A DNA stretch of 64,000 bases from Chitinophagales bacterium. GTDB taxonomy: Bacteria > Bacteroidota > Bacteroidia > Chitinophagales > JADJOU01. A program made the translations under genes and the position numbers. The notes below the pieces were generated by a model that saw nothing but the letters and a program-made list of their open reading frames with translations, was not told the origin of the DNA and did no database searches. Position 1 is the stretch's first letter. Each line of letters starts with the position of its first letter. Below, piece after piece: positions 1 through 64,000 of this stretch. The DNA lies in NCBI GenBank assembly GCA_016787225.1, contig JAEUUY010000030.1:1-64000 (forward strand), read 5' to 3'.

Positions 1-246
1 GCCTTAGTGCTATTTGATTTGGATCACTTGTTTTAAATTTAAAATTGATTTTTAAAGGATTATCCTTTCCTAATTGATTTTGATTATTCTTCATACCTAA
101 TTTGGTTTGAAAAACTGTCAAGTTTTTTCAGGATAAGACAACCTAAAGGCTAGGCACTGCTGCTGGGTTTCACACTTCACCTTTATGAGTATCCAAGGTA
201 TTTCTCTTACGTTCACCATATTTAAACCTTCCAGCCTCCTACCTCC
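1..246. other. Gene-free segment at window start
   Basis: No convincing gene is visible on either strand. The plus-strand frame open from base 1 stops at 34-36, so at most about 11 C-terminal residues of a preceding gene could lie here. The rest is AT-rich with a more mixed stretch around 140-240 and no recognisable RNA gene. Confidence 0.4.
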
Positions 247-269
247 TCTAACTTACAAAACAAGTTAGA
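247..269 (+). promoter_or_regulatory. Stem-loop directly before the first start codon
   Basis: TCTAACTT and AAGTTAGA form a perfect 8-bp stem around a 7-base loop (ACAAAAC). It ends one base before the ATG at 271, so it covers the position where a ribosome would bind. A role in translation control is inferred from position only. Confidence 0.4.
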
Positions 270-270
270 T

Positions 271-1458
271 ATGAGAAATTTTTTACTTTTACTATTACTA
301 GCAGGAATATTCGCAGGATGCAATACCTATAAGCGAGCACAAAAAGAAATATACTCAGGAAACTTCGATGAAGCACTTGATGGCATGATTAAAAAATATG
401 CTAACCGCAGTATCAAGGAAAAAGATATTCAGCGCTGGGCAGGGTTGTTTAACGAAGCCTATACTAAGGCAAATAATGAAAATATTGAACATATTCAGCG
501 TAGTCAATTTCAAACAGAAAGTAGCGAGAAATATAGGACTATCTACAATAATTATGTCGCTTTGCAAGCCAGATATGATAAACTAAAGCCATACCTGCCT
601 ATAAAAGTAAATGAAGTCACCATTCCTATCCAACACGAAAATTTTTATACTCAGTTAGAGAGTTCACGCCATAGGCTAGCGGATGCCTTATATATAGAAG
701 GTGATCTGCTACTCAAAAATGGCGATAAATTCGATGCTAGAAATGCCTTTGGGAAGTTTTCAGAAATAGCACAGCTCATACCACAATACCCGCAAATAAA
801 AGAGCGAATAGATATGGCATACCAAAAAGGATTGACCCATATTCTCGTCACTGTAAATAATGATTCTCGCTCTATACTTCCTAGAAATCTGCATCAAGAT
901 TTGACTTATATGCAGATGGACAATAGTCAATTTTTCTGGCAAAAATTTCACAACCAACCTGGAAATTTTCCTCTAGATTATTTTGTAGAGTTAAATTTTA
1001 AAGACATATCGATCACTCCTGAACTAATTGATAGAAAAATGAGCATAGTAGAAAAAACATGGATAGATTCTAGTATTTATATGAGCGATGAACGTGGTAA
1101 ACCTCTAAAAGACAGCTCTGGTCGTCAAATAAAACAATATGCTCATAAAAAAGCAAGCTGTAAGGTGTTTGAAATTTTTCAGAAAAAATCAGCCATAATA
1201 CAGTCAGAGTTTATCATTCTAGATGCTCAGCAGCGATTGTTATCCCGCGTTTCTCCTATCAATAGTCGCTTCGATTTTGACAATGTTGCCTATAAAATAG
1301 AAGGCAATGAAATGGCTTTAGAAGATAAGTTTCTTCGCAAAATCAAACGCTCCCAGTTTTTACCTTTCCCCAATGATGAACAAATGGTATTCGACTGTGG
1401 ACAAGATATTAAATACCAATTTAGCCAATTTCTAGCTTCTAATGCACAAAACAAGTAG
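271..1458 (+). CDS. Conserved lipoprotein of unknown function
   Basis: The 395-residue protein starts with a lipoprotein signal: a short basic end, a run of leucines and a lipobox with Cys17 (IFAGC). It should be lipid-anchored in the cell envelope. Residues 18-190 are mainly helical with a TPR-like character (repeated short helices rich in Ala, Tyr and Asn), and the C-terminal half looks more beta-rich. No catalytic motif was recognised. It stands alone before the TPR/PD40 gene, 76 bp away. The ATG at 271 is chosen because the signal peptide begins immediately. The function is unknown; a structural or assembly role in the envelope is a guess. Confidence 0.75.
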   Translation: MRNFLLLLLLAGIFAGCNTYKRAQKEIYSGNFDEALDGMIKKYANRSIKEKDIQRWAGLFNEAYTKANNENIEHIQRSQFQTESSEKYRTIYNNYVALQARYDKLKPYLPIKVNEVTIPIQHENFYTQLESSRHRLADALYIEGDLLLKNGDKFDARNAFGKFSEIAQLIPQYPQIKERIDMAYQKGLTHILVTVNNDSRSILPRNLHQDLTYMQMDNSQFFWQKFHNQPGNFPLDYFVELNFKDISITPELIDRKMSIVEKTWIDSSIYMSDERGKPLKDSSGRQIKQYAHKKASCKVFEIFQKKSAIIQSEFIILDAQQRLLSRVSPINSRFDFDNVAYKIEGNEMALEDKFLRKIKRSQFLPFPNDEQMVFDCGQDIKYQFSQFLASNAQNK

Positions 1459-1507
1459 AAAAAAACCTTATTATCAAACATTTAATTAGTTTTTAAGCTA
1501 TTTTTTT

Positions 1508-1515
1508 TAACTTTG
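1508..1515 (+). promoter_or_regulatory. Bacteroidota -7 element (TAACTTTG)
   Basis: This matches the Bacteroidota consensus TAnnTTTG exactly and lies 27 bases before the ATG at 1535, giving a predicted leader of about 13 bases. No clear TTTG -33 element was found at the usual spacing. Confidence 0.45.
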
Positions 1516-1534
1516 TCCTTCATTTTGTAATGAA

Positions 1535-3778
1535 ATGAACGAAAGGTTAATTCAAATACTTACTTTAGTACTAGTCAGCTTTAGACTTCTCTCGCAAGAA
1601 GTGAACGAGGAAGGATTCCGAAAAACCTTTAAATCAGAGTTAAAAGTTGTAGAATCAAAACTAGCTAGAAAGCCACTTGACGTAAACTTAAACTATAAAT
1701 ACGGTTTGCTTTGCTATAAAGTATGCAAGTATAGAGAGGCTCAAAAAGCTCTATACAAGTGTATGAATGATTATAAAGACAATCCTTACTATTATTTAGA
1801 TCTATACCATATAGAAGTCGCACTTAAAAATAAGGAAAAGGCTGACGAATTTTATTATAAGTATTTCGCCCTAAGTAAAAAACTCGGATTGGAGACCAAT
1901 TATGTCATAGAACATCAAGAATTATCTAATAGCATAAGGCCAAGTCTCGTAGTAATGAATCAAACAAGTAAAGACTATTTCCCATATGTGTTAAATAACG
2001 GCAAAATAAAGTTTCTCACTCAAAGTAAATTTTCTTATTTAGAACCCACGAGTCCATTGCTAACAAGAAATTATCTAACGAATGAAGTGGTTTTCTCAGA
2101 TTCCTCATTTAAAAATCAAAAATTATTGGAGCAGCCAAGTAAAACTAGTGATGGATTTTCTTTTCATGCTTTTTGCTTAAACAAAGCTCAGAATAAAATA
2201 TATATGACAAGATATGATGGTGGTAATCGCAGAATGATAATATGTGTATCCGACAAAGTAGAACTGAGGTGGCAACCTTTTAGAACCTTATCTTATATTT
2301 CTAAAAATTCTAAGGCTAATTTTATGCATCCTATGCTCACAGAGGATGAAAATCAAATGATTTTCGCCAGTGATATGAAGGGAGGTAATGGAGGATACGA
2401 TTTATGGATTGCAGACTTGTCAGAAAATGATGAATTATCTAAAGTAAGAAATTTAGGGAATAATGTGAATACCCTAGGTAACGAACTTTTTCCTACAAAA
2501 TATGATGACAATTCATTTTTTTTCTCTTCAGATGGGCACCCCGGCTATGGCAGTCTAGATTTATATCGCTGTGATATCAGCAATCAAAAATTATCGAAGC
2601 CCATCAATTTAGGGGCTAGCTTTAATAGTGTCAGAGATGATTATGCCCTTTTCTATTCTAAAGATGGAAATACCGGATATTTTACTTCAAATCGAAGTGT
2701 AGGTAATGCGAATTTATTTATTGACAAAATATATAAAATAAAACTCAATGTCTTCGACTGTGAAATTTTAAATTTAGAAATTAGGAATCCATTTTCAACG
2801 AGTGGTTCTTTAGCCTATGAGAAAGTCAATATACCTACACCGACAGAAAATGGTATTAATACAACTTCAGAAACACAAAATCAAATCCTAGAACAACCAA
2901 AAAATAATCAAGATGCTGATTTAAATAGATCATTTAAAGAAGAAAATGCGAGTCCACCTGTAAATGCCAAATTTGAAACACCCAAAGAGAAAACCGATGA
3001 AACTTTAATATTGGGAAAGACTATAAAAGAGAATATTCAACAAAATGAAAATGATCATAACCCAGAAGATGTCCAGAAAATTATAGCTGCATCTGAAATT
3101 CTACTAGGGAATAAAAAGAAGGAAAATGTTCCAAAAGAAACAACCTCGACTAATGAAGCATTGGCACTTTATGAAACCAAAAATGATAAAATAGAAGAAA
3201 AATTTGTTGCCTATTCGGAAAATGAAAGTATTTCTAGTTTGAAAACTAATGCAATAGTTGAAAATAAATTTTGGACTGCCGCTAAACTTTGGTTTAAAGA
3301 CTTCAATATACCCATTAGCTATAGTTATATCAGGGTCATCAATCCGAAAAATGAGGTAATATATAGTAATTATTCCAGCGAAAATGGTATGATTAGTGTA
3401 GAAGTTGTAGAATCAAATGAATATACTATTGAGATTCCGAGATTTAGAACTTTGTTGAAAGGAGTCGTATTTACAGAAGGTGATAATAATTTTTATTTTC
3501 CATATGAATCACCTGATAAAAAGACTTCTAATAACACGGTAGTACTTAGGAAAGGTAATGAATCCAAAAAAATTGCTAGCAATAATAGAAAGGATAAAAA
3601 ACCTAACTTTAAGTACGGGAAGAAATCAATGAATCTAGGAATAGCTATTACAAAGAGTCTTCCTAAAAGTGATAAAGGGAATTCTCGACCATCGAAGCCA
3701 ACCTCAAAACCTAGTCCAACAAAAAAGAAACCAGACGATAAGGGCACACCGCGAAATATGATAGAAAACTTTAACTAA
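1535..3778 (+). CDS. TPR / PD40 beta-propeller protein, PorE-like without OmpA domain
   Basis: The 747-residue protein has an N-terminal signal peptide ending near LLSQ. Residues about 25-115 form TPR-like helices. Residues about 140-410 contain PD40 (WD40-like) blades with typical signatures such as MIFASDMKGGNGGYDLW and FFFSSDGHPGYGSLDLY. A low-complexity acidic/polar linker follows, then a beta domain around 580-660 resembling a carboxypeptidase-regulatory-like domain, and a basic Lys/Ser/Pro-rich tail. The TPR-PD40-CRD order is that of T9SS PorE and related proteins, but the C-terminal OmpA peptidoglycan-binding domain is missing. Envelope location is inferred. PorE identity is not claimed. 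Confidence 0.7.
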   Translation: MNERLIQILTLVLVSFRLLSQEVNEEGFRKTFKSELKVVESKLARKPLDVNLNYKYGLLCYKVCKYREAQKALYKCMNDYKDNPYYYLDLYHIEVALKNKEKADEFYYKYFALSKKLGLETNYVIEHQELSNSIRPSLVVMNQTSKDYFPYVLNNGKIKFLTQSKFSYLEPTSPLLTRNYLTNEVVFSDSSFKNQKLLEQPSKTSDGFSFHAFCLNKAQNKIYMTRYDGGNRRMIICVSDKVELRWQPFRTLSYISKNSKANFMHPMLTEDENQMIFASDMKGGNGGYDLWIADLSENDELSKVRNLGNNVNTLGNELFPTKYDDNSFFFSSDGHPGYGSLDLYRCDISNQKLSKPINLGASFNSVRDDYALFYSKDGNTGYFTSNRSVGNANLFIDKIYKIKLNVFDCEILNLEIRNPFSTSGSLAYEKVNIPTPTENGINTTSETQNQILEQPKNNQDADLNRSFKEENASPPVNAKFETPKEKTDETLILGKTIKENIQQNENDHNPEDVQKIIAASEILLGNKKKENVPKETTSTNEALALYETKNDKIEEKFVAYSENESISSLKTNAIVENKFWTAAKLWFKDFNIPISYSYIRVINPKNEVIYSNYSSENGMISVEVVESNEYTIEIPRFRTLLKGVVFTEGDNNFYFPYESPDKKTSNNTVVLRKGNESKKIASNNRKDKKPNFKYGKKSMNLGIAITKSLPKSDKGNSRPSKPTSKPSPTKKKPDDKGTPRNMIENFN

Positions 3779-3807
3779 GGATTTTTTCGAATACTAAAAT
3801 CAGTAAT

Positions 3808-4854
3808 TTAGTTAAGGTAAATACGGGTCATGTAAATTTTTCGCCGTATTGGCTTATGAGTTTCTGATTCTACCCAGTTGTTTGTAGTGAAATATGCCTT
3901 AGGTTGTAACCTATTAGGTATATTATTATACTGTAACAGATCTATAATTTTACTTTTTGATTGATTTGGGTTATTCTCTACTATCATGATTATTTTTTGA
4001 CCTAGCACAGGGTCATCTTCACTAGCAATGATAAATTTAAAAGGTAGAAAAGAACTCCATTCATATTCTAAAACTTCTGGGTTGACCTTAACTCCTCCAG
4101 TATTAATAACGTTATCCGCCCTCCCTAAAAAAGTGAATGTACCATCCTGCTCTATGTTGACAACATCTTTCGATTCTATACCCTCTGGCAATATAAGATC
4201 ATGCTGCAATTGGAGACATTGGTCACTATTTACAGAAAGCTTAAAACCTTTTAGCAAACGAAAACTTTTTTCTCTAGCACTAATATTCCTAATGGCAAAG
4301 TGGCTTAAAGTTTCGGTCATAGCAAAGCTCTCATAAAATTTTGTCTTTGTTTTAATTTTCGATATTGCATTCTCTAATTTTTTTGACACCCCACTTGCTC
4401 CTATTAGACATAATTTTACTTGACTAAAAAAATCTGGTTTAGTATTTAAAATAGCATGCAGGTGCAAAGGAGTCAAAGAAATAAAATCTATTTCGCCCTT
4501 ATCACAAAAATTAAAAAAATCAAGAGATGGTTTGAACACCTTCACTTTAGCTTTAGCGATTAGAGCCCTTATCAGTAGCATTTTAGAACCGATATACTTA
4601 ATATCGAGACAGTGTATAATAAATGTGTGGTGAGTGATATTGAAAAACTCATTTGAAAGTTTAGCGGATTCTAAAGCTCTATATTTACTAAAACTTATTG
4701 ACTTTGGAGTGCCCGTAGATCCAGAAGTAATAGATACAAAGGTCTCCTCTTTCATAAAATGCTCAAGGAAATCTAATACGGAGAAGAGATAAGCTTCGTC
4801 TGAATATTCTTTCTTTAAGGTATCTAAATCTAATTTCTCAAAATCTAAATACAC
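3808..4854 (-). CDS. menE: O-succinylbenzoate-CoA ligase-like AMP-binding enzyme (MenE)
   Basis: The 348-residue protein belongs to the ANL adenylate-forming family. It shows the P-loop-like motif SGSTGTPK near residue 45, the central motif around YESFAMTET, and the hinge/C-terminal motif GRADNVINTGGVKVNPE. The length fits the short MenE enzymes of Bacteroidota, which activate o-succinylbenzoate with CoA in menaquinone synthesis. The start is GTG. It lies 18 bp after yajC on the same strand. No other men gene is in the window, so the substrate is assigned from length and motif style and a related acyl-CoA ligase remains possible. Confidence 0.75.
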   Translation of the reverse strand: MYLDFEKLDLDTLKKEYSDEAYLFSVLDFLEHFMKEETFVSITSGSTGTPKSISFSKYRALESAKLSNEFFNITHHTFIIHCLDIKYIGSKMLLIRALIAKAKVKVFKPSLDFFNFCDKGEIDFISLTPLHLHAILNTKPDFFSQVKLCLIGASGVSKKLENAISKIKTKTKFYESFAMTETLSHFAIRNISAREKSFRLLKGFKLSVNSDQCLQLQHDLILPEGIESKDVVNIEQDGTFTFLGRADNVINTGGVKVNPEVLEYEWSSFLPFKFIIASEDDPVLGQKIIMIVENNPNQSKSKIIDLLQYNNIPNRLQPKAYFTTNNWVESETHKPIRRKIYMTRIYLN

Positions 4855-4872
4855 AATAAAAAAGTTTACAGC

Positions 4873-5178
4873 TTACTTAATACCATGCAATGCCTTGGTC
4901 GCCTCATAATTAAGGGCTGTTTTTTCCATACGCACCTTTACATTGGTGTCTATTTCAATGACCATTAAATTCTCTTCAGATTTAATATACTTACCATGAA
5001 TACCAGAAGTAGTGATAATTTTCGAGCCATTAGCTAGACCATCAATAAATGCTGCCATTTCCTTTTCCCGCTTCTTCTGCTTCGGACCTACGATTACGAA
5101 TTGAACGACTAAGAAAATACCCATCATGAGTAGTAGTAGTGGCATCATATCCATTCCACCTTGAGCTTGTAAATACAT
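4873..5178 (-). CDS. yajC: Preprotein translocase subunit YajC
   Basis: This 101-residue protein has one N-terminal membrane segment (residues about 9-27, MMPLLLLMMGIFLVVQFVIV) followed at once by the basic PKQKKREKEM stretch and a small beta domain with the conserved GSKIITTSGIHGKY pattern. That is the YajC layout. YajC associates with SecDF at the inner membrane and supports Sec export. It lies between a DUF1573 lipoprotein gene and menE, all on the minus strand. Confidence 0.92.
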   Translation of the reverse strand: MYLQAQGGMDMMPLLLLMMGIFLVVQFVIVGPKQKKREKEMAAFIDGLANGSKIITTSGIHGKYIKSEENLMVIEIDTNVKVRMEKTALNYEATKALHGIK

Positions 5179-5236
5179 TTTATTTGATTTTAAATTGTTA
5201 GACTTTAGAATTTAGATTATTATTCATGACTTATTC

Positions 5237-5692
5237 TTAACGTGGCAAGACATTGACTTTGAAATATAAATCATGTACCTTTTGATTCGTATTACAATTT
5301 ACTTTAATATTTTTCTGATAACTTCCTAACTTATCCTTACTATCAAATTTAGCTATTATCGAGTCTTTTTGTCCTGGACCAAGGGGATTGTGAGAATATT
5401 CTGCTATCGTGCAGCCACAGCTAGGACTTACATTGAATAGCATCAATGGCGCATTGCCCGTATTTTGATAATAATAGATTATGCTACATTCCTTCCCTTC
5501 TTTGACATTTCCGATATCTACCATGGTATCTTGAAAGTGTATAGTAGTCGCTTTGCTATAAAGAACAGTATCAACGCCTGAATTATTTCGCTGACCAAAT
5601 CCAAACAAAGAACCAACGTCTCGTTTAACATTAGTACAAGAACTTATACAGGTAACAAATATAATAAATGAATATATTAAACTATACTTCAC
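5237..5692 (-). CDS. DUF1573 domain lipoprotein
   Basis: The 151-residue protein starts at GTG with a lipoprotein signal whose lipobox Cys is residue 19 (CISSC). Residues about 48-150 match the DUF1573 pattern: a DIGNVKEG segment, then NTGNAPL, the SPSCGCT cysteine motif and a final beta strand with VNCNT. DUF1573 is an immunoglobulin-like beta domain common in Bacteroidota envelope proteins; its biochemical role is not established. It precedes yajC on the same strand, a frequent arrangement in this phylum. A TAGCTTTG box at 5704-5697 lies too close to the start to be a convincing promoter for this reading of the gene. Confidence 0.85.
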   Translation of the reverse strand: MKYSLIYSFIIFVTCISSCTNVKRDVGSLFGFGQRNNSGVDTVLYSKATTIHFQDTMVDIGNVKEGKECSIIYYYQNTGNAPLMLFNVSPSCGCTIAEYSHNPLGPGQKDSIIAKFDSKDKLGSYQKNIKVNCNTNQKVHDLYFKVNVLPR

Positions 5693-5745
5693 AAGGCAAA
5701 GCTAGTTATTTAGCCAAGTATTTCAATTGAAAAATACTTAAATTT

Positions 5746-7356
5746 CTATTTAAATCGGAAATTGAGTGTAGCCATAAACTGACTGATAGAATTATTCATC
5801 GTATAACCCATTTCATAATTTACGCGATTATCAGCATAATCATAGAATGGTCTATAGTCTTTAAAACTAGTATTCATATAGGCAAGATCCAAGGATACTT
5901 GCTTGCCGCGATATCCTAAACCAAAAGTATAAGTCATACTAGAAGCGTTGAAATCATTATAGGTAAAATCCTTACTATATGGAGTGGTGCGATAGTTGAG
6001 TCCTGCTCTAAAGCGTATACTTTCAAACACATATTCACCACCTATTTTGAATGCATGTGTATTGTTATTTTGTCGCCATAAGGCATCATTCAATTGATTG
6101 GTAAATTGAGGTTCATTATCTAAGTTTATCATTAAACTTTTCAAATTATTAAATTCATACTCTGCACCAATAAATCCTCTCTTTCCCAGCATATAACTTA
6201 GTCCACCCCCAAACTTAAATGGGGTTATATAATTAAACTCAAATTCGTCTGTCCGATTTGGACTGCTAGAGCCTCCAACAGCATTGGCATAATAAGCACG
6301 AGCTGTAATAGCGTATTCCTGCGTAAGCTGCGCAAATGTAGGAGTATGTATATAGGCTGAAGCTTTCAAGTTTTCTGTCAATTTCACTAAACCACCTAAT
6401 TTCAAATTGACTCCTGCTCCTGAATACTTATCAATTTCTGAAATTTCAAAGCTGCCATATCTACCATAAAATGCATTCGGGCTAGAGCCAACAGGTCCAC
6501 GATTAACCTCTTCGAAAATAAATTCAGTTTGATAATTAATAAAAGGAATACCAAGAGATACACCAATATAGTATTTATCTTTCAAGCTAGTAGACCAAGC
6601 AAACGACAGCTCTGTAATACCACCACTTGTTTTCATTTGACCAAACTGAGATACATTCACAGAATCTAATTTTAATGGATCTTCATAAAAATCATAAGGT
6701 GAGAAAGAGTAAATAGCCTCTGCATTTCGTGCTGCTAGAACTCTATTATACAGATTGGCAATTGAAGAATAGTTTCCTTCTGCTGGATAAGTACCAGGTG
6801 CAGGATAATCGGTGTTAAAATCTCTTCTATCATATTCTAGGTTTGTGGCTAAAAGAGCTAAATAACTAGAATAGGAATACAAACTATTGCGCCCCATACC
6901 GAAATTCACAGAGCGATTGAAATCAGCAGTTCGATTTATACCAATGGTCACATTAGATGTGCGCATAACAGCATTATCGCTTTTTCTATTAGCTATAACA
7001 ATTCCCATGCTATTAATGGTAAATTTATATCTATTCTGATCAAAATTCGTCTCAAACTGCCCCCTGCCGTCGTTTGCAATATAGGTGCTACCGGTATGGT
7101 TCAGCGCAAAAGAAGGAGTGAGAGAAAGCTCTGTTCGTGAGAACATTCCCAATCCCGCTGGATTCGTACTTAAATTAGATAAATCTCCGCCTACACTACC
7201 CATGACTCCTCCAGTTCCTACAAATCTGGCAGTTCCTTGCAAAGTAGATTGACTAATATCAGTACCCACTCTCAAAACAGCTCCAGAAAACCTCTGGGCG
7301 TCTGCAGCGTGGAAGGTGACAAAAAATAGTATAGACATAGCTATTCTTCCTAACAT
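5746..7356 (-). CDS. Outer-membrane beta-barrel protein (OMPP1/FadL/TodX-like)
   Basis: The 536-residue protein has a signal peptide ending at ADAQ. It then carries the FadL/PorV-style N-terminal pattern: a glycine-rich VGTGGVMGSVGGD stretch followed by STNPAGLG. Alternating aromatic/hydrophobic strands run to a terminal phenylalanine (LNFRFK), the usual barrel end. The ATG at 7356 is preferred over a start at 7485, because the earlier frame would read a charged, non-signal sequence and overlap the upstream gene by 89 bp. It follows the Trp-rich gene by 40 bp. Transport of hydrophobic compounds is the family role; the substrate is unknown. Confidence 0.75.
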   Translation of the reverse strand: MLGRIAMSILFFVTFHAADAQRFSGAVLRVGTDISQSTLQGTARFVGTGGVMGSVGGDLSNLSTNPAGLGMFSRTELSLTPSFALNHTGSTYIANDGRGQFETNFDQNRYKFTINSMGIVIANRKSDNAVMRTSNVTIGINRTADFNRSVNFGMGRNSLYSYSSYLALLATNLEYDRRDFNTDYPAPGTYPAEGNYSSIANLYNRVLAARNAEAIYSFSPYDFYEDPLKLDSVNVSQFGQMKTSGGITELSFAWSTSLKDKYYIGVSLGIPFINYQTEFIFEEVNRGPVGSSPNAFYGRYGSFEISEIDKYSGAGVNLKLGGLVKLTENLKASAYIHTPTFAQLTQEYAITARAYYANAVGGSSSPNRTDEFEFNYITPFKFGGGLSYMLGKRGFIGAEYEFNNLKSLMINLDNEPQFTNQLNDALWRQNNNTHAFKIGGEYVFESIRFRAGLNYRTTPYSKDFTYNDFNASSMTYTFGLGYRGKQVSLDLAYMNTSFKDYRPFYDYADNRVNYEMGYTMNNSISQFMATLNFRFK

Positions 7357-7396
7357 GGTATTATGTTTTTTAAAATTTAAACTGAATGAAGATAAA

Positions 7397-8296
7397 TTAA
7401 AATCTTGAAGCTCCACTCGATCTACCTCCTGATCTGCCTCCACCACCCGATGATCCTCCTCCACCCATAGAAGGTGAGTTGCCACCCATGCGAGTAGGTG
7501 CAGGGGTCATGGTTCCTTGACTAGGTGAGCTATTGCTAGGAGAACTTCTGTAAGTTGGGGTATTATTTCCGCTCCCTCCATTATTCCAACCTGAATTTCC
7601 TTGCGGTTGAGAAGGTCTATATGTCGTATTTCCATAGTCTCTATTTGGATCCATAACTCTTACCGCTCTTGAAACTCTTCTCTCAGGAGGGGTAACTGAA
7701 TTTCTCTGACCCGTACCCCAATTATTGCCTCTTACATTCCAGCCCCAATTATTCCAGCCGCCTCCCCAATATGGGTCATTCCAGCCGCCGCCCCAGCTAT
7801 TCCATCCGCACCATGGATTATTCCATGAGTTCCAGCCACCTCCCCAGTTATTCCAGCCCCAAGGGCTGTTCCAGGCATACCAGCTATTCCATGAATTCCA
7901 ACCCCATGGGTTATTCCATGTATTCCATCCATTATTCCAGCCCCATGGACTGCCCCAAGCATTTCCTATCGTAATAGAAAAACCTGAATTCCAACCCCAA
8001 TAAGGATTATAAAAATTAGCAAACTGAGGATAGGTGTACATATTCAAAAATGCAGAACTAGGCATGACATAATAAGGATCATACATTCTTCTTAGACTTC
8101 TTCGATATCTATAGTCAAAATCTGGATTGTAGCTATCATCTATTTTTTCATAGCTGCCATCTGTGCTTGTATTGGAATTTTGATTGCCATAAACAATTCG
8201 GGGTTTCACCGGTTCTGGAGTATTATAAATATCATCCTGAGCTGTCAAATTCACCCCAAAAAAAACTAACAAGAATAGATAATAATTACGTCTCAT
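7397..8296 (-). CDS. Secreted Trp/Asn/Gly-rich low-complexity protein
   Basis: The 299-residue protein starts with a signal peptide ending at LTAQ. After a charged segment comes a region (about residues 112-190) of degenerate repeats built from W, N, G, S and P, such as WGWNNGWNTW. The C-terminal part is Asn/Ser/Pro-rich and ends in a glycine/serine/arginine tail. No enzyme domain is visible. The composition suggests a secreted, possibly adhesive or matrix-forming surface protein, but that is inference. Overlapping frames are also open because of the DNA repeats; the signal peptide identifies the real frame. Probably cotranscribed with the following barrel gene. Confidence 0.7.
   Translation of the reverse strand: MRRNYYLFLLVFFGVNLTAQDDIYNTPEPVKPRIVYGNQNSNTSTDGSYEKIDDSYNPDFDYRYRRSLRRMYDPYYVMPSSAFLNMYTYPQFANFYNPYWGWNSGFSITIGNAWGSPWGWNNGWNTWNNPWGWNSWNSWYAWNSPWGWNNWGGGWNSWNNPWCGWNSWGGGWNDPYWGGGWNNWGWNVRGNNWGTGQRNSVTPPERRVSRAVRVMDPNRDYGNTTYRPSQPQGNSGWNNGGSGNNTPTYRSSPSNSSPSQGTMTPAPTRMGGNSPSMGGGGSSGGGGRSGGRSSGASRF
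7732..7962 (-). repeat. Degenerate tandem repeats coding for W/N/G-rich units
   Basis: The minus strand carries many imperfect copies of short units of the type TGGAATAACTGGGG or TGGAATTCATGG. They encode Trp-Asn, Trp-Gly-Trp-Asn and Asn-Ser-Trp blocks. The repeats keep all frames partly open and are a likely site of slippage and length variation between strains. Confidence 0.7.
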
Positions 8297-8405
8297 AACT
8301 TTATGTTTATTAATATAACAACTTTATGACGATAAAGTTACTGATAAGTTTAATTTTAACAACCAAAATAGTGTTATAAAATTTTAAGACAACCTAGGAT
8401 TCCAA

Positions 8406-9878
8406 CTAAGAAACCTTATTCTTATAGAAGAATGAGAAAAAAGCAAGCCCTAAGACAGTGATAAATCCATTGATAATCAATATAGTATTGCCAAACTGAA
8501 AAGGTCTCCCATTCAAGATTATAGGTGCTGCATCAATATAATAGGCGATTAGTGGTGCGGTAATGCAAATTAGAGGTACAAGTGCATCGTATAACTTTCT
8601 CTTGGTAACTAATCCGAAGATAAAGAGCCCCAGCAATGGTCCATAGGTATAATTAGCAATTTTCAAAACAATATCTATAACAGCAGAAGCATTTAATATC
8701 TTGATAATCAATATCGCCAGTAGAAGTAATAAGGCAAAACTAAGATGAATAAGGTTTCGCAATTTTGTATCAGGGTTTTTTTCTGCATCCTTTCCTAAAA
8801 TATCGATATAGAAGGATGTCGTTAAGGTCGTCAATACACTATCGGCACTAGAGAATGTGGCAGCAGTCAAACCTACGATAAAGGAAATACTCGCAATGAA
8901 ACCTAAGTGATTGAAGGCAAGAAAAGGAAAAACTTTATCAGAATCAATACTCCCGTCTGGCTTCATAGGCAGTTGAATACCCAAATTTTCAGCATAGGTA
9001 TATAGTAATAAACCCAAGGATATAAAAAATAAATTGGTAAAAAGCATAACAATACTGAACCAAAATATATTCTTTTTAGATTCTCCCAAGGTTTTACATG
9101 TAAGATTTTTTTGCATCATGTTCTGATCTAATCCAGTCATACATGCCGCAATGAAAGCACCTCCTATGAATTGTTTCCAAAAATAATTTTTACTATTAAT
9201 ATCCCAGCAAAACAATTCACTATTCTTATTCTCTGCTATCAATTCTGGTAAATCAACCCATGAAATATTTAATTGAGTGACGATGACGTAAATAGATACA
9301 AGTACTCCGAAAATTAATAGACTAGACTGAAAAGCATCCGTCCAAACTAGAGTTTTAATACCACCTTTGGTAGTATATAACCAAATGAGAAAAATAATAA
9401 GTGATACAGATAATGCGAAGGGAACTCCCCATTGATCAAATATAAACAACTGAAGTACCGATGCCGCTAAAAACAGTCTGGCAGCAGAACCTAAGATACG
9501 AGATAACATGAAAAAAAACGAACCTGTATATTGTGCAAATCTTCCATAACGGTGTCTCAAATAACCATAAATGGATACTAAATTTAACTTGTAATAAAGT
9601 GGTAAAAGAATAGTAATAATAGCAAGGTACCCTACAAAATAACCTAAAACAATCTGAAAATAACCAAACTTTGTAAATATTACTGCCCCAGGCACCGATA
9701 TAAAAGTAACTCCAGAGAGCGAATCACCTAACATGCCAAAGGCTACAACGTACCATTTTGAACCTTTATCGGCATTAAAATAGGAGCTTGACTTGATACG
9801 CCTCGTGGTCCAAAAAGAAATCGCCAAAAGCACCCCAAAGTAAATAAACACGCATATTAAGAGGGTGAATGGAGTCAT
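8406..9878 (-). CDS. Sodium:solute symporter family (SSS) transporter
   Basis: The 490-residue protein is a polytopic membrane protein with about 13 predicted hydrophobic segments. It shows the SSS N-terminal signature (residues about 35-65: SSSYFNADKGSKWY, then GDSLSGVTFISVPGAV) and a typical length. The segment AATFSSADSVLTTLTTSFY corresponds to the conserved sodium-binding region of the family. It should take up a small organic solute with sodium at the inner membrane; the substrate cannot be read from sequence. It is flanked by 81-109 bp of non-coding sequence and is probably its own transcription unit. Confidence 0.88.
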   Translation of the reverse strand: MTPFTLLICVFIYFGVLLAISFWTTRRIKSSSYFNADKGSKWYVVAFGMLGDSLSGVTFISVPGAVIFTKFGYFQIVLGYFVGYLAIITILLPLYYKLNLVSIYGYLRHRYGRFAQYTGSFFFMLSRILGSAARLFLAASVLQLFIFDQWGVPFALSVSLIIFLIWLYTTKGGIKTLVWTDAFQSSLLIFGVLVSIYVIVTQLNISWVDLPELIAENKNSELFCWDINSKNYFWKQFIGGAFIAACMTGLDQNMMQKNLTCKTLGESKKNIFWFSIVMLFTNLFFISLGLLLYTYAENLGIQLPMKPDGSIDSDKVFPFLAFNHLGFIASISFIVGLTAATFSSADSVLTTLTTSFYIDILGKDAEKNPDTKLRNLIHLSFALLLLLAILIIKILNASAVIDIVLKIANYTYGPLLGLFIFGLVTKRKLYDALVPLICITAPLIAYYIDAAPIILNGRPFQFGNTILIINGFITVLGLAFFSFFYKNKVS

Positions 9879-9959
9879 ATGAACTAATTAGAGAATTCCT
9901 GTTTAACATTGTTTCTAATTCATCAAGACAATGAAATAAAAACTAACCCGAAACATTTC

Positions 9960-10466
9960 TTATTCCGTTTTTTTCTTCCTAGTAGTTTTCGCTTTAGGCT
10001 TTGCCTCAGCCTTTTCTTCTAAAGTTTCAGAAATTTCTTCTTTTTGATCTATTGTAGAATTGTCATTACTAACAGCGTCATCGGAAGGTATAAGATTTTT
10101 AGAATCCAATAGACTAAACCACTTTACTATTTTTTGAATATCACTTGTGTATACTCTTGATTCATCATAGTTAGGAACCACAGCAGCAAAAAAACTCTTT
10201 AAAACCTCTCCATCTGCTTTCGAACTTGGTAACTCGAGTTTGGATTTCTGTTCTTGAATTTTTCGCATAACCTCTATCAACTCTATAGGTTCATCGGAGG
10301 TATAGATCGTAATATTATCGAGAGGGGTAAAGGTATGTGCCCGCGATGCAGCAAAGAAAATTTTATCATCCTGCAGGGACTTGATTATTAACCCATCTGC
10401 TCGATGCTTATGCATTTGATACAATCCAGGCAATTTAGAAACAGCTAATATCTCACTAAAACTCAT
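9960..10466 (-). CDS. DUF5606-like conserved protein
   Basis: The 168-residue cytoplasmic protein has an N-terminal globular part (residues 1-125) with the pattern AVSKLPGLYQMHKHRADG followed by FTPLDNITIYT. I associate this pattern with the Bacteroidota family DUF5606. The C-terminal 40 residues are a charged Lys/Glu-rich tail ending in KTTRKKKTE, perhaps a nucleic-acid or ribosome contact. No function is established. It is preceded by an exact TAnnTTTG box 47 bases upstream. Confidence 0.65.
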   Translation of the reverse strand: MSFSEILAVSKLPGLYQMHKHRADGLIIKSLQDDKIFFAASRAHTFTPLDNITIYTSDEPIELIEVMRKIQEQKSKLELPSSKADGEVLKSFFAAVVPNYDESRVYTSDIQKIVKWFSLLDSKNLIPSDDAVSNDNSTIDQKEEISETLEEKAEAKPKAKTTRKKKTE

Positions 10467-10505
10467 TTTCTATTCTTGATTTTGTTTAAAAAAAAATACT
10501 AAGAG

Positions 10506-10513
10506 CAAATTTA
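10506..10513 (-). promoter_or_regulatory. Bacteroidota -7 element (TAAATTTG on minus strand)
   Basis: An exact TAnnTTTG match pointing toward the DUF5606-like gene, with a predicted leader of about 34 bases. The start site itself is not shown. Confidence 0.35.
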
Positions 10514-10567
10514 TAAGATTTTTTCAATACATTCATTATTACTATGTATTGTGCGGGAATAATTATA

Positions 10568-11410
10568 CTATTTCTCAAGAATTCTTACATTATCTAAATA
10601 AGCTGTAGCATTAATACTTCCCTTAGGCATAGTCAGTATAAAAATAGGGGTATATAACCCTGATTTACCTATTCGATCAATTAAATAAGTATAATTGTAG
10701 TATACATGTACCCAGCTAGAATTCTTATTTAAATAACTCTCACCAAACATAACTTTTGGATTTCCATTAATATCCGTATATGCCAATGCAGGTGCCAATA
10801 TACCTTCAGGCATATAATAGTCAAATTCTAAAAAAGTAGTCTTTTCAAAATTGAAAGGCAATTGTTTAAAATAATAAGCTGTAGCACTTGAATCTACAGA
10901 ACTAAAGTCTGCTTTCATAAGCATACTACCATTTCCATTTCTAGATAGACTGCTCTTAGTTGAAGCAGAAAAATTTGTAGCGGATTCCATTTCTTCATTT
11001 GCCAGCATAGTGATACCAGTAGCATATTCAAAGTCAAATACAGTATCTAAGGTTTTCTCGCGAACCATATTTACATCTACTAGCTTGGTACTATAGAATG
11101 GATAAGCCAAGAATCGCGTAGAAAGATTGTTTATTTTAACAACTGGTGATACCACCATACGCTTAAGCCCGTCTTTTAGAATTGGCATTTTAAAAGGCAT
11201 TTGCCATGTACCTCGAATATCATTTTCTATTGTTATATAAAGACCGTAAATCCCTGAATTCGCTATTCCTAGAGTGGTAGGTGCCACCCTTGCAGAGTCA
11301 CATTTTAGATAAAAGGGAATTTCTGTTGCTGCCTTTCTACAACCCACAAACATTTGAGCTATGATTCCAAGTAACAAGAGTCTAAACCACATTGTCCTCA
11401 GCTTTTTCAT
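10568..11410 (-). CDS. Lipoprotein with beta-sandwich-like domain, unknown function
   Basis: The 280-residue protein begins with a lipoprotein signal (lipobox AQMFVGC, Cys24 from the first ATG). The body is beta-rich, and its last third has a pattern seen in carbohydrate-binding-like jelly rolls: FLEFDYYMPEG, then VHVYYNYTYL, then the closing ATAYLDNVRILEK. An extracytoplasmic lipid anchor is expected. It overlaps the 3' end of ftsH by 29 bp from the ATG at 11410, or 11 bp if the second ATG (11392) is used. Translational coupling to ftsH is likely. No function can be assigned. Confidence 0.7.
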   Translation of the reverse strand: MKKLRTMWFRLLLLGIIAQMFVGCRKAATEIPFYLKCDSARVAPTTLGIANSGIYGLYITIENDIRGTWQMPFKMPILKDGLKRMVVSPVVKINNLSTRFLAYPFYSTKLVDVNMVREKTLDTVFDFEYATGITMLANEEMESATNFSASTKSSLSRNGNGSMLMKADFSSVDSSATAYYFKQLPFNFEKTTFLEFDYYMPEGILAPALAYTDINGNPKVMFGESYLNKNSSWVHVYYNYTYLIDRIGKSGLYTPIFILTMPKGSINATAYLDNVRILEK

Positions 11411-13412
11411 TTTTATTAGCGTCCTGCGTATCAGAATTATCAGCAGGGGCTATTGGTTGTAATTCTTCATCTCCTTTATCCCACGGAGATTTGCCTAATA
11501 GAGCTTCTAAGTCGGTTTTTAAAAGAACTTCTCGCTCCAGAAGAAGGCTTGCGAGATTATCTAATTGTTCCCTTTTCTCTGTGAGCAATGCCAATGCACG
11601 CTGAAACTGTTCATCAGAAATTTTTCTTACTTCATCATCGATAAGTTTGGCCGTTTCGTCGGAATATGGTTTCTCGTATGAATTTTGAGCCATACGATAG
11701 AAGGATAAATTCCCAACCTTTTCACTCATACCATAGTGAACCACCATACCATAGGCCATTCTCGTCACACTATCCAAATCACCTAAAGCTCCTGTCGAAA
11801 TTTTATTAAAAGCCAAATGCTCTGCAGCTCGTCCACCCATAGAGACACAGATTTGATCTAACAACTCTTCTTTGACTGTCAAATACTTCTCTTTTGGGAG
11901 ATAAAGCGCATGTCCCAAAGATTCACTCCTGGGCACAATAGTGACCCTCACAAATGGATGAGCATACTCTAAATACCAGCTAGTCAATGCATGTCCAGCC
12001 TCATGATACGCGATTACCTTTTTCTCTTCAGGAGTGATTATCGTATTTTTCTTTTCGAGACCTGTTGTAACTCTATCGATAGCTTCTGAAATATCTTTCA
12101 TATTCACCTCCGTCTTATCTTTCCGAGCTGCCACAAGCGCAGCTTCGTTACATACATTGGCTATGTCAGCTCCCACAAATCCAGGCGTTTGTTTGGCCAA
12201 CTCATGAGCACTCACATCCTCGCCTTTCTTAATTTTAGCTAGATGTACATTAAATATCTGCTCTCTACCATTGAGATCAGGTCTATTGATATGAATCTGA
12301 CGATCAAAACGTCCAGCACGTAATAAAGCATCATCCAAAACATCAGGTCTATTGGTAGCTGCTATGACAATGATTCCAGTATCACCACTAAATCCATCCA
12401 TTTCTACGAGTAGTTGATTTAGTGTACTTTCACGCTCATCGTTTCCTCCTACCAGACCTTTACCTCTAGCACGACCTATAGCATCAATCTCATCTATAAA
12501 TATAATACAAGGAGCTTTTTCTCTAGCTTGTTTAAATAAATCACGAACTCTCGATGCACCTACTCCTACAAACATTTCTACAAAATCTGAACCTGACAGG
12601 CTAAAAAATGGAACTTTAGCTTCTCCAGCCATAGCCTTGGCTAGGAGCGTTTTTCCTGTACCTGGAGGACCTATTAGTAGCGCACCTTTGGGTATTTTTC
12701 CACCTAGCGTTGTATACTTATCGGGATTTTTTAGAAAATCTACTATTTCCATGACTTCCTGTTTTTCCTCATCCAATCCTGCTACGGATGAAAAATTAAT
12801 TTCACTTTCAGTATCCTTGTCGACCATGGTAGCTTTGGATTTTCCTATAGAAAATATTCCGCCGCCAGGAAAGCCACCGCCGCCACCCATGCGACGCATC
12901 ATGAAATACCAAAATCCTATCAACAATAGTATAGGACCAAATATACTAAACATATTTGATAGCCAAGATCCTGTCTCGGTTAAAGGAATAAGTGTTACCT
13001 CTTCTACTTTATATTGCCTCCGCAATTCTTTTATATGCTGCTCCAACGATGTATGCGATGCAATATGCATAAAGAAAGAAGTGTTAGGCTTCTCTAGAAT
13101 AGAATTTTTCTTTCTAAAAGTATCATACTTCGCTTTTTTATTGAAAGAATCTGTATATACATATACAATCGCCTTTCTGCCGTTAAAAGTTTTAATCTGT
13201 TCAATATCGCCCTCTATATACATTTTATCGAACTCCTTGCTGTAAATTTCACGACTTTCGGAATCAGAAAAAATACCTTGAAGAACCAATACTCCTGTCA
13301 GGGCAGCCATGACTATGTATATCCAAATATAGCTAGGTTTATTATCGGGATTTATTTTAGTTTGAGGTTTAGACTCTGAATTCTCCATTGATGATTTCTT
13401 ATTTTCTTCCAC
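11382..13412 (-). CDS. ftsH: ATP-dependent zinc metalloprotease FtsH
   Basis: The 676-residue membrane AAA protease has a TM segment near residues 27-48, a periplasmic domain, a second TM segment near 150-170 and a Gly-rich linker. The AAA module shows Walker A GPPGTGKT (about residue 247), Walker [12 protein letters not shown] and the arginine-finger region [10 protein letters not shown]. The zinc motif HEAGH is near residue 468. It degrades misfolded and short-lived membrane and cytosolic proteins at the inner membrane. The start is GTG. It sits 23 bp after rsfS and overlaps the next lipoprotein gene. The acidic C-terminal tail is ordinary for the family. Confidence 0.97.
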
Positions 13413-13435
13413 TTTACTTTACTATGATTTTAAAA

Positions 13436-13816
13436 TTACTTACTATTTATTTTTACCTCCAAAGGAATATATGAATCTGACCACAACTCTTCTAACTGAT
13501 AAAATTCTCTCATTTCCCTATGAAATACATGTACTATCACATCAATATAATCAATTATAACCCAAAGAGCATTCCGCTCACCCTCAATATGATGAGGTTT
13601 GGTTTTTAACTTCTCTTGTACATCCTTTTCTACATTACCAGCAATAGCGTTTACCTGAGTAGTACTATCTCCATGGCATACAATCATATAATCTACAAAA
13701 GCATCTTCGTTGTCCCTCAAATCTATGCAAACAATGTCTTGGGCTTTTCTGTCTTCTAATGAAATTAGTATTTGATTTACTAGGGGATTATCAATTTTCT
13801 TTAAATTTACGGGCAA
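13436..13816 (-). CDS. rsfS: Ribosomal silencing factor RsfS
   Basis: The 126-residue protein matches RsfS/Iojap: KAQDIVCIDLRDNEDAFVDY, then STTQVNAIAGNV, and the late motif ERNALWVIIDYIDVIVHVF. RsfS binds L14 of the large ribosomal subunit and blocks subunit joining in starvation. The start is TTG at 13816; no ATG gives a full-length protein, because the next in-frame Met is residue 43. It is upstream of ftsH on the same strand and divergent from birA across a 62-bp gap. Confidence 0.93.
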   Translation of the reverse strand: MPVNLKKIDNPLVNQILISLEDRKAQDIVCIDLRDNEDAFVDYMIVCHGDSTTQVNAIAGNVEKDVQEKLKTKPHHIEGERNALWVIIDYIDVIVHVFHREMREFYQLEELWSDSYIPLEVKINSK

Positions 13817-13851
13817 ATCTCAATATTTAAATTAATACATTTATTTAGATA

Positions 13852-13859
13852 CAAATTTA
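13852..13859 (-). promoter_or_regulatory. Bacteroidota -7 element (TAAATTTG on minus strand)
   Basis: An exact TAnnTTTG match in the 62-bp gap between rsfS and birA, pointing toward rsfS-ftsH, with about 30 bases of leader. Confidence 0.35.
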
Positions 13860-13878
13860 TAGTAAAAATAGTTTCGCT

Positions 13879-14637
13879 TTGTCATCATTTCCCGAATTAA
13901 CGTTTTTTGATTATCCATTGGTCTATTTTAATGAAATTGATTCTACTAGTGATTATTTGAAAGTGAATAAAATTAACCACCCCTTAATGGTAGTAGCTGA
14001 CTATCAAACAAAAGGTAGAGGGCAATATGGTCGAGTATGGGATTCGGAATCAGGTAAAAATTTGACTTTTAGTTTTCAGTTTTTCCCTGAGAAATTGGAA
14101 ATAGACCATGGCTTTAAGATTTCTCAAATGATAGCATTAGTGTTGGTAGAAGTCTTAAATGAGATTATTTTCCCAAATCGAGCCTATATTAAGTGGCCAA
14201 ATGATATAATAATTAATGACAAGAAGGTAGCTGGAATACTGATAGAGACGACTATTGAAAAGGATAAAATAGAAAAGGTGATAGTGGGGATAGGAATAAA
14301 TATTAATCAGAAAAAAAAATCGAAAGTACTACCATATGCCAATTCTTTGGCTAATTTATTTCCTGAAATTAATTGGGATAGAATTGATTTGCTGAATATG
14401 CTTATAAAAAGATTAGAGCTCAATATAAGAAAAAACTTTCAAGGTGATTTTCAATCTTCGTATAACCAACAACTCTATAAAATTTATGAGGTGATATCTA
14501 TCCTATATAAAAACCAAGAGATACAAGTTGTAAATTTAGGTGCAGATCAACATGGGTTTTGGCTTTTAGACAATCAATCGGAAAAACAGAAAATTCAGAT
14601 AAAGTCTAGTCAAGAGATAATATATCTTTATAAGTAG
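13879..14637 (+). CDS. birA: Biotin--[acetyl-CoA-carboxylase] ligase
   Basis: The 252-residue enzyme carries the biotin-binding motif KGRGQYGRVW (about residue 46), the catalytic segment KWPNDIIINDKKVAGILIE (about 114-132) and the following GIGININ. It lacks the N-terminal DNA-binding domain of E. coli BirA, so it is the monofunctional type that biotinylates carrier protein but does not act as a repressor. The start is TTG at 13879. It lies divergent from rsfS. Confidence 0.93.
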   Translation: MSSFPELTFFDYPLVYFNEIDSTSDYLKVNKINHPLMVVADYQTKGRGQYGRVWDSESGKNLTFSFQFFPEKLEIDHGFKISQMIALVLVEVLNEIIFPNRAYIKWPNDIIINDKKVAGILIETTIEKDKIEKVIVGIGININQKKKSKVLPYANSLANLFPEINWDRIDLLNMLIKRLELNIRKNFQGDFQSSYNQQLYKIYEVISILYKNQEIQVVNLGADQHGFWLLDNQSEKQKIQIKSSQEIIYLYK

Positions 14638-14651
14638 GTTAAAAGAAAATA

Positions 14652-14659
14652 TATATTTT
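14652..14659 (+). promoter_or_regulatory. Near-consensus -7 element (TATATTTT)
   Basis: One base off TAnnTTTG and 24 bases before the ATG at 14676, the same distance seen at several exact boxes in the window. Confidence 0.25.
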
Positions 14660-14675
14660 TACAAAAAAATTAGAC

Positions 14676-15497
14676 ATGGCATCAACCACAGAAGAGATAA
14701 CAATAAAAGACTTAGGTAAAAAAGTTTTAAAGGTTTGTAGAAGAAAGAAAAAACTCTTTTTAAGCATTCTTATCGGTATTATGGTACTATCTGGAGTCTA
14801 TTTTACCAAGGTAGTATTGAAGCCCAGTTATAAGTCAGAAGTGGTATTAAAGAGTCGATTTCTTCGAAAAGACGTTTTTGTAAGCATTTTGGATTATTAT
14901 AATGCCTCTCTTAAAAATGACTATGAGAATATGAATGATAACTTAAAATCAAGTGTCATAAGTTTACAAATCGCTAAACTAGAAGCTAAAGAAATAAAAG
15001 CTGAAATAACTTCTCCCGACAAAGATGATAAAACTAAGTATTATAGGTTTACTATGATTCATTATCAAAAGCCCTCCGTGACAGCGGAAAATAATTTTAA
15101 GATAATTCTTGATGATATCAAACAAAAAGTAGCCGTAGACCAAGATGTAACTATTAGTAAAAAAAGAACTGAAGAAGCTATAGTAGAGCTAGACAGTCTT
15201 CTCAAAACTGCACTTCCTGCTGGAGATGCGTTTAAAGAAAAATTAAATTCTGGAAGCAGTATGTTGGTTCTAAGTGACCTGTATAGAAGTTTAAACGACC
15301 TTTTAACAAGAAAATCAGGACTCAAAACCGAATTGCAATATTATCAAACTGAAAACCTTATATATCAAGTCTCTCCTATTGTATTGACAAAAGTGATATC
15401 CTTCCCACTTATTATATTTGGTATTGGTTTTGCCATTTGGTTGTTAATATGTATATCCTGGGTAGGATTTGAGTTGGTGTTCGGGGATGATGATTAA
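14676..15497 (+). CDS. Wzz-like chain-length-determinant family protein
   Basis: The 273-residue protein has a short cytoplasmic N-terminus with a basic CRRKKK stretch, a TM segment at about residues 27-48, a largely helical extracytoplasmic domain and a second TM segment at about 238-262. That two-TM layout with an Lys-rich coiled middle is the Wzz/chain-length-determinant pattern, which controls polysaccharide length at the inner membrane. The classical proline-rich motif before the second TM is not obvious, so the assignment rests on topology and on the neighbouring polysaccharide locus. It overlaps the next gene by 11 bp. Confidence 0.6.
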   Translation: MASTTEEITIKDLGKKVLKVCRRKKKLFLSILIGIMVLSGVYFTKVVLKPSYKSEVVLKSRFLRKDVFVSILDYYNASLKNDYENMNDNLKSSVISLQIAKLEAKEIKAEITSPDKDDKTKYYRFTMIHYQKPSVTAENNFKIILDDIKQKVAVDQDVTISKKRTEEAIVELDSLLKTALPAGDAFKEKLNSGSSMLVLSDLYRSLNDLLTRKSGLKTELQYYQTENLIYQVSPIVLTKVISFPLIIFGIGFAIWLLICISWVGFELVFGDDD

Positions 15498-17109
15498 GTT
15501 TGTCTACAAAAATTTTTATTTACTTCTTATTATTTATGGAGTTTTCACTCTTATTCCATTTCTTGGAGATGTGCATCTTTTTGATTGGGATGAAGCTAAT
15601 TTCGCAGAGCTAGCTCGCGAAATGATTTTGACTAAAAATTATCTTCAGCCACAGATCAATTACCTACCATTCTATGAGAAGCCGCCTATATTCATATGGC
15701 TTCAAGTAATCAGTATGAAAATTTTTGGTATCAACGAGTTTGCTGCTCGTTTTCCAAATGCTTTGCTGGGCATATTGGTCATGGTGAGTCTATATTGGAT
15801 TGGCAAGCGAGAGCATGACGAACGTTTTGGAAGAATATGGGTACTAACCTATATGGGGTCGTTCTTACCATTCATGTATTTCCGAACAGGACTCATTGAT
15901 CCTTGGTTCAATTATTTTATGTTTCTCAGTTTATACTTTTATTATACTGCCGCGGGACTTAATTCGAATCAGATTTTAGGAAGCAAGATAAAAGACTTAT
16001 TAGCAAGTGCTTTCTTTCTAGGATTAGCTGTTCAAACCAAGGGTCCCGCAGCATTTATTATCGTTTTCGGAACTATAGGGATATTATGGGCTTTCTCAAG
16101 ATTCAAATCCTTACCTGGAATACTGAATGCCAGTGTATGGATATTATCAAGTCTATTTTTTAGCTGTCTATGGTTTCTATATGAAACTTATCATCATGGT
16201 ACAAGCTATATGTATGAGTTCATTGTTTATCAAATACGTCTATTCACCACAGAGGATGCACTGCATGGAGGACCCATCTATTATCATATAATTGTTTTAC
16301 TTTTGGGTTGTTTTCCTTCGAGTTTTGTCTTATTATTTACCAATGATTGGAAAGAAAAACTCAAGAATGACTGGTATAAAATCATGTGTATTTGTGGTAT
16401 CTTAGTTTTAGTATTATTCTCGATAGTTCAGACTAAAATTATTCACTACAGCTCTATGGCTTATTTTCCGATAAGCTATATCGCTGCCCATACGTTGTAT
16501 AATAATTCAATTAGAAATTTAAAACTGGCGGAGATTTTGATTAAAGTTTTTTCTCTAGTCGTTATTCTAGCTTTAATAGCGATGCCTATTATAGGTAATA
16601 ATTTAACTTACATATTACCATATGTAGATGATATTCAAGCTAAGTTGCAGTTGGGTGCCGCTGTTAACTGGTGTTATTGGGAAGTTTGCTTTGGTATTTT
16701 TATCCTTATGGTCTTAGTTTTTGCCTTAAAAAAATCTAGAAATAAATTGTATCCATATTTTTTCTCCACGATTGCGATAGTATTAGTTTTACTAGTAGTT
16801 TTCGCACCTAAAATAGAATGCTATACACAAAGAATCTATATTGATTTTTGCAAATCTCTAAGAGGTCAAGATGTCAATATTAAGGCATTATACTTCAAGA
16901 GCTATGCCACCATGTTCTATTCAGGTCGCCAACCTTTTACCAACCATATTTCTAAAGATCATAATTGGATTCTAGAAGGACTGATAGATAAGGATGCTTA
17001 TGTAATATATAAGACCAAAGATAGTATCCTATATAAATACCCAAAACCTGATGTAGAATTAATTCAAAGCAAATTAGGGTTTGATATTTGGCTAAGAAAG
17101 GCTAAATAA
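15487..17109 (+). CDS. ArnT-like (GT83/PMT) lipid-linked sugar transferase
   Basis: The 540-residue polytopic protein begins with a TM segment followed by the acidic motif DWDEANFAELAREM, the first-loop signature of ArnT/PMT-type glycosyltransferases. These use polyprenyl-phosphate sugars as donors on the outer face of the inner membrane. About 11 hydrophobic segments precede a C-terminal soluble part. The ATG at 15487 (or 15490) is chosen over a TTG at 15469. It overlaps the Wzz-like gene by 11 bp, so the two are coupled. It converges on the polysaccharide run with an 8-bp 3' overlap. Donor and acceptor are unknown; modification of lipid A or of the glycan made next door is possible. Confidence 0.78.
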   Translation: MMIKFVYKNFYLLLIIYGVFTLIPFLGDVHLFDWDEANFAELAREMILTKNYLQPQINYLPFYEKPPIFIWLQVISMKIFGINEFAARFPNALLGILVMVSLYWIGKREHDERFGRIWVLTYMGSFLPFMYFRTGLIDPWFNYFMFLSLYFYYTAAGLNSNQILGSKIKDLLASAFFLGLAVQTKGPAAFIIVFGTIGILWAFSRFKSLPGILNASVWILSSLFFSCLWFLYETYHHGTSYMYEFIVYQIRLFTTEDALHGGPIYYHIIVLLLGCFPSSFVLLFTNDWKEKLKNDWYKIMCICGILVLVLFSIVQTKIIHYSSMAYFPISYIAAHTLYNNSIRNLKLAEILIKVFSLVVILALIAMPIIGNNLTYILPYVDDIQAKLQLGAAVNWCYWEVCFGIFILMVLVFALKKSRNKLYPYFFSTIAIVLVLLVVFAPKIECYTQRIYIDFCKSLRGQDVNIKALYFKSYATMFYSGRQPFTNHISKDHNWILEGLIDKDAYVIYKTKDSILYKYPKPDVELIQSKLGFDIWLRKAK

Positions 17110-17689
17110 TTTTGATAATAGTTTTAAATATCAAACTAAAATATTTTAATAAACTCGGAGAGTTAATAAATTCCATATTTAGCTCGATTTTTCTCGGCAT
17201 TATTTCGTCAATATAATATTGTTCTGGATTCGCTTGTTTTTCTAACAACTCATTTTCGTTGGAATAAACAATAGAAGCCAAATCGGTCATGCCAGGTCTC
17301 ATGGATAAGACTTTTCGCTGTTCAGAAGAATATAAATCTACATATTTTTTCACTTCAGGTCTTGGTCCTACAAGACTCATATCGCCAATAAAGACATTAA
17401 ATAACTGCGGCAATTCGTCTAGTTTATATTTCCTTATAAATAATCCAACCTTGGTAATTCTATTGTCTGCCATACCTACTGTCAGTAATCCCTTTGTATC
17501 ACTGCCTGTCCGCATACTTCGAAATTTAATGAGTGAAAATGGAATTGCACCTTTACCGATTCTCTCTTGAATATAAAATACCCCTCCTGGCGATTCCAGT
17601 AGAATTATTATTGAAACAATTAAAAATACAGGAAGCAAAAGTATAATACCTAGGGAAGACAATATGACATCGAAAATTCTAATCAACAT
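17102..17689 (-). CDS. Initiating sugar-1-phosphate transferase (PglC-like)
   Basis: The 195-residue protein is a monotopic phosphoglycosyl transferase. It has an N-terminal hydrophobic hairpin (residues 8-30), then ERIGKGAIPFSLIKFRSMR and KLDELPQLFNVFIGDMSLVGPRPE, the catalytic core motifs. Its length matches PglC, which moves a sugar-1-phosphate (diacetylbacillosamine in Campylobacter) from UDP to undecaprenyl phosphate and so starts repeat-unit synthesis. It is the last gene of the minus-strand run and overlaps the upstream aminotransferase by 7 bp. With the PglE-like aminotransferase and the PglF-like dehydratase, it suggests an initiating 4-amino-6-deoxy-HexNAc. Confidence 0.88.
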   Translation of the reverse strand: MLIRIFDVILSSLGIILLLPVFLIVSIIILLESPGGVFYIQERIGKGAIPFSLIKFRSMRTGSDTKGLLTVGMADNRITKVGLFIRKYKLDELPQLFNVFIGDMSLVGPRPEVKKYVDLYSSEQRKVLSMRPGMTDLASIVYSNENELLEKQANPEQYYIDEIMPRKIELNMEFINSPSLLKYFSLIFKTIIKII

Positions 17690-18888
17690 ATCACTTCATT
17701 ATAACTATCGATAACAGCTTGAGTAACTTTATTTGTTTTATCCTTATCTAAACCATAGTATATAGGTAAGGAAATTTCATTTTCCCATAATGACTGAGAT
17801 ACCGGATAATCTTCCATTCTATACCCTCGATTCTTATAGGCAGACAATAATGGTAGAGGCTTATAATGAACATTGACACTCACATCTTTGTCAAATATTT
17901 TTTGAATGATAGCATTTCTCTGTTCAAGCGTTATATTTTTTATTCGCAATAAATAAAGATGGTAAGATGACTCTCTCTTTTCATCCTTTGACGTTGGGAT
18001 TATAGCCCAGTCATATTTAGAAAATTCTTGGTCATACTGATTCACAATAGATTTTCGATATACTAATGTATCATCATTGTATCTAGAAAGTTCTACCAAC
18101 CCAATACTAGCCAAAATATCTGTCATATTGCACTTATAGCCTGCGTCTATGACATCGTACTCCCAAGATCCTTTTTGTGTTTTTGCCAAAGCATCTTTAT
18201 TCTGACCATGGAGAGAATAAGTGTTGAGCTCTGCGTAAAGCTCAGCATTATTATAAGGTAGTGGCATATTTATAGCTATACCACCTCCTTCGGCTGTAGT
18301 TAAATTCTTGACTGCATGAAAAGAAAACACCGTAAAGTCGCACTGATTACCAACCCGTTGACCTTTGTACATCGCTCCAAAAGAATGTGCTGCATCATTT
18401 AAGACTAATATTCTACCAAGTTTATTTTGCCTTTCTGTATTCGGAGTAAATAATTCCCTCTTTTCCTCTACTAAATTCATAATGGCAGAATAGTCTACCG
18501 GCAGTCCTGCAACGTCAACTGGAATTATAGCCTTTGTACGAGGTGTAATTGCTTCGCGCACTCTATCAATATTTATAGTAAAATCTTCATTCACATCTAC
18601 TAGAACAGGCTTAGCACCACAGTGAACTACAATGTTAGCCGAGGCACAGTAAGTATATGCAGGCACGATGACCTCATCCCCTTCTTTAACTCCAAACCAA
18701 TGTAACAACATTTCAGCTCCAGCAGTCCAGCTATTGACTGCCAATACTTTTTCCACATTGCAATATGTAGCCAACTGTCGTTCAAACTCTTTAGTACGAG
18801 GACCAGTCGTAATCCAGCCGCTTTTTAATGCTGCAACGACCTCATTAATAATTTTATCATCTATTCGTGGCGGAGAAAATGGAATCAT
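17683..18888 (-). CDS. DegT/DnrJ/EryC1/StrS aminotransferase (PglE/WcfR-like)
   Basis: The 401-residue PLP enzyme starts MIPFSPPRIDD and shows SGWITTGPRTKEFE, AYTYCASANIVVHCGAKPV, and the PLP lysine motif FHAVKNLTTAEGGG (Lys near residue 195). This type aminates the 4-keto carbon of UDP-4-keto-6-deoxy-HexNAc to give the precursor of bacillosamine-like or AATGal sugars. It is followed directly by the PglC-like transferase and preceded by a GNAT acetyltransferase, consistent with one pathway: dehydratase (36.5 kb), aminotransferase, acetyltransferase, transferase. The exact sugar stereochemistry cannot be read from sequence. Confidence 0.85.
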   Translation of the reverse strand: MIPFSPPRIDDKIINEVVAALKSGWITTGPRTKEFERQLATYCNVEKVLAVNSWTAGAEMLLHWFGVKEGDEVIVPAYTYCASANIVVHCGAKPVLVDVNEDFTINIDRVREAITPRTKAIIPVDVAGLPVDYSAIMNLVEEKRELFTPNTERQNKLGRILVLNDAAHSFGAMYKGQRVGNQCDFTVFSFHAVKNLTTAEGGGIAINMPLPYNNAELYAELNTYSLHGQNKDALAKTQKGSWEYDVIDAGYKCNMTDILASIGLVELSRYNDDTLVYRKSIVNQYDQEFSKYDWAIIPTSKDEKRESSYHLYLLRIKNITLEQRNAIIQKIFDKDVSVNVHYKPLPLLSAYKNRGYRMEDYPVSQSLWENEISLPIYYGLDKDKTNKVTQAVIDSYNEVIC

Positions 18889-18913
18889 ATATTGCTAAGT
18901 ATAATTTTTCTTA

Positions 18914-19498
18914 TTAAATGTCTTTTCTATAATAATGAGAATCTGAGGTTTCTGCTTCTAAAATAAATCCATTATCAATATAAAACTTTATACCCTTCTC
19001 ATTGTCATTTCGAACTGAAAGTCCATAGGAAAGGAAAGATTTTCTTCTTAAAAATTCTTCAAAAATTTGAAGCATTTTCTTTCCATATCCTTTCGAATGC
19101 ATATTAGAATCTACCGCTATGGACATTAATCTAAACTTAGAAACAACTCTTCTCTCTTTTGGCATAAAAGATTTAATGATATCTGTTAACTTCTCTATTA
19201 AAAATTTCGGGTGGGTAAGTAGTAAAGTAATTATATACAATCTATTATTTCTTATGAACGATGAGACGCCTTTTGAAATCGACTCCCCTGCTACTATAAA
19301 TCCAACAGATTTTCCCTCATCATTAAAAAATAAACTAAGGTCAGAAGAGAGAATCAGTTCCTTATAGTATTCCTTTAGCTTTGCTAAATTAAAAATTGAA
19401 GTAAAATGATCTTTTGAGTAGGCGGAATAATGTATTCTAGCTACCTCTTCTAGATAAAAGTCCGACAAGTCGCCTGAATTCAATTGTATGGCTTCCAT
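18914..19498 (-). CDS. GNAT-family N-acetyltransferase
   Basis: The 194-residue protein has the GNAT acetyl-CoA motif A: MSIAVDSNMHSKGYGKKML (RxxGxG-type loop around residue 140), followed by LSVRNDNEKGIKFYIDNGF, the common motif B region. Its place between a GT4 gene and the PglE-like aminotransferase suggests it acetylates the amino sugar, filling the step done by PglD in Campylobacter, which has a different fold. That role is inference from position; an unrelated substrate is possible. Confidence 0.8.
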   Translation of the reverse strand: MEAIQLNSGDLSDFYLEEVARIHYSAYSKDHFTSIFNLAKLKEYYKELILSSDLSLFFNDEGKSVGFIVAGESISKGVSSFIRNNRLYIITLLLTHPKFLIEKLTDIIKSFMPKERRVVSKFRLMSIAVDSNMHSKGYGKKMLQIFEEFLRRKSFLSYGLSVRNDNEKGIKFYIDNGFILEAETSDSHYYRKDI

Positions 19499-19518
19499 AG
19501 ATAACTAAGATTTTATTA

Positions 19519-20757
19519 TTATTTATTTGAGTTACTTGACTCCATCCTTGCTTGTATCTCGCTCATATATTCTGCAGCAAGTTTATCATATTGTCTATGC
19601 TTATAAATCCATTCTCTACCCATTTTGCCAATATTTTCTCTTTCGGACTTTGGCATAAGAGCATATTTCAGTATGGCATTTTTAATATCCAAAGCCTGGT
19701 TTGAAGAAACAAAAATGCCACAGCCAGCTTCATTAATCATGGAAGGATAACCACTATATCGAGCGATTATAGGTTTAGCAGATAGCATATATTCGACTAC
19801 CTTGTTCATAGATTGCCCATAGTCCCAGACCTTACTATCTTGAGTAGAAAGATATAATATGTCACAGTTAGCTAGAAAAAATTTTACCTCACTTTGAGTT
19901 ATTCTTGGAAGGAAGGTCACATTATTACAGCCAGCAAGCTCCGCCTCAAATTTTGGTCTCAGGTCACCACTCCCAACAAACATGAAATGAATATCCTTAT
20001 TCTCAGTATTCAGCATTTTTATGCACTCTACGTAGGATTCTAAGGCATTTGTGATACCCATACTTCCAGCGTAACCTACAATGATTTTCCCTACCGGAAA
20101 ATGCTTTTTAAAACTATTGTCAGTCTGAGTGTCAGCGTCATAATTCCCTGGATAAAATCCAAATGGAGAACAAAATGTAGGTCTATCGTATCCTAAAATA
20201 TTTCGGACATGTAGATCCAAACGAGGCATAGTGCCTACTACTAAATCAGCTACCTTATATCCAAATTTCTCTACAAATCCAATAAACAAAACTAAGGGAT
20301 GATACCATTTAAATCCTGCTTCTTCTGTCATAGTTAATGGCCATATATCCCTAATTTCAAAAACTAAAAAGGATTGATACCTCCACTTTAGATAGTAACC
20401 ATAGAAAATGGTAAAAATAGATATGGAAGATACTACAACTGCATCCGGTCTACCAAGATCTTTTTTAGGCATGAAAAAAAGTTTCCATTCAAAATCTAGC
20501 CAACTTAATATTCTTCCTGGAGAAGCCGTCTTTTTGTACTTCAAGGTTTTTATCCATACCACCTTGGTATCGTCTATTGTTACAGAATTATACCTGTTAT
20601 CTGTATTTGGAAAGTTAGGAGCATAATGATTGGCATCAGAAGTAATGAGAACAGATGAATGCCCTAGCTTCGCAAACTCCTTAGTTAAATAAAAAAACCG
20701 AAGTCCTGTACCATATCCAGGTGGACTGGCATACTTTGATATCATCCAAATATTCAT
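19519..20757 (-). CDS. Glycosyltransferase family 4 (WbuB-like)
   Basis: The 412-residue GT-B enzyme starts with MNIWMISKYASPPGYGTGLR, a donor-free N-terminal Rossmann domain with the G-rich loop, and contains GKIIVGYAGSMGITNALES before the nucleotide-sugar domain. The late segment VVEYMLSAKPIIARYSG is the GT4 donor-binding region. It should add one sugar to the lipid-linked repeat unit at the cytoplasmic face. It begins one base after the preceding amidotransferase gene, so translation is coupled. Confidence 0.87.
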   Translation of the reverse strand: MNIWMISKYASPPGYGTGLRFFYLTKEFAKLGHSSVLITSDANHYAPNFPNTDNRYNSVTIDDTKVVWIKTLKYKKTASPGRILSWLDFEWKLFFMPKKDLGRPDAVVVSSISIFTIFYGYYLKWRYQSFLVFEIRDIWPLTMTEEAGFKWYHPLVLFIGFVEKFGYKVADLVVGTMPRLDLHVRNILGYDRPTFCSPFGFYPGNYDADTQTDNSFKKHFPVGKIIVGYAGSMGITNALESYVECIKMLNTENKDIHFMFVGSGDLRPKFEAELAGCNNVTFLPRITQSEVKFFLANCDILYLSTQDSKVWDYGQSMNKVVEYMLSAKPIIARYSGYPSMINEAGCGIFVSSNQALDIKNAILKYALMPKSERENIGKMGREWIYKHRQYDKLAAEYMSEIQARMESSNSNK

Positions 20758-20758
20758 A

Positions 20759-22582
20759 CTAACTTTCCTTATATAATTTAGGAATACTGTTTATCACTTT
20801 GATTACTTCATTAAAATTCATACCCAAGGTGTCGAGATACCAACGAATATTCTGATACCGAGGACGATTTTCATCTTCTACCAATTTGAGCGCTTCTTCG
20901 CGAGTCAATTGCCCTTCTCGAATTTGATTACTTCTAAAGGTATCATGCTCTGTAAACCCAGCTACAGTGTAGTAAATATAATTGTAAAATGCCGCCGTAC
21001 CATCGCCTATTCTCCAGGTGGTATTAGTATCAATAGCCTTTTCCCAATTATAAGTAGCTAAAGTATCATCAACTATTTTTTCGTCCCAGCGCCAATAATC
21101 GAATATATGATAATAATCTTTTTTATCTGTAAAACTACGATAATATTCTCCAGAAAGGGTATCCCAGAGTGAGGAGTTAAAATATCCCAAGCTCTCTGTC
21201 ATAGCCTTAAATCGAAGATAATGATATCTTAACTGTTTCATGACGCCATGACTATATACTTTCTCCTCCTCAAAATCAGGTTTTACACCTAAAAATCCAG
21301 CTTTAAAGTGTGTTACTTCCAAAGGATTCACTCCCCAAAGGTTTAAATTGACCCCTGTTTGTTTTTTTATCGTCTCTACATAACGGAAAAAGTGCTTATC
21401 CCCTGCAGTAAAAATGCTGACCATTCCCAGATGCGGAGACTTTAACCATGCCTTTAAATTCATTGCTATATTTCTTCTTTTCTGAGAAATATCTGCTGCT
21501 ACGATAATATTCTCAACACCCAATTCTGCACACATGTGGCTGATATTTCTCCTTCCCAGGTCTGTCACCATACCCCAATCATAGGTATAGGTCACAGGAT
21601 TCATATCCAATTCTTTCACTACCAAATGAAGTCCATAACAACTATCGCGTCCTCCTGAAAATGGAACTATACAATCAATTGCATTTTTCCTTCTGTAGGG
21701 TTCTACAAGTTTGAACAATTCTTCTTTTGGTTTTGGATTATTTCGAGGTTTGTAGTTATGACAGTAATTGCAAACACCTTTATCGTCAAATTTGATATAA
21801 GGCATAGTCTCTGTTAATATACATTTGGTACACCGCTTTATATTTACTTTAGGATAGACCAACAGTTTTTCTTCTGCTTGATTAAACTTGAACTCTGGAA
21901 TCAAATTTTCTACTCTTGTATTATCATCTTTAACCACAAAAGGTTGATCTGATACCGGAATGTCTATAAGTACAGGATTATCTTTAATTTGTTTGACATC
22001 ATTACAACCAATCTGATTGAGCGCATAAGATTCGGATGCAAAATAAATGTCCTCTCCAATTTTACCCAAATATAAGCTACCATTATTAGAAAAAAGCAGA
22101 ACCTTACCGTGAGATGGTAAAACCAAAGCACAAGCCATAACGCCTTTGCAAATACTATTCAATTTTTCAGGAATGGTATCGATACTACCACCTTCCTTTA
22201 AATGTTCTAAGGCTATAGCCACTATAAGCTCAGAGTCGATGATTAAATTTCTTTCGGATTTAATTTTGGACCAGGCATCTTTTTCATTAATAATGATACC
22301 ATTGTGAATAACACAAATATTTTCTCTGATTACGGGCTGATTATCTGCTAGTCCATTGGTTATTAGCCTACTATGACCAAGAGCTACTTGAGACTGATAG
22401 GGTTTGACCTTGCTTAGCAATTTCTCCACATTGTAATCTGCACGATCTATATGATAGACTCCTTCTTTGAGATAAATAAGACCACTCGAGTCCTGGCCTC
22501 GCTGCTCAGAGTGCTTTACAAGGCTATCAAAATTAGGCTTATGAATAGTTTGAACCGCTACCTGACCGAAAATTCCACACAT
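20759..22582 (-). CDS. Class II glutaminase domain fused to N-acetyl-sugar amidotransferase-like PP-loop domain
   Basis: The 607-residue protein joins two modules. Residues 1-220 are a class II (Ntn) glutamine amidotransferase: Cys2 in MCGIFGQV, HSRLITNG, and the acceptor loop VIHNGIIINE. Residues 245-600 form a WbpG/PseA-like ATP pyrophosphatase: a zinc pair CTKC (near 250) and CNYC, then the PP-loop SGGRDS near residue 309. In such enzymes ammonia from glutamine is used to amidate a sugar. Here the ammonia source is built in, whereas the WbpG-like protein at 26.2 kb relies on HisH/HisF partners. The sugar substrate is unknown. It could also be compared with asparagine-synthase-like proteins, but the zinc motifs favour the sugar amidotransferase group. 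Confidence 0.8.
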   Translation of the reverse strand: MCGIFGQVAVQTIHKPNFDSLVKHSEQRGQDSSGLIYLKEGVYHIDRADYNVEKLLSKVKPYQSQVALGHSRLITNGLADNQPVIRENICVIHNGIIINEKDAWSKIKSERNLIIDSELIVAIALEHLKEGGSIDTIPEKLNSICKGVMACALVLPSHGKVLLFSNNGSLYLGKIGEDIYFASESYALNQIGCNDVKQIKDNPVLIDIPVSDQPFVVKDDNTRVENLIPEFKFNQAEEKLLVYPKVNIKRCTKCILTETMPYIKFDDKGVCNYCHNYKPRNNPKPKEELFKLVEPYRRKNAIDCIVPFSGGRDSCYGLHLVVKELDMNPVTYTYDWGMVTDLGRRNISHMCAELGVENIIVAADISQKRRNIAMNLKAWLKSPHLGMVSIFTAGDKHFFRYVETIKKQTGVNLNLWGVNPLEVTHFKAGFLGVKPDFEEEKVYSHGVMKQLRYHYLRFKAMTESLGYFNSSLWDTLSGEYYRSFTDKKDYYHIFDYWRWDEKIVDDTLATYNWEKAIDTNTTWRIGDGTAAFYNYIYYTVAGFTEHDTFRSNQIREGQLTREEALKLVEDENRPRYQNIRWYLDTLGMNFNEVIKVINSIPKLYKES

Positions 22583-22619
22583 ATTACAACTTTTATTATT
22601 TAATAACTAAAGATTATGA

Positions 22620-22627
22620 CAAATATA
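22620..22627 (-). promoter_or_regulatory. Bacteroidota -7 element (TATATTTG on minus strand)
   Basis: An exact TAnnTTTG match in the 46-bp gap after the epimerase gene, pointing toward the fused amidotransferase and its downstream genes. It may be an internal promoter of the polysaccharide run. Confidence 0.35.
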
Positions 22628-22628
22628 A

Positions 22629-23693
22629 TTATTTAAAGGATATTAAGTTATCCACAATTTCCTTTGAGGCATTACCAGTGCCATATAAGTTCTTGGGGTA
22701 CTCTGTAGTAAACTTTACATTTAAATATGAATTAACAATTCTTGATTTATCAGCACCTACAATAAAATTCACATTATTGTCAACCAATTCTATCCACTCC
22801 GTTTCATCTCTTAAGGTTAGACATAATTTAGAAAAGAAATAAGCCTCTTTTTGCAATCCACCACTATCGGTCAAAACCAAGCCACAATTCTTGGTTAGCC
22901 ATACCATTTCCATATAGCCGACGGGTTCTATTACCCTAATATTTTCAGAAATTTTTATTTTTAACTTTTCAATAATGGACTTGGTTCGTGGATGAAGGGG
23001 AAGTACAATTGGTTTAGTTTGTGCTATTTCCTCTAATGCTTCCAAAATATTGGTCAATCGAGATACGTTGTCGGTATTTTCAGCTCTATGAATAGTACAT
23101 AAAATGAAATGTTCTGGGATATCACGATTAGGCTTAGTTGCCTTTTGACTATAAAATAAGGCTCCATCGTACATGACGTCTCCAGTCATTATAATTTTAC
23201 AATTAAAATTATCGAATCCTTCTCTCTTTAAATTGTTTACAGCATGCAATGTGGGACAGAATAAAATTGTACTCACTCTATCTGTCAGAATTCTATTTAT
23301 TTCCTCAGGCATTGCCATATTAAAACTTCTCAATCCTGCCTCCACATGTGCTAGTTTTACATGTAGCTTAGCGGCAACTAGTGCGCCAGCCAAGGTAGAA
23401 TTTGTGTCCCCATAGACCAATATCCAGTCTGGTTTTTCCTTCAATGCGACTTCCTCTATTTTTTCAATCATTTGTCCAGTCATTGCACCATGGGTCTTAC
23501 CTCCTATACCCAGATTATAATTGGGTTTAGGGATATTCATCTCTTCAAAAAAGACGTCACTCATATTTGCATCGTAATGTTGACCTGTATGAACTATAAT
23601 CTCTTTGATTTGAGGATATAATGCAATAGTTCTACTGACACTACCTGCCTTGATGAATTGTGGTCGAGCTCCTAAAATAGTTAATATCTTCAT
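22629..23693 (-). CDS. wecB: Non-hydrolysing UDP-N-acetylglucosamine 2-epimerase family (WecB/WbpI)
   Basis: The 354-residue enzyme has the family hallmarks: ILGARPQFIKA at the N-terminus, HTGQHYDANMSDVFF, LVYGDTNSTLAGALVA, HVEAGLRSFNMAMPEE and LTDSGGLQKEA. It interconverts the C2 epimers of a UDP-GlcNAc-type sugar. With the WbpA-, WbpB- and WbpG-like genes of this locus the relevant substrate may be UDP-GlcNAc3NAcA, as for WbpI, rather than UDP-GlcNAc itself; that is inference. It overlaps the upstream glycosyltransferase gene by the ATGA arrangement. Confidence 0.88.
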   Translation of the reverse strand: MKILTILGARPQFIKAGSVSRTIALYPQIKEIIVHTGQHYDANMSDVFFEEMNIPKPNYNLGIGGKTHGAMTGQMIEKIEEVALKEKPDWILVYGDTNSTLAGALVAAKLHVKLAHVEAGLRSFNMAMPEEINRILTDRVSTILFCPTLHAVNNLKREGFDNFNCKIIMTGDVMYDGALFYSQKATKPNRDIPEHFILCTIHRAENTDNVSRLTNILEALEEIAQTKPIVLPLHPRTKSIIEKLKIKISENIRVIEPVGYMEMVWLTKNCGLVLTDSGGLQKEAYFFSKLCLTLRDETEWIELVDNNVNFIVGADKSRIVNSYLNVKFTTEYPKNLYGTGNASKEIVDNLISFK

Positions 23694-24796
23694 TCAATTA
23701 CTAAGTCATTATAAAATTTAAATAATTTCTTCTCTTCACTGCCCCAATTGTACTTTTCAATAACAGCTCTTTTACCATTCTCTCCCATTTTTTCCGCCAA
23801 TTCATCATTTGTTACTAGTGATTGAATAGCCTCTCCTATTTCAGCAGGATTTAAAGGATCTACGCAAATCCCACAATGATTTCCTTCTACTATAAGCTTC
23901 CATAATGGAAAATTAGAGGTAATAATTGGTATACCAGCACTCATATACTCAAACATTTTATTGGGTTGAGCATCTATATGGTTTGGAAGTGGAAGAAATG
24001 TGACCAAACCCACTTTTGAAATACTCATAATATCAGCAACCTCTCGTCGACTCAATTCCCCAAATTCCTTAACTTTTGTCCAACCAGGATGTTTCTTTAC
24101 CTCTGTTTTTACAAGATCTTCACTAAATGAGCCTACCAGGTTTAAACTAACATCTTTCGTATGCTCCATAGCGGCGACTATTTCTTTTATACCTCGTATT
24201 TCAGTTATTCCTCCTACATAACATACTTCATTCTTCTTCGCGCTCCATTTACCTTCATTGGCCAATTCACCTAAAACGGGGAAATTATTAATATCAATGG
24301 TATTTGGGTTAATTTGAAGAAATTTTTCTCGTATAATAGGTGTGGCAGTGAGTACGCCATCTAATCTAGAGCAAATAAACCTCTCGTACAAACCAATCAG
24401 TAATGATATGACCTGTTTTGAAATAAAATTAAGATAAGGTTTACCCATAATTTGTTTGGGTAAATCTTCATGAGCGTCAAATACAACTTTTTTACCCATT
24501 TTTTTTAATCTAGAGCATACGGTCATCAATTCTGGGTCATGGAGTTGATAAATATCGGCATTAAGCTCCTTAGCTTTTTCAAACACACTATTGACCGTCT
24601 TGGTCATTCGGGCTATACGCCCAACCTGCTTAGGTCCAGCATCATATATCTTAACCCCATTTTTCTCTTCATCTCCCAATCCATCGGCAACTACTAGGGA
24701 CACATCCCAGCCATGCCTAGCTAGAGAACAGCACATTTTTACAAAAATGCGTATATCATATCTATCGTGCGCTGAGGTAAGATGAACTATTTTCAT
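23690..24796 (-). CDS. Glycosyltransferase family 4
   Basis: The 368-residue GT-B protein shows an N-terminal Rossmann part (MKIVHLTSAHDRYDIRIFVK, DIYQLHDPELM) and a GT4-type donor domain with VCYVGGITEIRGIKEIV and FEYMSAGIPIITSNFP. It likely adds one residue of the repeat unit on the cytoplasmic face. It overlaps the epimerase gene by 4 bp and follows the HisF-like gene by 7 bp, so the block is cotranscribed. Donor sugar unknown. Confidence 0.86.
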   Translation of the reverse strand: MKIVHLTSAHDRYDIRIFVKMCCSLARHGWDVSLVVADGLGDEEKNGVKIYDAGPKQVGRIARMTKTVNSVFEKAKELNADIYQLHDPELMTVCSRLKKMGKKVVFDAHEDLPKQIMGKPYLNFISKQVISLLIGLYERFICSRLDGVLTATPIIREKFLQINPNTIDINNFPVLGELANEGKWSAKKNEVCYVGGITEIRGIKEIVAAMEHTKDVSLNLVGSFSEDLVKTEVKKHPGWTKVKEFGELSRREVADIMSISKVGLVTFLPLPNHIDAQPNKMFEYMSAGIPIITSNFPLWKLIVEGNHCGICVDPLNPAEIGEAIQSLVTNDELAEKMGENGKRAVIEKYNWGSEEKKLFKFYNDLVIE

Positions 24797-24803
24797 TGGA
24801 GAG

Positions 24804-25568
24804 CTATTTCGCTAATAATTCTTTGATTTTTATTCGAGATGGATAATTTATCAAGACACCTTTCAAAGGGCCTTGATACACAAACATACTGCCGCAAGCT
24901 ACGGCATCTATTTTTGTCTTTTCAAAGACTTCTGCTATATGTTGAAGATTGCCTCCTCCTCCTAGTCCTATAATAGGTATGGAAGTTTGAGCTTTAATCT
25001 CAGAGAGAAGTTCTAGGTCGAATCCGGCCATCATACCATCTCTATCTACAGAATTGATAACGAGCTCTCCAGCACCGTGCTCTTCCATTTTTTTTACAAA
25101 ATCGATGACCCCAATCTTTGTATTCACCTTGCCATTATGAATATAAACTTTTTTAGACCCGAATAGTTCCTTTTTTACGTCTATAGTTACTATGACGCTA
25201 GAGCTTCCAAAGACATCTGCTGCATCTCTAATCAATTTGTGGTCTTTGGTAGCCGCAGAACTGATTGAAAACTTTTCTACGCCTAGAGAATTGATTCGTT
25301 TCATGTGCTCTACCGACTTGATACCTCCTCCGTAGGATAGTGGCATAAAACACTCACTGGCTATATCTTCTATCAAAGCGAAATTGGGTTCTTTATTGCC
25401 AGTCGAAGCATCAATATCCAGAAACATAAGTTCATCGACTTCTTTCTCGTTAAAAATTTTAATGGCATTGATAGGATCACCGATATAAGTGGGCTCTTTA
25501 AATTTAACTGTTTTATACAGACCTCCTTTGTGAAGCAATAAACAAGGTATTATTCTCTTTTGTAACAT
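24804..25568 (-). CDS. hisF: HisF-like cyclase subunit of a sugar amidotransferase system
   Basis: The 254-residue (beta/alpha)8 protein aligns well with HisF: KRIIPCLLLHKGG at the start, LMFLDIDAS, PLSYGGGIKS, INSVDRDGMMAGFD and IIGLGGGGNL. In histidine synthesis Asp11 and Asp130 are catalytic. Here residue 11 is Leu (CLLLHKG in place of CLDVKDG), while the second aspartate is kept. It directly abuts the hisH-like gene, and the WbpG-like gene lies next. This supports the role known for HisF2/HisH2 of Pseudomonas O-antigen loci: passing ammonia to WbpG, not histidine synthesis. Confidence 0.85.
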   Translation of the reverse strand: MLQKRIIPCLLLHKGGLYKTVKFKEPTYIGDPINAIKIFNEKEVDELMFLDIDASTGNKEPNFALIEDIASECFMPLSYGGGIKSVEHMKRINSLGVEKFSISSAATKDHKLIRDAADVFGSSSVIVTIDVKKELFGSKKVYIHNGKVNTKIGVIDFVKKMEEHGAGELVINSVDRDGMMAGFDLELLSEIKAQTSIPIIGLGGGGNLQHIAEVFEKTKIDAVACGSMFVYQGPLKGVLINYPSRIKIKELLAK

Positions 25569-26177
25569 CTATAGCTCACTAAAATTTTTTAATAATTGCA
25601 TACCAAATTTATGGCTTTTCTCTGGATGAAACTGAACTCCATATATATTTTCTCGGTGCACAGAGCAGGTAAAATCGCCTCCATAGTTGCAACTGGCTGC
25701 TATATCAGTTTGGTTTTTACATGATACATAATAGGAATGTACAAAATAAAATCGAGCCTCTTCATATAAGCCGTTAAAAAGCTTTTGATCTGATTTAGGC
25801 ACGATTTCATTCCACCCCATATGCGGTATAGCGTATTGGCTAGTATCTAATTTAAATTTTAAAGTTTCGGCATCCACCCAGCCGAGACCTTTTTCTATAC
25901 CCTCATCACTTCTAAGCGTCAATAATTGCATACCAAGACAAATACCAAGTATCGGTTTTTTATTCGCTAACACTTCATTTTCCAGAGTAGGAATGGCTCC
26001 AGATTGATTCAATCGAGTCATTCCATAATCAAAGGCTCCTACGCCTGGGAGAATATATTTTGATGCAGACTTTAACACCTCGGTATCGGCAGTAATGACA
26101 GATTCCACTCCAATCTTCTTAAACATATTGGATATAGACTTTACATTTCCTACTCCGTAATCGAGAATCGCAATCAT
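25569..26177 (-). CDS. hisH: HisH-like glutamine amidotransferase subunit
   Basis: The 202-residue class I amidotransferase has the nucleophile Cys80 in GICLGMQLL and the His184/Glu186 pair in YGVQFHPEKS, so the glutaminase triad is complete. The N-terminus MIAILDYGVGNVKS is typical of HisH. No other histidine gene is in the window. Between the HisF-like and WbpG-like genes it most likely releases ammonia from glutamine for sugar amidation. Annotation pipelines would name it hisH by homology alone. Confidence 0.88.
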   Translation of the reverse strand: MIAILDYGVGNVKSISNMFKKIGVESVITADTEVLKSASKYILPGVGAFDYGMTRLNQSGAIPTLENEVLANKKPILGICLGMQLLTLRSDEGIEKGLGWVDAETLKFKLDTSQYAIPHMGWNEIVPKSDQKLFNGLYEEARFYFVHSYYVSCKNQTDIAASCNYGGDFTCSVHRENIYGVQFHPEKSHKFGMQLLKNFSEL

Positions 26178-26187
26178 GAAACTTTTC

Positions 26188-27333
26188 TTAAGAGTAATTA
26201 GAGATTTTTCTTCCTAAAAGATTAGAAACAAAATTCTGAACTTTTTTCACAAATTGATATTTGGACTCCATGTTAGCAAAGTCTTTATAGCTGTGTTTCG
26301 GCATATTTAATATGGCTTCAAACTCCTGATTCGAAATACCAAGTTTTTTAGCTACATATTCTTTGTCAAATTGCAATTCTTTCTCATCATAAAGAGGTTT
26401 TTCTAACTCAATTAGAGCGTATTCGCGTGTTATTTGACCCGTGACTATCATACTGGAAAGATGCGGTCGTCTTTTATCAAAACCATATTTCATTGGCAAA
26501 TAATAATTTTGGAAAAACTTAGTGAATACAGATTCTCCGTGTTTCTTCGCATACTCCTTATATCCGATTCTTTCCTTCAATTCAATTAGCGCTTCTGATT
26601 TTATATATGACATAAAATTCAATGGTCGCAAGGTTTTCATCTTTTTAATAAATGGATAATAGAAATACAGACTCCAAAATCCAATTGTCTTGTATTTTTT
26701 CAATTTAAGTTTGCCAAACTTCTTATGTATAGCATGTAAATTATCTGCATCCATAGCACTCCAATGCCATGATTCTGGGAAAATACATTCTGTCGAAATA
26801 TTACCCCCACTGATAACAGTATTTACATTAAATTTGGTAGCGAAATGATATAGTGAAGCAAAAAAAGCATGATCTTGAGGTACATCTTGATTGGATATAC
26901 CTGATTTCATATATGCTAATTGTAAATCTCTCATCTCCTCCCAGTCTATCACAATTGTATGTAAGTGCCAGCCACAATAATTGATGATACTCTCAATATT
27001 TTGGACAGCTAACTCACTATTCCAGCCGCCATCAACATGCACAACTAAAGGGCGAATGCCTGCATCAAATAATTTTAGAGCTAAATAAGAACTATCTACG
27101 CCGCCACTCAAGCCTAAAATACAATCATAGTCCTTAGATTTATTTTCTTGTTTTAGGTTAGCATAAATAGCAGCTAACTTTTGTTCACCTTCGGCATTTG
27201 GGAACCAATTTTTAGATCTAACTTCTTTAAAATCAATACAATGATTGCAAATCCCTTCTGAGTTAAACTTTATCTCGGAATCTGTCGTATCCATTACACA
27301 ATTTGTGCATATTTGATATTGTTTCTCGCTCAT
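26188..27333 (-). CDS. N-acetyl-sugar amidotransferase (WbpG/PseA-like)
   Basis: The 381-residue enzyme starts at ATG 27333, which overlaps the stop of the previous gene as ATGA; a longer reading from 27381 is therefore rejected. It has the zinc ligands CTNC and CNHC near the N-terminus and the PP-loop SGGVDS near residue 76, followed by a C-terminal domain of the TIGR03573 kind. Such proteins adenylate a sugar acetamido group and replace the oxygen with ammonia to give an acetamidino group, using HisH/HisF as ammonia source. Both partners lie next to it. Confidence 0.88.
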   Translation of the reverse strand: MSEKQYQICTNCVMDTTDSEIKFNSEGICNHCIDFKEVRSKNWFPNAEGEQKLAAIYANLKQENKSKDYDCILGLSGGVDSSYLALKLFDAGIRPLVVHVDGGWNSELAVQNIESIINYCGWHLHTIVIDWEEMRDLQLAYMKSGISNQDVPQDHAFFASLYHFATKFNVNTVISGGNISTECIFPESWHWSAMDADNLHAIHKKFGKLKLKKYKTIGFWSLYFYYPFIKKMKTLRPLNFMSYIKSEALIELKERIGYKEYAKKHGESVFTKFFQNYYLPMKYGFDKRRPHLSSMIVTGQITREYALIELEKPLYDEKELQFDKEYVAKKLGISNQEFEAILNMPKHSYKDFANMESKYQFVKKVQNFVSNLLGRKISNYS

Positions 27334-28736
27334 GTAGCTTTGATGTTTCTTGAGAATAGCTGATTGAATATTCGTATGCAAATGTAGGTAAAAATATATG
27401 GAAGAAACAAATACAGAGACATATTATCAAATTCTCCTTTTGGATACACAGAAAAGAAGAAAACTGAAAGGTTTACGTATATGAGTAGATACCACATATT
27501 ATTATACTTTCTTAACAAATTGTAGGTAGATGCCATAATTATTCCGAATAAAAACATACCAATTACTATGCCCCAAATTCCAAAATTAGCATACATTTCA
27601 CCATAACCAGTAGGGGGCAAAGCCCCGCCTTCTATATGTGGATACCAAACTTCTTTTATTATTTCTGAAGGCGGTAGTAGACCAGACTTAGAAAAAGGAA
27701 TAAAATTAAAAATCCATTGGATTAATGATTTCCCATAGAGGAAACCCATTTCATTTTCCCAACTATCAATAATTTTCATCAAAATTGGAATATTGGGAAT
27801 ATTACCCTTTTCTATTAAAGACTGAGTAAATTCAGTATATTCAAATTTCTCAGTAACAAATCCTACAAAGTCTGTATTTGCCTGATTAATGAATACCACA
27901 CTGCTATACATACGATAAAAATACATTAAAAAGGCAAAAGTTCCAAAGATTGTAAATGAAAACATAATTTTTCTTGTATACTTTTTATAAAAATCATATC
28001 TTAAAAAGTATTCCAAAGCTATAACTGAAATTAGAAAAAACAAAGTTTGTACAATTCTGCCGGTACTATATTTAATAGCAAATATGGCTAACAAATTAAT
28101 CAGAAACAACCATCTAGAACTTTTTTGTTTTTTGTCTAAAAATTGCCATAAATAAATAGCTATATACCCCAGATTATAGAAAATAGTACTACCACCGCCT
28201 AATGTAAACTCATATTGTCTAATAGCAATATTCTGAAAATAAACAAAAATATTACCGCCAGCAAACTTCATTACAATGTATAAAAAATTTATATAGCAAA
28301 GAATAAGAAATGTATAAATGAGTAACTTATAAACTTTTTCCGATTCAATTTTCACATGAATATTGATATCAAATTTTTTTCTCACAATAAAATAGCCTAC
28401 GAGAGTCATGCAATACCCAATGAGATAGTAATAAATACTTTTCGTAAATAAATCATCCAAATCGTTTGAGTATTGAGTGTCTGAGATATATTTACTTCTA
28501 TAAAAACCTTCTAAATAATAGTAAATAAAACCTATGACCCCTAATATGTTATAAAAATTAAACAGTGTAAGTGGCTCAAAAAATACAAATCGATTTAGAA
28601 GTAAGAATGAACTAAAAATAAAAAATACAATTAGAGAAATTCCATAAACTTGCTCAAAATTGTCTGCAAAAAAATAACAGATGATAGGCAGAGATATAAA
28701 TGTCGCTATAACGATAAAAAATTTCCGTAACCTCAC
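27330..28736 (-). CDS. Wzy-like oligosaccharide repeat-unit polymerase
   Basis: The 468-residue protein has about 12 hydrophobic segments and a large extracytoplasmic loop around residues 280-395, the usual layout of Wzy polymerases, which link lipid-carried repeat units in the periplasm. The loop contains a PPSEIIKEVWYPHIEGG segment followed by PPTGYGEMYANFGIWG, a pattern seen in oligosaccharide repeat unit polymerases. The start is GTG. It is coupled to the WbpG-like gene by a 4-bp overlap. Low sequence conservation makes Wzy naming a family-level call. Confidence 0.78.
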   Translation of the reverse strand: MRLRKFFIVIATFISLPIICYFFADNFEQVYGISLIVFFIFSSFLLLNRFVFFEPLTLFNFYNILGVIGFIYYYLEGFYRSKYISDTQYSNDLDDLFTKSIYYYLIGYCMTLVGYFIVRKKFDINIHVKIESEKVYKLLIYTFLILCYINFLYIVMKFAGGNIFVYFQNIAIRQYEFTLGGGSTIFYNLGYIAIYLWQFLDKKQKSSRWLFLINLLAIFAIKYSTGRIVQTLFFLISVIALEYFLRYDFYKKYTRKIMFSFTIFGTFAFLMYFYRMYSSVVFINQANTDFVGFVTEKFEYTEFTQSLIEKGNIPNIPILMKIIDSWENEMGFLYGKSLIQWIFNFIPFSKSGLLPPSEIIKEVWYPHIEGGALPPTGYGEMYANFGIWGIVIGMFLFGIIMASTYNLLRKYNNMWYLLIYVNLSVFFFSVYPKGEFDNMSLYLFLPYIFTYICIRIFNQLFSRNIKAT

Positions 28737-28761
28737 TTTATTTAATTCAATATTTTATTTC

Positions 28762-29838
28762 TTAGTCCCAATCTTTTTCCAATATAGCTTCCCAATACTT
28801 ATTCGTTTTAACCAAGCTCAGATCTTCTAAAATTTTAGATTGATTCTCAGCTAGATCATTTTCTGAAATATCTATCAACTCAGCAAAGCTGTAAATATCT
28901 ATTTTATCAGTTTCATAGATTTTTATTCCAATGTTATTAAAATATACAAAAGGGGTAATAAAAGAATTTAAAAAAACTTTTTTCTTCATCGCTAGCATTA
29001 GATTAATAGTTCCTAAGCCTTGCTGTCTTTTGTGCCCAAAGATACAAATATTAGTCTTTGTAAGTAATTCTGCGTATGTCTCAAAACTCATATAATCCAA
29101 TATGCAAACAGCCTTTGAGCCGAATAAATTTAAGGCATGATTTTTAACTTTTTCAACATAATCTTTTGTTCCACCATAAGATAGTATCAATAATAATCTT
29201 ACATTTTCATCTTTGAATCGCTGGAGTTTATTTAGAATATCTATATGATTGTTTCTTTTATCTGCAGAGTTTCCAATAAGTATTGTTGTGTTTTGATTTT
29301 CAATTTGGTTATCATGCGCATAACTAATAATTTTTTCATCAATAGTCTTTGGATAACATGATTTAAAGTACTTTGCCTTAGAACCATAAATTTTTCTACA
29401 TAAATAGTAATCTCCTTCAATGTAGCAGGAAATATATTTAACTCTTCGTATAAAGTAACTTCTCAAATACTCAATTAAATAATCCTTCAACCTAACTTTC
29501 TTTTCGTAATAGTCATACAAGTCTGCTCCCCAAATTACCCACATAAGTTTGTTATAAATAAATGGATAAAAAATGACCCAAAACAATACTACCAAAGGTA
29601 TATTTAGCTGATGTAATACAATTTTATTAGCTTTATGTATCTCTTTAAACTTCTTGATTGAAAATTGAATTTCCTTATTATAATATTCTAGATTTGGGTA
29701 ATCTGTTGTATAATTCTCATTGTAGTTTTTATTTTTATAAACGAAAAACTTATTTTGAGAAACATCAAAGTTCCTTTTAACGTAGTTGATATAATTATAG
29801 GAGTATATGTCACCTCCTGTTATAAAATGAATAATCAC
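28762..29838 (-). CDS. GT56-type 4-acetamido-6-deoxyhexose transferase (WecF-like)
   Basis: The 358-residue protein resembles WecF (TDP-Fuc4NAc:lipid II Fuc4NAc transferase): MIIHFITGGDIYSY, MWVIWGADLYDYY, then ILIGNSADKRNNHIDIL and CIFGHKRQQGLGTINLMLA. WecF transfers a 4-acetamido-4,6-dideoxyhexose. That fits its neighbours, a LbH acetyltransferase and a VioA/FdtB-like 4-aminotransferase, which would make such a donor. The start is GTG and overlaps the upstream stop by one base. Confidence 0.78.
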   Translation of the reverse strand: MIIHFITGGDIYSYNYINYVKRNFDVSQNKFFVYKNKNYNENYTTDYPNLEYYNKEIQFSIKKFKEIHKANKIVLHQLNIPLVVLFWVIFYPFIYNKLMWVIWGADLYDYYEKKVRLKDYLIEYLRSYFIRRVKYISCYIEGDYYLCRKIYGSKAKYFKSCYPKTIDEKIISYAHDNQIENQNTTILIGNSADKRNNHIDILNKLQRFKDENVRLLLILSYGGTKDYVEKVKNHALNLFGSKAVCILDYMSFETYAELLTKTNICIFGHKRQQGLGTINLMLAMKKKVFLNSFITPFVYFNNIGIKIYETDKIDIYSFAELIDISENDLAENQSKILEDLSLVKTNKYWEAILEKDWD

Positions 29839-30467
29839 TATTTACTAATTGGTTTAGCCGGAATGCCATATGCCATAGTATTATCAGGAATATCCTTTGT
29901 TACCAAAGACCCTGCACCGATTGTTACATTAGCACCGATTTTAATTCCTGGCAATATAGTAGCATTCGTACCTATAAAAGTTTGCATACCAATGTGGCAG
30001 TTACCAGATATATTAACACCCGGACAGATTTCTACAAAATCTTCAATAATTGAATCGTGTCCTATAGTAGAATTAATATTAACCAAAACTCCTCTACCAA
30101 TTTTTACATTCGATGTAATTATTACACCTTGCATTAAATTACAACCCTCCTTAATTTCAATTCCAAATTGGCCCAAATGTGACTTACTACTGATTGTAGA
30201 GACTAACTTACCACCAATTTCATCTATTATATCAGACAATTTTTTCCTACTTACTGGTGAACCAAGACCTAAGGTATATTCGTTAGAGATGTTTGAAAAA
30301 TAATCTTTGAGTTCAACTTTTGAACGTAAGATTGGAAACTTATTGAACATATAGGAGTCAATATCTAGACTCACATCATCAAAAAAGACAACCTCTGCTT
30401 CTGTATGATCTTGGATATATGATTCCATGACTTCCTTTGCAAATCCTTTAGCTCCAGCAATTAGCAT
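29838..30467 (-). CDS. Left-handed beta-helix sugar acetyltransferase (PglD/NeuD/VioB-like)
   Basis: The 209-residue protein has an N-terminal Rossmann-like part (MLIAGAKGFAKEVMESYI) and a C-terminal hexapeptide-repeat domain with runs such as GVIITSNVKIGRGVLVN and ATILPGIKIGANVTIGAG, closing with AYGIPAKPISK. The two-part layout is that of PglD/NeuD enzymes, which acetylate the 4-amino group of nucleotide amino sugars. It lies 3 bp after the VioA-like aminotransferase gene, so it likely uses that product. Confidence 0.86.
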   Translation of the reverse strand: MLIAGAKGFAKEVMESYIQDHTEAEVVFFDDVSLDIDSYMFNKFPILRSKVELKDYFSNISNEYTLGLGSPVSRKKLSDIIDEIGGKLVSTISSKSHLGQFGIEIKEGCNLMQGVIITSNVKIGRGVLVNINSTIGHDSIIEDFVEICPGVNISGNCHIGMQTFIGTNATILPGIKIGANVTIGAGSLVTKDIPDNTMAYGIPAKPISK

Positions 30468-30470
30468 ATA

Positions 30471-31571
30471 TTAATTATTAATAGTATTTACAATTTTATT
30501 CAAGTCACTCTCTGACATACCAGCATATAGAGGGAGACATAAAATTTTTGAGGCTATATTTTCAGAAATTGGCATAATTTGTCCCTTTATATAAGGGATT
30601 GTGTTTAATGATGGGTAAAAGTAACGTCTAGGGTATATCGATTTTGTATTAAACCTTTCTTGTGCAGCCAGCATATCTGCCTCATCCTTAAACAGTATAG
30701 GATAATAGCTATAATTCCAATCGGTATGTTCCCTTATTTTCATTTTTACGAATCGTTCAGAATCGATATGAGCATTATAAAACTCCACTGCGAATTTTCT
30801 TGTCTCATATATCTCCTTCATATGGGGGAAAACAGCCAATCCCATTGCTGCTTGAAGTTCACTAATCTTACCATTGATACCTAAGCCATGAAAATTTAAA
30901 GGTCCATCATGTCCAAAATTGTGACTATAATATACTTTTTTTCTTAACTCAGGGTCTGGACAGAAAGCTGCTCCACCTTCTCCTGTATGAAAAATTTTAG
31001 TGGCATGAAAACTACATGTACTCACATCTCCGTATGAAAAAACACTCTTACCCTTATACTTAACACCGAAACAATGTGCAGCATCATAAATGACTTTCAG
31101 ATTATGCTTCTCGGCTATCTTTTCTATATATTCTAAATCACATGGATTCCCAAAAACATGAGTCGCTAAAATACATGTTGTCTTAGGAGTAATAGCTGCC
31201 TCAATTTTTTCTGGATCAATAGTCCAAGTATCCTCCTCTATATCCACAAAAACTGGTGTGCAATTCTCCCATATTATGGAAGATGAGGTAGCTACATAGC
31301 TAAAAGGGGTAGTGATGACTTCTCCATTTTTCGCCAATAGTTTAAGTGCTATTTGAATAGGAATGGTTCCATTGTTCATAATAAGGATGTTATCCAGTCC
31401 TAGATGTTCCTTCAACTTTTCCTCCAATTCAAGAACCAACTCACCTCTATTTGTAAGCCATACATTGTCCCAAGCTCGTTTTAAAATATTTGAATAGGTA
31501 TCTATTGATGGAAGAAATGTCTTCGTTACATTAATACGGATATCCTCAGTTTGCATATTAGTGATTGCCAT
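30471..31571 (-). CDS. DegT/DnrJ aminotransferase (VioA/FdtB-like)
   Basis: The 366-residue PLP enzyme shows NVWLTNRGELVLELEEKL, FSYVATSSSIIWENCTPVF, VIYDAAHCFGVKYKG and the PLP lysine motif SFHATKIFHTGEGGA (Lys near residue 190). I associate this pattern with VioA/FdtB-type enzymes that aminate dTDP-4-keto-6-deoxyhexose. A start at ATG 31556 (after the flippase stop) is an alternative to 31571, which overlaps by 14 bp. If the locus makes a 3-amino uronic acid, this enzyme is the other candidate for the WbpE step; the motif style favours the 4-amino role. Confidence 0.83.
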   Translation of the reverse strand: MAITNMQTEDIRINVTKTFLPSIDTYSNILKRAWDNVWLTNRGELVLELEEKLKEHLGLDNILIMNNGTIPIQIALKLLAKNGEVITTPFSYVATSSSIIWENCTPVFVDIEEDTWTIDPEKIEAAITPKTTCILATHVFGNPCDLEYIEKIAEKHNLKVIYDAAHCFGVKYKGKSVFSYGDVSTCSFHATKIFHTGEGGAAFCPDPELRKKVYYSHNFGHDGPLNFHGLGINGKISELQAAMGLAVFPHMKEIYETRKFAVEFYNAHIDSERFVKMKIREHTDWNYSYYPILFKDEADMLAAQERFNTKSIYPRRYFYPSLNTIPYIKGQIMPISENIASKILCLPLYAGMSESDLNKIVNTINN

Positions 31572-32787
31572 AAATTAACTTTCTATTCCAATAAAAACCA
31601 TAGACCAAAACAAATGTAGTAAAAATAACGTAGACTATTAGCACCTCATTTATATCAAAACCAAAGACTCCTGCAAAAAGAACAAAGGGCAAAAGCTTAA
31701 CAATAGAATAAACTATTTCTAAAATTAAGGCTTGTCGCTGCTTTTCGAATAAAATTGGGATATTAGATATAGCTGATAACACAAAGTTAGCAATAATCCA
31801 TGGAGTTAAAATTTGAATATACTTCCCAGAAACAGTCCAGTTTTCTCCGAAAAATAATGTAAAGAAAAATGGTGCTGTCAATAGAAAAGGAACCATAAGT
31901 ATCGCTAGAATCATTAATTTCTTAGTCAAACTAGAAAATGCATGAATTCTTGCAGTTCTTTCTGTCATGCAGTCTTTTAATTCTTGACCAAATACATTAT
32001 AGATAGAGCCAGATATTAGGCTCAAAGGCGCTTGAATATATTTGAACCCAAACATGTAAAGTCCTAAAGTAGTTTTATCAAAATAATATGGTATTAAAAG
32101 TATGGGAATACTTGTGGAAACTGTATTTAAAAGAGTATGAGGAAAAGAATATACGGCGAAATCTTTATATTCTTTCATTACTTTCTTAACATTATAAATA
32201 GAAAAGCCTATTATTATTTTTTTTACAAAATGATATTGCGAAATTGAAAAAAAAACAATACCTAATAAATATCCTCCACTAAAACCAATTATTAAATTAA
32301 AAGGTCGGAACAAGCTAAGACTGCCTAATACGTTGTAAATTGACTCGGAAGTAGATTTACTTATTCGAAGAAATGACATAGACTTGTAATGACTATATCT
32401 ATTATAAAATCTATCGATTGATGTATACATAGCTACAGCAAACACTACTAAGGGCAACATGAAATATGGTAAAGTCAATAATCCCATATATATAAGTATT
32501 GCTATGCTAACAAAAAGCAAGAACGTAAAGGTTGTTGCAATTAGCAGTACAGTTTGCATAATATGTAGGGATTTTTCTTCTGTATCAGAAATTAATAGGG
32601 CAACTTCATACTTTAAGGTGCCGAACACTGCTAAAATTCCTGCAATCGTTATAAATAAACCATAAAATCCAAACTCCTCATTGGTATAGATTCTCGAAAT
32701 GACAAAAGCTGCAGCAAAAGGAATAATCTGGGAAATAGTAGTTCCGGAAAAAAGAATTAAGAAGTTTTTATAAAAAGATGCTTTCAT
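31558..32787 (-). CDS. Wzx-type flippase (polysaccharide biosynthesis membrane protein)
   Basis: The 409-residue protein has about 12 hydrophobic segments. Its N-terminus (NFLILFSGTTISQIIPFAAA, then SRIYTNEEFGFYGLF) is typical of MOP-superfamily Wzx flippases, which move the undecaprenyl-linked repeat unit to the periplasmic side. Its stop overlaps the first codons of the aminotransferase and its start overlaps the next upstream gene by ATGA. It is the only flippase in the locus, supporting a Wzx/Wzy pathway. Confidence 0.87.
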   Translation of the reverse strand: MKASFYKNFLILFSGTTISQIIPFAAAFVISRIYTNEEFGFYGLFITIAGILAVFGTLKYEVALLISDTEEKSLHIMQTVLLIATTFTFLLFVSIAILIYMGLLTLPYFMLPLVVFAVAMYTSIDRFYNRYSHYKSMSFLRISKSTSESIYNVLGSLSLFRPFNLIIGFSGGYLLGIVFFSISQYHFVKKIIIGFSIYNVKKVMKEYKDFAVYSFPHTLLNTVSTSIPILLIPYYFDKTTLGLYMFGFKYIQAPLSLISGSIYNVFGQELKDCMTERTARIHAFSSLTKKLMILAILMVPFLLTAPFFFTLFFGENWTVSGKYIQILTPWIIANFVLSAISNIPILFEKQRQALILEIVYSIVKLLPFVLFAGVFGFDINEVLIVYVIFTTFVLVYGFYWNRKLIYGNH

Positions 32788-34109
32788 TCTTTTAATTTAA
32801 TTACATTATTCCAAAAATACCCTAATCCCAAACAGAAAAGGTAGACCCCCCAAGCCCTGTTTAAAAAATCATCGAAAACACAATTGATTCCTACAAGTAA
32901 AATAAAACTCCAACCAAATATATTGCCTCTATATAATAGTAAAACACCAAGATAAATAAACATCAATAGAAGCAAGACCAACTGTATAGAACCTCCAGCA
33001 AGTAGACTGAACAAATATTGAGAATGAGGACTTTTGAAATATGTAGGAATATTGAAACTAAAAATATACATACTTGAATCCCTCTTTATTACACTATCCA
33101 CTAAATTTTTTACGTTATTTGCTCCATAACCAAATATAGGTTTATGTTTGGCCTCATTGATCAGAATGGAATACAATTGTTTTCGTTTGGGATCCTTAAC
33201 TACCTTCGATTCTATCTCCTGAACCATGTCCAACTTATCCTTCCTTAGATACTGCCCGCCCCATAACAGCATTATAAACAAAACAAAACCAGAAATATAT
33301 CTGAATTTAGGAGTAATAACTCTAAAATAATTGTAGACTATCCAACATAATATTATTATAATCAAACAAGCTATATTAACCTTCGACTCCAAGAAATAGA
33401 CCAAGTATGATAGAATTAATAATACTAACAAAAAAAAGACTCTTTCAATCAAACCTAAACTTCTTTTGAGAATTGAGAGTATAAATATTACATTCAATGT
33501 ATACACTGCTGAAAGAAACGTATGGTGGGTGTTTAGTTCAATTTTAATCCCCTCACGATGAAATCCCCAATCTGCCAAACTGTTTAAGAATTCTGTAGAA
33601 TTTTTAAATATATATTTCCAATCAGGAATAACTCCATAGTCTGTAAAATCTACATCGCTAATATAGTATTTATGGGACAAAGCAATGCCCTCTACCCAAA
33701 ATTCATAAAGAAGATAAAACGAATACAAAGAACTTACTGTGTAAACAAGTGTGGTTAATTTATTCAATTCCTCATCTTTAGTCCAATTAAAGAAAAGTAA
33801 AATCAAAGGAAATAGAAGTAATAAAAATGTTGGCTGTATAAACTCCGTTGAGAAACTAAAACTAGATTTATAAAAATAGGTAGATAGAAAAAAAATATAG
33901 TAGGCAGATACAAAAAATAGTGTCACATAATTTCTTGATTCAAAGAAAATAGAACGTTTATTGAGAAAAAAATCTACTATACAAATTGATAGGAAAAAAG
34001 CAAATACTATACTCTGTAATGCATTAGGTAATGCAGGAAATGTAAATAACAAACAAAATGCGAGTTTTAGTAGTCTGCTGACTAAAATTTTACTCTGGTC
34101 TAATACCAT
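32784..34109 (-). CDS. O-antigen ligase/polymerase-like membrane protein
   Basis: The 441-residue protein has about 11-12 hydrophobic segments and an extracytoplasmic loop (residues about 300-360) holding KPIFGYGANNVKNLVD and later SPHSQYLFSLLAGG. The G-x-G-x-N and H-(N/S)-x-Y/L pairing is the signature of the Wzy_C/WaaL O-antigen ligase domain. It could ligate the finished glycan to an acceptor or polymerise it. As a second such protein beside the Wzy-like gene at 27.3 kb, ligase is the more economical guess. It overlaps the oxidoreductase gene by 20 bp. Confidence 0.75.
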   Translation of the reverse strand: MVLDQSKILVSRLLKLAFCLLFTFPALPNALQSIVFAFFLSICIVDFFLNKRSIFFESRNYVTLFFVSAYYIFFLSTYFYKSSFSFSTEFIQPTFLLLLFPLILLFFNWTKDEELNKLTTLVYTVSSLYSFYLLYEFWVEGIALSHKYYISDVDFTDYGVIPDWKYIFKNSTEFLNSLADWGFHREGIKIELNTHHTFLSAVYTLNVIFILSILKRSLGLIERVFFLLVLLILSYLVYFLESKVNIACLIIIILCWIVYNYFRVITPKFRYISGFVLFIMLLWGGQYLRKDKLDMVQEIESKVVKDPKRKQLYSILINEAKHKPIFGYGANNVKNLVDSVIKRDSSMYIFSFNIPTYFKSPHSQYLFSLLAGGSIQLVLLLLMFIYLGVLLLYRGNIFGWSFILLVGINCVFDDFLNRAWGVYLFCLGLGYFWNNVIKLKE

Positions 34110-34983
34110 GCACTATCTCAATTGCCTTCTTAGAAACGGAAACAGGGAAACCTCTTCCTGCCAATATTTCTCGATAACTATCTGTATGCAGTTCTGTAAA
34201 CCCATCGGAAAATTCAATTTCTTCACCTTCCATGCTTAGAGTGCGATAGGTACGCTTGCCAGCTAATCTAACTTCTTCAGGTATTTGGTGATAATCAATG
34301 CTTAAAAACCAATTGATACGAGCTTTTTCTAAATGTAGAAAACCCGCTGCGGTATCATCATCGTGCCTATGTACCTTATTTTCTACTATATCCCCAAATA
34401 TCCATGTGAGCATATCGAAGAAATGTACACCTATATTCGTTGCTATTCCGCCCGATTTATCAATATCACCTTTCCAACTATGGTGATACCATTTCCCTCT
34501 AGAGGTAATATATTTTAAATCAATGTCATAGACTTTTCCAGTAGGAGAGTTATCAATTCTCTCTTTCAATGCCTTGATATTGGGATGAAGTCTCAATTGC
34601 AATATCGTATAGGCATTTTTTCCAGTTTCCTTTTCAATATCTACAATAGCATCCACATTCCAAGGATTAAGAACCAATGGCTTTTCACAGATAACATCAC
34701 AACCACTTTTTAATGCAAATCGAATGTGCGCATCATGAAGATAATTTGGGCTACATATACTGATAATGTCGATAGGATTGCCTTGTCTTCTCAATTTATC
34801 AATATGGCGATCAAAACGCTCAAACTCGGTAAAAAAATCAGCATCAGGGAAATGACTATCCATAATGCCCACACCATCATAGGGGTCGAAAGCACAAACC
34901 AAAGTATTACCAGTATCTTTAATAGCTTTCATATGCCTCGGGGCTATATAGCCCGCAGCGCCTATTAGTGCAAATCTCTTCAT
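34090..34983 (-). CDS. Gfo/Idh/MocA oxidoreductase, WbpB/WlbA-like UDP-GlcNAcA 3-dehydrogenase
   Basis: The 297-residue protein begins FALIGAAGYIAPRHMKAIKD, followed by GNTLVCAFDP, SICSPNYLHDAHIR and CDVICEKPLV. This combination is close to WbpB/WlbA, which oxidise the 3-hydroxyl of UDP-GlcNAcA as the first step to 2,3-diamino uronic acids. The EKP motif holds the catalytic lysine of the family. It lies directly after the UDP-sugar 6-dehydrogenase gene, as in wbp and wlb loci. Confidence 0.88.
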   Translation of the reverse strand: MKRFALIGAAGYIAPRHMKAIKDTGNTLVCAFDPYDGVGIMDSHFPDADFFTEFERFDRHIDKLRRQGNPIDIISICSPNYLHDAHIRFALKSGCDVICEKPLVLNPWNVDAIVDIEKETGKNAYTILQLRLHPNIKALKERIDNSPTGKVYDIDLKYITSRGKWYHHSWKGDIDKSGGIATNIGVHFFDMLTWIFGDIVENKVHRHDDDTAAGFLHLEKARINWFLSIDYHQIPEEVRLAGKRTYRTLSMEGEEIEFSDGFTELHTDSYREILAGRGFPVSVSKKAIEIVHGIRPE

Positions 34984-35009
34984 TAGTTCAACTATTTTAA
35001 TTTTAAAAT

Positions 35010-36290
35010 TTATAATCGAGCGTCATATTGACCATTTGGCAATATGCCTTTTATATCATACACGACTGAATTAGTCTTCCTAAAACCAGCAAGATCAATA
35101 CCTGTAAACTCATTATGGGAAACGGCTAATAAAATGCCATCATACTGCTGCTTTGGTATTGTATTGGTTATAGCTAAATTATACTCATGTTTTACTTCCT
35201 CCACATTAGCCTGAGGATCGCAAACATCTACCGTAACTCCAAATGAAACCAAAGAATTGACTACACTTTCTACTTTTGTGTTTCGGACATCCGGACAGTT
35301 TTCTTTAAAAGTAAAACCGAGCACTAATACTCTGGACTTTTGAACTTCAATCCCTTTTTTAACCATCATCTTGACTAATTGGGAGGCTACGTGTTCACCC
35401 ATAGAGTCATTCATTTTTCTACCCGCTAATATTATTTCTGGGAAATATCCATGAGCCTGAGCCTTTTGAGCGAGATAATATGGATCCACGCCTATACAAT
35501 GTCCTCCTACAAGCCCTGGCTTAAATGGTAAAAAATTCCATTTTGTACCTGCCGCTTTAAGTACCTCATAGGTGTCAATGTTTAGGACATTGAAAATTTT
35601 TGAAAGTTCATTGACAAAAGCGATATTTATGTCTCTTTGTGAATTCTCAATGACTTTGGCTGCTTCAGCTACTTTGATACTAGATGCTAGATAAGTACCA
35701 GCGGTAATTACCGAACTATACAATTCATCTACAATTTTTGCCACGTCAGGTGTTGATCCCGAGGTAACTTTCAATATTTTTTCTACCGTATGTTCTTTAT
35801 CTCCAGGATTTATGCGCTCTGGAGAATATCCTGCATAGAAATCTGAATTAAATTTTAGACCACTCACTTTTTCCAATACTGGGATACACTCCTCTTCTGT
35901 TACTCCAGGATATACCGTCGATTCATACACTACAATATCCCTTTTTTTGAGAACCTTCCCTACAGTTTCACTGGCTTTATACAAGGGTGTTAGGTCAGGA
36001 TTATTATTTTTATCAACAGGAGTCGGCACTGTTACAATATAAATATTGCAGTCTGCAATTGAGTTTAGCTCATTAGTAATCAATAAGCCATTCTTATCTT
36101 TAGTGAAATCTGAAACTAGGACTGATTTTAAGAGCTCAGAGCTCACTTCGTGTGTGGAGTCATGTCCATTTTGAAGTTCATCGATACGAGAAACATTGAT
36201 ATCGAACCCTACTACTCTGTATTTCGTAGCAAATAATCTGGCTAAAGGCAATCCAACGTATCCTAGCCCAATAATTGCAATTTTATTCAT
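35010..36290 (-). CDS. UDP-N-acetylhexosamine 6-dehydrogenase (WbpA/TviB family)
   Basis: The 426-residue enzyme starts at ATG 36290 (MNKIAIIGLGYVGLPLA, the NAD-binding fold); an in-frame TTG at 36311 is less likely. It shows STVYPGVTEEECIPVLE, YSPERINPGDKEH, GGHCIGVDPYYLAQKA with the catalytic cysteine, and GFTFKENCPDVRNTKV. It oxidises UDP-GlcNAc or UDP-GalNAc to the uronic acid. The WbpB-like gene 26 bp downstream favours UDP-GlcNAcA. It is the first gene of the long minus-strand run, with a -7 box 26 bases upstream. Confidence 0.9.
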   Translation of the reverse strand: MNKIAIIGLGYVGLPLARLFATKYRVVGFDINVSRIDELQNGHDSTHEVSSELLKSVLVSDFTKDKNGLLITNELNSIADCNIYIVTVPTPVDKNNNPDLTPLYKASETVGKVLKKRDIVVYESTVYPGVTEEECIPVLEKVSGLKFNSDFYAGYSPERINPGDKEHTVEKILKVTSGSTPDVAKIVDELYSSVITAGTYLASSIKVAEAAKVIENSQRDINIAFVNELSKIFNVLNIDTYEVLKAAGTKWNFLPFKPGLVGGHCIGVDPYYLAQKAQAHGYFPEIILAGRKMNDSMGEHVASQLVKMMVKKGIEVQKSRVLVLGFTFKENCPDVRNTKVESVVNSLVSFGVTVDVCDPQANVEEVKHEYNLAITNTIPKQQYDGILLAVSHNEFTGIDLAGFRKTNSVVYDIKGILPNGQYDARL

Positions 36291-36308
36291 ATAACTATTT
36301 AGAATCGA

Positions 36309-36316
36309 CAAAAATA
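36309..36316 (-). promoter_or_regulatory. Bacteroidota -7 element (TATTTTTG on minus strand)
   Basis: An exact TAnnTTTG match 26 bases before the dehydrogenase ATG at 36290. It is the best candidate for the main promoter of the polysaccharide run down to 17.1 kb. Confidence 0.45.
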
Positions 36317-36480
36317 TGACTTTTTTATTTATTATGACTTAAAACCAAGATTAATTTATAGTGACAAACTAGTCTTTACGAGATTACAAAACATACCTAT
36401 CAAGATGGCTAAGTATTTCTTAAAATGTAAGATTGTTGCCCTATTTCAGAAGAGATAAAAATTGTATAAAAAAATTGTTT

Positions 36481-36488
36481 TACATTTG
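36481..36488 (+). promoter_or_regulatory. Bacteroidota -7 element (TACATTTG)
   Basis: An exact TAnnTTTG match 25 bases before the TTG start at 36506, in the 215-bp divergent gap. Its spacing supports the TTG start choice. Confidence 0.45.
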
Positions 36489-36505
36489 GCGTTCAAATAA
36501 GCAGT

Positions 36506-38386
36506 TTGAGAAAATTATACTCCTTTCATTCTTCACGCTTTCTCATTTTAGGTTTTGAGACAGTCATTGTAATATGTTCTCTCATATTAGCATCTATCAT
36601 ATTCATAAATAAGCTTTTAAGTGTCAATCAAACTTATCTAATAGCGTTAGCAATAGCAACCCTAATTTATCTACTAGGATTCTTGTTATTTAAAACCCAT
36701 ATTACGGTGCTTCGATATACTGCATATCGAGATTTATTCAAAATATTTCTATCTATTACAATTTCAGCTTTTGTTCTGATCGCTTTAAGCAATCTTCTTA
36801 AATCATCTTACCCTTCTTATTTTCTGAGTAATTATATTCTCATTCTTAGTTATTTCCTAGGATTATTTACTATCACACTTTACAGATTAGTTATTAGATA
36901 TATCATATCTATCAATGTGTTAAGTTCCGTTCAGTTACCCGAAAAAAGGGTAGCCATCATAGGTACAGATTATCAATCCATAATTACCAAGCATTATTTA
37001 GATTATGAACGTGCTCAGTTTAGATATAAAATTGTGGCCTATTTTTCAAAGGACAATAGTCTGATAAATAAAACAATTGAAGGTTCGCCAGTTTATCATA
37101 TTCAGAGCCTAAACACTATGTTAGACATTATCAATATTGATAGTTTATTGGTAGTTGCTGAAAAAGGTTATGGTTCCTACTTACAAAGTGCCAAAGAAAT
37201 TTGCGAAGCTAAAAATGTGAAACTTATCGAAAGCCAAAAACTAAAGAGTTGGCTAACCATAAATGAAAAATCACAAATTCAAAACAAGAAGATTCAAATC
37301 GAGGAACTTCTTCAAAGACCTCCTATAAAACTGGATATTCAAAAGATAAAATCTGAACTAGCTGATAAAATTGTGCTTGTCACAGGAGCAGCAGGATCTA
37401 TAGGGTCTGAAATTTGCAGACAAATAATCCAATACCAGCCTAGTAGGCTAATTTTGCTTGACCAAGCCGAATCTCCACTTTTTGATATTGAAAATGAACT
37501 TCTGTCAAAATTTAAATATGTAACTTCTTATATAGCAGATATTTCAGACAATAATCGTATTGAAGAAATTTTTAAGATTCATCAAATTGATATTGTATTC
37601 CACGCAGCTGCATATAAGCATGTCCCCCTTATGGAATTGCACCCCTATGAAGCCATAAAAACCAATCTAATCGGCACTAAAACCATTATTGACCATGCGG
37701 TGAAATGCAATTGCAAAAAGTTTGTTTTCGTTTCTACTGACAAAGCTGTAAATCCAACAAATGTAATGGGCGCCACTAAAAGAGCGGCAGAACTATACGT
37801 ACAATTAATTAATCAAAATCCAGATGTAGCCACCAGATTCATAACGACACGCTTTGGAAATGTGCTCGGCAGCAATGGCTCTGTAATACCTATTTTTAAA
37901 AATCAAATTGAATCTGGAGGACCAATAAAAGTAACCCATCCCGAAATAACTCGGTTTTTTATGACTATTCCGGAAGCTTGTCAGCTGGTCTTAGAGGCGG
38001 GCAGCTATGGTCTAGGAGGAGAAATTTTTCTTTTCGACATGGGGCAACCTGTGAAAATCATCGATTTAGCTAGAAAAATGATCCAATTATATGGATTAGA
38101 GGAGAATAAGGACATTAGTATAGAAATTAGCGGTCTCAGACCTGGAGAAAAATTGTACGAAGAATTACTGGCAGATAAGGAAAATACCTTGCCAACCCAT
38201 CACCCTAAAATTATGATAGGTAAAAATGCTAATCATGATTTCAAAGACCTTGAAATTAAACTAAATAGTATTTTTAGATTATTTGAAGACAAAGAAGAGC
38301 CGAGAGAATTAGTAAAAGGCTTAAAAATTCTTATACCAGGGTATAAGAGTAATAATTCTGAATATTCTGAATTAGATACCCTATGA
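36506..38386 (+). CDS. PglF/CapD-like nucleotide-sugar 4,6-dehydratase
   Basis: The 626-residue protein has four N-terminal TM segments (residues about 12-135), a Rossmann-like domain (about 145-250) and a C-terminal SDR domain. The SDR part shows VTGAAGSIGSEICRQI, AAYKHVPLMELHP, STDKAVNPTNVMGATKRAAE and GLRPGEKLYEELL. The usual SDR Tyr is Met in NVMGATKR, as in PglF. The family converts UDP-GlcNAc to UDP-4-keto-6-deoxy-HexNAc. It is divergent from the main run and supplies the substrate for the PglE-like aminotransferase. The start is TTG; no Met follows early in the frame. Confidence 0.9.
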   Translation: MRKLYSFHSSRFLILGFETVIVICSLILASIIFINKLLSVNQTYLIALAIATLIYLLGFLLFKTHITVLRYTAYRDLFKIFLSITISAFVLIALSNLLKSSYPSYFLSNYILILSYFLGLFTITLYRLVIRYIISINVLSSVQLPEKRVAIIGTDYQSIITKHYLDYERAQFRYKIVAYFSKDNSLINKTIEGSPVYHIQSLNTMLDIINIDSLLVVAEKGYGSYLQSAKEICEAKNVKLIESQKLKSWLTINEKSQIQNKKIQIEELLQRPPIKLDIQKIKSELADKIVLVTGAAGSIGSEICRQIIQYQPSRLILLDQAESPLFDIENELLSKFKYVTSYIADISDNNRIEEIFKIHQIDIVFHAAAYKHVPLMELHPYEAIKTNLIGTKTIIDHAVKCNCKKFVFVSTDKAVNPTNVMGATKRAAELYVQLINQNPDVATRFITTRFGNVLGSNGSVIPIFKNQIESGGPIKVTHPEITRFFMTIPEACQLVLEAGSYGLGGEIFLFDMGQPVKIIDLARKMIQLYGLEENKDISIEISGLRPGEKLYEELLADKENTLPTHHPKIMIGKNANHDFKDLEIKLNSIFRLFEDKEEPRELVKGLKILIPGYKSNNSEYSELDTL

Positions 38387-39099
38387 AACAAGAATTCAAT
38401 ATCAATTTAAGCAAGCTTTTATTTGACCTTATTGCTGTCAATATAGCTTTGGGTATTACAAACTTGATAATTTTCTATACGTTTTGGGTTGATGGTTGGT
38501 CCTATCCATCCTTGTTTATATTCATCAATTTATCTACTATAGTCTCATTTTACTTTACTAAGCAGAAACTATACAATCCTTCATTTAATCTTAAATCAAT
38601 TTTAGGATTTAGTTTAAAATATTTATTAATAGCTTTTTTATTAGTTACTATTTATTGGCTTATTGTGCTAGATAGAAAGTATTATCTCGTTCATTTAGGT
38701 ATATTTTATAGCTTAAGTTTTGTTTTAGTTCTATTGCTTCGTTTTGTTTGGATAAAAATTTTTAGAAATATTTTAAGAAGGATTTATTCGACTAAAAACG
38801 TTATGTTAGTTTCAAAAAATTATAAAGATATAGCACAATCAATCATTCACAATGATTGGTTAAAATATTCCTTAGAACATAGTGTGGGAGAACTGAATCC
38901 AAAAGATATTTCATTATATATGAAACAATACGACTTAGATATACTTATTATTGATCTCAAGGAAAACTTAAGCACAATTGAAGACTATAAACTAGCAGGG
39001 AAGAGTGAAAATTTGAAGTTGTTTTTTCTTAACCCTTTAAATCCCAAATTTTATCAACTTAAGAAAATTATAGGTAAATATAAATTATACCAATTATAA
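38383..39099 (+). CDS. Membrane protein resembling the N-terminal half of WcaJ/PglF-type proteins
   Basis: The 238-residue protein has four TM segments (residues about 10-35, 42-60, 72-95 and 100-120) followed by a short Rossmann-like soluble part (NVMLVSKNYKDIAQSI, LDILIIDLKENLS). This is the layout of the N-terminal module that precedes the catalytic domain in WcaJ-like phosphoglycosyl transferases and in PglF. No catalytic domain follows. It overlaps the dehydratase gene by ATGA, so the two are translationally coupled. The catalytic transferase at 17.1 kb lacks this module, so the pair could act as a split enzyme; that is inference. Confidence 0.65.
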   Translation: MKQEFNINLSKLLFDLIAVNIALGITNLIIFYTFWVDGWSYPSLFIFINLSTIVSFYFTKQKLYNPSFNLKSILGFSLKYLLIAFLLVTIYWLIVLDRKYYLVHLGIFYSLSFVLVLLLRFVWIKIFRNILRRIYSTKNVMLVSKNYKDIAQSIIHNDWLKYSLEHSVGELNPKDISLYMKQYDLDILIIDLKENLSTIEDYKLAGKSENLKLFFLNPLNPKFYQLKKIIGKYKLYQL

Positions 39100-39125
39100 A
39101 ATTTTTATAGTCAAAGTGAACTAGG

Positions 39126-39194
39126 TATAATGCCGACATACAAAGAAATCTTACAATTAAATTGGGGATATATGTTATGTATCGTCGGTACTAT
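39126..39194. terminator. Long inverted repeat between convergent genes
   Basis: CCGACATACA (39133-39142) and TGTATCGTCGG (39178-39188) pair over 10 bp with one bulged base, and weaker pairing extends outward; the loop is about 35 bases. It lies between the 3' ends of convergent genes, so a bidirectional terminator is the simplest reading. Confidence 0.4.
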
Positions 39195-40228
39195 TTTACT
39201 GATTCAAAATACTGACTTACCACTCTTGGAAATGCCAAATTTTCCAATTCGGTTTTATGAATAAATTGCATTGGAAAACCCTGGTTCTTATTGACCTTCA
39301 ATCTTCCTATCTTCATCATCACCCTCTGGTGGCTCAATATTTGTTTCTGCCAATCAGTCCATTCAACTTTTATAATGTCGATGTTCTTTTCTTTCCAAAA
39401 TTTTTCATCAATTTCGGGTCCCTCTTGAACGATACCTTGATATAAACCTTTCCATATATCATTAGCTACACGCTTTTCGAGATAAATTTTCCCTCTATAT
39501 TCTACAAATAAATTATAGAAATAGCGGTCTTTGAGTATGGGTCGAATCTTAGGAGGGGGTAGCTCCGATATTCGATTTTGAATGTTGGCTATACATTCAG
39601 TTGAAAAAACACAATTTTCACAGCTTGGATTTTGCGGTTTACAAATCTGTGAACCCATATCCATCATAGCTTGATTAAAAGAAGCTGACTTTCCTTTTAT
39701 TAATAGTTGGTTAGCCAAAGATTGGAAATATTTCTTGTCAGTACTAGATTGAATAGTTTTTTTCAGACCAAAGAATCTGGATAGTATTCGATGTACATTT
39801 CCATCCAAAACCGCAATATTCTCGTCAAAGGCAAAACTCGCAATAGCTGCCGCAGTATATTCCCCTACGCCTTTCAATTTCAATAATTCTGAATAACTAT
39901 TTGGAAATTTTCCTTTCAACACCTTTACAATATGATTTGCGGTGAAATGTAAATTTCGCGCTCGACTATAATAGCCCAATCCTTTCCAAACGGAAAACAA
40001 TTCATCCTCTTCAGCATTCGCCAAGTGTGTTAGTGTAGGGAATTTTTTAATTAGGCGTTCATAATAGGGTAGACCTTGTTCCATTCTCGTCTGCTGCATG
40101 ACCACCTCAAATATCCATATTTTATAAGGATATTTATCTATATTCCATGGCTTATCTCCCGAATTTTGACTATAAAATTCAAGCAGTTTTTTTTGAAACA
40201 ATTTAATTTGATGTGATGATAGTTTCAT
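39191..40228 (-). CDS. mutY: A/G-specific adenine glycosylase MutY
   Basis: The 345-residue enzyme has the helix-hairpin-helix region LLKLKGVGEYTAAAIASFAF with the catalytic aspartate in VLDGNVHRIL, the iron-sulfur cluster ligands CKPQNPSCENCVFSTEC, and a C-terminal NUDIX-like domain that recognises 8-oxoguanine. MutY removes adenine mispaired with 8-oxoG. Length and domains are standard. It converges with the preceding polysaccharide gene. Confidence 0.95.
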   Translation of the reverse strand: MKLSSHQIKLFQKKLLEFYSQNSGDKPWNIDKYPYKIWIFEVVMQQTRMEQGLPYYERLIKKFPTLTHLANAEEDELFSVWKGLGYYSRARNLHFTANHIVKVLKGKFPNSYSELLKLKGVGEYTAAAIASFAFDENIAVLDGNVHRILSRFFGLKKTIQSSTDKKYFQSLANQLLIKGKSASFNQAMMDMGSQICKPQNPSCENCVFSTECIANIQNRISELPPPKIRPILKDRYFYNLFVEYRGKIYLEKRVANDIWKGLYQGIVQEGPEIDEKFWKEKNIDIIKVEWTDWQKQILSHQRVMMKIGRLKVNKNQGFPMQFIHKTELENLAFPRVVSQYFESVK

Positions 40229-40352
40229 GGATTATGACATCATCCTAATCAATTTTTGTTTTAGTGTAAATTTAATTGAAAATTTAAACCCATTCACTTT
40301 TCACAAATCTTAATGAAATAACATGCGGCAAGATTCATGATTACAGAAAAAT

Positions 40353-40577
40353 CTATTTTGTCAAATAGAGTCCTATAATTGCTCCCATTTGAGCAAGCCA
40401 AAATCCAACCATCCATTTTATGATATCAATTTTATCATCTTTAGTTAAAAATACATCCTTTTTGGTATTGATTTTTTGCTCGGCTTTTAAATCTATAAAT
40501 TCAATTATAGCCTTTGCTTCATTTTCACCTAATTTTGATTTAAAAATTTCATATACATTTAATTCTAATGCAGTCAT
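40353..40577 (-). CDS. Small DUF1640-like coiled-coil membrane protein
   Basis: The 74-residue protein has a charged helical N-terminal part and one C-terminal TM segment with the pattern KWMVGFWLAQMGAIIGLYL. That ending is typical of DUF1640/CCDC90-like bacterial proteins, which have a longer coiled coil. Its function is unknown. A perfect -7 box 24 bases before the ATG supports that it is a real, separately transcribed gene. Confidence 0.6.
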   Translation of the reverse strand: MTALELNVYEIFKSKLGENEAKAIIEFIDLKAEQKINTKKDVFLTKDDKIDIIKWMVGFWLAQMGAIIGLYLTK

Positions 40578-40593
40578 AACCTCAATTTTATAA

Positions 40594-40601
40594 CAAAACT
40601 A
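40594..40601 (-). promoter_or_regulatory. Bacteroidota -7 element (TAGTTTTG on minus strand)
   Basis: An exact TAnnTTTG match 24 bases before the start of the small DUF1640-like gene. Confidence 0.45.
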
Positions 40602-40621
40602 CGAAAAAATAGCTAGTTAAT

Positions 40622-42268
40622 TTAAAATTTTGCGACTATCGGTATTCTTCTTCCAAAACCAAAAGCTTTGGAACTTACACGTATGATAGGCGGTGTCTGG
40701 AAACGCTTAAATTCATTGCGATTGACCATAGCAAAAATGTGCTCTACCAATGTGCGCTCATACCCAGCAGCGATTACTTCCTCAAGTCCCATTTCCTTAT
40801 TGATATAAAGATATAAAATAGCATCTAATATCTCATAAGGCGGCAAAGAGTCTTGATCTTTTTGTCCTGGTCGCAGCTCAGCACTGGGTGGTTTTGTTAT
40901 AGTATGTTGGGGTATGATATCATGACCGCGTTCTTTCTTAGCTTTATGATTAATGTATTCACACATAGCATAAACTTCTGTCTTATATACATCGCCCAAT
41001 ACAGCTAGAGCTCCACACATGTCACCATAGAGTGTTCCATAACCTACAGCTACTTCTGATTTATTGGAGGTGTTGAGCAGCAAATATCCAAATTTATTGG
41101 ATACTGCCATGAGCAGCATGCCGCGAATCCGGGCTTGAATGTTTTCTTCAGTGATATTCTCCTGTGTTCCTTCAAACATTGGTTGCAGAGAAGAAGTAAT
41201 AGCAATGTAGTTATCCTCAATAGGAATAATATGATAAGGACTTTTTAAATTTTCGCATATCTGAAGGGCATCATCTACGGAATGCTGACTGGAATGTTGA
41301 CTAGGCATGAGCACACTCAATACATTTTCTGGTCCTAAAGCCTCCGCAGCTAATGCTAAGGTCAATGCAGAATCTATACCGCCAGACAACCCAAGCACAG
41401 CCTTCTTCATTTTGAGTTTATGGAAATAATCTCGTATTCCTAAAATTAAAGCTTGATACTTTCGCTCTACCTTCTCCAATCTTGGCTGAGTTTGAATAAT
41501 AGTATCCAATTGAGTCATATCTACAATACCATAATCTTCTTGGAAATATTTCAGCTCAAAAATGATATCTCCCCTTGCATTGCAGACCATAGAACCTCCG
41601 TCAAACACCAAATCTGTCTGTGCTCCCACTGAGCTTACGTATACCATAGGAGTATTATTGACGATACAATTTTCTCTAACCACCTTTTTGCGTTCCTCGC
41701 TATGGCTATAGGAAAATGGTGAAGCTGATAAATTTATAATGATATCTGGTCTTTGTTTAGCTAGCTCCTCTAGTGGTGTCTTATTATAAATAGGATTATC
41801 AGCATTAATATCCCAAATGTCTTCACATATGGTAACAGCCAATTTTTTTCCTTTAAACTCTATGCAGTTAAATACTTTATTGGGTTCAAAATATCGATAT
41901 TCATCAAAAATATCATAGGTAGGCAGTAAAGTTTTATCTGTGATTCCTTTGATTTCACCGTGATAAATGAGAAAAGCAGAATTGAAATAGTCTTTGCCTT
42001 CTTTGACTGGATTTTTTCTCGGTGCCCCTACAAAAATTCCAATCTGATGGCTCATGGGAAAAAGTCTCTCAAAGCACTTCTCTAATTTGATATAATAATC
42101 CTCGAAATAAAAAAAGTCTGTAGGAGGATAACCCGTTAGACATAGTTCGGAAAAAACTATTAAATCGGCTTCATCAACTATAGCTCTTTGTATATCATGA
42201 ATAATTTTATTCGTGTTATATTCAAAATCTCCGAGTATATAATTCTGCTGTGAGAGGGCTATTTTCAT
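40622..42268 (-). CDS. nadE: Glutamine-dependent NAD+ synthetase
   Basis: The 548-residue enzyme starts at ATG 42268 (MKIALSQQNYILGDF), 8 bp after porU; a start at 42304 inside porU is less likely. The N-terminal nitrilase-like glutaminase shows FSELCLTGYPPTDF, the lysine region DKTLLPTYDIFDE and the cysteine motif ICEDIWDI. The C-terminal synthetase has the PP-loop GLSGGIDSALTLALA and SNKSEVAVGYGTLYGDMCG. It makes NAD+ from nicotinic acid adenine dinucleotide, ATP and glutamine. Confidence 0.96.
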   Translation of the reverse strand: MKIALSQQNYILGDFEYNTNKIIHDIQRAIVDEADLIVFSELCLTGYPPTDFFYFEDYYIKLEKCFERLFPMSHQIGIFVGAPRKNPVKEGKDYFNSAFLIYHGEIKGITDKTLLPTYDIFDEYRYFEPNKVFNCIEFKGKKLAVTICEDIWDINADNPIYNKTPLEELAKQRPDIIINLSASPFSYSHSEERKKVVRENCIVNNTPMVYVSSVGAQTDLVFDGGSMVCNARGDIIFELKYFQEDYGIVDMTQLDTIIQTQPRLEKVERKYQALILGIRDYFHKLKMKKAVLGLSGGIDSALTLALAAEALGPENVLSVLMPSQHSSQHSVDDALQICENLKSPYHIIPIEDNYIAITSSLQPMFEGTQENITEENIQARIRGMLLMAVSNKFGYLLLNTSNKSEVAVGYGTLYGDMCGALAVLGDVYKTEVYAMCEYINHKAKKERGHDIIPQHTITKPPSAELRPGQKDQDSLPPYEILDAILYLYINKEMGLEEVIAAGYERTLVEHIFAMVNRNEFKRFQTPPIIRVSSKAFGFGRRIPIVAKF

Positions 42269-42276
42269 GTAATATC

Positions 42277-45200
42277 TTAACGTATAATCACCATTTTCCC
42301 CCATCCATCTTTAAAATATTGACCCAGATTCTTACTAGACTTATTAATGGATTTGAAATCATTTTCATCCATCATAGGGATATCCTCTCCGTTATTTTTC
42401 ACAGTTACCTTATATAGATATACCCCATTGGCCAATAAATCGCCATATTGATCTTTGCCATCCCAGGCATATTGTGTTCGATTGACTCCTAATTTCAGTG
42501 GTCCTAAATCCTCTTTGAAAATTTCCTTGACCACTTGCCCACGAATACTAATTATTTGGATTTTTATAAAATCTGGAATCTTAGACCCTGTTAAGGTAAA
42601 AACAAATTGTGTGGATGTGGTAAAAGGATTAGGATAATTCATGAAATGAGATACCTGATTCTTGGTAATGACTTGGAATGAAATTTTATAATTAAAACTC
42701 CCATTGGGACTGCTACTATTGCCTGCTCTATCTCTATCTTTCACTATGAGCTGATAAGTGCCATCTACTAATGTAGGTTTATAATTAATCTCTGCTCTAT
42801 TCATACTAGTGCTAGCTAAAGTATAACTGACGTCTGTTTGAGAAAAATGAATAGGTCTTTGGCTACCGTCAGGGTATCGCAAATAAAGATTTATCAATGA
42901 AGTATCATTTAATAATAAGTACTTGTTTTCATCCTTTAAAGATATTCTAATATTAGGAGAACTCGATACTAACTCATTATTAATAATATGAACACCATCG
43001 AAAGTCACATCGAGCAAGGGATTTTCTATATCTGATTTTACAAAAAAACTAGACTTGGTGAAATTATTTTGATCGTATTTTTCAATCTGATAATCAAAGT
43101 TGCTAGGATTTATCTCGTAGCTGACTAAGTTCAGACCTTCGAAATAATCATTCATTGACAAATTTCTTTCAATTAGTGAAAAAGTATTTCCAGCAATTGG
43201 TGCTGTTTTTCCAATGATTTGTTTGGATTGACTCCCTTGAGATATTGTTATCCTGTAACTTACAGAATCAAAGTTTTTAGAATTCAAAGTCTCAATTCCA
43301 AAGTTTAATTTCATAGTTTCGCCATTATCTATGGTATCCTTCATTTTTGGAATTAGATTCGCGGAATTATTCATCGCAATTTCACCAATATCTTCATAAT
43401 AAATCCTCCAAAACTTTAATTGTGTAGGGGTTCTATTTATTTCATCCTTCGTGTTAAGTTTTAATTGAAGGTTTCTATAAGTATTCGAATTAATCCAATC
43501 AATATTGGTATCGAGCGTCAAGGAATTAAATGTCTTAAGTAATTCCCTTTGCTTATTTGCCCGAATACCGTAAAGCTCAATTGAATTGATATCTTGACTA
43601 GCCATCTCAGTAGGCTCAATTTTATAACTCAAGGTTTGCCATTTTCTGGCTGGTCCAGCACTTACTGATTCTTTGTACCCTTCTTTCCAACTTCCATTGA
43701 TGAACATATCGCCTGTGGTAAAACCAGTATAATTGATGCCTAATTTTTGATATATGGGGAAACTAGGAGTATTTTTTCGATAGCCAAATATGAAGGGAGC
43801 AACCACTGTGCCATCAACTAATTGTTGCAAATTAGAAAACCCTGCGTTGAAAAAATAAGATTTCAAATCAGCACTCCACGCAGGATATACAGGACGTTTA
43901 TTAGAATAGAAGATTAAATAATCGCCATCTGGCACTTGATTGATAAAGCTAAGCAATACAGTTGACCAAGGAGTATTAGGCATAGGGTGATTCGCAGGTG
44001 TTAAGCCTGTATCTTGAAAAACAAATCCCTCTCTAGGTAATCCTGGATATCCGAACTGTATGGAGCCATAGCTTCCCCAAATTCTGGAGCCATAGTTGGA
44101 GTCCATACTTTGTCTGGCTATTCCAGACTTGCCATCTATCCATATTACAAAAATTCCATTAGTCATTCGACCTGCTTCTCGCAAGACAGCCTGCCTTGCA
44201 TTGTTTAAATACCATTCTGTATCATACACATTATTACTTCCATTAATTTTAAATGAAATGCTTTTGACATCATTGACAAATTGAAATCGACGTGTAGAAT
44301 TAAGTATAATATTTTTATAGGTATTATCTAGATATTGATAATAGTGTGATTGATTCCAGCCCCCTAGAGGTTGATTTGGAATATACACAAAAGAAGAATT
44401 ATTCCATCGATATCCTTGACCTGGCAATGAATCCTTACTTACTCTCCAATAATAGACCATTGAATCCTGAAACACCAAAGACGGTTGCCAAGAAATAATA
44501 CTCTCATTAGTAGCATCCGATTTAAATGTCCTCAAAGATGTGCTATTAAAATCCTCACTTGTATCTATTTGGAAAACATAACTTCTTGTAGGTCTATTAA
44601 TTAATGTAGACATGGCTATAAGCTTAGCCGTGTTGGTCGATACTATAGAGTATTCATAGGGAAATATTGGGATAATATCATCATTCTCAATTAATAAATT
44701 CCCTATGTTTTTAATTTCATTATTAGCCTCTGAAATTTCTGAATAGGTCTCATCAGCATCTATCTTTATATTAAATGAATTGATACCTAACCCGAAATTT
44801 TGATCTCTGATTGGGATACTTAATATAAAGGTATCCTTGAAAATAGGAGCTGAAACTATTTTCTCATATATAGCTGAATTTCCGTTATTAATTCGTTCTA
44901 CTTTTACCTTTATATTGCCATTAATAGCCTTGCCCAAATTTTGAACAATAATTTTTATAGGAAAGGTGTCAATGGTTGTATTTAAATTATACGCAGGAAA
45001 TATGACGGAACTTGCATCTATATAGTAGTCTGGTTTCGAATACTGTGTCATAGGTACCGAAGGATCACCATTGAGGTTAAACTCCATGAATGTAGTATTA
45101 AGATAATTTACATTACCACTAGACAATAGAGATGCACTCGCATTTTTAGCCACTTGTCCTATTGTCGAATTATAGCTATTCCTAGTTAATTGTTCATAAA

Positions 45201-47313
45201 AAGCATACCCGTATTGGTATAAGGCGGCATCTAATGCAGTATTGGTTGTAGCTATAAAGCCTATTGCGCCTTTATCCTTCAAATTAATAAAACTCTCAGA
45301 ATACGATAAACCACCTCCATAGAAGAAGCCAGAATTACAACCGTTTGCCAAGAAAATTGGGTATTTGCCTTTATTAGTAAAGGTGGTAGGCTCTCCAATG
45401 CCCACATCAAATATCGTAGCGGAGGAGTGTCCAAAAAATGTAATAAGACCGACTCCATTATTTATTCTATTTGTTAAATCTACTGAGGTGACATCTTCTG
45501 AAATGTCTGGGCCATTTTTAAAAACTGAAAAAGCTTTTGATCCGTAAAGAGTGTCATTTGCTAAAGCTTCATAAGCTCTTAAATTAGCTCTGTAATCTGC
45601 TTGTTGTTCTGCTCCAGTTCCTCCACCTAAATGCACTACCCATTTCATGTATTCTTTCTTATTAGGGTTTTGGTCTAAATCAGAAGTTGCGTAATACTCC
45701 GCATTATACTCCTTGAGCTTATCCAAATAGTTTTTTACTGTTTGACCATTCGTAACAGCCAATCTACCAATGCCTAAGAATTGGATATCTGATCCATCCA
45801 TAGTTCCATAATGATAATCTGACAGCGCATGACCGAAGGACGGTATGAAATTGTTATTATAATTTGCTCCTACAGAGCTAAACAAACTATTCGCTGCAAA
45901 TCCTTTACCTACAAGCATTGCATGCTTGGGCTTTTCTCCACCCCATAATTGAGACCATTGAATAAATTTACGAATAGCTAAAGGGTGCTTTGGTTGACCA
46001 TAACCAAAAAACTCTTGCAATTCGTCCGTGTAGGCGACCACTACTTGAAATGATCCACCTGCGACAGACTCCTTATACACTTTGTATTGCTGAATAATAT
46101 CTGCTCCACTAGAGTCAAACTGCATAGCTCTATTTGCAATCAAAAGAAAATTTCCCCTCTGATTTAATAGATTAGAAAAATTATACTTGCTTATAGGTGG
46201 CAAAGTTAACAATGAAGCTTGATGAGCAATATGGAGTAAACTATTAGCACCTTGCATATTTGCTAGAAATCGATGCGAGGACGAGGCTTGATGAATCGCT
46301 CTCGTATTATTAATCAAATCATACAGCACTACTTCATTACTTGAATTATAATTTGAGATTTGAAAACGGACAGAACCAGAAGAAACAGGTAGTGAAAAAC
46401 TAAATTGGTTCAATCCGCTAAAATTAAAATCTCTTGGATAAGTCAAGGAGGCAAAACCGAGACAATAACCATGATTGTTTGGTATAAGTGGAGTTATTGT
46501 CAAACTAGTCGAGTTCGATGTTATATTACTAGCTGCTACTTCCACATCAAAATTAACCAATGTACTTCCTGATGCATTTTGAGTTCCCACATTGATACCA
46601 TTCATCTTAAATTCAAGATTATGGTTAGCTTCATTTCTAGCAAATAGTCTCGCCTTAAGCTTAGCGTTCAATCCAGCAGTGTTAATAAAACTAGGTGTTG
46701 TAAAATTTAAACTAGTATAAGCATTCGTTCCCCAGCCTTCACCAATGTCATATGAAGGTCTCACGGAATATTGAGTAGCCGAATAATACCATCTTCGACC
46801 ATCGCTATAAGCCACTTTATATTGATTTAGAGCCAAACCAATACAATAATCAAGATAAGGGTTACTAATACTTGTCGTATCATTGGTTAACTGAATTATA
46901 CGCAAATTAGACCCAGTTCTCAAAGTTAGGAAATAATAATTGGTATCTTTGAAAAGGCTGGCATAAGGATTTAAAACATGATTTGAATCAGCATACAATC
47001 TCTTATCTACATCTGCATCGAGTCTTTTGCCATAAAACTCAATAAAGTCTGCTGAATTAGGGGTACTAGTCCAAGAAAGATAAATAGGTACTTGTCTACC
47101 ATTATTGTAAATGCAGATCTCACTAGCTGCAGCATTAGCTATTTCGGGACAATTTGTCTGAAGGAACGAATACGGAATTCTATAAATGCCCGTGACGGAT
47201 AATGGAATTTTATAATGCGGTTTTGAAATATCAATCCACTCATGACCATAAGGTGCTTGACCATTTGTTATTAACCCTAAAATTGTACATATTAGAAGTA
47301 AAATTTTCTTCAT
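42277..47313 (-). CDS. porU: Type IX secretion sortase PorU (C25 peptidase)
   Basis: The 1678-residue protein has a signal peptide (ends NGQA), an N-terminal PorU-type beta domain and a C25 gingipain-like peptidase domain with catalytic His in FFGHSSATIF (about residue 627) and Cys in LANGCNSGFF (about residue 657). A CARDB-like segment follows near 770-850. Long beta-rich regions lead to a C-terminal FlgD/Por-secretion-tail-like domain (MNYPNPFTTST ... NGVYLYKVTVKN). PorU removes the C-terminal signal of T9SS cargo on the cell surface and attaches the cargo. It is longer than the usual 1,100-1,300 residues. The PorV/PorQ-like gene lies 4 bp upstream. Confidence 0.9.
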   Translation of the reverse strand: MKKILLLICTILGLITNGQAPYGHEWIDISKPHYKIPLSVTGIYRIPYSFLQTNCPEIANAAASEICIYNNGRQVPIYLSWTSTPNSADFIEFYGKRLDADVDKRLYADSNHVLNPYASLFKDTNYYFLTLRTGSNLRIIQLTNDTTSISNPYLDYCIGLALNQYKVAYSDGRRWYYSATQYSVRPSYDIGEGWGTNAYTSLNFTTPSFINTAGLNAKLKARLFARNEANHNLEFKMNGINVGTQNASGSTLVNFDVEVAASNITSNSTSLTITPLIPNNHGYCLGFASLTYPRDFNFSGLNQFSFSLPVSSGSVRFQISNYNSSNEVVLYDLINNTRAIHQASSSHRFLANMQGANSLLHIAHQASLLTLPPISKYNFSNLLNQRGNFLLIANRAMQFDSSGADIIQQYKVYKESVAGGSFQVVVAYTDELQEFFGYGQPKHPLAIRKFIQWSQLWGGEKPKHAMLVGKGFAANSLFSSVGANYNNNFIPSFGHALSDYHYGTMDGSDIQFLGIGRLAVTNGQTVKNYLDKLKEYNAEYYATSDLDQNPNKKEYMKWVVHLGGGTGAEQQADYRANLRAYEALANDTLYGSKAFSVFKNGPDISEDVTSVDLTNRINNGVGLITFFGHSSATIFDVGIGEPTTFTNKGKYPIFLANGCNSGFFYGGGLSYSESFINLKDKGAIGFIATTNTALDAALYQYGYAFYEQLTRNSYNSTIGQVAKNASASLLSSGNVNYLNTTFMEFNLNGDPSVPMTQYSKPDYYIDASSVIFPAYNLNTTIDTFPIKIIVQNLGKAINGNIKVKVERINNGNSAIYEKIVSAPIFKDTFILSIPIRDQNFGLGINSFNIKIDADETYSEISEANNEIKNIGNLLIENDDIIPIFPYEYSIVSTNTAKLIAMSTLINRPTRSYVFQIDTSEDFNSTSLRTFKSDATNESIISWQPSLVFQDSMVYYWRVSKDSLPGQGYRWNNSSFVYIPNQPLGGWNQSHYYQYLDNTYKNIILNSTRRFQFVNDVKSISFKINGSNNVYDTEWYLNNARQAVLREAGRMTNGIFVIWIDGKSGIARQSMDSNYGSRIWGSYGSIQFGYPGLPREGFVFQDTGLTPANHPMPNTPWSTVLLSFINQVPDGDYLIFYSNKRPVYPAWSADLKSYFFNAGFSNLQQLVDGTVVAPFIFGYRKNTPSFPIYQKLGINYTGFTTGDMFINGSWKEGYKESVSAGPARKWQTLSYKIEPTEMASQDINSIELYGIRANKQRELLKTFNSLTLDTNIDWINSNTYRNLQLKLNTKDEINRTPTQLKFWRIYYEDIGEIAMNNSANLIPKMKDTIDNGETMKLNFGIETLNSKNFDSVSYRITISQGSQSKQIIGKTAPIAGNTFSLIERNLSMNDYFEGLNLVSYEINPSNFDYQIEKYDQNNFTKSSFFVKSDIENPLLDVTFDGVHIINNELVSSSPNIRISLKDENKYLLLNDTSLINLYLRYPDGSQRPIHFSQTDVSYTLASTSMNRAEINYKPTLVDGTYQLIVKDRDRAGNSSSPNGSFNYKISFQVITKNQVSHFMNYPNPFTTSTQFVFTLTGSKIPDFIKIQIISIRGQVVKEIFKEDLGPLKLGVNRTQYAWDGKDQYGDLLANGVYLYKVTVKNNGEDIPMMDENDFKSINKSSKNLGQYFKDGWGKMVIIR

Positions 47314-47317
47314 AGGC

Positions 47318-48481
47318 CTAATCTAATTTTACTGGAACATTATCGGTATTGACCGGAGAGCTTGGATTAGATGGACTACTTTCTGGTGCAACATTTGGTC
47401 TGCTATATCTATCTTTTTTCTTGAATCTGTATGACAAGGAGAATACATGTGAGTACAGACCTATCCCTGCATTGGCTACATTGTTATAACTATAATCAAT
47501 ATCAAATTGATTGAGTCTAAAGCCTGCTCCAACAGAGGGAATAAAACTTAAATAATCTTCGCCGAGATCGTTCACTGCCTTCGTAAAATTATTCAATCCA
47601 AATCTTATAAAGGCAATGTTATATATTCCAAATTCCCCACCTAATGATACATCTGCGCTAACCGGACCTGGCAGAAGCACATTGCGCTTTTCTGTGAAAA
47701 CTGTAATCTTAGCCATAGGAGAAAACTTTAATTGTTTACCATTACCAAATAAAAAATTATATTGACCACCAAAATGTATACTAGGCAAAGTTATCTCACT
47801 AGATGATGTTGGAATTTCATTACCTGTAGCAGCAAACACCTTTTTAGTAGAATCATCGAAAGAAAAATTCCAACTTGAAAAAGTAGTAGTAATATCCTGA
47901 AGAAAAACGCCAAAACTATACTTATCGGAAGTATATTGTGCTCCTGCATCTATCCCAAATCCCCAAGCGCCTGCAAAACTTCCATAATCGCGCTTTATAA
48001 TTTTTACATTGCCTCCAAAACTCAATCCTTGAGTATCTCGTACTCTTTTACCAAAACTTAAAAAAAGCGCCATATCAGAAACGGAAAAAGAGCTTATTCT
48101 ATCATAATTGATACTGCCGTCGGGGTTATACAATTGAATGGTATTGGGGATATTATCTATTCCGAAACGTATCAAACTAACTCCGATATTTTGCCGATAC
48201 TTTAAAGGAAAAATCACGCCTGCATAATCAAAATTAGCAATACCAGCAAAATAGGAATTGTGCATAGCTGAAACTGCTACTCGATCGAACGCTCCGACTC
48301 CTGCTGGGTTATAAAAAACAGTAGCGGGGTCTGACTCTGAGCTTACCAGTGACCCACCTGTTCCCAGATACTTTCCTCCCACACCTATTTTCAAAAACTC
48401 ATTAGAATATTTTCGAACAGCCTGACTGCTTAAATCCGAAAAACCAAAAATCAAGCACCAAATCAATAATAATCGCCTCAC
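47318..48481 (-). CDS. PorV/PorQ-family outer-membrane protein
   Basis: The 387-residue barrel has a signal peptide ending at LSSQ and the family N-terminal pattern FLKIGVGGKYLGTGGSLV ... DPATVFYNPAG, then alternating barrel strands and a short Pro/Ser-rich tail ending VKLD. PorV escorts cargo at the outer membrane and works with PorU, whose gene lies 4 bp downstream. The classical PorV start pattern is not seen, so only the family is claimed. The start is GTG overlapping the previous stop as GTGA. Confidence 0.8.
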   Translation of the reverse strand: MRRLLLIWCLIFGFSDLSSQAVRKYSNEFLKIGVGGKYLGTGGSLVSSESDPATVFYNPAGVGAFDRVAVSAMHNSYFAGIANFDYAGVIFPLKYRQNIGVSLIRFGIDNIPNTIQLYNPDGSINYDRISSFSVSDMALFLSFGKRVRDTQGLSFGGNVKIIKRDYGSFAGAWGFGIDAGAQYTSDKYSFGVFLQDITTTFSSWNFSFDDSTKKVFAATGNEIPTSSSEITLPSIHFGGQYNFLFGNGKQLKFSPMAKITVFTEKRNVLLPGPVSADVSLGGEFGIYNIAFIRFGLNNFTKAVNDLGEDYLSFIPSVGAGFRLNQFDIDYSYNNVANAGIGLYSHVFSLSYRFKKKDRYSRPNVAPESSPSNPSSPVNTDNVPVKLD

Positions 48482-49155
48482 GCTATCTCTTTATGTTTAA
48501 GTATACTATCAAATACTTCATCAAAGTCAATCTCATTTTTCATCTTTCTTATGATCTCAGTAAACTTATCTACCATCAAATCATTGTATTCCCATTGGCT
48601 AATTTTCCCTGACACCATATGAAGCGATTTCACCAAATTACAATCAACTTTATAAAAATTTAAAAATCTTCTATTTAAAAATCTATTAAACGACTCCAAA
48701 AATACTTGAATATCGTTAATTTCTCCAATTATTTTGGTTAGGAACGAATTTAGGACACCAATATCAGCAACTTCTAAATGGTTATAAATTTCATAAACTA
48801 TATTTGGGAAACGCTGAATAATTAAATGGTCCAAAATTAACTCGTATAATACATGTGATATCAAATACTTTCTTTTTAAATTAGATAAGCATGGATCCTT
48901 TTTCATTTCTTCCTCTATTCTCTGCATACCATGTTTAAAAAAGGTAGATTCGTGAAAGAATATATCATCACTATAATGAACTGTAATTCCTCTCCAAATT
49001 TCTTCCTCCTCTATAGAAAGTTTAGATACATCAAATCTTAAGAAAAATTTATTATGAAAATATGAAAAACGCGGAAATATATCCGGTAAAAGAACTCCTA
49101 AAGAAGAATACGCACTTTTATTTTCCAAAGAATAGAAGTGCGAGATATAATTCAT
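48478..49155 (-). CDS. Conserved helical protein, weakly ACP-phosphodiesterase-like
   Basis: The 225-residue all-helical protein starts MNYISHFYSLENKSAYSSLGVLLPDI and has WRGITVHYSDDIFFHESTFF and ISHVLYELILDHLII. The His/Asp placement (N-terminal NYxxH, an early DI, a later GI.H..D) recalls the AcpH-type ACP phosphodiesterase family, but the match is by eye and weak. It is coupled to the PorV/PorQ-like gene by a 4-bp overlap. Function is not assigned. Confidence 0.5.
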   Translation of the reverse strand: MNYISHFYSLENKSAYSSLGVLLPDIFPRFSYFHNKFFLRFDVSKLSIEEEEIWRGITVHYSDDIFFHESTFFKHGMQRIEEEMKKDPCLSNLKRKYLISHVLYELILDHLIIQRFPNIVYEIYNHLEVADIGVLNSFLTKIIGEINDIQVFLESFNRFLNRRFLNFYKVDCNLVKSLHMVSGKISQWEYNDLMVDKFTEIIRKMKNEIDFDEVFDSILKHKEIA

Positions 49156-49181
49156 CTTGTTTGAAACAGTTTTTTAATGTC

Positions 49182-50066
49182 TTATAACGAACATTTCGTC
49201 CAAAAATTGTCATCAGGACAAAGAGTGTGAAGATTAAAAGTATTATCTACAAGTTGAACTTCTTTTAGAAAATTTAGGGCTATTTCCAGTTTTGGGTAAG
49301 GAACATCCAATAAATAATTCCAATCCGTGTCTTGAATCCAGTTCTTCATATCTGACACTGAAAACTCAAAATAATTGGAAATATAATCGATAGAGTCTAG
49401 CGTATTTTGTTTGAATTTATAAGTGTAATCAGATACTAGTTTCAATAACTCAATCACTTTATCTTCATTTTCTCTTAATAAATCATCATGAACCACAATA
49501 CTAAATGAAGCCCACGGAGTAGGAATTTCGTCAATTTTTCGCAATGTGCCACTATCTAAATAGGGCTTAGTCATAAAGCGCTCCCATAAAAAAAGCCTAT
49601 TTGGATTATGATTAAACTCTTTGAGCGCACCAGAAAAATTTCCTACTTCTACAAAGTCTATATTTTTAGTTTCCCATCCTTGCCTTCGACATAATAAATA
49701 TGCCATAAGATGTGATCCGCTGCCATATCTACTAATGCAGAAAACAGGGTTTACCGCATCTTCCAACTTAAAAATCGAAGAATTCTTGCCAGTATAAATA
49801 CCCCAGTACAAAGGAGAATTGACATAGACTTGCACTATTTTCATCGGTGCTCCATCTGCTATAGCCTTAATTGCACCTTCGGTCAGTAGAATACCTATCT
49901 CGATTTGTTTTTCGCGTATTGCCTTGACTAGGTCACCTGTCCCACCTTTATAGTCTTTCCATATGAGTTCCATATTTTTAAGACTAAAAACTCCTTCGTC
50001 AATAGCCTTTCGTAAAGGAATATTAAAATGTTCAGGAACGCCACCAATATTGAAGTATGAGGTCAT
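49182..50066 (-). CDS. Ca3427-like periplasmic-binding-fold protein without signal peptide
   Basis: The 294-residue protein shows IGGVPEHFNIPLRKAIDEG near its start, then WKDYKGGTGDLVKAIREKQIEIGILLTEG. This matches the Ca3427-like branch of type 2 substrate-binding proteins, known in bacteria and fungi, which lack a transport partner. It has no signal peptide, so a cytoplasmic ligand-binding role is likely. The ATG at 50066 fits the family N-terminus; a GTG at 50099 would add 11 residues. Ligand unknown. Confidence 0.65.
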   Translation of the reverse strand: MTSYFNIGGVPEHFNIPLRKAIDEGVFSLKNMELIWKDYKGGTGDLVKAIREKQIEIGILLTEGAIKAIADGAPMKIVQVYVNSPLYWGIYTGKNSSIFKLEDAVNPVFCISRYGSGSHLMAYLLCRRQGWETKNIDFVEVGNFSGALKEFNHNPNRLFLWERFMTKPYLDSGTLRKIDEIPTPWASFSIVVHDDLLRENEDKVIELLKLVSDYTYKFKQNTLDSIDYISNYFEFSVSDMKNWIQDTDWNYLLDVPYPKLEIALNFLKEVQLVDNTFNLHTLCPDDNFWTKCSL

Positions 50067-50143
50067 ATATATCAGATCACAGCTTTCAGTTACAGTCACA
50101 GTATGACTATTTTACTGCGACTATAAACTGATTACTTTTTTAG

Positions 50144-50217
50144 TGACCCCGGAGGGATTCAAACCCCCAACCCTCAGAGCCGAAATCTGATGCGCTATTC
50201 AATTGCGCCACGGAGCC
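50144..50217 (-). tRNA. tRNA-Arg (anticodon UCG)
   Basis: The minus strand folds as a complete cloverleaf: acceptor GGCTCCG with CGGGGTC (G-U pairs at two positions), D-arm with GCGC/GCGC, anticodon stem TCAGA/TCTGA around loop TTTCGGC, and T-arm with TTTGAATCC. The anticodon is TCG, which reads CGA and likely other CGN codons. The discriminator is A, and CCA is not encoded. An exact -7 promoter box lies 13 bases upstream. Confidence 0.93.
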
Positions 50218-50229
50218 ATTTTGCGAGTG

Positions 50230-50237
50230 CAAATATA
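50230..50237 (-). promoter_or_regulatory. Bacteroidota -7 element for tRNA-Arg (TATATTTG on minus strand)
   Basis: An exact TAnnTTTG match whose expected start site is a few bases before the 5' end of the tRNA. Confidence 0.45.
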
Positions 50238-50346
50238 ATAAATATAAACCCGATTTATTCATTAGAATCTGACCCAATGAATAACGACGAGGAAAATGAA
50301 TAATTATATCTTAAAGGGTATATTAATTGATAAAATTCGCATTTTT

Positions 50347-50362
50347 ATACCATTTGTGGTAT
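50347..50362 (+). promoter_or_regulatory. Operator-like palindrome 1 of the hip operon
   Basis: ATACCA-TTTG-TGGTAT is a perfect 6-bp inverted repeat with a 4-base spacer, upstream of the -7 box. It is a likely binding site for the HipB-like dimer; a second, imperfect copy lies 41 bp downstream, about four helical turns. Confidence 0.6.
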
Positions 50363-50380
50363 TAATTAATCAAAACATTG

Positions 50381-50388
50381 TATATTTG
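50381..50388 (+). promoter_or_regulatory. Bacteroidota -7 element of the hip operon (TATATTTG)
   Basis: An exact TAnnTTTG match, 27 bases before the hipB ATG at 50408. A TTTG at 50353-50356, inside palindrome 1, may act as the -33 element at a slightly long spacing. Confidence 0.5.
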
Positions 50389-50403
50389 TACCATAAATGA
50401 TAT
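50388..50403 (+). promoter_or_regulatory. Operator-like palindrome 2 of the hip operon
   Basis: GTACCATAAATGATAT matches palindrome 1 at 11 of 16 positions, keeping both arm cores (TACCAT and ATGxTAT-like). It overlaps the predicted transcription start, as expected for an autorepressor site. Confidence 0.45.
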
Positions 50404-50407
50404 AAGT

Positions 50408-50638
50408 ATGAAAGAAAATCTAACCAATTTAAGTTTACATATCAAACAAAAACGGAAACAAAACAAGCTAACTCAGCCAGAACTGGCTATGAAAGCTGGT
50501 GTAGGACTGCGGTTTGTTAGGGATCTGGAACAAGGCAAATTGTCCTTACGAATGGATAAAGTAAACGACGTACTCCGACTATTTGGCGAGGAATTAGGTC
50601 CAGTGCATATGAATAGAGAAAAATTATTAAATAAATAA
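50408..50638 (+). CDS. hipB: HipB-like XRE-family antitoxin/repressor
   Basis: The 76-residue protein is a single helix-turn-helix domain: IKQKRKQNKLTQPELAMKAG, then VGLRFVRDLEQGK. This is the XRE/HipB type, which binds the toxin promoter as a dimer. The ATG at 50408 is preferred to a TTG at 50378, because it leaves the -7 box and the second palindrome outside the gene. It is followed 2 bp later by the HipS-like gene. Confidence 0.88.
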   Translation: MKENLTNLSLHIKQKRKQNKLTQPELAMKAGVGLRFVRDLEQGKLSLRMDKVNDVLRLFGEELGPVHMNREKLLNK

Positions 50639-50640
50639 AT

Positions 50641-50967
50641 ATGAATAGGAGTGGAAAAGTCTTATATAAAAATAAGTACTGTGGTATCATTTATGAAAAT
50701 GAAGAGGGGTATTATTTTCAATATGATGAAGACTATTTAAAAGCTGAAAAATCAGAGCCAATTAGTATGACAATGCCACTGCAGGCTGAAACTTATGAAA
50801 GCAAAACGCTCTTTTCTTTCTTTGATGGTCTCATACCAGAAGGTTGGCTGCTCGATATAGTAGAAAAAAATTGGAAGATAAATTATAGAGATAGAATGGG
50901 TCTCCTGCTGACGTGCTGTCAAGATACCATAGGAGCTATAAGTGTAATCAAAAATGAAGAATTATAA
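50641..50967 (+). CDS. HipA N-terminal-domain protein (HipS-like)
   Basis: The 108-residue protein corresponds only to the N-terminal subdomain of HipA: GKVLYKNKYCGIIYENEEG, FSFFDGLIPEGWLLD, and a terminal DTIGAISVI. In the tripartite HipBST system of E. coli O127 this fragment is a separate protein, HipS, which neutralises the kinase HipT, reportedly through a tryptophan that enters the active site. Trp69 in PEGWLL is the likely counterpart here. It overlaps the kinase gene by 14 bp. The antitoxin role is inferred by analogy. Confidence 0.85.
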   Translation: MNRSGKVLYKNKYCGIIYENEEGYYFQYDEDYLKAEKSEPISMTMPLQAETYESKTLFSFFDGLIPEGWLLDIVEKNWKINYRDRMGLLLTCCQDTIGAISVIKNEEL

Positions 50968-51976
50968 GAAGAAATTTTTAGCAAGAAACCAAAACGCAGA
51001 GCGTGTAGAAGAGGCTGCTTTATTTTATGGGAGACGCTGTCTGCATTGCTATGAGCCATTGCATGAGCAAGATACCTACTTGCATCAAGCATGCAATAAA
51101 CGCTTTTATGGACAGCTGCATACGCCACAATTAAAATATAAACTTTCAAATCTCCAAGACCTCGCGACACAAGTGATACAAAGTCAAATGGCAGTCACAG
51201 GCGTACAAGCGAAGGTATCGCTAAGTTTGCATCGAAAAGAAGATAAAAATTGGGTCAAAAAACTAACTATAGTAGGACTCTATGGCGACTACATATTAAA
51301 GCCACCTTCCGAGTTTTATAAGCAGCTCCCCGAGCTAGAGAGTGCGACTATGCATATGGCGAATGTATGCGGTATAGCCACAGTTCCGCATAGCCTTATC
51401 TATCTCGAGGATGGGACACTCTGCTATATAACTAAGCGTGTGGACAGAACACGTCAGGGTAAGCTGCATATGGAAGACATGTGCCAGCTCTGCGAACGCA
51501 TGACCGAAGACAAATACAAGGGCAGTCATGAACAAGTCGCTAAGCTAATATTGAAATACTCCTCATCGCCACTTCTTGATGTCAGTAATTTTTATGAGCA
51601 AGTATTGTTTAGTTTCTTCACTGGAAATGCTGATATGCATTTGAAAAATTTTTCCCTCTTGGAAAAAGAAGGACAGGGTATGAGTCTCAGTCCAGCTTAT
51701 GATTTAGTCCCAACTGCCCTAGTCAATCCCAAAGATCCTGAAGAGCTCGCCCTTACACTCAATGGCAAAAAGCGAAAATTGAACTACAATGACTTTCTCT
51801 CTGCCTTTGAGAATAGTGGACTTGGGAAAAAAGTTCTTGACAATACCCTCGAGTTATTTCAATACGCTCTACCTGAAATGAAAACCGTCATAGATAAAAG
51901 TTTTATGACTAGTGAACTGAAGTTAGAATACCAAAAAACTCTAAAGCATAGGTATAAGCAATTGGGGATAGGATAA
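50954..51976 (+). CDS. HipA-family Ser/Thr kinase toxin (HipT-like)
   Basis: The 340-residue protein has a short N-terminal cysteine/histidine cluster (CLHC ... HQAC), a Gly-rich ATP loop VTGVQAKVSLSL (residues 81-92), the catalytic-loop motif GNADMHLKNFS near residue 225 and the metal-binding SPAYDLVPT. It lacks the HipA N-terminal subdomain, which is the separate gene before it. HipA kinases inactivate glutamyl-tRNA synthetase; HipT of E. coli O127 targets TrpS. The target here is unknown. The gene is visibly richer in G+C than its surroundings (33 of 60 bases at 51301-51360). Confidence 0.88.
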   Translation: MKNYKKKFLARNQNAERVEEAALFYGRRCLHCYEPLHEQDTYLHQACNKRFYGQLHTPQLKYKLSNLQDLATQVIQSQMAVTGVQAKVSLSLHRKEDKNWVKKLTIVGLYGDYILKPPSEFYKQLPELESATMHMANVCGIATVPHSLIYLEDGTLCYITKRVDRTRQGKLHMEDMCQLCERMTEDKYKGSHEQVAKLILKYSSSPLLDVSNFYEQVLFSFFTGNADMHLKNFSLLEKEGQGMSLSPAYDLVPTALVNPKDPEELALTLNGKKRKLNYNDFLSAFENSGLGKKVLDNTLELFQYALPEMKTVIDKSFMTSELKLEYQKTLKHRYKQLGIG

Positions 51977-52001
51977 TATGTTTTTTTACTTTTAGTAATC
52001 A

Positions 52002-53099
52002 CTAAAAACTTTTACTATAACTCAATTGTATATTTTGAGTCATGAATGGTTTGGTCAGATTTGAGAATAAGTCGGCGTTTAGCGTAAATCTATGAGTGAC
52101 GTAGATATCTTTAATTAGTTTTAGCTTGGTGATAAACAAACCGTCAGCCACTGCATTATTCAAGAATCCTTGCTTATAATCACTCGATAGGGTCAAACGC
52201 CATTGAAAGTTTAGCCATTCCTTAATTTGTTTATCAAACCAAAGATTCAGTTCGACTCCTTCTTTACGGATGATTCCTTTCTTATATTGTCCACCAGCCA
52301 AGGTATCCGTAATATAAATGCCTTTGGAGCTAATCTCTGAATTAGTTACCCCATATAGCTCTGCAGAGAATGGCGATATAGAAATTCTAAAATCATCGTT
52401 TACATTATACTTAATCCCAGGAGCTAAATTAATGATAAAAGGGCTCAATGGAGAGCGAATACGACCTAGTCCTGTAATGTCAGCAAAATAATTACCATCA
52501 AAAGTATGAAATAGTGAAGTACTAAACTTTGTTATCAAATTAACATTCCACTTATTCTTTTCTGTAAAGCCTATAGACCAATCATGCAGCGTCATCAACT
52601 CATCTTGACCATTTTGAAAATGATTGGTATCTAACAGACCATCTTTCTGCACAGACCATACATAGTGCAGTTCATTAGATAGACTAATCTTTGAAGTTGG
52701 TTTATTGTATCTATGAGTAAAGTCTAAGCCAATATTAAATGCCAGTCCAGTTTTGTCTGGAGTACCTGCTGTATTATTCCATTCAAATATAGAACCTAAC
52801 ATTAACCCTAGGTTGGTATTAAACTGATGATATTTTTCCTTAGGTTTATCATTCATTGCAGTTTTGGTTGAGGTATCTGAAGGATAGATATTGGACGGTT
52901 CATAGCTATTTTTTGCGTGCAAACTATCTAGCGTTTGCTCTTTTAACACTATCTGATAATTTTTACCAAAACTATCCCTACAGAAAAGAGTTTTATGCTC
53001 ACCTTTCATAACCATACTATCAATCTTATGAATCACGATTTGACTAGATAATTGAATGCTTGTAGCAAGGACCAAAAAAGTATATATTGTTTTTTTCAT
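52002..53099 (-). CDS. DUF3078-like outer-membrane protein
   Basis: The 365-residue protein has a signal peptide ending near LSSQ, a short polar linker, then a beta-barrel-like body beginning NTNLGLMLGSIFEWNN, with repeated alternating strands and a terminal LSYSKSF. The SNELHYVWSVQKDG segment and overall plan fit DUF3078 proteins of Bacteroidota. It is expected in the outer membrane. It lies 15 bp after the preceding lipoprotein gene, so both share its upstream signals. Function unknown. Confidence 0.65.
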   Translation of the reverse strand: MKKTIYTFLVLATSIQLSSQIVIHKIDSMVMKGEHKTLFCRDSFGKNYQIVLKEQTLDSLHAKNSYEPSNIYPSDTSTKTAMNDKPKEKYHQFNTNLGLMLGSIFEWNNTAGTPDKTGLAFNIGLDFTHRYNKPTSKISLSNELHYVWSVQKDGLLDTNHFQNGQDELMTLHDWSIGFTEKNKWNVNLITKFSTSLFHTFDGNYFADITGLGRIRSPLSPFIINLAPGIKYNVNDDFRISISPFSAELYGVTNSEISSKGIYITDTLAGGQYKKGIIRKEGVELNLWFDKQIKEWLNFQWRLTLSSDYKQGFLNNAVADGLFITKLKLIKDIYVTHRFTLNADLFSNLTKPFMTQNIQLSYSKSF

Positions 53100-53114
53100 G
53101 AGTTTTATAAATTC

Positions 53115-53732
53115 TTAGTACATAATTAGCTTAATCATAGGAAGTGTTTCATCTCCATTGTTTGTGCAAGGGGATCCTAGACTCATAACACTAGCTATCA
53201 TTGTCAGACTGCCGAATGAGCGAGGATAAGGAATTAGTGAACTACTTGGATGCTTGTAATGCAGAAAACTATGATGATAAGAAGGTGCAGGATTGGTCAA
53301 AGAAACAATAACAATATAGACATTCCCAGGAGTTAAAGTGACAGGAGTTGTCAGATTGTGCCATGCGAAATTTTGCATTACTTGACTTCCAGTATATACT
53401 AAAGTCATACCACCACTTGCGTTCACTTGTAGGATTTGAATCTTGTATGGATTATTAGTAGCGAAAGCACTATCATTTCCCTGAAATCCCACAGAACATA
53501 GTGTCTTGTTGGCTGTTACTGCAAAGTCGATTCTCTTTTCTACACATCCTGTGATGGACTCTATTTGATAGCCAAGCGAGCCTAGTCCGCTCCATATATT
53601 AGAAGTTTCATTGCTAGCATTATCCACGCATGGTGATGGCGGTAGAGAATTGGAGCAGGAAGTCAATACTAGCATATAACTTAATGCAAATACAACTGCC
53701 ATGAGAAATAATTTGAATTTCAATTTGAACAT
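53115..53732 (-). CDS. Putative secreted lipoprotein with DUF4082-like beta domain
   Basis: The 205-residue protein has a lipoprotein signal (LVLTSC, Cys near residue 26). The rest is a beta-rich domain: ESITGCVEKRIDFAVTANKT ... NPYKIQILQVNASGG ... LTPGNVYIVIVSLTNP. The 'NPYKIQIL' and 'LTPGNVYIV' strands resemble jelly-roll domains of the DUF4082 kind. Two cysteine pairs may form disulfides. It is preceded by element copy A. Function unknown. Confidence 0.6.
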   Translation of the reverse strand: MFKLKFKLFLMAVVFALSYMLVLTSCSNSLPPSPCVDNASNETSNIWSGLGSLGYQIESITGCVEKRIDFAVTANKTLCSVGFQGNDSAFATNNPYKIQILQVNASGGMTLVYTGSQVMQNFAWHNLTTPVTLTPGNVYIVIVSLTNPAPSYHHSFLHYKHPSSSLIPYPRSFGSLTMIASVMSLGSPCTNNGDETLPMIKLIMY

Positions 53733-53756
53733 AGAAAAAAATTAAATGGAAAAAAG

Positions 53757-53796
53757 CCTACTCGGTTATTTATACTCGTTTTTCGGCAGGGTCGAG
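53757..53796 (-). repeat. Shared intergenic element, copy A
   Basis: On the minus strand this 40-base element reads TCG-N7-CGAAAA, then CGAGT, and ends in CGAGTAGG followed by a T run. It matches copy B at 36 of 40 positions. It lies 24 bases before the start of the lipoprotein gene at 53732. The whole family has four copies, each before one small secreted-protein gene. Confidence 0.75.
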
Positions 53797-53805
53797 CGAA
53801 GCAAA

Positions 53806-54291
53806 TTACTTTAGAAGTGTTACATGACCGACATAATCATGCCTTCTTAAGCTAATTGACATGCGACCTTCTTTACCTTTGACTAATTTAAATTGTCCAG
53901 GTTTTATTACGATATTGCCATCTAAATTGCTAACTTTTAAGTCTGTTTTTAAAAGTTCACTTAACTTAGAATCTAACATAACGTTATGCGAAATTGTCAG
54001 TACATTTTTGTTCAACATTTTTGCAAATCGCTTGTGAAAATCTGCAGGAAGGGTCACTATAATGTCGCCATTTTCTGTTGCTTCAAAAATAAATAAATCC
54101 GAACGATTTATTCCTACTTCCATATACATTGTCTTGCACCAGTGCCAACCAGGATCGCAAATCATGGTTCCATCTGACTTATAATTTGGTGTTCCTTGCC
54201 CTGCCAAACCAAATCTCGGAGCTGCGAATACACTAACAATGGACACTGTTAGAAATACGATTAATGAATACAATTTTACTGTTTTTTTCAT
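53806..54291 (-). CDS. Small secreted protein of unknown function
   Basis: The 161-residue protein has an N-terminal signal peptide (ends SVFAA), a short segment with two cysteines (ICDPGWHWCK), a mixed region and a beta-rich C-terminus. No family was recognised. It is the second of four small exported proteins in a row and is preceded by element copy B, which suggests shared expression with its neighbours. Confidence 0.6.
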   Translation of the reverse strand: MKKTVKLYSLIVFLTVSIVSVFAAPRFGLAGQGTPNYKSDGTMICDPGWHWCKTMYMEVGINRSDLFIFEATENGDIIVTLPADFHKRFAKMLNKNVLTISHNVMLDSKLSELLKTDLKVSNLDGNIVIKPGQFKLVKGKEGRMSISLRRHDYVGHVTLLK

Positions 54292-54317
54292 TTTAAATAA
54301 TTTTTAGTTTAAAAAAG

Positions 54318-54357
54318 CCTACTCGATTATTTAAACTCGTTTTTCGGCGTGGTCGAG
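54318..54357 (-). repeat. Shared intergenic element, copy B
   Basis: Same structure as copy A (TCG-N7-CGAAAA, two CGAGT steps, GAGTAGG, then a T run). It lies 26 bases before the start of the gene at 54291. The flanking AAAAAAG on the plus strand is also shared with copy A. Confidence 0.75.
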
Positions 54358-54372
54358 ATTTACTTTAGATTT

Positions 54373-54783
54373 CTATTGTTTTGGCTTAATATCATGATTC
54401 ATGTGTAATTCTTGCCTTCTAGGATTGCAATCTGGTGCTACCAAATTCCATTGCATTGTACCCCCACCTGGCTTATGTAGCATGGTACCATTGATATCTA
54501 CAATTGATACATTGTAGGTAGCTCCTGTTGTAAGGTTCAAGCTTGGCGTATTATAGGTAGTACTAGCGATGGGGCCGAATTTTTGGTCATAACTGCCAAA
54601 ATTTGTGACTCTAACCCATGCTCCAGTATTGCCAGTTGACTTAACCTCAACAAAGGTCGATGTCCCCAATCTCACATTACATCTAAATTTGATGGTTTCA
54701 ACATTGAAGTTTTTGTTCAATGCAAATGAAAAAAGGAGAACTGAAGCTATTAATACTGTGATTGGCATGATAATTTTTTTCAT
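54373..54783 (-). CDS. Small exported protein of unknown function
   Basis: The 136-residue protein has a hydrophobic N-terminal signal (residues 5-22), a beta-rich centre (FVEVKSTGNTGAWVRVTN ... YNVSIVDINGT) and two cysteines that could pair (FRCNVRL and APDCNPRR). No family was recognised. It is preceded by element copy C. Its size and export signal match those of its neighbours although the sequences are unrelated. Confidence 0.55.
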   Translation of the reverse strand: MKKIIMPITVLIASVLLFSFALNKNFNVETIKFRCNVRLGTSTFVEVKSTGNTGAWVRVTNFGSYDQKFGPIASTTYNTPSLNLTTGATYNVSIVDINGTMLHKPGGGTMQWNLVAPDCNPRRQELHMNHDIKPKQ

Positions 54784-54819
54784 AATTTGAAATTTAATAT
54801 TTTGTAATTTTAAAATGTA

Positions 54820-54864
54820 CCTACTCTGTTTATCTTGCTAAGAAACGATTTTCGGTTAACTCGA
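54820..54864 (-). repeat. Shared intergenic element, copy C (degenerate)
   Basis: On the minus strand: TCG-N7-CGAAAA, a 22-base spacer, then GAGTAGG. The two ends are conserved but the spacer differs from copies A and B. It lies 37 bases before the start at 54783. Confidence 0.6.
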
Positions 54865-54875
54865 TACACTTACTT

Positions 54876-55502
54876 TTACTTGGAGAGTTTTAAACCAGAT
54901 TCATCATAGACTTCAAACTTAGGAACGCCAGCACCACTTGAATTTTTGGCAATTCCACTTACAGGATTATTAAACTTAACCCAAAAAAGGCCAGGTTGGC
55001 AATTATTTGAAAAACAATTTGGACTTGGTTCACTGGCTACAGACACTTTAAAACAATAAGTTTCTCCAACCTGAAACCATTTGCCCTGTAATGAAGGATT
55101 TGCCTCTGCTGCTACACAGTATGCATTTGACCCAAACTGGACATCACCAATTGCTTCATTACCAGTTTGAAATATATACCATTCCGTACATACATATTTT
55201 GGATTACTAGGAGGAATACCAGGAGCATTTACCTTAAAAACTTCGTAGGTAACTACAAATTTTTTTCCAGGACATAACTGCATAAGGTACTTGACATATG
55301 CTGAAAGTTTATTTTTAAACGCATTTGTGGGTTTAAACGTTAAGTAGTAAGGAGACAAAATGTTCCCTGGATTTTGTTCAGTCTTAAATAAATTTTGGTA
55401 GATATCATCCTTTATTATGGGAGGGCAACATGTGTTTGGATTTTGTGCTGAGGTGACTTGAATAAATAATACTGTTATTATAATTGCTAAATTTTTTTTC
55501 AT
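54876..55502 (-). CDS. Secreted cysteine-rich protein of unknown function
   Basis: The 208-residue protein has a signal peptide ending at TSAQ and about eight cysteines (NTCCPP, QLCPGK, YVCTEW, AYCVAA, TYCFKV, NCFSNNC). They suggest disulfide bonds in the periplasm or outside the cell. The C-terminal segment FEVYDESGLKLSK may be a short surface-attachment strand but is not a clear T9SS signal. It is preceded at some distance by element copy D. No family recognised. Confidence 0.6.
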   Translation of the reverse strand: MKKNLAIIITVLFIQVTSAQNPNTCCPPIIKDDIYQNLFKTEQNPGNILSPYYLTFKPTNAFKNKLSAYVKYLMQLCPGKKFVVTYEVFKVNAPGIPPSNPKYVCTEWYIFQTGNEAIGDVQFGSNAYCVAAEANPSLQGKWFQVGETYCFKVSVASEPSPNCFSNNCQPGLFWVKFNNPVSGIAKNSSGAGVPKFEVYDESGLKLSK

Positions 55503-55586
55503 TTCGTTAAAATTTAAAAGTTTAAAAATTTATTTTTTACCCCTATCTTATTTTACTTTTAAAAGATAGTGAATTTTGTTTTTTAT

Positions 55587-55617
55587 CCTACTCTGCTCTC
55601 GTGTTTTCGGATACCGA
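55587..55617 (-). repeat. Shared intergenic element, copy D (short)
   Basis: On the minus strand: TCGG-TAT-CCGA followed by AAA, a 10-base spacer and GAGTAGG. It lies 85 bases before the start at 55502. Spacer lengths in the four copies are 16, 16, 22 and 10 bases. Confidence 0.55.
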
Positions 55618-55739
55618 CGCTGGCTTTTTTAAAGTTTGTCAGGAACTTGTTTACATTATCACATGCTATCCGGATTTGCTTATGACTTTGTAATTATTTG
55701 TACTGCAAAACTATCTCATATTATTACCCTTGTAAATCC

Positions 55740-56231
55740 CTAGATATCTCTACCTAGATTTAGGGGTGAGCAAGTATTATACTCGTCAGATACCGATACA
55801 CCATGAATTATATCTTGTATCAAAACGGCTGCACTGACTTCTGCGGTGAGCAATAAATCAGGTTGAAGCAAAATGTCATAGCCAGTTAACTTGGCAAGTT
55901 TTTCATAATTCTCATACCAGCAAAGAGGAAAAAGTCCTCGAGGATAATACAACTGGAGTGGACGACTATAGGGTTTTCCGCTCTTTTTTATCATGAGACC
56001 ATAATTGTAACCTTGTCCACAACTTGAGTCTGAAAGTGGTTGCCATAAATTGTCCGTATAGCGCTGTGCTCTGCTTAATGCTAGGTGCAATATGTTCTCA
56101 CTACTCTGATCGCGATATTGCTCCCAATAATTTGCAATTAGCCTCACAATGGACTCCGCTGCTAGTGGACAATCATACATTTTCATAAGATGTGAAATAT
56201 CTAAAGCAGACTTAGGTATCATAGTTTCCAT
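55740..56231 (-). CDS. Degenerate lysozyme/GH19-like protein
   Basis: The 163-residue protein has no signal peptide. Residues about 70-150 resemble the GH19/lysozyme-like chitinase family: GYNYGLMIKKSGKPY, YYPRGLFPLCWYENYEKLA, YDILLQPDLLLTAEVSAAVL. In active relatives the core reads YYGRGxxQLTxxxNY, preceded by a HET motif with the catalytic Glu. Here GRG is PRG, QLT is PLC, and no HET is seen at the matching place (RYT instead). It is probably inactive or altered. It overlaps a 42-residue membrane peptide ORF upstream. Confidence 0.6.
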   Translation of the reverse strand: METMIPKSALDISHLMKMYDCPLAAESIVRLIANYWEQYRDQSSENILHLALSRAQRYTDNLWQPLSDSSCGQGYNYGLMIKKSGKPYSRPLQLYYPRGLFPLCWYENYEKLAKLTGYDILLQPDLLLTAEVSAAVLIQDIIHGVSVSDEYNTCSPLNLGRDI

Positions 56232-56347
56232 AATTTTATTATTATCTCTGACATCAGAATCAAAAGGGATAGTATAATGAGTCCGAAGCCTAAATATTTA
56301 ATCCAAAGAATGGACTTTAAGTCATCCTTGTCATATATGGGTATCAT
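56219..56347 (-). CDS. 42-residue single-TM peptide, possible holin-like protein
   Basis: Reading from ATG 56347 gives a short polar start (MIPIYDKDD) and one strong TM segment (about residues 12-36), ending in KLWKL. The ORF overlaps the start of the lysozyme-like gene by 13 bp. Small one-TM proteins often precede lytic enzymes, which makes a functional pair thinkable. Without conservation data it may be chance; no clear ribosome binding site is seen. Confidence 0.35.
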   Translation of the reverse strand: MIPIYDKDDLKSILWIKYLGFGLIILSLLILMSEIIIKLWKL

Positions 56348-56662
56348 ATTGATTTGTTTTAATTGATTAATGATTTTTTTTATTAACTTGGTAAGAAAAA
56401 CATAAGTATTTGAAAATTGTTGTTTGACTATATCAGTTTCAATCTTGTGCCAGAGTTTGTTAGTGCAATCTCAAATCGATCTATTTTTTTACTTTTCGTT
56501 TTAGAATTGAGTTGTTGAATTGTGATTTATTTTTTCATTTTATATAAATTTTAGGTGAATAATATGGGCAAGGCTTCGCCTATAGGTGACTTTGCACTCA
56601 TTAAAAGCTTAACTAAAGTTAGATTAAATGCTTAGATAATTGCCGATGGGGGCGGCTAAGCT
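56348..56662. other. Gene-free stretch with short hairpins
   Basis: No gene is visible in about 315 bases. It holds two short hairpins, AGGC-TTC-GCCT (56571-56581) and GCCG-N7-CGGC (56642-56656). The latter begins 6 bases after the stop of the gene at 56663 and could help terminate it, although no T run follows. Confidence 0.4.
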
Positions 56663-57340
56663 TTAATTACACTTAAGACGTCGAATAATATGATTTTTTC
56701 TCACTCCATTGAAAGCTGGAAGAACCTGAATTGCATTTTTAATATTCGACTCTTGATCTATTTTATTGTCCTGATTGATATCCTCGCTGCTATTCACTTC
56801 AATGGAATTGCCGGGCTCTGTATAATTAATTGAATTAGCCACTAAATAATTTAGTTTATATTTAATACTACCTAGTTGAGTACAATCATCTTCATAAGTA
56901 TCTAAAAATTGATTGATAGCTGAGCCACTAGCCAATCCGCTATTGCCACTCAGTACATCGCTACTAGCCAATATAGGATTAAGGTTTAATGCCGCATCCA
57001 TAGATACAATATCTATATCAACTTCGGCTATAATGGGTGTAGCGATAGAATTCGCAGGGCCTACGACCACATCTTTTACAAATTTATAATTCTGAAGAAG
57101 GATAGAATTAAGTGTATTAGACTGGAATAAAACCTTTTGACCACCTTGGTGATTAAAACTAACTTTGTATGACTTAGGCGCTACAGCTGGGGTATCCCAT
57201 TTCACTAAATAGGTAGAGTCGTTCATTTTAATAACTTGGGTCTTGTAGCTCGTTTCAGAATTTGGAACCATTTTCCATACCCAGTAAAATATTCCTATAA
57301 GTATCAGCGCTATTAGGGCGAAAATTAACTTCTTGTTCAT
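56663..57340 (-). CDS. Membrane-anchored protein of unknown function
   Basis: The 225-residue protein has one N-terminal TM/signal-anchor segment (residues 5-24) followed by a Ser/Thr/Asn-rich extracytoplasmic part. The segment SSEDINQDNKIDQES contains a DxNxDxxID-like calcium-binding pattern of the dockerin/EF-hand type near residue 190. No family was recognised. It lies divergent from the gene at 57514 across 173 bp. Confidence 0.55.
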   Translation of the reverse strand: MNKKLIFALIALILIGIFYWVWKMVPNSETSYKTQVIKMNDSTYLVKWDTPAVAPKSYKVSFNHQGGQKVLFQSNTLNSILLQNYKFVKDVVVGPANSIATPIIAEVDIDIVSMDAALNLNPILASSDVLSGNSGLASGSAINQFLDTYEDDCTQLGSIKYKLNYLVANSINYTEPGNSIEVNSSEDINQDNKIDQESNIKNAIQVLPAFNGVRKNHIIRRLKCN

Positions 57341-57513
57341 ATAAATAATTTTTTAGATTTAAATAATTTTACTGCAAAGATGCAACTTGTGTTTATGTTA
57401 TAAAATTACATTTTTCTATGATTAATATTTTATATTTGTTTAATTTGAAGTAGTTTAAAACATAATAAATAGATTTTCAGCAATTTGAATCATTACATTT
57501 TAAAAACATTCTA

Positions 57514-58878
57514 TTGAAATTAGATAAAAAAATATACCATCTTGCCCGCCTTTTAATTGATATCAGGCCCAAAATATCAAAATACAACTGGACTTTATAT
57601 GAGTTGGAGATTAGGGCTTTTATCTCTGAATTCATAGAAAACGCAGAGCAAGAGCCAATGGTATTATACGAGTCTATACATAAAAGAAAACCTTCTAAGG
57701 AATTCATAGATAAGGTAATTAAAGCAATAGAAGCAGAAGCTCTTTATAATAATATGGAAGAGGCTAAGAGAAATATGCTTTTAAGTATTTATCATTACAA
57801 CCCCAATTCAAATAAAAATTACTTTTTAGAGCTCACTAAAAACGCGATTAATAATCCTGAAATTACCAACCCACTTCGCTATCAACTAGAGATATATCTA
57901 TCTGAGATAAATGAGCAAGCCAGTTATCGAGCAGGTATTTCTCAGTTTTATGTGCCTAGTGCAGCCAATGTTCATGATTTTCTATATCGATGCCTCGAAG
58001 ATATCTGCGCATCTCTGACCGTAGGACATATTAAAAATAAGGATGATAAAGAACAGATAGCTTATTTTGAAAAATTACTTGAGGTAATGCGAATTTTTCA
58101 AGTGGACGAACCAGAATTAAATTTGCTCAAGGAATTAGTTACTCTGAATATATATAAGCATAAAGATTCTTACATACAAGTTCTTAATTTATTAGAAAAA
58201 GTAGAACTAAAAATCTCAGCTTCTAGCCTAAGAAATTGCTTTCTTACCACTATCAATGTTCTCTATATTCAATATAACAGTTGGGGGCTTACACAGCACC
58301 ATATCCTCCAACTCTTTCAATTGATGGTCACGAAGGTTCAATCCGAGTTTTACACCAATTTGAGTATACAAACCATAAAAAACCTGGCTACGTTATGCAT
58401 TCGATATGACTCCAAAGAGTGGTTTGATGAAGTTTTCGCAGAGAATAAAATATCTCATTTAGGCAGTGAAATAGGCATGACGCTTCGATTATGTGATGCT
58501 AAATTCGCCTTTGCTGCAAAAGACTATCAAAGAGTATTAGATATTCTCATTACCTACAAAACTTTTGATGTTTTTCAAGATTTAGAGTTACGAAGATTAC
58601 AAGTAATGAGCTTCTATGAAATGGGAGAAAGAGTTTTGGTAGACAATTATTTGAACGCTTTTAAAGTTTATATTCACAGAAATGAAACTATAAATCAAGT
58701 CTACAAGGAATCGAATAATAATTTTATGAGATTTCTCAATCGATTAAATAAAACTATAGATATTAAAAAGGCAGAAAGTATATTATTTGAAATCAATCAA
58801 ACAGAGCGAATTGCTGAAAAGCAATGGATAACATCCAAAGCTAATGAATTACTGACGAAGCTTCGAGAAGAAAAATAA
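57514..58878 (+). CDS. Large helical-repeat protein of unknown function
   Basis: The 454-residue cytoplasmic protein is predicted to be almost entirely helical with TPR/HEAT-like periodicity and no TM segment. No enzymatic motif was found. The start is TTG (MKLDKKIYHLARLL); the next Met is residue 50. A near-consensus -7 box (TACATTTT, 57494-57501) lies 20 bases upstream. It converges with coaD, ending 2 bp from it. Function unknown. Confidence 0.6.
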   Translation: MKLDKKIYHLARLLIDIRPKISKYNWTLYELEIRAFISEFIENAEQEPMVLYESIHKRKPSKEFIDKVIKAIEAEALYNNMEEAKRNMLLSIYHYNPNSNKNYFLELTKNAINNPEITNPLRYQLEIYLSEINEQASYRAGISQFYVPSAANVHDFLYRCLEDICASLTVGHIKNKDDKEQIAYFEKLLEVMRIFQVDEPELNLLKELVTLNIYKHKDSYIQVLNLLEKVELKISASSLRNCFLTTINVLYIQYNSWGLTQHHILQLFQLMVTKVQSEFYTNLSIQTIKNLATLCIRYDSKEWFDEVFAENKISHLGSEIGMTLRLCDAKFAFAAKDYQRVLDILITYKTFDVFQDLELRRLQVMSFYEMGERVLVDNYLNAFKVYIHRNETINQVYKESNNNFMRFLNRLNKTIDIKKAESILFEINQTERIAEKQWITSKANELLTKLREEK

Positions 58879-58880
58879 CA

Positions 58881-59357
58881 TTATAGGGTTACCTTATATA
58901 AGTCACCTACTATCTCCCTCGGCACGAACTTACTCACATCGCCCTTGCCTAGTATGATTTCACGAACAATGGTAGATGAAATTGAAGAGTACTCAGGAGG
59001 AGAAAGCATGAGGATAGTTTCAATACCTGATTCCATACTATGATTGAGATGAGCTATTGTCTTTTCATATTCAAAATCGGAAGCGGATCGTATACCTCGC
59101 AATAAATACTCTGCGCCTATTTCCTTGCAATAATTAATCGTGAGTCCATTATAGTGTGACACCTCCACAGTAGGACAATCCTTAAACACTTTCTGTATCC
59201 AATCCTTACGCAGGTCGAGAGTAAAGAGATATTTCTTTTGAGTATTGACCCCGATAGCTACTATGATTTTATCGAAAAGCGGAATACTTCGCTTGACAAT
59301 ATCCACATGACCTATTGTGATAGGATCAAAAGACCCCGGGAAGACGGCTATTTTCAA
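58881..59357 (-). CDS. coaD: Phosphopantetheine adenylyltransferase
   Basis: The 158-residue enzyme starts KIAVFPGSFDPITIGHVDIV with the nucleotidyltransferase TxGH motif, followed by LLRGIRSASDFEYE and the second motif YSSISSTIVREI. It makes dephospho-CoA from 4'-phosphopantetheine and ATP. The start is TTG; length is standard. It follows the hydroxylase gene by 21 bp and is probably cotranscribed with it. Confidence 0.96.
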   Translation of the reverse strand: MKIAVFPGSFDPITIGHVDIVKRSIPLFDKIIVAIGVNTQKKYLFTLDLRKDWIQKVFKDCPTVEVSHYNGLTINYCKEIGAEYLLRGIRSASDFEYEKTIAHLNHSMESGIETILMLSPPEYSSISSTIVREIILGKGDVSKFVPREIVGDLYKVTL

Positions 59358-59378
59358 ATTCGCTATTGTTAAATTAAA

Positions 59379-60029
59379 CTATTCACCATGAGCCTTTTTG
59401 CGGGCTTCTTCTAACTCGGTATGAAATACCACATCCCAGAACATATTGCTCACTCCAAATCCTGCATCTGGATGGACATAGTGATGAGCCATATGATGTT
59501 TTTTTAGCTTCTCAAAATATGGATTATTCCACTTAGCATGATGCAAGGCATAATGCATCATATCATATACAAGATAACCAACCACCATGCCCGCAAAGGC
59601 TGCAAATGTGGCACCGCCGCCGCCAAAGGCGAAGTGGAAAAAAAGATAAAAAGGAATTGCCAATATTATGGACATGATTGGAGGCATCACTAATCGCTTG
59701 GAATCATTTGGATAATCGTGATGAACGCCGTGCATAAGAAAACTAATTCGTTTCCCAAAGTCACTCGTAGGGTGATAGTGAAATATAAATCTATGTACGA
59801 AATACTCTGATAAGGTCCAGATAAAAAGACCTATTAAAAATAAAACTGGAACTTTTATAAACCCAAACTGATAGACGAAAATAGCCTGATACAAACAATA
59901 GAGAACGACAGGCACCCAAACAATAAGCGGAGTTACCCAATGTATTCTCGACATCCAATCTAAAATAGGATTGTCAAACATCCGAATAGTTTCATCTTTT
60001 AGAGAAACGAAATTTTTCTGCTGGCTCAT
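59379..60029 (-). CDS. Fatty-acid hydroxylase / sterol desaturase family protein
   Basis: The 216-residue membrane protein has three or four TM segments and the clustered histidines of the diiron family: YFVHRFIFHYH, HGVHHDYPND, ALHHAKW and KKHHMAHHY. The family inserts a hydroxyl into lipid acyl chains or sterols at the membrane. The pattern is closest to fatty acid 2-hydroxylase-type enzymes; sphingolipid or fatty-acid 2-hydroxylation is therefore a reasonable guess. An exact -7 box lies 28 bases before the ATG. Confidence 0.85.
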   Translation of the reverse strand: MSQQKNFVSLKDETIRMFDNPILDWMSRIHWVTPLIVWVPVVLYCLYQAIFVYQFGFIKVPVLFLIGLFIWTLSEYFVHRFIFHYHPTSDFGKRISFLMHGVHHDYPNDSKRLVMPPIMSIILAIPFYLFFHFAFGGGGATFAAFAGMVVGYLVYDMMHYALHHAKWNNPYFEKLKKHHMAHHYVHPDAGFGVSNMFWDVVFHTELEEARKKAHGE

Positions 60030-60049
60030 TATACAAGTTTTTAATAGTG

Positions 60050-60057
60050 CAAATTTA
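60050..60057 (-). promoter_or_regulatory. Bacteroidota -7 element (TAAATTTG on minus strand)
   Basis: An exact TAnnTTTG match 28 bases before the hydroxylase start; likely promoter for the hydroxylase-coaD pair. Confidence 0.45.
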
Positions 60058-60123
60058 TCAACTTTGACTTAAAAAAGAGGTTAGGAATTGATAAAAATGA
60101 TAACTAACTCACAAAGAACAAAG

Positions 60124-60678
60124 CTAGAAACTCCTAGCATCCAATTCTTTAAGATCCTGTTTCCAAATTTTATACTTTATATCGATATTTTTGGGGGCAT
60201 ATATCACTATAGGCATTAAACTGACATACTTTACAGTCTCAGTCTTACCAGAAGCCACATTCATCACTTTTTTCGCATTCGTCTCACAACCCATTTTCGT
60301 CGATATTATCTGAGAATTCGTGTTAAAAATATAGTAAGGGTAGCCGTATCCCTCGAGGTTTTTCATTTCAAAATCACCCAAGAGATAATGTTTATTGCAA
60401 TAATCCACCTCTGAACTCAAAACCGCATAAAACTCGACTTTTAATATTTTTTCATTGGGCATAGATTCCAATAAAATAGCATGCTTGACCATATTAGGCA
60501 TATTGGGGTAAATCGTCAAATCATGCATGGGAGTGTTGCTGACAAAAGTTCCCAATTCTGCTGCTGCAGGTTCTACTTTCGTTAACTCACTTTTAATATC
60601 CGCCTTCCCTCTGTCCTGGCACCAAAGGGTTGAGCAAAGAAAGAATGTTAGAATGGTGGCTGTAATTTTATTTGTCAT
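60124..60678 (-). CDS. eco: Ecotin-family serine protease inhibitor
   Basis: The 184-residue exported protein has a signal peptide (ends near LWC-QD). It aligns with ecotin over its length: EVDYCNKHYLLGDFEMKNLEG, YGYPYYIFNT, STKMGC, and LMPIVIYAPKNIDIKYKIWK. Cys94 and Cys131 are 37 residues apart, as are Cys50 and Cys87 of mature E. coli ecotin. By that register the P1 residue (Met84 in E. coli) is Lys128. Ecotin is a periplasmic dimer that blocks trypsin-fold proteases; a lysine favours trypsin-like targets. It follows the SDR gene by 18 bp. Confidence 0.92.
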   Translation of the reverse strand: MTNKITATILTFFLCSTLWCQDRGKADIKSELTKVEPAAAELGTFVSNTPMHDLTIYPNMPNMVKHAILLESMPNEKILKVEFYAVLSSEVDYCNKHYLLGDFEMKNLEGYGYPYYIFNTNSQIISTKMGCETNAKKVMNVASGKTETVKYVSLMPIVIYAPKNIDIKYKIWKQDLKELDARSF

Positions 60679-60696
60679 TTTAATGGATTTATAAAT

Positions 60697-61473
60697 TTAT
60701 AAACTAGCAGTCCGCCCTCCATCTACCGGAATATTAATTCCTGTAATATAGGATGCCTCGTCTGATGCCAAAAAAGCTACTGCTGCCGCTACCTCTGCGG
60801 GTTTTGCGAATCGCTTCATGGGTATTTCGTTGATCATTTCCTCTTCTACGGTAGTTTTGGACAAATTCATTTTGTTAGACTTATTTTCAATGATAGCGTT
60901 TAATCTATCTGTGGCTGTCGCTCCAGGCAGCACATTATTAACTGTAATTCCAAACTGAGCCAATTCGTTGGCCATAGTTTTAGACCAATTCGCCACGGCT
61001 GCTCGTATGGTATTGGACACCCCGAGATTAGGTAAGGGTTGCTTCACAGAAGTCGATATGATATTGATGATTCTACCAAATTTTGAGTCTATCATCCCTT
61101 GTTTAAGAATTGATACGAGTGTATGATTAACTAATACATGCTGACGAAATGCTGCTTCAAACTCTTCTATCTTTGCACTTGACACAGGACCAGCTGCAGG
61201 ACCACCAGAGTTATTGACTAAAATGAGATATGGCTTTCCTATTTCAATTGCTTTGGCAGCAACTTTGGCTTCCAATCCTTTCAAATCATTTCCGTCTGCT
61301 GCTATATAATGATGGACTTGTCCGTTAGGAGTTGGCAACTTAGCTAAAGCATCCGTTAAATCGCTCTCATTTCTAGCTAGAAGAGTTATGGTATATCCCA
61401 TTTCTGCCAGCTTTAAAGCACTAGCAAAACCTATTCCTTTGCTACCACCGCATACTAATGCTGATTTGTTCAC
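60697..61473 (-). CDS. SDR-family oxidoreductase with atypical active site
   Basis: The 258-residue protein has the SDR cofactor motif GGSKGIGFASALKLAE, NNSGGP in place of NNAG, and the C-terminal LASDEASYITGINIPVDGG. The catalytic YxxxK segment is replaced by LGVSNTIRAAV: by alignment to the YSASKAAV frame, Tyr is Ser and Lys is Arg. That places it in the atypical FabG-like branch that lacks the usual catalytic residues. The reaction is unknown. The start is GTG. A -7 box lies 28 bases upstream. Confidence 0.85.
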   Translation of the reverse strand: MNKSALVCGGSKGIGFASALKLAEMGYTITLLARNESDLTDALAKLPTPNGQVHHYIAADGNDLKGLEAKVAAKAIEIGKPYLILVNNSGGPAAGPVSSAKIEEFEAAFRQHVLVNHTLVSILKQGMIDSKFGRIINIISTSVKQPLPNLGVSNTIRAAVANWSKTMANELAQFGITVNNVLPGATATDRLNAIIENKSNKMNLSKTTVEEEMINEIPMKRFAKPAEVAAAVAFLASDEASYITGINIPVDGGRTASL

Positions 61474-61493
61474 TATTGTTTTTATTTTAATCT

Positions 61494-61501
61494 CAAATGT
61501 A
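61494..61501 (-). promoter_or_regulatory. Bacteroidota -7 element (TACATTTG on minus strand)
   Basis: An exact TAnnTTTG match 28 bases before the SDR start; likely promoter of the SDR-ecotin pair. Confidence 0.45.
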
Positions 61502-61540
61502 CGTCAAAATTTTTATTTATAAAGAAATCTCAAACTATAT

Positions 61541-61548
61541 TAAATTTG
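61541..61548 (+). promoter_or_regulatory. Bacteroidota -7 element (TAAATTTG)
   Basis: An exact TAnnTTTG match 47 bases before the ATG at 61588; candidate promoter of the dehydrogenase/toxin-antitoxin operon. Confidence 0.4.
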
Positions 61549-61587
61549 TAAGTTAAGAAAGTTTCATAGAAAAAGTAAGTAAGCCTT

Positions 61588-63237
61588 ATGCCAGAAAATT
61601 TAAGTTATCTTCTAGGAAGAAAAGGATTGAATAAGAATCTTTTTGAAGAATTAGGTATAGCCGCACAGGAAACAGGCACACCCGATATCGAAAAAATGGA
61701 GGAACTGCGTAAAGAGTTTCTGGTAGGGAAATCTACAGTTTACGGAACTACTTCATTTTATGATTTTCTGAGACCTGAGAATAAAGGCAAAAAAGTTTAT
61801 GTCTGTAATGGAAGTGCTTGTCTTACTGCTCGTACTCAAGATAAATTAAAAGACAAAATTCTAAAAGAATTTACTGCCGAAGAGGTAGGTGAAATGTGCT
61901 GCCTCGGTCGGTGTCATGAAAACAGCGCTTTTCATATCGATGGTCAAAACTATTCAGGCAAGGATGTGGAACGATTATCCGATATTAAAAAGACTAAATC
62001 CTCCTCGACCGAAAAATATGCTGTAGCCCATATTGGCACACCTATTCTCACAGAAAAAATCCAAGACCTCAATCAGTTTTATAGCCTTCTCAAAACTTCA
62101 CTTTCTAAATCTCCCGATGAGCTTTTAAATGAAATCAAAGCTTCGGGGATAAGAGGTAGAGGTGGTGCTGGATTTGCCATGGCATTTAAACTAGAGTCAT
62201 GCAAAAACACCCAATCCGACGATAAATTTGTGGTATGTAATGCCGATGAAGGCGACCCAGGTGCTTATTCGGATAGATATTTACTCGAAGAGCAACCGCA
62301 TAAATTACTCTTAGGTATGATTCTAACAGGATATGTCATAGGAGCCAATTGGGGTGTGGTCTATATACGAGGAGAATATCCAGAGTCCGTCGATAAAATC
62401 AATGATAGTATCGCTTTTTTGCGAGAAAATAGTTTAATAGGCAATAATATATTTGGATCTAGTTTTAGTTTTGACTTCAAGGTGATAAAAGCCATGGGGG
62501 CGTATATCTGCGGTGAAGAGACGGCTTTACTATCTTCTATTGAAGGTCAGCGACCAGAAGTTCGTGTGCGTCCTCCCTACCCTACGCAGGTCGGTTTATT
62601 CAATAAACCTACTGTTGTCAATAATGTAGAGACGCTCGCCAATATTCCATATATTTTAGAAAAAGGTGGAGCCCATTATGCTTCCATAGGTACAGCTAAA
62701 TCTACTGGAACGAAATTAGTGTCCCTCGATAGCCATTTTAACAAACCGGGCATGTATGAAGTAGATATGGGTGTATCTCTATCTAGGGTTATCGACGAAC
62801 TTGGCGGTGGATTTCACAATAAGGTAAAAGCTTTGCATATTGGAGGGCCATTAGGAGGCTTGGTTCCTACAAGCAAAATTAAGGAATTGACCGTAGATTA
62901 TGAGTCTTTTTCTCAGCATGGATTTTTATTAGGTCATGCTTCTGTGGTGTCTATTCCAGAAGATTTTCCTTTAGTGAAATATATTGAACATCTTTTCCAA
63001 TTTACGGCGCATGAAAGCTGTGGCAAGTGCTTTCCTTGTCGACTTGGTTCTACCAGAGGATATGAACTATTCAAAAAAGCACAAAACGAAGATTATAAAA
63101 TAGACCGTACTCTGTTAAACGATTTATTAAATACCATGGAAAAAGGCTCATTATGTGCCTTGGGTGGCGGCTTACCTTTACCAATCAAAAATGCCTTGAT
63201 GTATTTCGAAGAGGAGTTAAAAGATTATTTAAAATAA
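61588..63237 (+). CDS. NuoE-NuoF fusion flavoprotein, NAD-linked formate dehydrogenase beta-type
   Basis: The 549-residue protein joins a thioredoxin-like 2Fe-2S domain (residues 1-130; ligands in CNGSAC and CCLGRC) to a NuoF-like domain. The latter has the FMN/NAD loop GRGGAGFAMAFK, YIRGEYPES, GAYICGEETALLSSIEGQ and the 4Fe-4S motif ESCGKCFPCRLGS. This fusion is found in FdsB of soluble formate dehydrogenase and HoxF of hydrogenases. The gene after the toxin pair begins with a NuoG/FdsA-like ferredoxin domain, which favours formate dehydrogenase. It carries electrons from the iron-sulfur/molybdenum subunit to NAD+. Confidence 0.85.
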   Translation: MPENLSYLLGRKGLNKNLFEELGIAAQETGTPDIEKMEELRKEFLVGKSTVYGTTSFYDFLRPENKGKKVYVCNGSACLTARTQDKLKDKILKEFTAEEVGEMCCLGRCHENSAFHIDGQNYSGKDVERLSDIKKTKSSSTEKYAVAHIGTPILTEKIQDLNQFYSLLKTSLSKSPDELLNEIKASGIRGRGGAGFAMAFKLESCKNTQSDDKFVVCNADEGDPGAYSDRYLLEEQPHKLLLGMILTGYVIGANWGVVYIRGEYPESVDKINDSIAFLRENSLIGNNIFGSSFSFDFKVIKAMGAYICGEETALLSSIEGQRPEVRVRPPYPTQVGLFNKPTVVNNVETLANIPYILEKGGAHYASIGTAKSTGTKLVSLDSHFNKPGMYEVDMGVSLSRVIDELGGGFHNKVKALHIGGPLGGLVPTSKIKELTVDYESFSQHGFLLGHASVVSIPEDFPLVKYIEHLFQFTAHESCGKCFPCRLGSTRGYELFKKAQNEDYKIDRTLLNDLLNTMEKGSLCALGGGLPLPIKNALMYFEEELKDYLK

Positions 63238-63247
63238 AATATCGAAT

Positions 63248-63484
63248 ATGCACACCATTTACCACTTAGAATCCGCGCTAGAAGTAAATTCTGATATTCT
63301 TGATGCGATAAAAGCCGCTTATAAAAATAAGCCGATAACTATAACTATTGAAGAGGATACGAATCCATATGAGCTGACAGATGAGATGATGTTAATTCTA
63401 GATCAACGGTTAGAAGAAGATGAGTCAACTTATATAACTGCCGCAGAATCCTTAAAACAATTAGAAAAGAAAAATGAACTATAA
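63248..63484 (+). CDS. Small antitoxin of a RelE/ParE-type module
   Basis: The 78-residue acidic protein starts MHTIYHLESALEVNSDIL and contains IKAAYKNKPITITIEEDTN, a pattern common in small Bacteroidota antitoxins paired with RelE/ParE toxins. It lies 10 bp after the flavoprotein gene and overlaps the toxin by 11 bp, so all are probably cotranscribed. The acidic C-terminus is the likely toxin-binding part. Assignment rests on the partner. Confidence 0.72.
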   Translation: MHTIYHLESALEVNSDILDAIKAAYKNKPITITIEEDTNPYELTDEMMLILDQRLEEDESTYITAAESLKQLEKKNEL

Positions 63485-63773
63485 AATCAAGGTGTCTCCT
63501 AGAGCTCAAAAAGAGATTGAAGACACGTATGATTACTATTCAAATTACAGCAAAGATGTGCCAACAAAATTTTTAACTACAATTCGTTCGGCCTACGAAA
63601 TTTTACAAAAATCTCCTTATTTAAAAACTCATTATAAAAATATTCGAAGTCTGAAACTAAACAAATTTCCGCATTCATTATACTTTACAATAAATGAAGA
63701 AAAACATATTATCAATATTTTAGCTTGTTTTCATAATAAAAGGAACCCTAAAAATAGACCACAACTTATCTAG
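63474..63773 (+). CDS. RelE/ParE-family toxin
   Basis: The 99-residue basic protein matches the ParE/RelE fold: SPRAQKEIEDTYDYY, FLTTIRSAYEILQKSP, the central IRSLKLNKFPHSLYFTI and the end INILACFHNKRNPKN. RelE-like members cleave mRNA on ribosomes and ParE-like members poison gyrase; sequence reading does not separate the two. It overlaps the antitoxin and is followed 21 bp later by the iron-sulfur subunit gene. Confidence 0.85.
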   Translation: MNYKIKVSPRAQKEIEDTYDYYSNYSKDVPTKFLTTIRSAYEILQKSPYLKTHYKNIRSLKLNKFPHSLYFTINEEKHIINILACFHNKRNPKNRPQLI

Positions 63774-63794
63774 TTAGACATAATTTATTTACCT

Positions 63795-64000
63795 ATGACA
63801 AAAATCGCATTTATCAACGACCGAGCTTTTGAATACCAAGAGGGCGATACTATTTTGCAATTTATCAAGCGGTATTTTGAAAGCAATTATGTGCCTACCC
63901 TTTGCGATGCACCCAACCTTAAGCCTTTTGGCTCGTGCAGAGTGTGCAGTGTAGAGGTAGCGCTTCAGAAAAATGGCGGTAGAAAAACACAAGCTTCCTG
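63795..64000 (+). CDS. NuoG/FdsA-like iron-sulfur subunit, N-terminal part (partial)
   Basis: Only the first 68 residues are in the window; the frame is open to the end. They form a 2Fe-2S ferredoxin-like domain with ligands in LCDAPNLKPFGSCRVCSVEV, the N-terminal domain of formate dehydrogenase alpha (FdsA/FdhA) and NuoG. With the preceding FdsB-like gene, a molybdenum formate dehydrogenase subunit is most likely; a hydrogenase or complex I subunit cannot be excluded without the rest. Confidence 0.75.
   Translation, partial: MTKIAFINDRAFEYQEGDTILQFIKRYFESNYVPTLCDAPNLKPFGSCRVCSVEVALQKNGGRKTQAS

Follow-up and report, generated by a model that had tools for sequence, protein, structure and literature searches.

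A predicted RNA pseudoknot leader, related to the Rfam DUF805b/DUF805 clan, before four orphan exported-protein genes of a Chitinophagales bacterium

Four neighbouring minus-strand genes raise the question of why small exported proteins that do not resemble one another should each be preceded by the same intergenic element, and of what that element is. The window analysed was a stretch of 64,000 nucleotides, positions 1 to 64,000 of contig JAEUUY010000030.1. The initial annotation reported four minus-strand copies lying 24-85 bases before exported-protein genes, and all four were found in place: element A at 53756..53797, element B at 54317..54357, element C at 54819..54863 and element D at 55586..55619. 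The genes behind them, on the same strand, encode a 205-aa lipoprotein-type protein with an LTSC lipobox (53115..53732, ATG 24 nt past the GAGTAGG of A) and exported-type proteins of 161 aa (53806..54291, 26 nt past that of B), 136 aa (54373..54783, 36 nt past that of C) and 208 aa (54876..55502, 84 nt past that of D, an atypical distance). All four N-termini were of export type according to a simple N-terminal heuristic.

The four products matched no Pfam or NCBIfam family and had none in common, in agreement with the earlier view that they are otherwise unrelated. Convincing homologues were absent from 60 other genomes of the order (3 from the genus); the 205-aa protein had no homologue there, and the 136-aa protein showed one marginal partial match (24%, E 9.7e-4) in another family. 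The proteins of all four genes are thus orphans as far as these searches reach. A neighbouring 454-aa protein likewise had no match in the other genomes of the family. Elsewhere in the window, adjacent plus-strand ORFs of 86, 108 and 340 aa (50378-51976) gave matches to couple_hipB and to the N-terminal domain of couple_hipA, plus a weak one to a HipA-family toxin; together they look like a three-part HipBST-type toxin-antitoxin system.

The two "conserved ends" of the initial annotation are the two strands of a predicted pseudoknot, in which the loop bases xCC pair with the GGy that follows GAGUA. A stem, S1, of 3-5 pairs closes a 12-nt loop with a CCGAAAA end in all four elements, with one mismatch beside the loop in A, B and D, and a second helix, S2, is formed by xCC and GGy in each. 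In element A, S1 joins 5' GCTCG (53797-53793) to 3' CGAGT (53778-53774), with one A.A mismatch before the 3' strand, and S2 joins 5' GCC (53787-53785) to 3' GGC (53758-53756), so that x-y is G-C; GAAAA (53784-53780) and the CGAGTA ahead of the S2 3' strand are unpaired. Element B, also G-C at x-y, has CTCG (54357-54354) and CGAG (54339-54336) with one A.A mismatch as S1, and GCC (54348-54346) and GGC (54319-54317) as S2. The strands of element C are CGA (54863-54861) and TCG (54848-54846) for S1 and ACC (54856-54854) and GGT (54821-54819) for S2, giving an A-U pair at x-y together with a long L3. Element D combines CGT (55619-55617) and ACG (55602-55600), with one C.C mismatch, and TCC (55611-55609) and GGA (55588-55586), so that x-y is U-A. 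The TCG taken earlier for a conserved 5' end is not homologous among the copies: it belongs to the variable 5' strand of the stem (CTCG, CTCG, CGA and CGT), and the TCG of copy D is out of register. What the initial annotation took for a "spacer" of changing length proved to be the 3' strand of the stem together with a flexible loop.

Folding of A-D as single sequences was no better than that of shuffles (z-scores -0.7 to +0.3) and gave the structure no support, so the fold is visible only in comparison across species. In a raw list of 142 elements, the bases before CCGAAAA and after GAGTAGG were G-C in 98, T-A in 17, A-T in 16, C-G in 1 and G-T in 7, with three exceptions, two of which look like chance pattern matches. 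The bases x and y therefore change together, which indicates that xCC pairs with GGy, crossing S1. About 140 homologous elements were gathered from the order, and 112 of them were aligned without the window copies (alignment A3). On A3, 98.5% of cells were paired, compared with 71.4% after shuffling; the covariation score was 0.651, compared with at most 0.101 when the partners were slid; and x-y occurred in all four Watson-Crick types (GC 83, UA 15, AU 12, CG 1, other 1).

Since CC and GG were fixed by the search pattern, relaxed variants with a valid S1 were examined. At C2-G1 these were CU/AG (U-A) in 9, CU/GG (U.G) in 14 and CG/CG (G-C) in 1 (L154), and at C1-G2 UC/GA (U-A) in 1 (L209), the C1-G2 compensation and the G-C type of C2-G1 being single variants each; a mismatch alongside two intact pairs was seen in only four cases, CC/AG in 3 and CC/GA in 1. 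A further copy in the bacterium's own genome (L208, G000 C23:34579) and its orthologue in a second genome (L215, G001 C86:1563) have CCGAACA where other copies have CCGAAAA, and AAAGTAGG where those have GAGTAGG. Their S1 strands, ACGG/CCGT and AAGG/CCTT respectively, differ by a compensated change, and they precede orthologous 219-aa proteins, of which the one behind L208 is related to a metal-independent carbonic anhydrase family. An RNA structure, one of the options named in the initial annotation, accordingly has support from strong covariation.

The four window elements are real and not chance occurrences. The pattern CGAAAA-N8..24-GAGTAGG was observed 4 times in the window, compared with 0.02 expected from shuffles. 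The 2.96-Mb genome held 7 matches including the four of the window, and the other three, inside or antisense to ORFs and without full xCC/GGy pairing, look like chance. As the bare pattern yields such matches (these three in the genome, and up to 18 of 87 viral sequences read among the matches listed), both S1 and S2 were needed for a copy to count as true. The covariance model R1, built from A3 with three S1 pairs only and with the window copies left out, was the further check proposed earlier, and it ranked C (E 1.2e-4), D (E 1.1e-3), B (11.5 bits, E 0.13) and A (10.9 bits, E 0.22) as the first to fourth sites of the window. Elements A and B are weak alone; their S2 pairing, their position and their mutual identity (43 of 47 bases, where 36 of 40 had been claimed) make the case firm.

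Searches against Rfam related the elements to a catalogued group. The families RF02914 (DUF805b) and RF03081 (DUF805) both belong to clan CL00115 and are uncharacterised Cis-reg motifs of Bacteroidota. With cmscan at permissive thresholds, RF02914, whose gathering cut-off is 35.6 bits, reached 21.7 bits (E 0.0038) on C and 15.1 bits (E 0.7) on D, both below the cut-off, and A and B were not reported. The best RF02914 match of the bacterium's own genome (31.7 bits) begins 58 nt before a gene with a DUF805-like product. RF03081 had no match in the region, nor in the own genome at E 1e-4, and neither the further 5' hairpin of DUF805 nor a score of more than 51.1 bits was found; no Rfam riboswitch matched in the region. 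All four other genomes of the genus had RF02914 matches (E 0.01), three of them above the cut-off, and some of these copies form tandem series ahead of genes for small exported proteins (G002 contig 12). DUF805b was found in at least 160 of 249 genomes of the order (E 0.001) and DUF805 in at least 62 of 249 (E 1e-4), with one genome of the same genus (G001) among the carriers, while across the phylum DUF805b occurred in at least 106 of 395 genomes (E 1e-4), all three counts being lower bounds because stricter filters were applied. Elements A-D are therefore, at these sub-cut-off scores, divergent relatives within clan CL00115 and not formal DUF805b members. The element is thus "unexplained" only in part, being kin to catalogued families.

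Position, and not the kind of product, was the constant feature among host copies. Elements with both S1 and S2 lay within 120 nt upstream of an ATG ORF in 156 of 166 cases, and the distance from element end to ATG in unique host cases had a median of 23 nt (middle half 21-28); the distance to the upstream gene was broad, and most homologous copies were solitary. Export-type downstream genes numbered 101 of 150 in hosts, compared with 105 of 308 background genes from the same loci (Fisher p 2e-11; simple N-terminal heuristic). A T9SS sorting domain was present in 12 of 126 host downstream genes; 5 were DUF6520, and others were TM2, DUF805, lectins and the like.

Several host loci had arrangements of their own. 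Two complete elements stand in tandem about 34 nt apart before a single gene in L060, L118 and L120, and further doublets, partial ones in which the upstream copy is a GAGTAAGC or GAGTACGG variant, occur in L135, L147 and L154. In L059:690-1730, three short tandem ORFs each have their own element, and at least two of the products carry leaders of the GG type ahead of short cores (e.g. ...KVGLKHIRGGNDG), resembling RiPP precursor peptides. In L092:440-2450 an array of four elements, similar to that of the window, precedes small exported proteins of related genes, at least two of them paralogous. The canonical element was also found in metagenome-assembled genomes labelled Lysobacterales (L242) and Thermoanaerobaculia (L249), and these contigs may be mis-binned Bacteroidota.

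In IMG/VR, at least 120 viral stretches matched in a scan for the element. Of 87 read among the matches listed, 69 have S1, and x was G in 69 of 69; among those listed without S1, x was G in 8 of 18. As y is fixed as C in the viral set, S2 predicts x = G, which fits the S1-bearing copies. Unique viral copies among the matches listed had a median of 23 nt to the ATG, and the genes behind them encode, among others, HTH regulators as well as HNH endonucleases. An export-type N-terminus was seen in only 5 of 52 downstream proteins among the listed viral matches, so the association with exported proteins drawn in the initial annotation stands as an enrichment in hosts and not as a defining property: export is not the rule, and position relative to the start codon is. 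The cultured Flavobacterium phage lillamy9-1 (NC_048835.1 12779-12815, L376) carries an unannotated element that takes up the 59 nt separating gp40 from a ParB-like gene, and this, together with the motif, indicates that the viral contigs apparently come from Bacteroidota phages.

The surroundings of many copies leave no intercistronic room for a promoter. Elements C, B and A start 9-15 nt past the preceding stop codon (about 15 nt for B), and promoter room would therefore exist only within the preceding gene. The same lack of room was seen in lillamy9-1 and in 21 of 51 viral copies with S1, among the matches listed, which start at most 11 nt past the upstream stop.

On balance, we regard it as probable that the element is a small RNA pseudoknot leader, a divergent form of the DUF805b/DUF805 clan, that acts on the translation initiation of each cistron. 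S1, of 3-5 bp and free sequence, closes the 12-nt loop with its xCCGAAAA end; the flexible linker after S1 then returns (A/C)GAGUA-GGy, and xCC and GGy form S2. The conserved nucleotides left over, GAAAA and AGAGUA, would offer a recognition surface, and the knot ends about 23 nt before the AUG, immediately ahead of the mRNA segment that an initiating ribosome covers. From that position we infer an action on initiation, cistron by cistron, given also that the spacing is common to unrelated host and phage genes, that the placement is intercistronic and that initiation in this phylum depends on mRNA structure. Bacteroidetes mRNAs are without Shine-Dalgarno sequences; mRNA structure tunes their initiation, and pairing is low between -20 and +20 (PMC6847099); the knot lies just outside this low-pairing stretch. 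Because phages use the element too, its recogniser would be general to Bacteroidota hosts: the 30S subunit, for instance, or some conserved RNA-binding protein. Positive or permissive control appears more likely than repression, since phages place the element, sometimes several times over, ahead of genes of their own. What the comparisons show is the fold, the kinship with the clan, the spacing, the use by phages and the orphan state of the proteins; the effect on translation, its sign and the recogniser are inferred.

The AUG spacing itself fits repression, riboswitch control, processing and enhancement equally. How Bacteroidota ribosomes choose or favour mRNAs is an open question (PMC6847099), and the element might be a phylum-wide Shine-Dalgarno-independent enhancer, a pseudoknot recruiting or positioning the 30S subunit about 23 nt before the AUG, in hosts for lineage-specific secreted proteins and in phages for genes inside operons; this is a tentative proposal that we would not expect to hold. 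Less probable again is an orphan riboswitch, in which the pseudoknot would bind a small metabolite or a second messenger and thereby regulate a set of genes for surface and secreted proteins. Such regulons are controlled by c-di-GMP (GEMM) RNAs in other systems. Features that agree with this reading are the unchanging loop nucleotides, the covarying stem of variable sequence, the compact H-type fold, the presence of several copies in one genome, the tandem doublets, and the abundance of T9SS cargo and of small exported proteins among the downstream products; the lack of a coherent metabolic theme, the viral copies before HTH regulators, endonucleases and a ParB-like gene, and the absence of a recognisable expression platform, such as a terminator, on the coding strand close to A-D speak against it. 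We give slightly less credence to a site at which a repressor protein or an sRNA would bind in trans and coordinate the genes, the element itself not being an enhancer. The conserved unpaired GAAAA and AGAGUA and the many unlinked copies per genome would suit such a site, as would the global RNA-binding proteins of Bacteroidota, e.g. RbpB (PMC11697453), yet phages with several copies would thereby put their own genes under a host repressor.

An mRNA processing or stability element, with the knot shielding a 5' end or marking a cleavage site that separates cistrons, is improbable: the intercistronic placement in the window and in phages speaks for it, but stability alone demands no 23-nt distance to the AUG. 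A processive antitermination RNA (put-like) acting on RNA polymerase would account for the copy inside a phage operon and for the tandem doublets and is nevertheless very improbable, since put-like RNAs act from the transcript start and need no fixed distance to a start codon. The simple sigma-factor site that the initial annotation argued against is disfavoured here too. Although the elements stand immediately upstream of genes, a site acting as DNA (promoter, sigma or regulator box) is hardly credible given the crossing covarying pairs with free stem sequence and the fixed AUG distance, and no promoter motif was enriched at a fixed upstream place, the Bacteroidota -7 box TAnnTTTG included. 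Least credible of all is a recombination or gene-cassette boundary with an attC-like single-strand DNA fold, the mobile arrangement suggested earlier; tandem orphan genes of one orientation, separated by a folded site, would agree with it. The element keeps its distance to the downstream ATG and not that to the upstream gene, so that the distances expected of an integron-type cassette site were not found, and most copies are solitary. Sequence of the A/B type was absent from every other genome of the species collection, and no relatives with single units gained or lost at the element were found, the window genes being without homologues.

The leader acting on initiation thus remains our preferred reading, and shared control of the four window genes is plausible. 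Start-codon placement in phages and hosts alike suggests a switch or booster of protein synthesis. Clan CL00115 is already catalogued in Rfam. As far as could be checked, the new observations are the sub-threshold, divergent series of four elements in front of orphan exported genes; the pseudoknot of three pairs with its compensatory changes, of which an earlier description is possible; and the start-codon spacing common to DUF805, DUF805b and viral copies, together with the presence in phages. The DUF805 motifs were reportedly described by Weinberg in 2017; the literature search found no paper naming them as RNA. A pseudoknot at one start-codon distance in 160 of 249 genomes of the order and in many viral contigs is a testable candidate for an mRNA-selection signal or a new riboswitch class. 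For an Rfam motif that takes its name from a single downstream gene and has stayed uncharacterised, this provides a definite structure, whose base pairs are open to mutation and restoration. It also points to genes possibly under common control, among them orphan secreted proteins, T9SS cargo and phage genes.

Compared with known systems, the window elements are closest to DUF805b, with which they share the sequence of parts (a short stem, a 12-nt loop with CCGAAAA at its end, a linker and AGAGUAGG) and the placement shortly upstream of a start codon, D being atypical in its distance. The 3' consensus follows a short linker with GAGUAGG in all four, and A and B have C for its first A, as do the homologues L051, L106 and L159. 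They differ from DUF805b in their S1 sequences, in the mismatch beside the loop of three copies and in an interval of up to 22 nt from CGAAAA to GAGTAGG, and the nested DUF805b model printed by cmscan is without the pseudoknot S2. DUF805 has the same 3' half (CCGAAAAgCC...GAGUAGG), mostly 19-24 nt ahead of the ATG, but also an extra 5' hairpin (GUGGAGACCAG...CCAC) that is missing in the window copies, and its x-y pair is not kept, often being A.A (ACC/GGA in 9 of 22 copies), so that S2 there consists of 2 bp and wobble variants only. The riboswitches preQ1-I and SAM-II are compact H-type pseudoknots with A-rich loops near a start codon, as is the element; unlike them, it has no Shine-Dalgarno strand in S2 and no known ligand, and its conserved letters are others. 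The leader of phage T4 gene 32 contains a pseudoknot that sets translation as an autogenous repressor site, a role that distinguishes it from the present element, and the two are alike as pseudoknots placed upstream of a phage start codon.
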